A stretch of DNA of 32,533 nt from Planctomycetaceae bacterium (lineage in GTDB: Bacteria > Planctomycetota > Planctomycetia > Pirellulales > Pirellulaceae). The notes under the pieces are model-generated. The model saw only the letters and a program-made list of their open reading frames with translations. It searched no databases and had not been told where the DNA came from. Positions within the stretch are counted from its first letter, which is position 1. Each line of letters begins with the position of its first letter. The position numbers and the translations under genes were made by a program. The stretch is taken from positions 1 to 32,533 of the forward strand of contig SKZY01000013.1 of assembly GCA_007127095.1 (NCBI GenBank), read 5' to 3'. Positions 1 through 32,533 of this stretch are shown here, piece by piece.

Positions 1-355
1 CCCCGGGTGAGCGCAGGCTCGCTTTGCGAGCCAAGCGTAACCCGGGGTGAAAGAACCATGACGATTGGCGACGAGCAAACGATTCACCATAACGCTGGAT
101 TCAACCGAGTCGCAACCGGCAAAACCGCCGACGCCGGCGCGATCGGCGACCGGCATCCGTTGGATTGCGACTCGGCAAGATTGATTGGGTTTGAGAATCG
201 ATCGCTCGTCGCCAGCGATGTTGTAATCGTAAACCCCGGGTTCCGCTCGACTCGCGGAGCTCGTCGTCGCTCCACCCGGGGCTACTACCGATGGCCGCTT
301 CGCGGCATTCGGAATCAAACTTCTCGGCCTGAACGTTCATGACAAAAGCGATCGA
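1..355 (+). repeat. Interspersed repeat unit, copy A (about 355 bp)
   Basis: This stretch matches 31397-31754 in the same orientation over its whole length, with scattered substitutions and small indels. It opens with a palindromic block at 1-47: outer arms CCCCGGGT and ACCCGGGG, inner arms GGCTCGC and GCGAGCC around a TTT loop. A second imperfect palindrome at about 233-284 again has CCCCGGG at its edges. The open frames inside it (for example 7-342) follow the repeat and look non-coding. The left edge may lie before the window. From 356 to 470, between the repeat and the first gene, I see nothing, and the DNA becomes AT-richer towards 430-490. No transposase or terminal target duplication is visible, so this resembles a REP/MITE-like element rather than an insertion sequence. 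Confidence 0.8.
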
Positions 356-470
356 CGGTAGGCACAGCAGCCCCCCACCCCGGCTTTGAACCCAACCGGC
401 TCACGGTCCGTGTTTACTCGCCGAATCATCGATCGTTGTTATTTGATTGAACGGTTACTGTAAAATTGAT

Positions 471-1349
471 TCAATCCACTTTAGACAAAACTAGCCTAAA
501 TCCGGTTTCGTGAAGCCTGTCTTCTGGAAGCCCCCAAGATCTATAAGCGCATCTGCATTTTGATGCATCGCTGTTCCATCCTCCGCCCCTGAGAACGCGA
601 AACGCTGGAGGATCATCTTGTGTATAGGTGCTGGACTTGCGATCCGCATCCTCAAAATACCAGTCACCGCACCACTCATACACATTTCCGTGGACATCGA
701 ATAAACCCCACGCATTGGGCATTTTTCTGCCGACAGGCTGCGGCGAAAACGAAGGCGGGTTTTCTTCTGAATCCAAATAGCTGTACCAAGCATAGTTCGC
801 GAGCATCGCAGGGTCATTGCCATAGCAAAAAGCATCTCTCGAACCGGCTCTGCAAGCATATTCCCATTCAACTTCAGTTGGAAGCCGAAATTCCCAGTCG
901 CTTGGTAGTTCCCCCGTCGACTGACAAGCTCTTGTATATCGCACGCAGAATTGCACTGCATCGTCATGGCTAATGAATGTTGCTGGACTCGATGGGTGCA
1001 GCAAAACATATTCTTCGCCAATCCAAGGCTCGCTCTTCATGACGGCAACCCAAAGGGATTGTGTTACTTGATTTTCACCAATCCAGAAGCCTTCGCCTAT
1101 ACGCTTTTCGCGACGAATTTCATCTGCATACCGCCCCACTTCCGACGGCGGTGAACCCATTTCGAAAGTTCCGGGAGGGCACCATCGAAAAGCACTAGCC
1201 GCGTTTGCCGCTAATGCAAGCTTGTCACCTGGCTTGGCACTCTCTGACGCAGGGAAGACGCATTCCGTAGCCTCAGCATCCGTTGCGATCCACTGCTGCA
1301 CTGCCAATAAAACAAACGAGAAGCAAGCTAGTATGACCTTTTGAGGCAT
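471..1349 (-). CDS. Secreted SUMF1/FGE-fold protein (formylglycine-generating-enzyme-like)
   Basis: The 292-residue protein starts with a signal peptide (MPQKVILACFSFVLLAV, then a cleavage region near DAEA) and continues as a SUMF1-type fold. Family landmarks in order: FRWCPPGTFEMGS near residues 51-63, FWIGENQVTQSLW, RLPTEVEWEYACRAG, GLFDVHGNVYEWCGDW, RVLRGGGWNSDASKCR and a final GFRLV. True FGEs use a Cys pair after the GG(S/G) motif. Here that stretch is shortened to GGGWNSDASKCRC, and the first Cys appears absent, so it is probably a non-catalytic or differently acting paralogue. The ATG at 1349 has only a weak GAAAG upstream. The reading frame stays open into the RHS fragment at 1350-2279, so a 602-residue read-through protein is possible. 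I prefer the internal start because a signal peptide begins exactly there. Base composition is lower in GC than the neighbouring genes, suggesting transfer. Confidence 0.75.
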   Translation of the reverse strand: MPQKVILACFSFVLLAVQQWIATDAEATECVFPASESAKPGDKLALAANAASAFRWCPPGTFEMGSPPSEVGRYADEIRREKRIGEGFWIGENQVTQSLWVAVMKSEPWIGEEYVLLHPSSPATFISHDDAVQFCVRYTRACQSTGELPSDWEFRLPTEVEWEYACRAGSRDAFCYGNDPAMLANYAWYSYLDSEENPPSFSPQPVGRKMPNAWGLFDVHGNVYEWCGDWYFEDADRKSSTYTQDDPPAFRVLRGGGWNSDASKCRCAYRSWGLPEDRLHETGFRLVLSKVD

Positions 1350-2279
1350 GGTATTATCTTTCGTTCGGTGACAAGTATTGCGACGGCAATTCCAGTGCAG
1401 CACCTTGCCACATGGATTGCTTGAAAGCAGCCCTGGCTTGCCAGGATTAACAAAAGCTTCTATCATTGGCTCTATATCCTTGTGGCACGAAATCTTGGCG
1501 TCGCAGCCACTTTTCCTGCAATCACAACTGCTTTTTTGAGGACAACACTGCTTCATCGCTTGCCGAAGAAAATGGTTGAAAATTTCATTGATCTTGATTC
1601 GGCCACGATGTTTATCAAAGTCGATTACGGCATTGCCATAGTCGGGCCAGTAACTCTGCACAGGGTCTCTGTCATTCCCACCAAAGTTCTCTCGGCATTT
1701 GCGTTTACCATCCTCCATCCAACAGCAGCCAGGTGCAACAAAATCGCACTCATCGAAATCTTGTTGGATAGGGCGAACCGTTTCCCAAAACTTGGGGATA
1801 TACTCCGCGCGTGGGCCATGTGTGAGCGGTACATAAACCGTGCATTTCAACCCTGACGGATCAAGTTGAACGAGCGGTTGATTGAACACGAAGCGATGCA
1901 AATTCGTGTCTGTTGAGTTAAATCCAATCGGATCTCTGCTTGCAAACCTTTCAGCCACCGCGTCGTACATCCGCGCCCGGTAGTGATATAGCGATAGCCC
2001 CGCATCCCACTCCCGCCCGGTATACGTGTAGCGATTGTTGCTCGCCGACCCTGTCTGTAATGTTCCGCCGGCATCGGCGAATGTCACCTGCCCATAAGCC
2101 GTATACGCATACCGTTCAATAATCGTCCCACCGCCATCCGTAAGTGCGGTGATGCTGTATTGTTGGTTGCGATCAGTGCCAGGTTTGGGGGGCTTGTCGT
2201 GGGCGCATGAGCCAGAGCCCATGCACTGTCGTGCGTGGGCTCGGCGGGTTGGGCGGCTGGGTTCGACGATGGCGACCAT
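1350..2279 (-). pseudogene. 5'-truncated RHS-repeat core with cysteine-rich C-terminal tip
   Basis: Recognisable RHS-associated core sequence spans residues 35-144 of the frame: ITALTDGGGTIIERYAYTAYG, then YTYTGREWDAGLSLYHYRARMYD, RFASRDPIGF and the terminal DPSGL motif. Full RHS proteins carry hundreds to thousands of residues of YD repeats before this, and none are present, so the gene is a 3' remnant. After DPSGL comes a tip of about 166 residues rich in cysteine (CC, CDC, CCPQKSSC clusters) that I cannot assign. In RHS systems this position holds a variable toxin or effector domain. The first 33 residues of the open frame do not look like RHS and probably mark the junction with foreign DNA near 2180-2190. 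No stop separates the tip from the SUMF1-like protein downstream. Confidence 0.7.
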
Positions 2280-2296
2280 GCCGCCATTCTAGGCGA

Positions 2297-2470
2297 TCAG
2301 GGTTGCGATTGCTCGTCTTTTGAGTCCTTGGGGCCGGTTTCAGGACGCTCGGCGGACCGGTCGCGGTTGCCGGGATGCGTCTTCTCATGCACCTCACGCA
2401 GACGCTCGATCGTGATGTGCGTGTAGATTTGCGTTGTGTTCAGCCAACTCCTTGCATGATCGCCCCTTTC
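2297..2470 (-). pseudogene. C-terminal remnant of a tyrosine recombinase (phage-type integrase)
   Basis: Reading the minus strand from about 2470 gives RSWLNTTQIYTHITIERLRE, then VHEKTHPG and a hydrophilic tail ending at a TGA at 2297-2299. The TTQIYTH block is the conserved C-terminal box of tyrosine recombinases (XerC/D and integron/phage integrases) and contains the nucleophilic Tyr; VHEKTHP is also typical of the family tail. Just upstream the expected LGH motif is scrambled (GDHARSW), and related residues are found in another frame, so the gene is broken by small indels. Nothing of the recombinase core is visible towards 2586. It lies immediately upstream of the RHS fragment on the same strand. 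The 2480-2586 stretch before the kinase gene holds nothing recognisable. Confidence 0.7.
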
Positions 2471-2586
2471 CGCCGAATAGGAACTGAGAGAGCATCGATC
2501 TTCTGACCGGGTCGAACCGTGGAGAGGTTTAAAACGCTGTGGGCAACGCCGTCCCTGCCTGATGTTTTTTCCTGCAGTCCGCTACC

Positions 2587-4683
2587 TCAGCCCAGGTAGC
2601 GGGTAATATCGAGAAGCACTCCGTAGATGTGAGTCACCTGACCACCTGCGTCGACCGTCGGCTGGCCACGGGCGATCACGGTACCCCATTGGCCGTTGGG
2701 CCGTCGGTTACGCAGTCGCAGTTCGTACGCGGTTCGATAGCGAATCGTATTTTGGATCGCCGCGGTCAGTCGCGGGCGATCTTCCGGGTGCAGCGTTTCC
2801 GCGTACTGGTCGAGATTCGGAGCGTCGTGTTCGAGCGGTATTCCGGTGGCTAGCGTCGCCTCTTCGCTCCAGCGGACGTTTCCGGTTGCGACATCGAGTT
2901 CCCAGGTGCCGAGTTGGGCCAATTGTTGAAGGTCTCGCAGTTTTTCCCGATTGGCGGCGAGTTCTGACCGGGCTCGGACGGGAACGCTGATATCTCGAAC
3001 GGTGGTCAGGATATAAGGCTCACCGCCGAGTTCGACGCGGTTGGCGGCGAGTGCGACATCGAGCGTCGATCCGTCGCGTCGGGTCATCAGCGTCTCGAAG
3101 TCTTGAACGCCGCCACTGACCGACAGCGTTTCGAGAAAGTGGCCCCGCATTTCGCTTTTGGCCCAGATATTCAGGTCGAGGATTTTGCGGCCGACGACCT
3201 CATCGGCTTCGAATCCGGTCAACAGCTCGAACATCTGGTTGACCTCAATGATCTCTCCGTCGCTCCATCGGGTCATCAAGCCGGCGTCGGGGGCCTGCAT
3301 GAATAAACGCGAGAAGCGGGATTCGCGGACGGCTTGATCGCGGCGTGTTTCGCGTTTTTGCCTGACCCGGGCGGCGAACTCCGAGTCGGCTTGCCCGGCT
3401 TGCTTGAGCAAATCGAGGGCGAGGTCGTAGTCGCCCGAGCCGGCGGCCGAGCGGGCGTGTTCGGTTTGCAGGTTGACCAACGCGTCGGCGGCTTGACGAT
3501 TTCCCGGCCAGACGTCGAGCGACTCGCGGACCAGCGCCTCGGCGATGCCGTAATCTTGGTGCTTGGCCGCCGGCCCGACTTTCTGGATCAGTCGTTCGGC
3601 CCGCCGCAGCAAATCGACGCTCCGTTCATGTTCCTTTTCCCGGGCGATCGCCTCGGCGAATGCGGCGACATTGGGAAAACGATCTTCGCTGCGGGTCGCC
3701 ATCGCCCGCATCGCCACATCGATCCAGCCGCCGCGAACCGACGTCGGCCGGATTTCGTTATCCGCGGCCCGACGGATGCAGTCGAGCAGGCTGTCGCCAT
3801 AGTGGGGCGTTTCGCCGGTCAGGATTCGGAACAGCAAACCACCGAGCAGATAGATGTCGGTGCGAACGGATTGACTGCTCGCATCGCCGTTGGCCAATTC
3901 GGGAGCCATGTAGGCTGGGGTGCCACCGATCGCCGCCCCCTGCTGTGGGCGTTGGTCGATCCGGTCGAGCGACAATGCCAGCCCCCAATCGGCGAGCAAG
4001 ACTTCACCGAACCGCCCCAACATCACGTTTTCAGGCTTGATGTCGCGATGGATCAGGTCGCGGGAATGAGCGTAGCGGATCGCGTCGCAAAGTCTCAGCA
4101 GCGTTTCAATATTCTGCTGGAACGACATCTGGTCGATCGTCCGATCCCAGCTGGTGCCGTCGATCCGCTTCATTGAATAGAACAACTCGCCCTGCGGCCC
4201 GGTGCCGAGTTCGTGCAGCGCGATCACGTTCGGATGGTCGAGGCTGCCGATCGTTCGGGCTTCGAGCAGGAACCTTTGACGGGCGAGCGAATCGCTGGCC
4301 AATTCGTCGCGGAGTACTTTGACGGCGACTTCGCGGTCGATCGCTCGTTGGTGGGCCTGGTAGACGACGCCGGTACCACCGCTGCCGAGTTGACCGACCA
4401 GCCGGTATTCGGTGTCGGCACCGGGGCGGTTTCCCGGCGTGACCATCGTCCGCTGCGGCACAAACCCTTCGTCGGGACGCGGGCCTCCGGCCCGAGCCGC
4501 CGCGTTCTCCGCCCGACCGTCCCGCCACTGGGGATGATCGATCCTCCGATCGCCGTTGGCGGCTATTTCGAGCGTGACCGTCATCGAAATCGAACGCGAT
4601 TCGGTCGCTCGTGCGAGCAGCTGCGGGTCGGTCAAGATCGTTTCGAGCAGGCCGCTGCCGGGTCGACGATGTGGTTCGCTCAT
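2587..4683 (-). CDS. Ser/Thr protein kinase with two C-terminal PAS domains
   Basis: A 698-residue cytosolic protein with no membrane segment. The Hanks-type kinase domain covers about residues 93-350. It has the Gly loop GSGGTG, the VAVK lysine (about 122), HRDIKPEN (about 212-219), DWG in place of DFG (about 232-234) and APE (about 260-262). A helical, TPR-like linker (about 355-450) leads to two PAS domains at about 455-567 and 590-697. The second has the PAS-3-type pattern with HPEDR, and the protein ends there with no histidine-kinase output. The start is ATG at 4683; a TTG directly before it is also in frame. It begins 4 bp after the stop of the membrane-protein gene, which implies translational coupling. 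PAS domains usually sense small ligands or redox state, so they probably tune the kinase; the ligand is unknown. DWG is, to my knowledge, common in planctomycete kinases. Confidence 0.92.
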   Translation of the reverse strand: MSEPHRRPGSGLLETILTDPQLLARATESRSISMTVTLEIAANGDRRIDHPQWRDGRAENAAARAGGPRPDEGFVPQRTMVTPGNRPGADTEYRLVGQLGSGGTGVVYQAHQRAIDREVAVKVLRDELASDSLARQRFLLEARTIGSLDHPNVIALHELGTGPQGELFYSMKRIDGTSWDRTIDQMSFQQNIETLLRLCDAIRYAHSRDLIHRDIKPENVMLGRFGEVLLADWGLALSLDRIDQRPQQGAAIGGTPAYMAPELANGDASSQSVRTDIYLLGGLLFRILTGETPHYGDSLLDCIRRAADNEIRPTSVRGGWIDVAMRAMATRSEDRFPNVAAFAEAIAREKEHERSVDLLRRAERLIQKVGPAAKHQDYGIAEALVRESLDVWPGNRQAADALVNLQTEHARSAAGSGDYDLALDLLKQAGQADSEFAARVRQKRETRRDQAVRESRFSRLFMQAPDAGLMTRWSDGEIIEVNQMFELLTGFEADEVVGRKILDLNIWAKSEMRGHFLETLSVSGGVQDFETLMTRRDGSTLDVALAANRVELGGEPYILTTVRDISVPVRARSELAANREKLRDLQQLAQLGTWELDVATGNVRWSEEATLATGIPLEHDAPNLDQYAETLHPEDRPRLTAAIQNTIRYRTAYELRLRNRRPNGQWGTVIARGQPTVDAGGQVTHIYGVLLDITRYLG

Positions 4684-4687
4684 CAAA

Positions 4688-6328
4688 CTATTCTAGTGGC
4701 AGTTCGGCAGCCGGATACGGGAGGCGGTAGACGGCGTAAGTCGCGTTGGGCGGATCGCCGGCCTGGGGATAAACCTGCACTAACGGCAACGATTCGCCGA
4801 CGACCCGGCGATCGACGATCACGAATCGGGCGCCATATTGTCGCTGAAACCTCCGCAGGTCGGCATAGCGGATCGTAACCCGTACGGTCCCGAGTCGGCG
4901 GGGGTAAACGTCAAAAAAACGACGGTACCAGCGGACCAGCGAACCGGCATCCTGCGGAACGTCCTTCCAATTGACCACCTCGGCCCGCTGGGCATACCAC
5001 TTGAAAGTGTATTGGTGTCGCGGCGTGATCAGGATCTCATTCGCCGGCAAAGTCGCATCGATCCAGTGGCAGACCGCCAGCCAATCTTCGTGGGCTCGAC
5101 GCTGCGCCGCGAACGATTCACCTTGGCCGTGGGTGACGACGTCGAAGCGGCTAGCCGGGGGGATCGCCCGTCGCGCGTCGTCGATGCTCGAATAACCGAC
5201 CAGCACAACGGCGATGGCGACCACGACCACGCCGATACCGTCGCGACCCCATTTCCAGCCGCCGCCCTCTCCTGGACCGCTAACGACCTGCTCCGCGAAC
5301 CCTTGGCGGCGGGCGAGCGTCGCGACGATCGCGAGTCCCAGGGTCAGTGGCAGTACCGCGTCGCTGGCACGAAACCAGTAAAACCGGAGCAGTTTCGCCG
5401 CGAGATCGGGGTTCACAGCAGGCAGCAAGCCGAGCAACAACCCACAGGCCGCGATCGCGACACAGCCGACCGCCAGCCAAAAGAGGGCGGCGAAAGTCCG
5501 CTCGTGGCGGAGTGGCCAAGCGATCGCAAAGCTGACCGCGACCAAGCAGAGGTGTCGTAGGTACCAGTGCGGCGGGAACGAACTCGGCAGCAGATGATGG
5601 GAAATCCGTGAGTAAGTGTAGATCCGTGCTGCTAGCAACGAGTCCGCCGGATCGGCGGCGGCGGAGGTCTGCAACGCCGGCCAGAGTCCGAGCAGAGCAA
5701 TCGTCCCGCCGATCAACAGCGGGACGATTTGACGCCGCGGTGACGATTGGTGTCGTCCGACGACTAAGTAGGCCACCATCGTCGCCACGACGGTCCAACC
5801 GCCGACCAGTACGTGAAAGGCGCTAGCGATTCCCAGCAGCGGCCAAGCCGATCGCCAGTAACCACCGGCGATGCAAGTCATCGCGGCCAACGTGAAGGCG
5901 TAAGCCGGGACCTTCGCTTCGATCCCACCGATCACCCATTCACCGGCCAGATTGAACCACTGAATCCCGGCGATCCAGACGACGGCGACGGCTACGCAGG
6001 CGTAGGGGATCGGACAAACCGCACGTGTCAAACTGCGAAGTGTCACTGCCAACAGCAGCCAGCCGATCAGCCGCCCGATCCAGGCGGCGGCTGCGAGTGA
6101 AACGATTTGGGTCAGCGATCCGAAGGTGGCGTGGAACAGCAGATGAGGCTTGGCCGAACGGACGAACGCGTCGGCGGCACACCAGTCGGGCTGCCAAAAG
6201 TTTTTGGCGAGAACCAGGTAGTGAGCTTCGTTGATCGCCGGAGGCGGGTTGCCAGCGACGACAAAGAACAGCATCAGCAGCAAGCCAACTTCGGCGGTAG
6301 CCGTCAAGCGGTTCGCGACACCCTTCAC
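4688..6328 (-). CDS. Polytopic membrane protein, GT-C-like, with soluble C-terminal domain
   Basis: A 546-residue inner-membrane protein with about ten to twelve hydrophobic segments between residues 12 and 375, for example GLLLMLFFVVAG, WLLLAVTL, YACVAVAVVWIAGI and GIGVVVVAIAVVLVG. A soluble tail of about 150 residues follows, including the conserved-looking block ITPRHQYTFKWYAQRAEVVN followed by WKDVPQD. The layout resembles planctomycete proteins annotated DUF6798 and, more loosely, GT-C glycosyltransferases; that family name is from memory. An acidic motif in the first periplasmic loop (NEAHYLVLAKNFW) is compatible with a GT-C fold, but no substrate can be read. The start is GTG at 6328, overlapping the pdxA stop by 4 nt (GTGA), and the stop lies 4 bp before the kinase ATG. 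The three genes therefore look co-transcribed. Confidence 0.8.
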   Translation of the reverse strand: MKGVANRLTATAEVGLLLMLFFVVAGNPPPAINEAHYLVLAKNFWQPDWCAADAFVRSAKPHLLFHATFGSLTQIVSLAAAAWIGRLIGWLLLAVTLRSLTRAVCPIPYACVAVAVVWIAGIQWFNLAGEWVIGGIEAKVPAYAFTLAAMTCIAGGYWRSAWPLLGIASAFHVLVGGWTVVATMVAYLVVGRHQSSPRRQIVPLLIGGTIALLGLWPALQTSAAADPADSLLAARIYTYSRISHHLLPSSFPPHWYLRHLCLVAVSFAIAWPLRHERTFAALFWLAVGCVAIAACGLLLGLLPAVNPDLAAKLLRFYWFRASDAVLPLTLGLAIVATLARRQGFAEQVVSGPGEGGGWKWGRDGIGVVVVAIAVVLVGYSSIDDARRAIPPASRFDVVTHGQGESFAAQRRAHEDWLAVCHWIDATLPANEILITPRHQYTFKWYAQRAEVVNWKDVPQDAGSLVRWYRRFFDVYPRRLGTVRVTIRYADLRRFQRQYGARFVIVDRRVVGESLPLVQVYPQAGDPPNATYAVYRLPYPAAELPLE

Positions 6329-7317
6329 GCCAGTTCCCCCGCCAGCAACAACGCCGCGACGAAACTCGATTCACTGGCCAAGCCCCGCCACGCGATATCC
6401 ATCGCGGTACCGTGATCGACCGACGTGCGGACGATTGGCAGCCCGAGCGTCACATTGACGGCGTCGTCAAAGGCGAGTGCTTTCAGTGGGATCAGGCCCT
6501 GGTCGTGGTACATGCAGACATGAACATCGGTCGATTCGCGGCGGGCGGCGACGAACGCCGTATCCGGTGAAAGCGGTCCGGTGACGTCGATCCCGAGCTG
6601 TCGTGCCCGCTCGATCGCCGGCACGATGATCCGTTCTTCCTCGCGATGACTGATCAGGCCATGTTCGCCGGCGTGGGGGTTTAAGCCGCAGACGGTCACC
6701 CGCGGGGCGTGGCCGAGTTGACGTGATTTGCGTTCGAAGGCCGCGGCACCGAGACGGATCGCATCGAAAACGTCGGTCTCGGTCAGACTCGCCGCGACAT
6801 CGGCCAGTGGGATATGGACCGTGGCGAGGACACAGGTGAGCGAATCGCTGGTCAGCATCATCCGGGCGTGGTCGCAGCCGGTCAGCGCCGCCAACATTTC
6901 GGTATGACCGGGATATTGAATGCCACCCGCATTCCAAGCTTCCTTCTGAATCGGTCCGGTGACCATCGCGTCGAGCCGCCGTGCGATGCATTGCTGGGCG
7001 GCGAAACGGACCCAACCGTACGACGCCAGACCGGTGGCCGCCGACCAGCATCCTGGCCGTACCGCCGCAGCGTCGAGGTCACCGATGGTGACGATCGAAA
7101 CCGGAGACGACGAGCCGCCGGCGAGCCAACGATCGCGGGCGATCTCCGACGGCAGTGGAAGGTCGAGTGTTTCAGCGACGCGGGCTAACAGGGCACGGTC
7201 ACCGATCAGGGTCAGTTCAAGACCGGGAAATTCGTCGATCCGGGCCGCGACGCGGAGTGCCAATTCGGGACCGACACCGGCGGCATCGCCGATCGAGATG
7301 CCGATACGTTTGCTCAT
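6325..7317 (-). CDS. pdxA: 4-hydroxythreonine-4-phosphate dehydrogenase PdxA
   Basis: A 330-residue protein of normal PdxA length. PdxA oxidises 4-phosphohydroxy-L-threonine with NAD+, giving the precursor that PdxJ condenses with deoxyxylulose phosphate in pyridoxal phosphate synthesis. Family landmarks: GISIGDAAGVGPE at the N-terminus, MVTGPIQKEAWNAGG, YPGHTE, and the three metal-binding histidines in ATVHIPL (about 168), NPHAGEHG (about 215) and YHDQGLIPLK (about 271), followed by VNVTLGLPIVRTSVDHGTA. The preferred start is ATG at 7317; a TTG codon precedes it in frame. It shares a 4-nt overlap with the downstream membrane-protein gene, and a 167-bp gap with an inverted repeat separates it from the sulfatase gene upstream. 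Close paralogues (PdxA2, DenD-type dehydrogenases) act on sugar-acid phosphates; the motif set here fits classical PdxA better. Confidence 0.95.
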   Translation of the reverse strand: MSKRIGISIGDAAGVGPELALRVAARIDEFPGLELTLIGDRALLARVAETLDLPLPSEIARDRWLAGGSSSPVSIVTIGDLDAAAVRPGCWSAATGLASYGWVRFAAQQCIARRLDAMVTGPIQKEAWNAGGIQYPGHTEMLAALTGCDHARMMLTSDSLTCVLATVHIPLADVAASLTETDVFDAIRLGAAAFERKSRQLGHAPRVTVCGLNPHAGEHGLISHREEERIIVPAIERARQLGIDVTGPLSPDTAFVAARRESTDVHVCMYHDQGLIPLKALAFDDAVNVTLGLPIVRTSVDHGTAMDIAWRGLASESSFVAALLLAGELA

Positions 7318-7360
7318 CAAGTCGTGTCCCCATCACTCCGCTTCGGATCGAGCGGAAACG

Positions 7361-7452
7361 AAGGGTCAGGCAGCTGTCGTGCGGAGCCCCCCAGGGTGAG
7401 GTCCTCGTGAAAGGTGCCTGCCCCTTGTCTCGCCTTATTTCGCCTGACCCTT
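7361..7452. repeat. Intergenic inverted repeat with 11-bp arms
   Basis: AAGGGTCAGGC at 7361-7371 is the exact reverse complement of GCCTGACCCTT at 7442-7452, with about 70 nt between. On the plus strand the second arm runs into TTTTT. The loop contains a related partial motif (GGTGCCTGCCCCTT near 7411-7426). It lies between the sulfatase stop and the pdxA start, both on the minus strand. It may be a small intergenic repeat element, or a read-through attenuator between the two genes. The remaining bases of the gap show nothing else. Confidence 0.5.
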
Positions 7453-7484
7453 TTTCTCGCCAATCGCTTATTTTCCGGCCGCAA

Positions 7485-9077
7485 TCACGGCTCCACGCGA
7501 CTGCCCCACCAGGTCGGGTTGGGACGAAAATCGGGTTGGAGGAATCCGGCGTGTTGCCGCTCCAATTGCGGCAGTAACTTTTCGCGAATTCGAGTCCGTT
7601 TGGCCAGGGCCCCCGCGGCGGTATAGCGAGGATCCGGTTCGGGAAACTTCGCGCCGACCAAGTCGAGGAACTCGCTCAGCTTGAGTCGCATTTTGGCGAC
7701 CCGATCCGGTTCGGCCGCCGCCAAATCATGCTGTTCGCCAAGGTCTTTGTCGAGTTGATAGAGTTCGCTGCGACCATCCTCGTAGTAGTGGATCAATTTC
7801 CAGGGGCCGTCACGCAGAATCCCGCTCGGCTCGCCACCTTGATTGCCGTAGTGCGGGTAATGCCAGAACAGCGGTCGCTCATCGATCGAATCGCCATGCA
7901 GCAGCGGCAACAGGCTGACGCCGTCGCGGTGCTGTTCAGGCCGCAGTGTCAGGCCGGCCAATTCGAGCATCGTCGGGTAGAAATCGGCCCCGGTGACGGG
8001 CACATCCGATACGAGCCCGCCGTCGGTCAAGCCGGGGACGTGGATATAGTAGGGGACCCGTAGCCCGCCCTCCCACTGCCGGCCCTTACCGACCCGCAGC
8101 GGCCGATTGCTGGTGGCGTAGGCGTCGCCCGACGCGACGCCACCGTTGTCTGAGGTGAAGATCACGACGGTCCGGTCGGCGATTCCCTGTGCCTCGATCG
8201 CGTCGAGTACCCGTCCGACCGCGACGTCCATCGTTTCGATCATCCCGGCATAGATCGGGTTGTCCTGAACCGTGCGAACGGGAAGCGTCCGGTCGATCTC
8301 GAAGCGAGATTCGCGAGGCGGCATTCGGGCGGCCTTGTCACGATACTTTTTCCATAATTCTTCCGTCGTCTGCAGCGGACTGTGGACGGTGTAGAACGAC
8401 AGCATCGCGAAAAAGGGTTCGTCACGGTCCTGTCGCCGGATAAACGACACCGTTTCATCGGCCAGTCGCAGCGTCAACGATTCGCCCGGTGGGCCATCTT
8501 CCAGCTTGGGATTCTGGTAAGGGCTAAAAAAACCTCCCGGCGGTGAACCGCGGTGATGCCCGCCGACGTTGATGTCGAAACCGTGGTCCTCGGGGAGTGA
8601 ACCCTCGCCGCCCAGATGCCATTTGCCGGCATAGAACGTCGTGTAGCTCGCCTGCTGGAATACTCGGGCTAAAGGGGTCTGAGCCAGCGGCAATTGTCGG
8701 ACGTAGTCCGCCGGCAACAGCACGTCATTGCGTTGCCAGTCCGTACCGGTCGCCGCACCGATCCAGTCGGTGACCCCGTGGCGGGCAGGAAACTGGCCCA
8801 ACATGATGCTCGCCCGCGACGGGCTACAGACCTGACAACAGGCGTAACCCTGATCGAAGCGGATTGAACGGGCGGCCAACGCATCGATGTTCGGCGTTTC
8901 GTAAAAGTCGCTCTGCTCGCACGACAGATCATGTTTGCCGAGGTCGTCGACCAGGATAAAGACAAAGTTCAAGGGTGGCGTTTCGTCGCCGCCGAGTGCG
9001 GTCGAAAACGAGCAGCAGAGGCCACAGAGAATCGCGGTCAGGCGGACGGGTATCGCGGGCAGCCTTCGAGGAGTCAT
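7485..9077 (-). CDS. Secreted type I (formylglycine-dependent) sulfatase
   Basis: A 530-residue sulfatase. A signal peptide (MTPRRLPAIPVRLTAILCG to about STALG) sends it to the periplasm or outside. The metal-binding ILVDDLG motif is at about residues 41-47. The active-site motif C-S-P-S-R is at 84-88, where Cys84 is expected to be converted to formylglycine. Also present are the HLGG and FTSDNGG landmarks and a C-terminal block near GPWKLIHYYEDGRSELYQL, all typical of arylsulfatase A-like enzymes of planctomycetes acting on sulfated polysaccharides. An upstream in-frame codon at 9116 would add 13 residues. I chose ATG at 9077 because AAGGA lies 8-10 nt before it and the signal peptide then starts cleanly. 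The substrate cannot be told. The SUMF1-like protein of this window is unlikely to be its maturase. Confidence 0.93.
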   Translation of the reverse strand: MTPRRLPAIPVRLTAILCGLCCSFSTALGGDETPPLNFVFILVDDLGKHDLSCEQSDFYETPNIDALAARSIRFDQGYACCQVCSPSRASIMLGQFPARHGVTDWIGAATGTDWQRNDVLLPADYVRQLPLAQTPLARVFQQASYTTFYAGKWHLGGEGSLPEDHGFDINVGGHHRGSPPGGFFSPYQNPKLEDGPPGESLTLRLADETVSFIRRQDRDEPFFAMLSFYTVHSPLQTTEELWKKYRDKAARMPPRESRFEIDRTLPVRTVQDNPIYAGMIETMDVAVGRVLDAIEAQGIADRTVVIFTSDNGGVASGDAYATSNRPLRVGKGRQWEGGLRVPYYIHVPGLTDGGLVSDVPVTGADFYPTMLELAGLTLRPEQHRDGVSLLPLLHGDSIDERPLFWHYPHYGNQGGEPSGILRDGPWKLIHYYEDGRSELYQLDKDLGEQHDLAAAEPDRVAKMRLKLSEFLDLVGAKFPEPDPRYTAAGALAKRTRIREKLLPQLERQHAGFLQPDFRPNPTWWGSRVEP

Positions 9078-9118
9078 CGGCGGTTTCCTTCGAAAAGAGG
9101 AGGAAGCGGAGGGCATGG

Positions 9119-9153
9119 AAAAAAAGGAAAGGAAGTGTCAAGCACTTCTTTCC
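9119..9153 (-). terminator. Rho-independent terminator after the 9243-11129 gene
   Basis: On the minus strand a stem of 11-12 bp forms between 9143-9153 and 9126-9137, with one bulged base and a 5-nt loop (9138-9142). It is followed directly by seven T residues (A-run 9119-9125 on the plus strand). It sits 90 nt after the stop of the upstream minus-strand gene and about 40 nt before the sulfatase start, so the sulfatase should have its own promoter in this short gap or depend on read-through. Confidence 0.8.
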
Positions 9154-9242
9154 CGCTCGATCGTGAAGCAATCTCGGTTCGGCTCTATCGAAACATTGGG
9201 TCAGGACCTTTCCAGACAGGCCATGATTTTTTCGGCGGATGG

Positions 9243-11129
9243 CTACCGACTATCCGCGGCCGCTTCATCACGCTCACCGACGGTCAGCATGTCTTCCATT
9301 TCGCCCTCACCGGCATGGAATCGGGCAGCGTAAAAATCGGCCAACAGATGCTTGCCAAGGAACGTTCGATTGCGTTCGCCTCTCAACGAACGATAGATGA
9401 CCCACTGTTCGCTGCCGAGCTGGACCCGGTGGGCGACGGCTTCGTCGGCGTCGACGATCCGCAGCTCATCAGCGACTGTCAGCAGGCGGAAGGTTCGCGG
9501 ACGATCGAACCGTCGCGGTTGAAAGTCGAACCACAGCGGAGCGAACAAGCCGCCGCCGTTATCGCATGGTGGTTGGCTGGCCGTTTGCAGTCGCAGGTGT
9601 CGATCGGGGGTGACTTCGAGCGTCGCCGCGGAAGGACCGACCCGCCATTCACTCGACCGCAACGAAAGTGCCAGCGCACGGCGTTTCCCCGCTGCGTCGA
9701 CGAGCCAAATCTCGGTCGTTTCCGGGTCGGGACGTGCTTCGAGCGATTCACCGATCGGCAACCGCGAGACGTAGCCGATCCGCGCCGGTGGCAATTCGGG
9801 GTCACGCAGCACGGCGTCCGCCAGCAGTACGCAGCGGTCCTCGCGGAGCAGCATCAGTTGCCGCTGCAACCGCACCCCACCTGTCCAACGCTGTTCGAAT
9901 TCCAGGTATTGGGCGTCGTCATCGGAGTATTCACAGATCGAACACCATGGTCCGGCGGGGGCCTGGTCAACGCCGTCGACGTCGATCAATGTCTCCCAGA
10001 CGCCGCCGATCGCGGGTCCCGAGCCGTATTCGACTTCGATACGAAACGCTTCGCCGCGATAATCGATGTAGATCCGCCCACGGCGGATATCCCATTCGGG
10101 CAATAATGCCGCCAGACCAGCGGTTTCGCTGTGCCACAGCGATTCCGGAAGCGAGATTTGCCAGGCCACTCGGCCGCCACTCTGCCCGCGTCCCAACGCG
10201 GCATCGTAGGCGGGATTGAGCATTTTCGGCGACAAACTGCGGACCAAATCGAACAACGATCCCGGGGCGACGTCGTCTCGTACCGCCACCTTCGTCAGCG
10301 AAGACAACGCAGTGGTGCCGTCGCGTCGGCACAGTGCCGCCACCCAGCAGGCCAGATCGATGACCGGGCCGAGGTCTCGCTTTTTGATCTTCCGATCTGC
10401 GACCGACTTCGCCAATCGGGTTTGCCGGTAGAGCGATGCCAGAGTCAATCGGCCATAGCGCCCACTATCGCGAATCGCAGCGTCGACCGCGCTTTCGGAT
10501 GCGTCAGACCACTGCAGCAGCCGCTCGACCGCGCTCTCAGCCGCATCGGAACTGGCAAAGTCAGCCAAGCGGAGCCGCAGCACGAGCGCTAATTCCCCGC
10601 CGAGTAAGCGGCCGACCGACGGGGGATCGACTTCGGCGAGGCAATGGCGGACGAGCGCATCGAGTGATTGACAGATCCGCTTCCAGGTCGGCTCGCTCAG
10701 CCGATGGACCAACGGCGGCAATGCGTAGGCCCAGAGCAGGGCATTGGCGACCGATACCGGGTCGACTTTACCCGGCGAGGCAAGATCATCGATCCAAAGG
10801 AGTTCCTCTTCGGCAGCCGCTTCCCAGTCGATCGAGGCTACCAAACGGTGCCGCGGCGCGACCCCGGCCGCGAGGTCGCCCAGCACCGTCTGCAGCGGCG
10901 ACAACGGTGAACGGTGAGCAATCGCGAGTCCCGCTCGGAGCAACGCGGCAGCCGAATCTCCCGACGATTTGGGAGTCCCGAACACCCGCCCCAACGGACG
11001 CTTGCGAAAACGCTTCGACAATCCGTCAGCGACCGCGTTCCAAGGCGGTGAACGCCAATCAGAACGGTCCGCGGTGGCTGGGGCGTCGCGATCCGAAGGC
11101 GAGGGGGAGGCTGGGGTTCTGGGCGACAT
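9243..11129 (-). CDS. Large protein of unknown function, possibly heparinase II/III-like C-terminal beta region
   Basis: A 628-residue protein with a coding-like composition throughout. Residues 1-30 are Ser/Pro/Asp-rich and disordered-looking, with no signal peptide. Residues 50-300 are mostly helical and rich in Ala, Leu and Arg (for example LVHRLSEPTWKRICQSLDALV). From about residue 330 the pattern changes to short beta strands (RIYIDYRGEAFRIEVEYG, RQLMLLREDRCVLLADAVL). A helical half followed by a beta-sandwich half recalls heparinase II/III-type polysaccharide lyases, and the phrase about the white-hot landmark WHSETAGLAALLPEWD is similar in my memory to planctomycete proteins of that kind. 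I see no certain catalytic residues, so this is a weak hint only. The start is ATG at 11129 with no strong ribosome site. The gene ends in a good terminator and stands alone, divergent from the lipoprotein gene at 11361. Confidence 0.75.
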   Translation of the reverse strand: MSPRTPASPSPSDRDAPATADRSDWRSPPWNAVADGLSKRFRKRPLGRVFGTPKSSGDSAAALLRAGLAIAHRSPLSPLQTVLGDLAAGVAPRHRLVASIDWEAAAEEELLWIDDLASPGKVDPVSVANALLWAYALPPLVHRLSEPTWKRICQSLDALVRHCLAEVDPPSVGRLLGGELALVLRLRLADFASSDAAESAVERLLQWSDASESAVDAAIRDSGRYGRLTLASLYRQTRLAKSVADRKIKKRDLGPVIDLACWVAALCRRDGTTALSSLTKVAVRDDVAPGSLFDLVRSLSPKMLNPAYDAALGRGQSGGRVAWQISLPESLWHSETAGLAALLPEWDIRRGRIYIDYRGEAFRIEVEYGSGPAIGGVWETLIDVDGVDQAPAGPWCSICEYSDDDAQYLEFEQRWTGGVRLQRQLMLLREDRCVLLADAVLRDPELPPARIGYVSRLPIGESLEARPDPETTEIWLVDAAGKRRALALSLRSSEWRVGPSAATLEVTPDRHLRLQTASQPPCDNGGGLFAPLWFDFQPRRFDRPRTFRLLTVADELRIVDADEAVAHRVQLGSEQWVIYRSLRGERNRTFLGKHLLADFYAARFHAGEGEMEDMLTVGERDEAAADSR

Positions 11130-11360
11130 CGATGCTCGTCAAAAAGAATACTCAGGCGGTCGAAACGACAACGCGCAATGATCGGAGGCAACCGGCAGTT
11201 TAACTCGAAGGTTCGCGACGAGATGGAGCCGAATCGGAGCGATCGGCCGGAAACCGTACAGATCTCCCCGCCGGGGAAACGAAACCAGAGGGGCGCCGCA
11301 GTCCCGACTCGGCTGCGGTAGAATGCAATTGCAGGGTTTTCATTCACATTCGAGGATTCA

Positions 11361-12419
11361 ATGCGCGATACCCTTCGTAACCGCTCAGAGTTTCGGCTGG
11401 CGGTTCGGCTCACCGGGATCGTCTCCATCCTGATCGCGATCGGGGCGGCCGGTTTGATCGTCGGCTGCGGTTCCCGCCCGCCGCAGCCCGATGAACGCTC
11501 GGCGCCGGCCGATCGCTCCGCCCCCGAGCCCGATACAGCCGACGAAGCCGATACAGCCGACGAAGAAGCCTCTGTGGTAGAAGCGGAAATGGAACGTCCG
11601 CAGCCGCCGGATGAACCGGCCAGCGATCAGGCCGATGCCCCGTCGACGATGTCGCTCCAGGATTCGATTGATCAAACCCCGGCACCGCTCGACGGTGAGG
11701 CGGCGTTGTCCGAACTCGGCTACGTCAGCCCCTCGGATCAAGTCCAACAGTTGTTGGCCCCGCCGCCAGGTACGGTCCGTTTGAGTCAGACGTCTCCGTT
11801 ATGGATCGATCCTCAGAACAAGCGGGTCTTTGTCGACGGATACGTCGCTCAGCAGGAAGCCTACCTCGAGATGTTTGCCTGCCCGGCGGAGACCAAAGAG
11901 CATGAATCGGTCGTCGCCGTCATCGCCAAGTCGAGTGAGTTGCATGCTGCCTTATTGGCGGTCGGTGCCGAACCGGGACGCCCGGTATTGTTCGAGCCTG
12001 AGTACAAGCCGGCGGTTGGCCAGTCGATTCGGATCTGGGTGATGTGGCGTGACGAAAAGGACCAATTTCAGACGACCGACGCCCGTGATTGGGTACGGCG
12101 CGCGGGCACCGACGAGGCGCTCGACCGAGATTGGGTATTCGCCGGCAGCCTGATCTGGAAGGACCCGGTCGACGGCAACGAGTACTATCAGGCCGACAGC
12201 GGCGAAATGATCTGTGTCTCGAACTTCGGAACGGCGCTGCTCGACTTGCCGATCGAGAGCAGTGACGTCAACAGCGCGCTGCAGTTCGAAGCCTACAGTG
12301 GCCGGATACCGCCTAGGGGTACACCGCTGCGTCTGATGCTGATGCCGGTCGTCGATCAGGACGCGGACCCGCCTGTGTTGACCGAATCGATGATGCCATT
12401 GGAATCGAGCGAGAAATAA
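11361..12419 (+). CDS. YdjY-domain lipoprotein
   Basis: A 352-residue protein. It has a basic N-terminus, a hydrophobic helix and a lipobox LIVGC with Cys at residue 36, predicting a lipid-anchored envelope protein. A low-complexity acidic linker with a short repeat (DTADEADTADEEA, about residues 54-66) follows. The folded part (about 140-345) carries the YdjY-domain landmarks: PLWIDPQNKRVFVDGYV, LEMFACPAETKEHESVVAV, HAALLAVGAEPG, DWVFAGSLIWKDP, YYQADSGEMICVSNF and LDLPIESS. YdjY was named in E. coli, and its role is poorly known. GAGGA lies 6 nt before the ATG, giving a convincing start. A TAGAAT hexamer at 11319-11324 could be a -10 element, but no matching -35 is seen. It converges on the gene at 12524-13711. 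Confidence 0.88.
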   Translation: MRDTLRNRSEFRLAVRLTGIVSILIAIGAAGLIVGCGSRPPQPDERSAPADRSAPEPDTADEADTADEEASVVEAEMERPQPPDEPASDQADAPSTMSLQDSIDQTPAPLDGEAALSELGYVSPSDQVQQLLAPPPGTVRLSQTSPLWIDPQNKRVFVDGYVAQQEAYLEMFACPAETKEHESVVAVIAKSSELHAALLAVGAEPGRPVLFEPEYKPAVGQSIRIWVMWRDEKDQFQTTDARDWVRRAGTDEALDRDWVFAGSLIWKDPVDGNEYYQADSGEMICVSNFGTALLDLPIESSDVNSALQFEAYSGRIPPRGTPLRLMLMPVVDQDADPPVLTESMMPLESSEK

Positions 12420-12502
12420 GTGCCAAGCAGCTTGGGTGCGGAGCGCCCGAAGGGCGGGTTGCTCGCAATAGCTATCTAACACTTTTGCCCTGGCTGGCAC
12501 TT
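12418..12502. terminator. Inverted repeat between convergent genes, possible bidirectional terminator
   Basis: AAGTGCCA at 12418-12425, overlapping the stop of the YdjY gene, pairs with TGGCACTT at 12495-12502, which continues into TTTCC. Inside lies a compact GC hairpin (CGCCC-GAA-GGGCG near 12445-12457). The arms are 8 bp with a long interval, so folding as one stem is uncertain. Its position between two convergent genes favours a terminator, but it may instead be a relative of the intergenic repeat at 7361-7452. Confidence 0.4.
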
Positions 12503-12523
12503 TTTCCGTTCAGCGTGGTCGGT

Positions 12524-13711
12524 TCACGGCAACGCGACCCGCAATTCCGCGACGCCCCAATCCGTTACGACGCCGACTTCCTCGGCGATCCGAGTCGCCA
12601 GTTCGCGAAGACTCAAATCGTGGACCTCCAGCGAGACCCGCTTTTGACAGGCCCTGACGGCCGCCTCATCGATGGCGAGGGTTCGGCCCCCTGCCATCGC
12701 CAATTGCTCGAAGACGTTCGCGGCAGGAGTACTGCGGAGTTGCAAGGTAAATCGGACCGAGTCGAGGTCGACGACGTTATCGGCGGCGGGATCCGTTTTC
12801 GCGATCATCGCCCGGATCGCTGCGGTGTGCGCCGCCGGAGAACCGGTCAACAGCAGCGTTCCTGGGACCCGCGAGCCCTTGATCCACATCCCCGGATCGG
12901 CTGCCAATGCCGCTCGCTTCAGGTCACCGGAATGCCGGCCGGATGGGTAGAGCACCGCTAACGAAGAGGGCGACTTGAGCGGAACTCGCGACGACAGCTT
13001 CGCGGTCGCCGACGGGGATGGCATTCTGTCGAACTGTGCGGTGACCAGCAGGGCTGCCAATCGTGGCGACAAGCCCCGCCAGCGAGTCGCGGGCCAGAGG
13101 TCATGGGGTAGGCGGAGCGATTCGGGGTCGGGCCGATCGCCGAGCGATTCGAGGACGGCCGCGAAGGCCTGATTCGCTGTCGCAGCCCGCGGCCACGCGA
13201 TCTGTTCGACCCGTCGTGTTGCGGGAGTGTCCGTCTGACCGCCGGGCAGAGACAAGATTGCTCCCGCGACCGTCTGAACCCAGGCGGGGCGACCGACGAT
13301 CACGACACGGTCAATCGCCACCCATTCGGCATCGGCGGCCGCGGCCGCTTCGCTGATTGCCTGGAATACCGTTTTCGCGTCAGCACTGATCGCGACGGGC
13401 TGATCGGGGGCCAGCCGACGATCGAAGCAGAGATTGAAATCGCCCGCATCGGCGATGTTTTGCAGCAATTCGCGAAGCGGTTTGCCGGCGACGGCAACCC
13501 GATAGGGCGATTGCAACTTGGCGACCAATTTGCCATCGACCGGGCTCGGCAACGGTCCGTCGCGGCGAGCCGGTTGAGCCGTCGCTGTCGCGACCACGCA
13601 GACCGCTAACATCGCCGTCAAAGGGCCGCTGAACCGACTACGGATCGGTTGTCGTCGGTCGATGGCCTGACTAGACTCGCCGACGTCAAGCTGAATCATT
13701 TCCATTGGCAA
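12524..13711 (-). CDS. Exported protein with secretin/TonB short N-terminal (STN)-like domain
   Basis: A 395-residue protein. A long N-region precedes a hydrophobic signal segment (PLTAMLAVCVVATATAQPA, about residues 29-47). Residues about 65-140 resemble the STN domain of secretins and TonB receptors (LQSPYRVAVAGKPLRELLQN followed by IADAGDFNLCFDRRL). A second, weaker copy of the same fold may lie at about 325-393 (VSLEVHDLSLRELATRIAEE). There is no secretin channel domain, so this is not a type II or III secretin; it may bind a partner in the periplasm. Function unknown. In-frame starts are TTG at 13711 and ATG at 13705 and 13699. GGAGG sits about 9 nt before the TTG, so I kept TTG, with ATG 13705 as the alternative. 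It is divergent from the next gene, with 31 bp between starts. Confidence 0.7.
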   Translation of the reverse strand: MPMEMIQLDVGESSQAIDRRQPIRSRFSGPLTAMLAVCVVATATAQPARRDGPLPSPVDGKLVAKLQSPYRVAVAGKPLRELLQNIADAGDFNLCFDRRLAPDQPVAISADAKTVFQAISEAAAAADAEWVAIDRVVIVGRPAWVQTVAGAILSLPGGQTDTPATRRVEQIAWPRAATANQAFAAVLESLGDRPDPESLRLPHDLWPATRWRGLSPRLAALLVTAQFDRMPSPSATAKLSSRVPLKSPSSLAVLYPSGRHSGDLKRAALAADPGMWIKGSRVPGTLLLTGSPAAHTAAIRAMIAKTDPAADNVVDLDSVRFTLQLRSTPAANVFEQLAMAGGRTLAIDEAAVRACQKRVSLEVHDLSLRELATRIAEEVGVVTDWGVAELRVALP

Positions 13712-13742
13712 GGCTCTTGCCCTCCGTTCATCTCCGCATACG

Positions 13743-14477
13743 ATGCCCGCGAACTGGCACGGTGGTCAGTCAACCCGCCGACACGTCATTACGGATGCCG
13801 ATATCGTGACGACTCCTCACTCATCCTGCCCGCGAATCATCTCACACTTTCGCCGTTTTCTCGAAAACGGTGACCTTCACCGCTACGCTGCCGCGGTCGA
13901 TCGAGCTTACTCTACCAGCACTCTATTGGCGATCCTCGACCGCGGCGATGCCGAGCTTCGCCGGGCCGCGGTTACCGCGCTCCGCTCACTCGGCGGTCAC
14001 TCGGCGGTCGAGCCGCTCGGTCGCGCGTTGGCGGACCCTGATCGTAGCGTGCGTCAAGCGGCCGACGTCGCATTCCGTCAACTGGTGGTTCGCGACGCCG
14101 CCCCGACCCACCAACGGCGGTTGTTGCAAGTGATCCACCTCAACGAGGGCGGTGAGCATGCCGCGGCCTTACCGCCGACCTTGATCTTGGCCGATCAGGC
14201 GCCCGACTACGCCGAGGTGCATCATCAATTGGCGGTCTGTTGGCAGGGGTTGGACGACCTCGATGCGGCGGAAGCGGCGTACTGCAGTTGCCTTTGGCAT
14301 TGCCGCTTTCATTACCCGGCGTGGCTCGGGTTGGCAAACTGTCGGATCGCCGCCGGTGACGTCAACGAAGCGATCGAGGCGCTCCGGCAAGCGTTGTCGA
14401 TCTGTCCCGATTTAGAAATGGCTAAAACCAAAATCGAGGCATTGCGGCAGCGATCGCGCCAGGATTCTCGGGAATGA
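13743..14477 (+). CDS. HEAT-repeat / TPR protein
   Basis: A 244-residue soluble protein. Residues about 55-125 form HEAT-like helical repeats (LLAILDRGDAELRRAAVTAL, HSAVEPLGRALADPDRSVRQ), the pattern also seen in PBS-lyase HEAT repeats. Residues about 145-240 form TPR-like helices (HHQLAVCWQGLDDLDAAEAA, AIEALRQALSICPDLEMAK). Such proteins act as scaffolds for protein contacts; no enzyme motif is visible. The annotated ATG lacks a clear ribosome site, and a GTG at 13806 would shorten it by 21 poorly conserved-looking residues. A small membrane-protein gene follows 15 bp after its stop, so the two are probably one transcript. Confidence 0.75.
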   Translation: MPANWHGGQSTRRHVITDADIVTTPHSSCPRIISHFRRFLENGDLHRYAAAVDRAYSTSTLLAILDRGDAELRRAAVTALRSLGGHSAVEPLGRALADPDRSVRQAADVAFRQLVVRDAAPTHQRRLLQVIHLNEGGEHAAALPPTLILADQAPDYAEVHHQLAVCWQGLDDLDAAEAAYCSCLWHCRFHYPAWLGLANCRIAAGDVNEAIEALRQALSICPDLEMAKTKIEALRQRSRQDSRE

Positions 14478-14492
14478 TGAGTCGCTGAGACG

Positions 14493-14762
14493 ATGCACAA
14501 TCACAGCGAATGGTTCGTCGGCGGGATCGCGATCGCGTTCGGCAGTCTGGTCGGCTGGAATGCCCTGGTCTACTCGCCGCTGCTCTACCGGCTGCGAACG
14601 GTGGCGGCGGTTCGAAAACGCTACGGTCGCCAAGCCGCCTGCGGTTTGCTGCTGTCGGTGGCGGCTTTACTGTTCGCCGCCGGGGCGATGATTCTGGGCG
14701 GCATCAGGCCGCAATATGCCGCACCACCGACCGCCGAACCGACGATCGAATCCGGCGACTGA
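14493..14762 (+). CDS. Small two-helix membrane protein
   Basis: An 89-residue protein of unknown function. Two hydrophobic stretches are visible: residues about 8-31 (FVGGIAIAFGSLVGWNALVY) and about 48-69 (ACGLLLSVAALLFAAGAMIL), joined by a basic loop (RLRTVAAVRKRYGRQ), with a short Pro/Thr-rich tail. The positive-inside rule puts the loop in the cytoplasm and both ends outside. Codon use matches its neighbours, and it lies 15 bp after the HEAT/TPR gene, which supports a real gene. It converges on the CsrA-receiver gene with 59 bp between stops; a CCCGA/TCGGG stem near 14804-14818 lies in that gap. Confidence 0.65.
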   Translation: MHNHSEWFVGGIAIAFGSLVGWNALVYSPLLYRLRTVAAVRKRYGRQAACGLLLSVAALLFAAGAMILGGIRPQYAAPPTAEPTIESGD

Positions 14763-14821
14763 CAGCCGTGCACGAAGCCCTCGAGGGGCCAAGATCAGGC
14801 GATCCCGATCGGTCGGGCGGA

Positions 14822-15652
14822 TCAACAGGCGACCGCATCGTGCGGAATTCCCTTGGCCATTTCTTGGACCAACACGTCGGGACGGATCGGCTTGCGAAAC
14901 CAGCGGTCGACACCGTCGGAGCCGACCGGTACTTCGCAAGATTGCTGATCTTCGCCGCTGACCGCGAAAACCCGCATCTCACGGGTCTTCGGATCGCTGC
15001 GAATCGCTTCGATCGTCCCGCGTCCGTTGAGTCCGGGCATGTTCATGTCCAACAGGACGATGTCGGGCAATTTAGAAGCTTGACGGATCAAACGGAGCGC
15101 CGCGTTACCGTCGAGAGCCGTGGCTACTCGGAAACCGAACTGGCGGAGAAATCCGGCCATCAACGAGTTTTCGTTTTCGTTGTCGTCGATCAACAGCGCC
15201 AGCGGCAATGCGCCCTTCTTACCGACCTGTTCCAGGTCCGGCGGGGTGCTGGTGTCCTGCAGCGTCTCTTCGATCAACGCCAGTTCGTCGATCGCTCCGG
15301 TCAACAACGAATCGTCGACCAAGCCGTCCTCGCGACTCGCCTTCTTCCGCAACAGGTGAAGGGCGATCGTCAGGGTGTTGATCCGATTGCGGAGTTCGTG
15401 CTCACGCTGTCGGGCCCCCGAGGTTTGTGCGGCCGACTCCTGCTCGGCCGACTGAAAAGCGGCCGAAAAATCGGCCGACACATCACCCTCGAGGTCCTCC
15501 TGAGTCGCGATCTCTCCACGGAGTACGCGGATCGAATCGGGGGCAGCGATACCCAGCGAAACCGCCTTTCCGCGCAGTCGTGTGATCTCGATTCGGATCC
15601 CCAACTTCGGAAAAACGATCGCTTCTTGTTCTCGTCTCGATAGCACTAGCAT
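14822..15652 (-). CDS. CsrA - HisKA-like helix - receiver fusion (RNA-binding response regulator)
   Basis: A 276-residue protein. Residues 1-50 are a complete CsrA domain (MLVLSRREQEAIVF, then RGKAVSLGIAAPDSIRVLRG) with the RNA-contacting Arg6 and Arg45 (equivalent to Arg44) kept, while the usual His43 is Leu. A Ser/Gln-rich linker leads to a long helix at about 80-135 that contains REHELRNRINTLTIALHLL, similar to the H-box of histidine kinases (His85), but no ATPase domain follows. Residues about 150-270 are a receiver domain: acidic pair Asp156/Asp157, phospho-acceptor Asp202 in LLDMNMPG, Ser232 and Lys254 in FRKPIRP. I chose ATG at 15652 because the CsrA domain starts there and GGAG lies 8 nt upstream; the open frame extends 89 codons further but without homology. 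It is divergent from a hybrid histidine kinase, its likely partner. It probably represses or stabilises mRNAs under phosphorylation control; targets are unknown. Confidence 0.88.
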   Translation of the reverse strand: MLVLSRREQEAIVFPKLGIRIEITRLRGKAVSLGIAAPDSIRVLRGEIATQEDLEGDVSADFSAAFQSAEQESAAQTSGARQREHELRNRINTLTIALHLLRKKASREDGLVDDSLLTGAIDELALIEETLQDTSTPPDLEQVGKKGALPLALLIDDNENENSLMAGFLRQFGFRVATALDGNAALRLIRQASKLPDIVLLDMNMPGLNGRGTIEAIRSDPKTREMRVFAVSGEDQQSCEVPVGSDGVDRWFRKPIRPDVLVQEMAKGIPHDAVAC

Positions 15653-15781
15653 GGCAGGTCTCCAACCCTTGGCGGTTCCGATCCTCTTCCCGCTACCGAT
15701 CCCGAAGACCCAATCCCCGGTGATCCTTCGCTGGGACGTTTTTGATCGCTTCCCTGCTGCATACGAGCGCTGCTCGAATCC

Positions 15782-15810
15782 TTGAGCAGGCTGATCGCAA
15801 AGGTTATAAC
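15782..15810 (+). promoter_or_regulatory. Sigma-70-like promoter for the hybrid histidine kinase
   Basis: TTGAGC (15782-15787) and TATAAC (15805-15810) are separated by exactly 17 bp, matching the sigma-70 consensus at 4 and 5 of 6 positions. The expected start near 15817 leaves a leader of about 70 nt before the kinase ATG at 15887, which has a strong AGGGAGGA ribosome site. The -10 lies inside a 10-bp palindrome GGTTATAACC (15802-15811), so the opposite strand also reads TATAAC at 15803-15808 and could serve the divergent CsrA-receiver gene. The -35 on that strand is weaker. Confidence 0.55.
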
Positions 15811-15886
15811 CGCTACAGGTATGAAGCAATAGCGATTTTCCGCCGCAGATCGTCAGCTTTTGAATCCGCGTCATCAGGGAGGAACC

Positions 15887-18800
15887 ATGACATCGAAGTC
15901 GAGCGAAGATCAACCGCAACCGGGCACCGCCGAGACGGCGGACTCAGATCGCGATCAGCCACGGGATCTGACTTGCGAGCCTCAGCAGGCGGTCGATCAG
16001 GGTGACGCCGATTCGGCGGTTCAGCTCGATCTATTGCTGAGCGTTTATGACACGCTGCTCGATCGTTACATGCCGCCGTTGATCTTGATCGACGGTCGTC
16101 GACGGGTGATCGACACGTTCGCGGGGGCGGACCGATTTCTGCGTTTCGGCTCGCGTCGCCCCTCGCAGAACCTACTCGAATTGCTGATCGAACCGCTGCG
16201 ATCCCCGGTCGCCGATGCTTGCTCGCACTGTGGCGCGACCGGCCAATCGGTATTGACCGAGCCGATCGTGGTCACTTTGGCCGATTCGATCCAAGACCCA
16301 CTCGACCGTGGTCTGCCGGCGACGGGTGACGCCGCCAGTTTTGACCGCGTTCGGGCGCGGGTTACACCGGTTCCGCACCGTCGCAGCGACCTGCCGTTTT
16401 TCTCGGTGCAGTTCGAACCGGCTGAGACGTCGGGAACGGGGCTATCGGTCGCCTTGCCCGTGCGACACCCGGAGGCGCAGAAATTGTCGCGACGGCAGGT
16501 CGACTTTACCCGCAATGCCCCCAGTGTCGTTCGCGAACCGGGCGAATGGCTCAATCGGGCGGCGGGCGAAGCCGACGGCATGTTGTCGTTAATCGAGTTG
16601 ACCGGCGTAGCGGTTATTTTCCTTGACGGTGACCTGCGGATTCGCCGCTTCACGCGCCCCGCGGGCCGGCTTTTCGGCCTGCTGCCACACGACATCGGCC
16701 GCCCAATCCAGACGTTCGCCGGGGCGATCGAGTCGACCGACATGGTCGACCGTCTGCGGCAAGTGATCCAGACCGGTGACGCCGATGAGTTCGAAATTCA
16801 CCAGCCCAAACTCGGCAAATACATCGTCGCGCGAGCCGTCTCCGGCGGCGGCAACGTCGATGACGGTTTGGTGTTGACGCTGATCGATCTCTCATCGCAG
16901 GAACAGCGGCACCGCGAGGTTCAACAGCTATCCAGCATTGTCCATTCGAGTGCCGATGCGATCATCAGTCGCGATTGTGACAATCGGATCGTGACCTGGA
17001 ACGCCGCTGCCGAGGAGATGTACGGGTATGCCGCCGATGAGGTGATCGGCAAGACGATCGATCTGCTCGTTCCCGATACCGAGTCGGTCGAGCAACTCAA
17101 TGTCCAACGGGTCTTCGGACGCGACCCACACATCGATCACTTCGAGTCGTCGCGAAAGACGAAGGGCGGGAAACTGACTCGGGTTTCCGTCAGGCTGTCA
17201 CCGATCTACGACGACGAAAATCGGGTCGTCGGCCTGTCGACGATCGAACGTGACATGTCCGAAAAGGTGGAACTGGTCGCCAAGCTCTCGCAAAGCGAGC
17301 GGATTCTGCAGGCGTATTACGAACAGTCACCGGAGCTCTATTGCACGCTTGACATTTCCAGCGGGTTGATCACCGATTGCAACGAGGCGATGGTACGACG
17401 ACTCGAGGTGCCCAAGGATGAAATCGTCGGCCGCTCGGTACTCGATTTCCAAACCGAAGCGACACGGGAAAAGGCCCGCCACTGCATCGAACGTCTCCGT
17501 GAGACCGGGATGCTTCACGGAGAAGAACTCGAACTGCGGCGGAGTGGTGGCGAGGCGCTGCCGGTTTCACTCTGCGCCACCGGCATCTTCGATACCGGTG
17601 GTCGGATCGTCGGCGCCCGAGGCGTGTGGCGTGACCTGTCGGCGTTGCGGGTCAAGGACGAACTGATCCGCAAGGGCGAGGCTCGTTATCGCCAAGCGTT
17701 CCAAACCAGCGCGATCGGGATCGCCCATTGCGATCTGGACGGGAAGTACACATTAGCCAACAAGCGATTGTGTGACATCCTTGGCTATTCGTTCGAGGAA
17801 CTTTCGCGACTCACTTTTGGAGAAATCACCCACCCCGAAGACCTGAGTCACGAACTCGAGCTGCGGCGGCGACTGATCGCCGGAGAGATCGACACGTACA
17901 AGCTCGAAAAACGGTATGTCCGACGGTCCGGGGGTGAGGTTTGGGTATCGGTGTTCGTCTCGCTCGAACGCGATTCGGGCGGCAAGCCGTACGCCAGCCA
18001 CTCCTACGTCGAGGACATCTCGTCCCGTAAGGAACTGGAGAGCGAATTGCGGTCGGCGATCCAGCAGCGAGACCAATTCTTGGCGATGTTGTCACATGAG
18101 CTACGTAATCCGCTCGGCGCGATCCTCAACACCTGTGCCGTGGTGACTCGGCGAAAGGGGTTTGCCAAGCCGATGCAAAACGCGATCTCGATCGTCACCC
18201 GGCAGGCCCGCCAGATGGCCGACCTGCTCGACGACCTGCTCGACGTCAGCCGAATCACGACCGGAAAGATCAAGCTGGAAAAGACACCGATCGATCTCGC
18301 CCAGGTCGCCGATGAGGCGATCGAATCGCAGCAATCTCTGGCGGCGTCCCGCGGTCAGCGTCTCGCGGTTACTTACTGCGACGAGGCGTTGCAGGTATTC
18401 GGCGATCGCAGCCGGCTTGTTCAGGTCGTCGTCAACCTGCTCAACAACGCGATCAAGTACACCGGTGACGGTGGACTGATCACGGTGACACTCGAGAAGA
18501 TGGGACGGACCGGCCGGATCCGTGTCAAGGACAACGGTGTCGGCCTCGAACCCGAACAGATCGAGTCGTTATTCGAGATGTTCGCTCAGAAAAATGCGAC
18601 CCTCGATCGTTCCGGCGGCGGGATGGGGCTGGGGTTGCACCTGGTGAGGAAATTGGTCGATTTCCATTCGGGGCGAGTGATCGGGCGGAGTGAAGGATTG
18701 GGCAAAGGGAGTGAATTCATTGTCGAACTGCCGCTCTCGTCACGACGATCGGCTGCCGACCGGACTGGCCCCGTGCCTCGCTTACCAAGGCGATCGAAAG

Positions 18801-19156
18801 TCAAGCGGATCGTTGTCGTCGAGGACATCGATGACGCCCGCAATATGCTCGTCGCGCTACTCGAGGCCGACAACTACCAAGTCAGTTCGGCGGCCGATGG
18901 CGAAGCCGGCTTACAGATGATCCTCCGCGAACAACCCGACTTGGCGATCGTCGATATCGGGTTGCCAAAACTTGACGGCTACCAGGTGGCTCGTGAAGTT
19001 CGCACCCGCATGCCCGAGTCGCAGATTCGCTTGATCGCGTTGACCGGCTATGGGCAGGAATCGGATCACGAATTGGTGATTAATGCCGGCTTCGACACGC
19101 ACTTGGTCAAGCCGTTGAATCACACACGACTCGAAAAAATCCTCGCCGGGACCTAA
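15887..19156 (+). CDS. Multi-PAS hybrid histidine kinase with C-terminal receiver
   Basis: A 1089-residue sensor without transmembrane segments. A low-complexity N-terminus (1-40) is followed by two PAS-like domains (about 45-180 and 230-340) of the type found in CheB-CheR-PAS chimeras (LLDRYMPPLILIDGRRRVID; VAVIFLDGDLRIRRFTRPAG). Three ordinary PAS domains follow at about 345-460, 470-590 and 600-715. The HisKA H-box is SHELRNP with phospho-acceptor His737. The HATPase domain has the N-box LLNNAIKYT, DNGVGL and GGGMGLGL (to about 950). The receiver (about 970-1085) has Glu979/Asp980, phospho-Asp1023 in VDIGLP, Thr1053 and Lys1075. ATG 15887 is chosen over an upstream TTG because of the strong AGGGAGGA site. 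The divergent CsrA-receiver protein is the obvious candidate for onward phosphotransfer, although a separate HPt step may be needed. Signals are presumably cytoplasmic. Confidence 0.93.
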   Translation: MTSKSSEDQPQPGTAETADSDRDQPRDLTCEPQQAVDQGDADSAVQLDLLLSVYDTLLDRYMPPLILIDGRRRVIDTFAGADRFLRFGSRRPSQNLLELLIEPLRSPVADACSHCGATGQSVLTEPIVVTLADSIQDPLDRGLPATGDAASFDRVRARVTPVPHRRSDLPFFSVQFEPAETSGTGLSVALPVRHPEAQKLSRRQVDFTRNAPSVVREPGEWLNRAAGEADGMLSLIELTGVAVIFLDGDLRIRRFTRPAGRLFGLLPHDIGRPIQTFAGAIESTDMVDRLRQVIQTGDADEFEIHQPKLGKYIVARAVSGGGNVDDGLVLTLIDLSSQEQRHREVQQLSSIVHSSADAIISRDCDNRIVTWNAAAEEMYGYAADEVIGKTIDLLVPDTESVEQLNVQRVFGRDPHIDHFESSRKTKGGKLTRVSVRLSPIYDDENRVVGLSTIERDMSEKVELVAKLSQSERILQAYYEQSPELYCTLDISSGLITDCNEAMVRRLEVPKDEIVGRSVLDFQTEATREKARHCIERLRETGMLHGEELELRRSGGEALPVSLCATGIFDTGGRIVGARGVWRDLSALRVKDELIRKGEARYRQAFQTSAIGIAHCDLDGKYTLANKRLCDILGYSFEELSRLTFGEITHPEDLSHELELRRRLIAGEIDTYKLEKRYVRRSGGEVWVSVFVSLERDSGGKPYASHSYVEDISSRKELESELRSAIQQRDQFLAMLSHELRNPLGAILNTCAVVTRRKGFAKPMQNAISIVTRQARQMADLLDDLLDVSRITTGKIKLEKTPIDLAQVADEAIESQQSLAASRGQRLAVTYCDEALQVFGDRSRLVQVVVNLLNNAIKYTGDGGLITVTLEKMGRTGRIRVKDNGVGLEPEQIESLFEMFAQKNATLDRSGGGMGLGLHLVRKLVDFHSGRVIGRSEGLGKGSEFIVELPLSSRRSAADRTGPVPRLPRRSKVKRIVVVEDIDDARNMLVALLEADNYQVSSAADGEAGLQMILREQPDLAIVDIGLPKLDGYQVAREVRTRMPESQIRLIALTGYGQESDHELVINAGFDTHLVKPLNHTRLEKILAGT

Positions 19157-19168
19157 ATCCCGGCGAGG
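19141..19168 (+). terminator. Stem-loop over the hybrid kinase stop codon
   Basis: Perfect 11-bp arms CCTCGCCGGGA (19141-19151) and TCCCGGCGAGG (19158-19168) enclose a 6-nt loop that contains the TAA stop. No T-run follows, so it is either a Rho-dependent or RNA-stabilising 3' hairpin rather than a classical intrinsic terminator. Confidence 0.55.
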
Positions 19169-19193
19169 ACATCGGATTGAGAAACGGAGACGG

Positions 19194-19220
19194 GGTTAGC
19201 CCGGCCGAAGCTTGCTAACC
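19194..19220. other. Second hairpin between convergent genes
   Basis: GGTTAGC (19194-19200) and GCTAACC (19214-19220) form a 7-bp stem with a 13-nt loop in the 177-bp gap between the hybrid kinase and the convergent RNA-binding-protein gene. It could help end transcription from the RRM gene on the minus strand. No poly-T run is present. Confidence 0.35.
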
Positions 19221-19333
19221 GGTCGGTGGCGAGTCCGAAAGAGGACGGCTTGCCGCCGTAAATGCTTCGATTTCTCCTGGCCTACCGCGTGTCGGCGGTA
19301 CGGGCGATCCGTAAAACTTGCTGACAGCCCCGA

Positions 19334-19675
19334 TTAATAATCGCGATCACGTCCGCCACCGCCGCCGCCGCGGTAGCCGCCGCCACCACCACCGCCACGG
19401 TATCCGCCGCCGCCACCGCCACCGCGGCGTTCTTCACGCGGCCGAGCTTCGTTGACGGTCAACGTCCGTCCCGACAGCTCACGCCCGTTGAGCGCCTCGA
19501 TCGCTTCGTCAGCGCCGCTATCCATTTCGACGAACGCAAAGCCGCGACTGCGACCCGTTTCTCGATCGGAAACGACCGACGCATTGGCAACCTCGCCGAA
19601 CTCCCCGAACGTGTCGCGAAGTTCGTCCGATGTCGTGTTGAACGACAAATTGCCAACGTAAATTCTCTTACCCAT
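19334..19675 (-). CDS. RRM glycine-rich RNA-binding protein
   Basis: A 113-residue protein. A single RNA recognition motif spans residues 3-80, with RNP2 IYVGNL and RNP1 RGFAFVEM carrying the aromatic RNA-stacking residues. The C-terminal 30 residues are a glycine-rich tail with repeated GGGGGYRG units, ending RDRDY. It resembles the cyanobacterial Rbp and plant glycine-rich RNA-binding proteins, which bind single-stranded RNA and often respond to cold. AGGA lies about 9 nt before the ATG at 19675. The gene converges on the hybrid kinase, and a gene-free 586-bp region precedes it on its own strand, leaving room for a long regulated leader. The Gly tail is encoded by a GC-rich repetitive stretch at about 19340-19430 that may vary in length. 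Confidence 0.93.
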
Positions 19676-20261
19676 CTCTCAATCCTTGGGCCCGGTTCGT
19701 GGACCCCTACCATAGGCCAAAACTTACGGGCCATGGCCAAAACGCTTGACCATCGCCCGCCGCCATGCGATCGAGAACCGACAAGAAGTTGGCTGCCGAC
19801 AATTACCGGCACGCACAGCCCAACGTGACGATGGTTCGACTCGACGAGCAAGCACTCGCACGGAGAACCACAGGGCGGATGGGCCTGAGTGACGGAATAC
19901 TCAGCGCCGATTCAGCAAATCCAGCGAAGACAAAAACGGGGCCGACCAAAATGCTTGGAAAACGGGCAACCCGGAAAGCCATCGGCGAAAGACCGAGAAG
20001 GCAATGAGTTGTTGGAGCTAACGTTCTCGGAAGTCTCTTTCCCTGGCGCGGAAATGCTTGGTGGACCGTTCCACCGCCGACGAGTGTACACGATCGGCAG
20101 CGGCCATTGACAGATAAAGTGACCGATTTTTTTCCGTTTGCTCGTCACCCGTTTTTTCTCTTCCCGCCCGCCTCCAGCGAGTTATCTTGTCGGTTCGCCA
20201 GTGCCCACCCAAGCGCTCGTCGTTACTCATCCATCCATTTCACGCCAACGGAGTCAATGCC
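19676..20261. other. Gene-free divergent region (586 bp)
   Basis: This lies between the RRM gene (minus) and the gene at 20262 (plus). It must hold promoters for both. A near-repeat GGCCAAAAC occurs at about 19716 and 19735. A TTGACA hexamer lies at 20107-20112, but no acceptable -10 follows at 16-18 bp. T-runs occur at 20127-20133 and 20151-20156. The frame at 19765-20007 shows no recognisable motif, and I do not call it a gene. Confidence 0.5.
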
Positions 20262-21068
20262 ATGTGGCCAACCAGCGAAGGGGAAAGAACCCTGCAGGGT
20301 ACGGAGGCGGTGTTGGTGGCCAACGCGATCGCCACAATGGTCGACGTATTGATCGAATTCTCGACCGCCGGTGATGAGCCTGACGGGTCCGAGGAGTCGA
20401 GCGATTCGGCGGTGCTGCATACCGGGATCTCGGTCTACGACTCGCTTTCGATCGGTCAGCGGATCGGACTCTTGCACCGCGCGGCCCGGCATCTGTTGAC
20501 CCCGGCACCGTTGCCCACCAGCATCCTCTCGGCGGTCGACGATGCCTCGGTCGCCGCGATTTTTTGCGAGATCCGTGATCAGGTGGGCATCGAGATCGAT
20601 TGCGCGATCGAGGATTCGCTAACGCCCCAACCGCCCGACCGCGCGACCACGGCCGTGCCTCCTGGGGCCGCGGCATGGTGGGCGGCTGACCCCGACACGG
20701 CTCCTTCGATCGCTTCGCAAAAATGGAGACGCTGGGTCGTTAAAGCCTGCCAAGAAGTGCTCGGCGATGTCGATTGGCAATGGCCGACGACGGACCGGGA
20801 ACTCGGTTCGGTAGAGTCGTCCGACTGGGATTTGTGGGTCGAGTGCCTCGCCTCAGCAATCCTCTGGGATCGCGATTTCGAGTTCATCGAAACCTTTTTG
20901 GACGCCGAGCCCGATGCCGCCCGGTCGCGTCGACTCGCTTTGGGAATCGCCGACGAGTACTTCGTCTCCCCAGCGCCAGACCCGCTGCCGTCGCGAGTCG
21001 ATTCCGTGGTGACCGAAATCCGCAAAATCGTTCGACCGTTTCTCGCAGCCGACGACTCGCCCCGCTGA
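20262..21068 (+). CDS. Soluble protein of unknown function
   Basis: A 268-residue, acidic, Asp/Ala/Ser-rich protein with no signal peptide or membrane helix. I do not recognise a family. Helical segments dominate (TEAVLVANAIATMVDVLIEF, LSIGQRIGLLHRAARHLL), with a Trp-rich middle (PGAAAWWAADPD, RRWVVKACQEVLGDVDWQW, DWDLWVECLASAILWD) and a conserved-looking end (LGIADEYFVSPAPDPLPSRV, then IRKIVRPFL). ATG at 20262 is preferred over a start 25 codons upstream: the extension is Ser/Arg/Pro-rich and non-globular, and GGAG lies 11 nt upstream of 20262. It precedes the DUF1549 operon by 201 bp and may be independent of it. Confidence 0.75.
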   Translation: MWPTSEGERTLQGTEAVLVANAIATMVDVLIEFSTAGDEPDGSEESSDSAVLHTGISVYDSLSIGQRIGLLHRAARHLLTPAPLPTSILSAVDDASVAAIFCEIRDQVGIEIDCAIEDSLTPQPPDRATTAVPPGAAAWWAADPDTAPSIASQKWRRWVVKACQEVLGDVDWQWPTTDRELGSVESSDWDLWVECLASAILWDRDFEFIETFLDAEPDAARSRRLALGIADEYFVSPAPDPLPSRVDSVVTEIRKIVRPFLAADDSPR

Positions 21069-21269
21069 CCGCTTGGTGATGTGCGAGAAATGGTTTCCGG
21101 CGATTCGTCCCATTATGCGTGGGATCGCATCCGTACATTCTTCCTGCGCAGCGCTAAGGGGGGCGAATTCCTTGCAAGCCGGCCGGTGGGGCGTTAGGCT
21201 CGTCAGAGTGGCTTGCTCCCACGGCCCTCCTTCACGCTTTGCCCTCCACCCTCCTGCCCCGATTCTGCT

Positions 21270-23636
21270 GTGCGCTGCCCGATCCTCTTTCGCTCGCTGA
21301 TCTCGGCCGTTTCGTTTTTCTGCCTGATGGCGAGCGACCAAGTTGCTGGTATAGCTCCCCTTCAAGCCGCTGAGGTCCCGTCGTTCACCAACGATGTCCA
21401 GCCGATTCTGACTCGGTACAACTGCAATTCCGGCGGCTGTCACGGCAAATTGGCGGGGCAGAATGGGTTCCGGCTGTCGCTCCGTGGCTACGCCCCCGAA
21501 GACGACCACAAATCGCTCGAGCAAGCCGAATTGGGACGGCGGATCAATCTGCTGGCCCCCGAGCAAAGTCTGATCTTGCAAAAGGCCACCGGCAAGGTTT
21601 CCCACGGCGGCGGCCAACTGTTCGAATCCGACAGCCTTCCCTACAAGACGTTGACCGCCTGGATCGAAAACGGGGCCCCCGGTCTTCGTGAAGACGAACC
21701 GCGGGTCACCGAAATCGCCACCAGCCCGACCAACGTCACGCTCACTCCAGGCGATCGACAACGGCTTGAAGTCCGGGCGACCTACAGTGACGGTTCCCAA
21801 CGGGACGTGACCTCATTGGCCCAGTTCCACTCCAACGATACGGCCTTCGCCACGGTCAGCCCCGAGGGGCAACTCGCGGCCGAGCGGCATGGTGAGGTTT
21901 CGATCGTGGTCTCGTTCCAGGGATTGGTCGATACCGTCGTCCTGACGATGCCCTACGAACACCAGATCGATCCGGAGGACTTTGCCGCCCGCTCGAATTT
22001 CATCGACGACCATGTGATGGAAAAACTGCGGTCGCTACGGATCCGACCCTCGCAATTGTGCGACGACACGACCTACCTGCGGCGGGTGATGCTCGACCTG
22101 ATCGGGACGTTGCCGGCGCCGGAGGAGGTTCAGCAGTTTCTCGCAGACCAGTCGTCCGATAAACGCGAACGCTTGGTCGATCGGCTGTTGGATCGACCCG
22201 AGTTCGTCGATTATTGGACCCTGCAACTGGGAGACCTACTGCAGAACCGAAAGGAACGTGACCACGACGTTCGCGGAGTGAAGGGGGTCCGTGGGATGCA
22301 CGCTTGGCTTCGCCGACAGGTGGCCGAGAATCGGCCCTGGAACGAGTTGGCTCATCAAGTCCTGACGGCCAGTGGCCCGAGCGATACCAACCCGGCGGTC
22401 GGCTACTTCGTGGTGACCGTCGGCGAGAAAGAAGCCAAAGATTCCGAAGTGGCTGACTCGGTTGCCCAGGCATTCTTGGGCACGCGGATCGGCTGTGCCA
22501 AGTGCCACAACCACCCGCTGGAAAAATACACCCAGGACGACTACTACCACTTCATCGCCTTCTTCTCGCAGGTCTCGTTGGATCGCAAGCCTCCGACCCA
22601 AGGCCCGACCGTCCTCAAACAGGGCACCCGACACCTGCGGAACCTCGAAAAGCGGCTTCAAAACGAAGAGCAAGAGTTGCAAAAGCTTCGCGAAGAAAAA
22701 GCCGAGGATCGTCAAATCGAGAAAAAGGTACAGCGGCTCAAACAGTTGCGAGACGAGATCCGCAGCGCCCGCGAAGCACCGCCGACGGTCAATCAACCTC
22801 GGACCGGACAGCCGTTGCCCCCCCAAACTTTGGACCGCGCGGCGATGGAGATTCCGCCTGGGGTCGATCCCCGAGTCTCGCTAGCCGAATGGATGACTTC
22901 TCCGGAAAACAAGGCCTTCGCTGGCTCGATGGTTAACCGGTTGTGGAAACACTTTTTTGCCGTCGGATTGGTCGAACCGGTCGATGACCTCCGCGATACC
23001 AACCCTCCCAGCAACGGTCCGCTGTTCGAGGCCCTGATCGCCGAATTGATCGACTCGAATTACGACCTGCGGCATGTCATGAAGCGGATCGTGACCTCCC
23101 GGACCTACCAACTCGACTCCGCCACTCTGCCCCAAAACGCCACCGACTCGCGGTTCTATTCGCACTACTACGCCAAGCGACTGCCGGGCGAGGTCCTGCT
23201 CGACGCCCTCGTCCAGGCGACCGGGGTACCTGAGACCTTTCCAGGCTATCCCCACGGCACCCGTGCCGCCCAGCTACCGGGCCCCCAGATCGATTCCTAC
23301 TTCCTGACCACCTTCGGCCGCTCGGAACGCGTGACTGCCTGTGCCTGCGAGCGTTCGGGCGAAGTGACCCTCTCGCAACTGTTGCACCTGCAAAACAGCG
23401 AGAATTTGCTCAGCAAGGTGCGTGCCCCTCAAGGCAACCTAGCCCGGTGGGTGGAGACGACCGAGTCGCCCGATGAGTTGATCGAGCAACTATTCCTAGC
23501 GACCTACAGTCGGCCGCCGAGCGACGCTGACCGAGAATTCCTCCGCCAGCAATTCGATGATGCCGATCGGATGGAAGTCGCCAGCGATCTGTTTTGGGCG
23601 CTGCTTAACGCTAAGGAATTCACCTTCAATCACTAA
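21270..23636 (+). CDS. DUF1549/DUF1553 protein with cytochrome-like and Ig-like domains
   Basis: A 788-residue exported protein of the planctomycete PSD1/DUF1549-DUF1553 family. A signal peptide (ILFRSLISAVSFFCLMAS to PLQAAE) is followed by a cytochrome-like domain with CNSGGCH (Cys52, Cys57, His58, so CX4CH rather than CX2CH). Next come a bacterial Ig-like segment (about 150-245: LTPGDRQRLEVRATYSDGSQ), DUF1549 with a classical CAKCH near residue 409, a charged coiled coil at about 455-500 (LEKRLQNEEQELQKLREEK), and DUF1553 (SLAEWMTSPENKAFAGSMVN to the end). GTG at 21270 gives a compact signal peptide; a TTG at 21213 would add 19 residues. The three-gene operon is common in planctomycetes, and its function is unproven, though redox or polysaccharide-related envelope roles have been suggested. 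The DUF1501 gene starts 8 bp after its stop. Confidence 0.93.
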   Translation: MRCPILFRSLISAVSFFCLMASDQVAGIAPLQAAEVPSFTNDVQPILTRYNCNSGGCHGKLAGQNGFRLSLRGYAPEDDHKSLEQAELGRRINLLAPEQSLILQKATGKVSHGGGQLFESDSLPYKTLTAWIENGAPGLREDEPRVTEIATSPTNVTLTPGDRQRLEVRATYSDGSQRDVTSLAQFHSNDTAFATVSPEGQLAAERHGEVSIVVSFQGLVDTVVLTMPYEHQIDPEDFAARSNFIDDHVMEKLRSLRIRPSQLCDDTTYLRRVMLDLIGTLPAPEEVQQFLADQSSDKRERLVDRLLDRPEFVDYWTLQLGDLLQNRKERDHDVRGVKGVRGMHAWLRRQVAENRPWNELAHQVLTASGPSDTNPAVGYFVVTVGEKEAKDSEVADSVAQAFLGTRIGCAKCHNHPLEKYTQDDYYHFIAFFSQVSLDRKPPTQGPTVLKQGTRHLRNLEKRLQNEEQELQKLREEKAEDRQIEKKVQRLKQLRDEIRSAREAPPTVNQPRTGQPLPPQTLDRAAMEIPPGVDPRVSLAEWMTSPENKAFAGSMVNRLWKHFFAVGLVEPVDDLRDTNPPSNGPLFEALIAELIDSNYDLRHVMKRIVTSRTYQLDSATLPQNATDSRFYSHYYAKRLPGEVLLDALVQATGVPETFPGYPHGTRAAQLPGPQIDSYFLTTFGRSERVTACACERSGEVTLSQLLHLQNSENLLSKVRAPQGNLARWVETTESPDELIEQLFLATYSRPPSDADREFLRQQFDDADRMEVASDLFWALLNAKEFTFNH

Positions 23637-23644
23637 CGGCCATC

Positions 23645-24973
23645 ATGTTCCATTTTTTTTCGGATCGAAGTTCGATCGCCAGCCAAGGTTTGTCACGCCG
23701 CAACTTTCTCCGGATCGGTGGTCTGTCGCCACTGGGCATCAGTTTACCAGGCTTATTAGCCGCCCAAGCCGACGCCGACGCTGACAACGTTCCACGCGGC
23801 CGAGCCAAGTCGGTGCTGCTGGTGTTTTTGGGAGGAGGCCTTTCGCATCACGACTCCTTCGACCTCAAACCGGATGCCGCCGAGGAAATTCGCGGCAAGT
23901 ATTCCTCGATCGAGACCAATGTCCCAGGCCTACGGATCGGCGAGTTGTTGCCGAAAATGGCTCAAACCATGGACAAGGTTTGTCTGGTCCGCAGTGGCGC
24001 CCACAATAACGATCACCACGAAACCGCGACTAACTGGGTTCTCTCGGGTCGCTTCGGGACGCCATTCGGCGATTGGCCCGCGATGGGAGCGGTCGCCTCA
24101 CACGAGTTCGGTTTTGATGGGACCCTGCCACCCTACGTCGCTATCCCGAATAATCCCTCCTTCACCTGGGAACTTGGCAAGAGCGCTTTCTTGGGCGGAC
24201 GCTGCGAATCGTTCAAAGTGGGAAATCCCAACGATCAAGACTTTCGTGTTCGCGATTTGTTCTCGCCCGAGCAGTTCACGGAAACGCGGGTCCAGCGTCG
24301 ACAATCGATCTTGGAAACGGTCGACCAGTTGGCCCGCCGAGTCGAAGGTAGCGACGCGATCGACTCCTACGATCAATACCAGCAGCGTGCGACCTCGATG
24401 GTCCTGTCGCCCAAGGCCCGCGAGGCCTTTGCGATCGAGCGTGAGTCGGATGAAATTCGCGAGCGGTACGGCCGCAACACCTTTGGCCAAAGCTGCCTGA
24501 TGGCTCGGCGACTGATCGAAGCCGGTGTGAAGTTCGCCACGGTTAACTACGCCGGTTGGGATCACCACGGGAAAATCTTCGAGAATCTCGACAACAAGTT
24601 GCCGGAGTTCGATCTCGGTTTCTCGGCCCTCATCGACGACATGCATCAGCGCGGCCTGCTCGAAGATACGCTGGTCGTCTGCATGGGAGAGTTCGGCCGG
24701 ACTCCCAAGATCAACAAGGATGCCGGTCGCGACCACTGGGGCCCCGCCGCCTCGCTGCTGTTCGCCGGTGCCGGCGTACAACCCGGACGTGTGATCGGGG
24801 CCACCGACCGCGATGGCGCCTTCGTTACGGAGAATCCATTCGCTCCGGCCGATGTCGCGTATACCGTGCTCAGCTCGCTGGGTATCGATCCTCGTAAACA
24901 ACTGTTTACGGGCGATGGACGACCGGTCGAAATCCTCGAAAGTGGCCGCCGGATGGAGGAACTTTTCAGTTGA
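23645..24973 (+). CDS. DUF1501 protein with Tat signal
   Basis: A 442-residue protein. A twin-arginine signal (LSRRNFLRIGGLSPLGISLP, about residues 16-35) predicts folded export. The body matches DUF1501, an alkaline-phosphatase-fold family: SVLLVFLGGGLSHHDSFDLK, a GAHNNDHHETATNW block, a middle with SCLMARRLIEAGVKFATVNY, then GWDHHGKIF, VVCMGEFGRTPKINKDAGRD and HWGPAASLLFAG. The conserved Asp/His clusters look like metal ligands, but the reaction is not established for the family. It lies 8 bp after the DUF1549 gene and overlaps the next gene by 4 nt, so the three are translationally coupled and probably work together in the envelope. Confidence 0.94.
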   Translation: MFHFFSDRSSIASQGLSRRNFLRIGGLSPLGISLPGLLAAQADADADNVPRGRAKSVLLVFLGGGLSHHDSFDLKPDAAEEIRGKYSSIETNVPGLRIGELLPKMAQTMDKVCLVRSGAHNNDHHETATNWVLSGRFGTPFGDWPAMGAVASHEFGFDGTLPPYVAIPNNPSFTWELGKSAFLGGRCESFKVGNPNDQDFRVRDLFSPEQFTETRVQRRQSILETVDQLARRVEGSDAIDSYDQYQQRATSMVLSPKAREAFAIERESDEIRERYGRNTFGQSCLMARRLIEAGVKFATVNYAGWDHHGKIFENLDNKLPEFDLGFSALIDDMHQRGLLEDTLVVCMGEFGRTPKINKDAGRDHWGPAASLLFAGAGVQPGRVIGATDRDGAFVTENPFAPADVAYTVLSSLGIDPRKQLFTGDGRPVEILESGRRMEELFS

Positions 24974-27096
24974 ACCGGACCGTCACTTCCGCCTGCTGCT
25001 CCCCGTCGCGGCTCGGCCCCCTCCAGCCGCGAATCGTCGGCGTCGTGTTGCATGGCATCCTGCTCGGTACGCTCGGTTTCGGGATGAGTCTCGGCCGGGC
25101 CGAAGAAGAACCGCCGCAGACGCCCGAGCCTCCCAAGGTCTTGATGTTGACGCCGCTCGGTGGCCAACTGGGCCAAACGACTCAGGTTAAGGCCCGTGGG
25201 CTGCGGCTGGAAGCGACGACCGACGTCAAGACGAGTACCGAGGGGGTCTCGGTCAAGTTTCAATCGCAGGGGAAGGTCGGACTCCCACAAAATCTGAATG
25301 CCGACCAGGCCGGTGATACCCAGGTTGAATTTGAGCTGACGCTGGCGGATGAAGTCTCGGCCGAGACCGCTCAATTGGTGTTCGTGACACCTGATGGGGA
25401 AGCGACCTATCGACTGCCACTGCAGAACATCCACCACACGATCCTCGAGGTCGAACCGAACCCGGGCTTCAGCCAGCCTCAGGAAATCGCGTTTCCCCAA
25501 GTGGTCCTGGGCCAGATCGAACGGAGCCAGGATGTCGATGTCTTCGCCGTGGAACTGCCTGGCGGGCAAACCGTCCAGGTCAAAGTCGAAGCTGCCGTAC
25601 ACGGCTCGGCGATCGATTCATTGGTCACGCTCGCCGATGGCCACGGTACGTCGCTGGTGGTCAACGACGACGATGGCGAGTCCCGAGACTCGCAGATCGA
25701 GTTTACGGTCCCCGTGACCGGCCGCTACTTGGTGGTGGTACAGGACGCCAGTGATCTGGGAGGGGAGGCCCATCCCTACCGCTTATCGGTTGTCGCCGCA
25801 GGGCATCCTGACAGCTCAAATGGGCTGCCGAAGATCAGTTTCGTCGGTCAGATCGCCCCGATTTTGCAGCGGCAGTGTGTCGCCTGCCACGGCCCCCGCA
25901 AGGCCGAAGGGGGCTATCGTCTCGATACGTATCAACATCTGGTCTCGGAAGGAGACTCCGGCAACGACGGCTTTGCAGCTCACAGCCCGGACGACAGCGA
26001 GTCGTTTCGCCGAATCACCGCGGACGATGCCGGCGAGCGGATGCCGTTGGATGCCGAACCGCTCCCGGCCGATCAAGTGGCGTTGATTCGAACCTGGATC
26101 GAGCAAGGGTCGAAGTTCGATGGCGAAGATCCCGACGCACCCCTGATCTCGCAGATCCCAGCGGTCACCCACCCGGAACCGCCCCAGCACTACGCCGCGC
26201 CGCTTCCGCTGACCGCAATGGCGTTTTCGCCCGATGGTCAACAACTGCTGATCGGTGGCTACCATGAGATCACGGTTTGGCATCCGACCGAGGGGAGATT
26301 GTTGCGGCGGATCGGACAGGTCGGCCAACGGACCTACCAGATCACTTGGCATCCCTCGGGCGATCAGTTCGCGGTCGCCTGTGGGACACCGGGCCAGTTT
26401 GGCGAGGTCCGGATCTTCACTCGCGACGGCGGACTGCACCAAGTGTTGGCCGTCAGCCCCGATGTGATTCATGACGTGGCTTACAACCCGGCTGGCGACC
26501 AGATCGCGGTCGCCACTTCCGACGGCTCGATCCAGGTATACGACCTCGAGCAAGGTACGTTGCGGTTGGAGATTTCCAGCCACCTCGACTGGGTCCTTTC
26601 AGTCGCCTGGAGCCCCGACGGTTCGAAACTCGCCTCCGGCAGCCGTGACAAGACCGCAAAGGTCTTTGACGCCGACAGTGGGCGGCTCCTCGCCTCCTAC
26701 CTCCGCCATAACGCAGCGGTCCGAGGTGTGCTGTTCCATCCATCGGGTGACGAGGTTTATTCCTCCGGCGAAAACCATCGCTGGGACCGCTGGAAGGTCA
26801 GCGAAGCGGCATGGGTTAAAGACATGCATCTCGGCGGCGAGGGTTTCAAGCTGCTGGGAATCGGCAGCTTCTTTCTCGTCCCCTCGGCCAATAACCGAGT
26901 CCATCTGATGAAAGCCGACGAATCCGAACGCGTTCGAGAACTCCGCGGCCCGGGTGACCTTCGCCTGTTGAGCGTTGCCGCTCACGAAGCGACCGATCGA
27001 ATCGCCGCCGGCGGCCACCGTGGCGAAGTGATCGTTTGGGAGTTTTCGACCGGCAAAAAAATCGTCGATTTCCAAGGCATTCCTTCGTCTCAGTAA
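24970..27096 (+). CDS. Exported protein with prepeptidase-like, cytochrome-c-like and WD40 domains
   Basis: A 708-residue protein, third gene of the operon. A long N-terminal signal region (hydrophobic GVVLHGILLGTLGFGMSLG) is followed by a beta-rich part with a bacterial prepeptidase C-terminal-like domain (about 150-280: HTILEVEPNPGFSQPQEI, DVDVFAVELPGGQTVQVKVE). A planctomycete cytochrome-type domain (PSCyt1) has CVACHG at about residue 303 and an ERMPLDAEPL motif. A WD40-type beta-propeller runs from about 410 to 705 (LTAMAFSPDGQQLLIGG; LSVAWSPDGSKLASGSRDK). The start is TTG at 24970, overlapping the DUF1501 stop in a TTGA junction, so initiation is probably coupled. The combination of heme-like and propeller domains fits a periplasmic redox or scaffold role. 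The stop lies inside a duplicated 35-bp segment. Confidence 0.92.
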   Translation: MNRTVTSACCSPSRLGPLQPRIVGVVLHGILLGTLGFGMSLGRAEEEPPQTPEPPKVLMLTPLGGQLGQTTQVKARGLRLEATTDVKTSTEGVSVKFQSQGKVGLPQNLNADQAGDTQVEFELTLADEVSAETAQLVFVTPDGEATYRLPLQNIHHTILEVEPNPGFSQPQEIAFPQVVLGQIERSQDVDVFAVELPGGQTVQVKVEAAVHGSAIDSLVTLADGHGTSLVVNDDDGESRDSQIEFTVPVTGRYLVVVQDASDLGGEAHPYRLSVVAAGHPDSSNGLPKISFVGQIAPILQRQCVACHGPRKAEGGYRLDTYQHLVSEGDSGNDGFAAHSPDDSESFRRITADDAGERMPLDAEPLPADQVALIRTWIEQGSKFDGEDPDAPLISQIPAVTHPEPPQHYAAPLPLTAMAFSPDGQQLLIGGYHEITVWHPTEGRLLRRIGQVGQRTYQITWHPSGDQFAVACGTPGQFGEVRIFTRDGGLHQVLAVSPDVIHDVAYNPAGDQIAVATSDGSIQVYDLEQGTLRLEISSHLDWVLSVAWSPDGSKLASGSRDKTAKVFDADSGRLLASYLRHNAAVRGVLFHPSGDEVYSSGENHRWDRWKVSEAAWVKDMHLGGEGFKLLGIGSFFLVPSANNRVHLMKADESERVRELRGPGDLRLLSVAAHEATDRIAAGGHRGEVIVWEFSTGKKIVDFQGIPSSQ

Positions 27097-27195
27097 CTCT
27101 AAAAATTTGTCAGCCGCCGACGTGTGGGAGTCGCAGTGCAGGAAAGCCACATACTCGGGGCTCAGTAACTATAAAAATTTGTCAGCCGCCGACGT
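27089..27195. repeat. 35-bp direct duplication across two gene ends
   Basis: The segment 27089-27123 (beginning CTCAGTAACT) recurs at 27161-27195 with a single mismatch. The first copy contains the TAA stop of the WD40 gene. The second contains the TGA stop of the ThiF-family gene on the other strand and its last codons. The 72-bp offset suggests a local tandem duplication that copied the gene-end junction. Confidence 0.85.
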
Positions 27196-28246
27196 AGCGG
27201 GCGTGAAGCGACTTGGCTTTGCTCGGGTCGCGGGTCCCGTCGACGACGGTCCGACCGTCGCGAAAGACGGTCAAAGTCAGCTGGTCGGGCAGCGTCAGGC
27301 GGGCGAAAAAGCGGGTCGTTTGGACCTCCCCGAGCTGCCCCCAGCGGGCCGCCAACGCCGCCAATTGTGGGATTTCATCACCCGCCCCCCGCGGTGCCGG
27401 AAGCTGGACTGAATCGCGTCCACAAAGCACCTCAGCGGCACCGCCGGAATGCTCACCGACCGCGTCGAGGAACGTCAGCTCGCCGCGGCCACAGGCCGGA
27501 CACGATTCCGATAATGCGGCCGGCAATGCGACCTCGCGGCTGCGGTTTTCCCAAAAGTCGAGCGACCAGACTCCCCGGCGAATCGATTGCTCGTTTCCGC
27601 TCAGCCATTTCAAGGCGTCGGTGGCTTGCAGACTAGCGATCGCGTGGGTGGCCGAACCGAGAACACCAGCGGTATCGCAGGTCGCGACGGCTGTCGATGG
27701 TGGTGGCTGAGGAACGAGGCAGCGGAAGCAGGGTTTTCCTTCACCACGAAAAAACATCACTTGGCCGGTCGTCCCGACGCAGCCGCCGTGAACCCAGGGC
27801 AACCGGTATCGCAGCGAGTAATCGTTGAGCAAAAAACGGATCGAAAAGTTGTCGCTGGCGTCAATCGCCAGATCGACTCCGGACAATAATTCGCCGATAT
27901 TGTCAGCCGTCACGTCGGCGACCCGCGGCTCGTACCGGACCGTCGAATTAGCCAGGGTCAGCCGTTCAGCGGCAACTTCGGCTTTGGCCCGCCCGGCGAT
28001 CGCGTCGGCCTCGTGGTACAGCGATTGCCGCTGCAGATTACTCCACTCGACGACGTCCCGGTCGATCAGACAAAGCGTCCCGACGCCGGCACGAGCCAGG
28101 ATGTCTGCGGCGACGGTTCCCAAGGCGCCGCAACCGAGCACCGCGACGCGACTCTGCTCGATACGCTGTTGCCCGGCTCGGCCGATCACTCCCAAACGGG
28201 TTTGGCGGTCGTAACGTGATGGCGATGACACGGCAGGTTTCCACAA
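27182..28246 (-). CDS. ThiF/MoeB-family E1-like adenylyltransferase
   Basis: A 354-residue protein of the HesA/MoeB/ThiF family, which adenylates the C-terminal Gly of a ubiquitin-like sulfur carrier. Landmarks: SRYDRQTRLGVIG start, ATP-binding GCGALGT (38-44), IDRDVVEWSNLQRQ (61-74) with the catalytic Arg, DASDN near 129, zinc Cys pairs CFRC (173/176) and CPAC (249/252), and TCDTAGVLG with the conserved Cys190. The C-terminal 70 residues end in a short unassigned domain; there is no rhodanese domain, unlike eukaryotic MOCS3. No ThiS, MoaD or partner gene is nearby, so whether it serves thiamine, molybdopterin or another pathway cannot be decided. The start is ATG at 28246, with GTG at 28231 as an alternative. 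The start codon of the divergent EpmA gene lies 13 bp away. Confidence 0.9.
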   Translation of the reverse strand: MWKPAVSSPSRYDRQTRLGVIGRAGQQRIEQSRVAVLGCGALGTVAADILARAGVGTLCLIDRDVVEWSNLQRQSLYHEADAIAGRAKAEVAAERLTLANSTVRYEPRVADVTADNIGELLSGVDLAIDASDNFSIRFLLNDYSLRYRLPWVHGGCVGTTGQVMFFRGEGKPCFRCLVPQPPPSTAVATCDTAGVLGSATHAIASLQATDALKWLSGNEQSIRRGVWSLDFWENRSREVALPAALSESCPACGRGELTFLDAVGEHSGGAAEVLCGRDSVQLPAPRGAGDEIPQLAALAARWGQLGEVQTTRFFARLTLPDQLTLTVFRDGRTVVDGTRDPSKAKSLHARYVGG

Positions 28247-28259
28247 GCGATCGGAACGA

Positions 28260-29387
28260 ATGATGACAGAGTCGACGACGTACCCCGCCTACGATGACGC
28301 GGGCGACGATGACACGGGCGACGATGACCCCGCCGACGATGACACGGGCAGCGATCACGGCAGTGCCGAATTTACGCTACCGTCGGATATCGACGGCGAG
28401 TTCGAATCGCTGGCCCCCGGCTCCCGCGGCTCGGCGGCGATCGCGTCTCTCCGCGCCAGGGCTGCACTGCTGCGTCAGGTGCGTCGCTTCTTTGATGACG
28501 GTGGGTTTACCGAAGTTCAACCCCCCTGCCTATCGTCCGATCAAATCGTCGACGCCCACATCGACCCGATCGAGGTCGCCGGCAGGGCGTTGCTGCTGCC
28601 CCATGACCAGGCTGCCGAGCGGTACTACTTGCAATCATCACCCGAACTTCAGATGAAACGGATGCTGGCCGCCGGATCGGGGCCGATCTACAGCCTCGGG
28701 CCGGCGTTCCGTGCCGGTGAGCGGTCGCCACGGCACAACATCGAATTCACGATGCTGGAGTGGTACGACATCGACGTCGGCGTCGATCGCGTCATCGACC
28801 AAACCATCGCTCTGGTGACCGGTGTGTTGCCAAATGTCACTCCGCTGGTCGTCACCTATCGTCAACTGTTTCGCGACCACCTCGGGTTCGATCCGATTGA
28901 CGAGCCGCTCGATTCGCTTATCGCTGCGGTCGCTGGCGTCGATGCGGAACTCGCCACCGGGCTGCGAGATCGTCGCGACGAACTGTTGGATGTTTTGTTG
29001 ACCGAAGTAATCGAGCCACGGATCGGGGACCAAAGCGTATTGATCCGCAATTACCCGCTGTCCCAAGCAGCCTTGGCCCAGCCGAGTAGCGATGACCCGC
29101 AGACCGCCGATCGTTTTGAATGGATCATCCGTGGGCTGGAATTGGCCAACGGTTACGGCGAACTGCTCGATGCCGACGAGTTGATCCGACGCGGCCAGCG
29201 AAATAATGACAAACGCCGTCATTCGGGACGTCGCCCGCTGCCGGTGGAAGGCCGACTGCTGGCGGCGATGCGACACGGCCTGCCACCTTGCGCCGGCGTC
29301 GCGTTGGGTTTCGACCGATTGCTGATGTTGTCACTCGGCAGCGACGATATCGCCGCTGTACTGCCTTTCCCGATCGAACAGGCCTGA
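28260..29387 (+). CDS. epmA: EpmA-type EF-P lysine lysyltransferase (PoxA/GenX)
   Basis: A 375-residue class II aminoacyl-tRNA-synthetase paralogue. EpmA activates (R)-beta-lysine and attaches it to a lysine of elongation factor P. The catalytic core aligns from about residue 65 (RAALLRQVRRFFDDGGFTEV). It includes motif 2 (FRAGERSPRHNIEFTMLEWY), the GLELANGYGEL block and motif 3 (GVALGFDRLLML), with no anticodon-binding OB domain, as expected. E. coli EpmA is 325 residues; the surplus is an acidic N-terminal extension with four tandem DDD-type units (about residues 11-30), encoded by a 15-bp repeat. Two ATGs are adjacent (28260, 28263); the first is reported. EF-P and EpmB are not in this window. 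The gene is divergent from the ThiF-family gene, and the promoter regions must overlap coding DNA. Confidence 0.92.
   Translation: MMTESTTYPAYDDAGDDDTGDDDPADDDTGSDHGSAEFTLPSDIDGEFESLAPGSRGSAAIASLRARAALLRQVRRFFDDGGFTEVQPPCLSSDQIVDAHIDPIEVAGRALLLPHDQAAERYYLQSSPELQMKRMLAAGSGPIYSLGPAFRAGERSPRHNIEFTMLEWYDIDVGVDRVIDQTIALVTGVLPNVTPLVVTYRQLFRDHLGFDPIDEPLDSLIAAVAGVDAELATGLRDRRDELLDVLLTEVIEPRIGDQSVLIRNYPLSQAALAQPSSDDPQTADRFEWIIRGLELANGYGELLDADELIRRGQRNNDKRRHSGRRPLPVEGRLLAAMRHGLPPCAGVALGFDRLLMLSLGSDDIAAVLPFPIEQA
28290..28349 (+). repeat. Four tandem 15-bp units inside the epmA 5' end
   Basis: Units of the form GACGATGACACGGGC occur four times in a row with small changes (28290-28304, 28305-28319, 28320-28334, 28335-28349). 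They encode the acidic DDD(T/P/A)G extension of EpmA. They also lie 44-103 bp upstream of the divergent ThiF-family start codon, so they may sit in its promoter. Confidence 0.85.
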
Positions 29388-29508
29388 TTTCGCTCGTAAC
29401 GTCACGGACCCTGATCGGGGTAGGACGTTTCGCTAGCCAGAATGGGACCAGGTGACTAAACTATTCGAGAACCGACTCTATTCTCACTCGGCACTGCGAA
29501 GCGAACGC

Positions 29509-30555
29509 ATGAAAAACTCCATCGATATCCGTTCGCGGTCCGCTTTCACACTCGTAGAACTGCTGGTCGTGATCTCGATCATCGGAGTGCTCGTCGGTCT
29601 GTTGCTGCCGGCGGTCCAAGCGGCGCGGGAGTCGGCTCGCCGGATGTCGTGTGCGAACAACCTCAAGCAGATCGCGTTGGCGACGCAACTGCATCACGAC
29701 ACGTTCGGATATTTGCCACCGGCACGCTATCAACCGGGCATGGAACCGCTGCCGGGTCAGGATTGCGGAGGAACCGAAGCGACTTGGTTGGTCCGTATTC
29801 TGCCTTATTTGGAACAATCCGCGTTAGCAGAACAGTGGAATCTGACGACCAGTTGGTACAACCATCCCGCCGAAGTTCGTGAGGCGGTTCCCGACGTCTT
29901 CCTCTGTCCGTCACGGCGATCCGGGACTCGTCCGGTCGGTCACAGCACCGTGATTGGTGGATCGGGCGAACCGGGCGAACCGATCCGTCTGCCGTGCGGT
30001 TGTATCGTCAGGCCGTTCTCGGGCGGTGATGACGAAACCGTCGTCGTCGCTTCTGGGGCGCTCGCCGATTACGCCGGCAACCATGGCGACTTGTCACCCG
30101 GAGCCAACGGTTCGGCGACCGATTTTTATTTCGGCGGTAATGGGACCGGAACGATCATCAGCGTACGACCACGATGCCGGTTGGGACGGCCTTACGCGCC
30201 GGCCGATCGGATCCGAATGTCGGCGGTCACCGATGGCCAATCGAATACGTTTTTGATCGGTGAAAAACATGTCCCGATCGACCGGATCGGGAGCTTTCCC
30301 GAAGATTCACCGGCCTACGATGGCGGGCACCTGCCCGCATCGAGCAGACTCGCCGGCCCCGGACTGAGGCTCGCCGCCGGCCCCCGTGACCCAATGGCCG
30401 ACATGTTCTCCTTCGGCAGTTGGCACCCCGGCGTCTGCCAATTCGCCAATGTCGACGGCAGTGTCCGCGGGTTCTCGACCAATACCGACACACGGCTGCT
30501 GGGTGCCCTGGCGAACCGGTCGGACGCTCGTGTCGTCGAACTCGATGCCTGGTGA
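29509..30555 (+). CDS. DUF1559 prepilin-like (type II/IV pseudopilin) protein
   Basis: A 348-residue protein of the DUF1559/SBP_bac_10 group, expanded in planctomycetes. The N-terminus has the prepilin signal and methylation helix (SAFTLVELLVVISIIGVLVG, with LLLPAVQAAR after it); Glu is at position 5 of the mature helix, but the cleavage residue before Phe is Ala rather than Gly. Further family landmarks are RRMSCANNLKQIALA, TFGYLPPAR, VFLCPSRR, ITDGQSNTFLIGE-like VTDGQSNTFLIGE and the C-terminal FSFGSWHPGVCQFANVDGSV. ATG at 29509 places the motif at the normal distance; an upstream GTG at 29452 would add 19 residues. The likely place is the cell surface or envelope as a pilus-like subunit. 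The partner lipoprotein gene starts 7 bp after its stop. Confidence 0.93.
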   Translation: MKNSIDIRSRSAFTLVELLVVISIIGVLVGLLLPAVQAARESARRMSCANNLKQIALATQLHHDTFGYLPPARYQPGMEPLPGQDCGGTEATWLVRILPYLEQSALAEQWNLTTSWYNHPAEVREAVPDVFLCPSRRSGTRPVGHSTVIGGSGEPGEPIRLPCGCIVRPFSGGDDETVVVASGALADYAGNHGDLSPGANGSATDFYFGGNGTGTIISVRPRCRLGRPYAPADRIRMSAVTDGQSNTFLIGEKHVPIDRIGSFPEDSPAYDGGHLPASSRLAGPGLRLAAGPRDPMADMFSFGSWHPGVCQFANVDGSVRGFSTNTDTRLLGALANRSDARVVELDAW

Positions 30556-30562
30556 CCTCCCG

Positions 30563-31003
30563 ATGCAGCGACGACGGACACATCGTGCCCGCCCGTGGCG
30601 AGGTGCCAGCAGTCTCGCGTTGCTGTTGCTGTTGGCCAGCGGCTGCGGCGGCAGCGGGCATGTCCCTGTGGCCGGCCGGGTGCTGTTTGATGACGGTGAA
30701 GCGGTGCGCACCGGGAGGATCGAATTTCGTGCTCGGGATCAGCCGGTCCGTGGGACCGGAACGATCGACGCCGAAGGCCATTTTCGATTGCAAACCGACG
30801 ACGGCAAAGACGGTTTACCACCTGGCGAATACGACGCCGTCATCGTGCAAATGGTGATTGTCGAACAACTCTCGTTGGCCGCTCACGGCCACGGGCGCCA
30901 GGTCCCCCGGCGTTATTCCGACTATTACACCAGTGGGTTGGCCGTAGAAGTTCCCCAAGACGGGACGACAGCACTGACGCTGACCTTATCGGCATCCGAT
31001 TGA
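30563..31003 (+). CDS. Small lipoprotein with transthyretin-like beta domain
   Basis: A 146-residue protein. A basic N-terminus (MQRRRTHRARPWRG), a Leu-rich helix and the lipobox LLASGC with Cys at residue 28 predict lipid anchoring. The body is a beta-sandwich-like domain (PVAGRVLFDDGEAVRTGRIE, GTIDAEGHFRLQTDD, GLPPGEYDAVIV) of the carboxypeptidase-regulatory or transthyretin-like type. Such genes regularly follow DUF1559 genes in planctomycetes, as here. I chose ATG 30563, 7 bp after the DUF1559 stop, with GGTGA about 8 nt upstream; ATG at 30545 overlaps the previous gene and would add six residues. The pair probably forms one transcript. No downstream terminator was found. Confidence 0.85.
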   Translation: MQRRRTHRARPWRGASSLALLLLLASGCGGSGHVPVAGRVLFDDGEAVRTGRIEFRARDQPVRGTGTIDAEGHFRLQTDDGKDGLPPGEYDAVIVQMVIVEQLSLAAHGHGRQVPRRYSDYYTSGLAVEVPQDGTTALTLTLSASD

Positions 31004-31228
31004 AGTGACTGTGAAACCACTCGGTTCTTGCCAGCCCCAATCGCCTCCAGGTTGTTCTCGAGAATCTGGTGAGCACCTCAACAGTTGCCGTTCCGCATAA
31101 CTTGACCACCCAAGAAAACGCCGACACTGCCAAGTGGCTCAGACTACGTCGAAAAAATACCGTTGAGGCCCTTAACCGCTGGGCTGCGATCCGCCGCTTA
31201 TGCCCGGTGAGGCACCTTGAAGAGAAGT

Positions 31229-31318
31229 GGGAACGAGTTGGCTTCGGTCGGCGCAACCAGCGGCATTGGAACACCAAGCGGCCCTTCAGCCCATCTACTT
31301 TCAGCCGATACGGGATGG
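31229..31318 (+). repeat. About 90-bp interspersed repeat, copy 1
   Basis: This segment aligns with 32160-32248 in the same orientation. The right half is nearly identical (ATCTACTTTCAGCCGAT, then CGGGATG), and the left half is similar but diverged. The 31004-31917 stretch contains no convincing gene: open frames at 31069-31446 (plus) and 30840-31430 (minus) run across repeats and match no family I know. Confidence 0.7.
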
Positions 31319-31396
31319 AGCCCCTCTCAAGGCATCGAGCAAAAACGAGCCCGTCTCCTCGTCTCTCCGAGCCGCGAAGCTGGCGACCGGAAGTAG

Positions 31397-31754
31397 CCCC
31401 GGGTGAGCGCAGGCTCGCTTTGCGAGCCAAGCGTAACCCGGGGTAACAGAACCACGAGGATCGGCGACGAGCAAACGATTCACCAAATCGCTCGATTCAA
31501 CCGAGTCGCAACCGGCAAGTCCGACAACGCTGCTGGCGCGACTGGCGATCGGCATCCGTTGGATTGCGACTCGCGAGGTTCGATTGGGTTTGAAAATCAA
31601 TCGCTCGTCGCCAGCGCTGTTGTGCTCGCAAACCCCGGGTTTCGCTCGACTCGCTGAGCTCGTCAGCGCTCCACCCGGGGCTACTACCGATGGCCGCTTC
31701 GCGGCATTCGGGAACAAAAATCTTGGTCTGAACGTTCATTGCGGAAGCGATCGA
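31397..31754 (+). repeat. Interspersed repeat unit, copy B (about 358 bp)
   Basis: This is the second copy of the unit at 1-355. The opening palindrome at 31397-31443 is identical to the one at 1-47. The second palindrome is at about 31635-31680, followed by the shared block CTACTACCGATGGCCGCTTC. Differences are point changes and a few short indels. Both copies point the same way and lie at the two ends of the window, about 31 kb apart, enclosing all complete genes. Confidence 0.85.
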
Positions 31755-31839
31755 TGCTTGGAAACCATCGGTGTGTGGCACCAAAATCGAAAATCGCCAA
31801 AATCGCCGGCACGCTCGACCGCCGCCTAAAGGCTGATAT

Positions 31840-31911
31840 CCCTCCGAGATGTTGTGGTTCGATATGCCGAAGGCATGACAGCCATTAGCCTGGGTCGCGC
31901 AGCGCACCCGG
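31840..31911 (+). repeat. Probable palindromic intergenic repeat next to a gene relic
   Basis: The stretch includes CCGAAGGCATGACAGCCATT and a GCGCAGCGCACCCGGGG end that resembles the palindrome edge of the 355-bp units. It stops exactly where the beta-propeller relic begins at 31918. Only one copy is visible here, so calling it a repeat rests on the shared CACCCGGGG edge and on my memory of similar planctomycete intergenic sequence. Confidence 0.4.
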
Positions 31912-31917
31912 GGACAG

Positions 31918-32133
31918 GCTTCTCCTTGGGCCTACGACGGTCAGGTCTTCTGCCCCGACGCCGCGGGCAAAACGTTCGTGATCGAGCCCGGTCCCGAATT
32001 GAAATTGGTCGCCACCAATCCGCTGCCGGTCGGCCGCGAGGACCAGATCTGGGCCACCTCGGCGGTCGCCGACGGATCGCTGTTGATCCGGTCGACGTCG
32101 AAGCTCTACTCGATCGGTATTGCGACCGAATAA
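31918..32133 (+). pseudogene. C-terminal relic of a PQQ-type beta-propeller protein
   Basis: The frame from 31918 reads ASPWAYDGQVFCPDAAGKTF, then VIEPGPELKLVATN, IWATSAVADGSLLIRS and LYSIGIATE before a TAA at 32131-32133. These 71 codons match the last blades of PQQ-binding-like (outer-membrane assembly/quinoprotein-type) beta-propeller proteins, including the AVADGSLLIR strand. No start codon, signal peptide or earlier blades exist upstream; repeat DNA begins directly before it. It is a 5'-deleted relic. Confidence 0.75.
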
Positions 32134-32159
32134 GCTTGCTCCGGCCGGCCGACCGAAGG

Positions 32160-32248
32160 GGGAACGCGTTGATTTCTGTCGAGTCAACCACCGGCAACGG
32201 GCCAGCAAGCGGTCCCAGCCTATCTACTTTCAGCCGATTCGGGATGAA
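32160..32248 (+). repeat. About 90-bp interspersed repeat, copy 2
   Basis: This is the partner of 31229-31318, starting just after the beta-propeller relic. It is followed at 32259-32290 by a small stem with GGTCGC and GCGACC arms. Nothing else is recognised up to 32378. Confidence 0.7.
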
Positions 32249-32378
32249 GAATTCTACTGGGGGTCGCCCTCGAAGCGACCTCCATCCCCCTATTTCCGAC
32301 GAACGCCGCCGTCGAATTCCCGACACACTGGCGGCTAACGAACGGCTGGTTAACGGGCAGCTTGGCTTGCCGTCTGGC

Positions 32379-32533
32379 CTACTTTTGGACTGCCGCTTGG
32401 CAGTAGGCGAGCCGATAGGCGGCCGGTGCGAAGACGATCGCCAGTACCGTAGCGCCGAGGACGCCGCCCGAGATCGCTACCGCTAGCGGCGGCCAGAACT
32501 GACCGCCGGCGAGGATCAACGGCGTGAACCCGG
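32379..32533 (-). CDS. C-terminus of an RND efflux permease (partial)
   Basis: Only the last 51 codons lie in the window; the gene continues beyond 32533. The minus-strand frame reads GFTPLILAGGQFWPPLAVAI, then SGGVLGATVLAIVFAPAAYR and ends QAAVQK before TAG at 32379-32381. The pattern FWPPLAVAISGGVLGAT followed by a hydrophobic final helix and PAAYRL matches the last transmembrane helices of the AcrB/HAE-type or heavy-metal RND inner-membrane transporters, which use the proton gradient for efflux. Which subfamily and substrate cannot be told from this piece. Confidence 0.8.
   Translation of the reverse strand, partial: GFTPLILAGGQFWPPLAVAISGGVLGATVLAIVFAPAAYRLAYCQAAVQK

Follow-up and report, generated by a model that had tools for sequence, protein, structure and literature searches.

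CsrA is a small free protein that is titrated by small RNAs or by FliW. The window, which is the whole stretch of 32,533 nucleotides of planctomycete DNA analyzed here, encodes a CsrA domain joined in a single chain to a receiver (REC) domain, with a hybrid histidine kinase gene beside it, and this arrangement raises the question of how a kinase could act on an RNA-binding protein and by which route the phosphate would travel. Judging from sequence, we give about equal weight to belief and doubt in the reading that the fusion acts as a response regulator that binds RNA and contains its own phosphotransfer domain, operating within a His-Asp-His-Asp phosphorelay. The features of the locus are as follows:

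14822..15652, minus strand: CsrA-linker-REC fusion gene, 276 aa, start ATG at 15652
15500..15652, minus strand: putative CsrA RNA-binding domain, residues 1-51 (Pfam CsrA, E 4.2e-13)
15254..15439, minus strand: linker hairpin with DHp-like H-box, residues 72-133
15398..15400, minus strand: codon of His85, the proposed phosphotransfer histidine (H in 112/150 homologues)
14861..15196, minus strand: receiver (REC), residues 153-264 (Pfam Response_reg, E 8.6e-17)
15047-15049, minus strand: codon of Asp202, the putative phospho-acceptor (D in 145/150 homologues)
15653..15886, no strand: region separating the two divergent genes; an alignment of five genus loci shows partial conservation
15887..19156, plus strand: multi-PAS hybrid histidine kinase with PAS, HisKA, HATPase_c and C-terminal REC domains (Pfam), about 1089 aa

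The fusion gene and its distribution

The frame of the fusion is uninterrupted in the window sequence from the ATG at 15652 to the stop codon at 14822-14824. The MLVLSR of CsrA starts at this ATG and is kept in the five genus sequences, and the listed open reading frame of 14822-15919 is too long, since it begins at a TTG upstream of this ATG. Pfam places CsrA at residues 1-51 and Response_reg at residues 153-264 of this one frame, and the divergent kinase gene, which probably starts at ATG 15887 after a GGGAGG and ends at 19156, has its domains confirmed by Pfam; the preliminary description of a CsrA domain fused to a receiver, divergent from a multi-PAS hybrid histidine kinase, is thereby confirmed. 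A divergent kinase adjoins the fusion in four of the five genus loci, and in L037 the sequence stops 1.3 kb upstream of the fusion frame. Alignment of the intergenic region across the five genus loci reveals conserved blocks and no nameable motif.

A search for CsrA-REC proteins in planctomycete relatives, proposed at the outset, finds the fusion in all five genus genomes searched (within 147 related genomes, in which full-length matches recur) and a match over nearly the whole profile in at least 92 of 241 family genomes, many of which are fragmented. In a draw of 392 genomes from across the phylum, 16 genomes among the matches listed have a match that extends through the linker, all of them among the 40 same-class genomes listed with a match and none listed outside the class; the query consisted of 30 rows that all bear the linker histidine, so fusions lacking it are undercounted. 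A GTDB-wide scan with receiver motifs yields at least 18 full-fusion loci, 17 titled Planctomycetota and one 'bacterium', which include Bythopirellula, Isosphaera and Thermoguttaceae; some of its contigs coincide with contigs from the genome searches above. The comparative set comprises 139 fetched regions plus the window, which provide 150 CsrA+REC open reading frames in 139 loci: 59 discovery regions were hand-picked from the 147-genome search, and 80 new regions were taken from the phylum and family searches with preference for full-length rows (G571, G582, G585, G591 and G602 are among the lower-scoring rows left out). A sequencing error joining two genes is ruled out by the five of five genus genomes and the 150 open homologues. 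A search with CsrA plus linker gives no sign of a mobile origin: at E 1e-5 nothing matches among 72,556 records from plasmids and 50,697 from phages.

The linker hairpin and a proposed phosphorelay

The preliminary description recognized the CsrA and REC domains of the fusion and overlooked the predicted hairpin between them, whose H-box is HELRNRIN in the window (His85) and H-x-L-R-N-R-L-N in the family consensus. Among the 150 homologues, His85 is conserved in 112, R88 in 124 and N89 in 105, and N89 tracks H85, with asparagine in 100 of 112 His-bearing vs 5 of 38 His-less members. The H-box histidine and asparagine are among the best-conserved linker positions; nearly no linker is present in three homologues (in L077, L228 and L238). 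AlphaFold2 models the whole fusion with helices at residues 60-106 and 114-133, with His85 in the first, and with mean pLDDT values of 78-83 at residues 81-130 and 49-54 at residues 51-80, while the linker modeled alone forms helices at 72-106 and 114-135. A hairpin of two helices is predicted for the linker by these models, whose pTM values are 0.50 (whole fusion) and 0.56; the domain arrangement of neither was used, since at a pTM of 0.50 the arrangement of the domains cannot be read from the fusion model.

Similarity searches locate the relationship of the linker within its H-box. Foldseek with the linker returns nothing significant (best E 0.32), and with the whole model the best 50 matches listed are receiver proteins. 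The Pfam and PDB linker scans took in 44 of 59 linkers, mostly His-bearing. HisKA is the commonest Pfam match at E up to 1, occurring in 16 of these 44 with a best value of 5.3e-6. DegS, a tetratricopeptide family and other families come next, in no more than five linkers each, and SPOB_a appears in three. At this threshold HisKA is not matched by the linker of the window itself, which has a weak DegS match alone. Among PDB sequences, the best match to the linker profile is a designed protein (E 0.0053). In hhalign, the linker profile matches that of the DHp domains of same-locus kinases, histidine on histidine, with Prob 96.4 and E 1.2e-9, compared with Prob 1.0 for a reversed profile and 4.0 for the best of 30 column shuffles. 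The resemblance is gone without the H-box columns (Prob 2.5), and 35 His-less linkers by themselves do not resemble DHp (Prob 2.4): the likeness resides in the H-box itself, with no similarity beyond it. Pfam identifies no ATPase domain in the fusion; the hairpin is therefore not expected to work as a kinase, which leaves a phosphotransfer or a dimerization role for it.

A hybrid kinase normally requires an HPt to reach a second REC, and the idea of a relay gains from the H-box histidine that the linker carries. All parts of such a relay are present by sequence, namely the hybrid kinase, the putative HPt-like hairpin and the terminal REC; the same genome also encodes six Hpt domains, five of them inside frames of 886-1291 aa. 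In the proposed mechanism, the divergent hybrid kinase would sense a signal via its PAS domains and autophosphorylate, and the phosphate would pass from the DHp histidine of the kinase to the aspartate of its own C-terminal REC, from this REC to His85 of the fusion's DHp-like hairpin, and finally to Asp202 of the fusion REC. The H-box hairpin would thus constitute an HPt placed inside the terminal regulator, acting like Spo0B or ChpT. Held beside a CsrA dimer by the hairpin, which would itself dimerize, the phosphorylated REC would alter CsrA binding, with either sign, at GGA-type RNA sites near ribosome-binding sites. His-less fusions may receive phosphate directly from a REC-less kinase. A broader proposal, which we hold tentatively and with slightly more doubt than belief, is that Planctomycetota possess signaling chains ending in one protein that joins CsrA, a Spo0B/ChpT-like histidine hairpin and REC, through which kinases would control mRNA use directly, the His-less copies with REC-less kinases representing parallel two-component versions.

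Pairing of the linker histidine with hybrid kinases

Histidine kinase genes are concentrated around the fusion. For 86 of the 150 members the distance to a kinase is at most 1 kb, and all four fusion-kinase arrangements occur among these (25, 25, 21 and 15); within the first 60 members, 30 have a kinase within 1 kb, which is convergent in 10 cases, divergent in 7 and tandem in 13. Kinase density is 0.26/kb within 1 kb vs 0.009/kb beyond 3 kb in the discovery loci and 0.39/kb vs 0.020/kb in the new loci, a 19-30-fold excess of kinase genes close to the fusion. In Bythopirellula polymerisocia (L095), a hybrid kinase gene lies downstream of the fusion. When neighboring open reading frames are clustered, the largest cluster contains fusions and kinases mixed. 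The partners identified by Pfam comprise multi-PAS hybrids, CheB-CheR-PAS hybrids, DUF4118 hybrids, a PAS hybrid with two RECs, CheB-CheR-PAS proteins without REC, and HAMP kinases. One conserved kinase type as partner is ruled out by these varied domains in the scanned loci; of the conserved adjacency suggested earlier, the enrichment of kinases near the fusion stands and the single kinase type does not.

The presence of the linker histidine goes with the kind of kinase nearby. A 1-kb, nearest-kinase rule was fixed on the discovery loci. Under it, a hybrid is the nearest kinase of 24 of 25 His-bearing fusions and of none of the 5 His-less ones in those loci, of 44 of 46 and 1 of 9 in the new loci (Fisher p 3e-7), and of 68 of 71 vs 1 of 14 in all loci, L263 being excluded from the count as its kinase runs off the contig. 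The exceptions are L084, L210 and L261, where a His-bearing fusion has a REC-less kinase, and L280, where a fusion with phenylalanine has a hybrid. Partner RECs were called by a custom profile, with part of the calls confirmed by Pfam; His-less fusions have 13 partners called REC-less, and in the 6 of them to which Pfam was applied it finds no REC. The pairing depends on counting the nearest kinase alone: a looser count, which accepts any hybrid within 1 kb, gives 5 of 14 His-less vs 68 of 72 His-bearing fusions, the five being L280 and the double-fusion loci L225, L230, L233 and L234, in which the hybrid lies on the far side at 0.8-0.9 kb. Distant kinases in the fusion loci are hybrid in 5 of 12 cases.

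Eleven loci (L225, L230, L233, L234, L237, L239, L228, L238, L077, L081 and L243) carry two CsrA-REC genes 2.2-10.6 kb apart, and in the mapped loci the paired fusions are often separated by between one and three large proteins, kinases or kinase-like; L233:8645-11230, located between two fusions, encodes a CheB-CheR-PAS protein without a kinase core. In 8 of the 11 double loci, the His-less fusion is nearest a REC-less kinase and the His-bearing fusion nearest a hybrid, the full contrast not being seen in L077, L081 and L243; in L233, the two kinases share the CheB-CheR-PAS make-up.

On a tree built leaving out the linker columns, the histidine changes 10 times among the 150 members and 4 times among the 85 partnered ones, and a single clade with support 86, made up of 15 His-less members, accounts for 10 of the 13 REC-less cases. 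A tree-aware independent-pairs test is not significant (p 1), with two supported pairs of which one is concordant and one tied; run the other way, it has three supported pairs (about one concordant, two tied; p 1). The His changes are too few for this test. Counted case by case, the pairing of histidine and hybrid kinase is strong, but it is clustered by descent and weak when independent events are counted.

These counts bear on the main alternative to the relay, in which the fusion is a plain two-component output: the kinase would phosphorylate the fusion REC directly, or via its own REC and a separate HPt, the hairpin would merely dimerize, and His85 would be a relic of a DHp. Such an output, which we regard as possible but rather doubtful, agrees with the absence of the histidine in 38 of 150 homologues, 21 of which retain all four REC positions, with the three homologues that have almost no linker, with the REC-less kinase nearest to 13 of 14 His-less fusions, and with the lack of significance of the His/hybrid link on the tree. 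It accounts less well for a histidine and an asparagine that are retained together in 100 of 112 cases and rank among the top-conserved linker positions, and for the hybrid kinase that is nearest in 68 of 71 His-bearing cases.

The terminal domains and related systems

The relay through His85 also presupposes a receiver that accepts phosphate and a CsrA domain that binds RNA, and by conservation both ends of the fusion look functional. In the window, the receiver residues listed in the first account (D156/D157, D202, S232 and K254) are present exactly at those positions, and among the 150 homologues D157 is found in 134, D202 in 145, S/T232 in 138, K254 in 133 and W251 in 145. With D or E accepted at 157, all four positions fit in 108 of 112 His-bearing vs 21 of 38 His-less members, and at least one is missing in the other 4 and 17, respectively. 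These losses, together with the 64 of 150 members that have no histidine kinase within 1 kb, would suit a phosphate-independent REC that serves as an interaction or dimerization module, with kinase adjacency as inherited synteny; this is improbable, however, in view of D202 in 145 of 150 homologues, the near-complete set of four positions in His-bearing members, and an adjacency that takes four arrangements with different kinase types. In a His-less subgroup, mostly from one genus (L281, L282 and rows G590-G614), the profile match ends within the receiver (query 1-183 to 1-200), and REC seems diverged there, judging by this early end.

Within CsrA, R6 and G34 are invariant in 150 of 150 homologues and R45 in 149, and the first 60 members keep L4 in 57, R6 in 60 and R45 in 60. 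We take R45 to correspond to R44 of E. coli CsrA; L4, R6 and R45 are presumably RNA contacts in the E. coli protein, with R6 and R45 in strands 1 and 5. The first loop contains a conserved FP motif that is not known from E. coli CsrA. The domain scores 49.5 bits against PF02599, above the curated cut-off of 27, and 35.3 bits against the NCBIfam csrA equivalog, below its cut-off of 70.1. A CsrA domain that forms only a dimer interface and binds no RNA would fit the low NCBIfam score and the FP motif, but it is very improbable given that the presumed RNA-contact residues are kept and the Pfam cut-off is passed. Elsewhere, the same genome has four more CsrA loci and one FliW.

Response regulators combining REC and CsrA reportedly go back to the classification by Galperin of 2006 (J Bacteriol 188:4169). 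A passage of PMC2222644 (2007) names the REC + CsrA output architecture, citing the 2006 classification, and mentions in that passage no linker H-box, partner kinases or mechanism. The architecture is therefore not new, and the initial suggestion of a candidate undescribed system is not supported as far as the architecture goes, as REC + CsrA was already listed by 2007. Literature searches, with most subscription papers outside their coverage, returned no functional study of a CsrA-REC fusion and no mention of the linker histidine or of hybrid partners. The distinguishing feature here is the putative built-in phosphotransfer hairpin in an RNA-binding response regulator, not REC + CsrA itself.

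Several known systems share single elements with the fusion. Spo0B of Bacillus and ChpT carry an H-box histidine on a helical hairpin that relays phosphate between RECs without kinase activity; ANTAR output domains are coupled to REC; and free CsrA is controlled by FliW, with GacS/GacA as a related small-RNA route. ChpT of Caulobacter is a DHp-like phosphotransferase according to a passage of PMC3433190. Like Spo0B and ChpT, the fusion has an H-box histidine on a predicted helical hairpin; unlike them, this hairpin sits in the terminal response regulator and is without a degenerate ATPase domain. ANTAR response regulators (AmiR/NasR type; EutV, PdtaR) are described in passages of PMC3369931 and PMC12471899 as having an RNA-binding output that exerts control after transcription initiation. 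The fusion resembles them in its putative RNA-binding output and differs in that this output is CsrA, placed N-terminal to REC with the H-box hairpin between, and that its expected point of action is translation or mRNA stability. Free CsrA/RsmA is placed under CsrB-type small RNAs via BarA/UvrY, with the kinase upstream, in a passage of PMC8523701. Free CsrA and the fusion have in common the conserved RNA-contact residues and a kinase in the pathway; in BarA/UvrY and GacS/GacA the kinase governs small-RNA transcription, while for the fusion its expected target is CsrA itself.

If the relay holds, a kinase-fed CsrA would place mRNA translation under direct two-component control, and outside signals would switch RNA binding directly, bypassing small RNAs, in the Planctomycetota, a phylum in which regulation has received little attention. 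Paralogues with and without the histidine stand beside different kinases, which opens the relay to direct testing.

Two further genes of the window lie beyond the kinase. Just past the kinase gene and convergent with it, 19334-19675 (minus strand) encodes a small protein that is rich in glycine and has a single RRM domain, and a relative adjoins the kinase in the genus loci L036, L038 and L039; it is a putative second RNA-binding protein at the fusion locus. A PSCyt2/PSD1 gene stands next to a DUF1501 gene (21213-24973, plus strand), a pair that we take to be typical of Planctomycetota.
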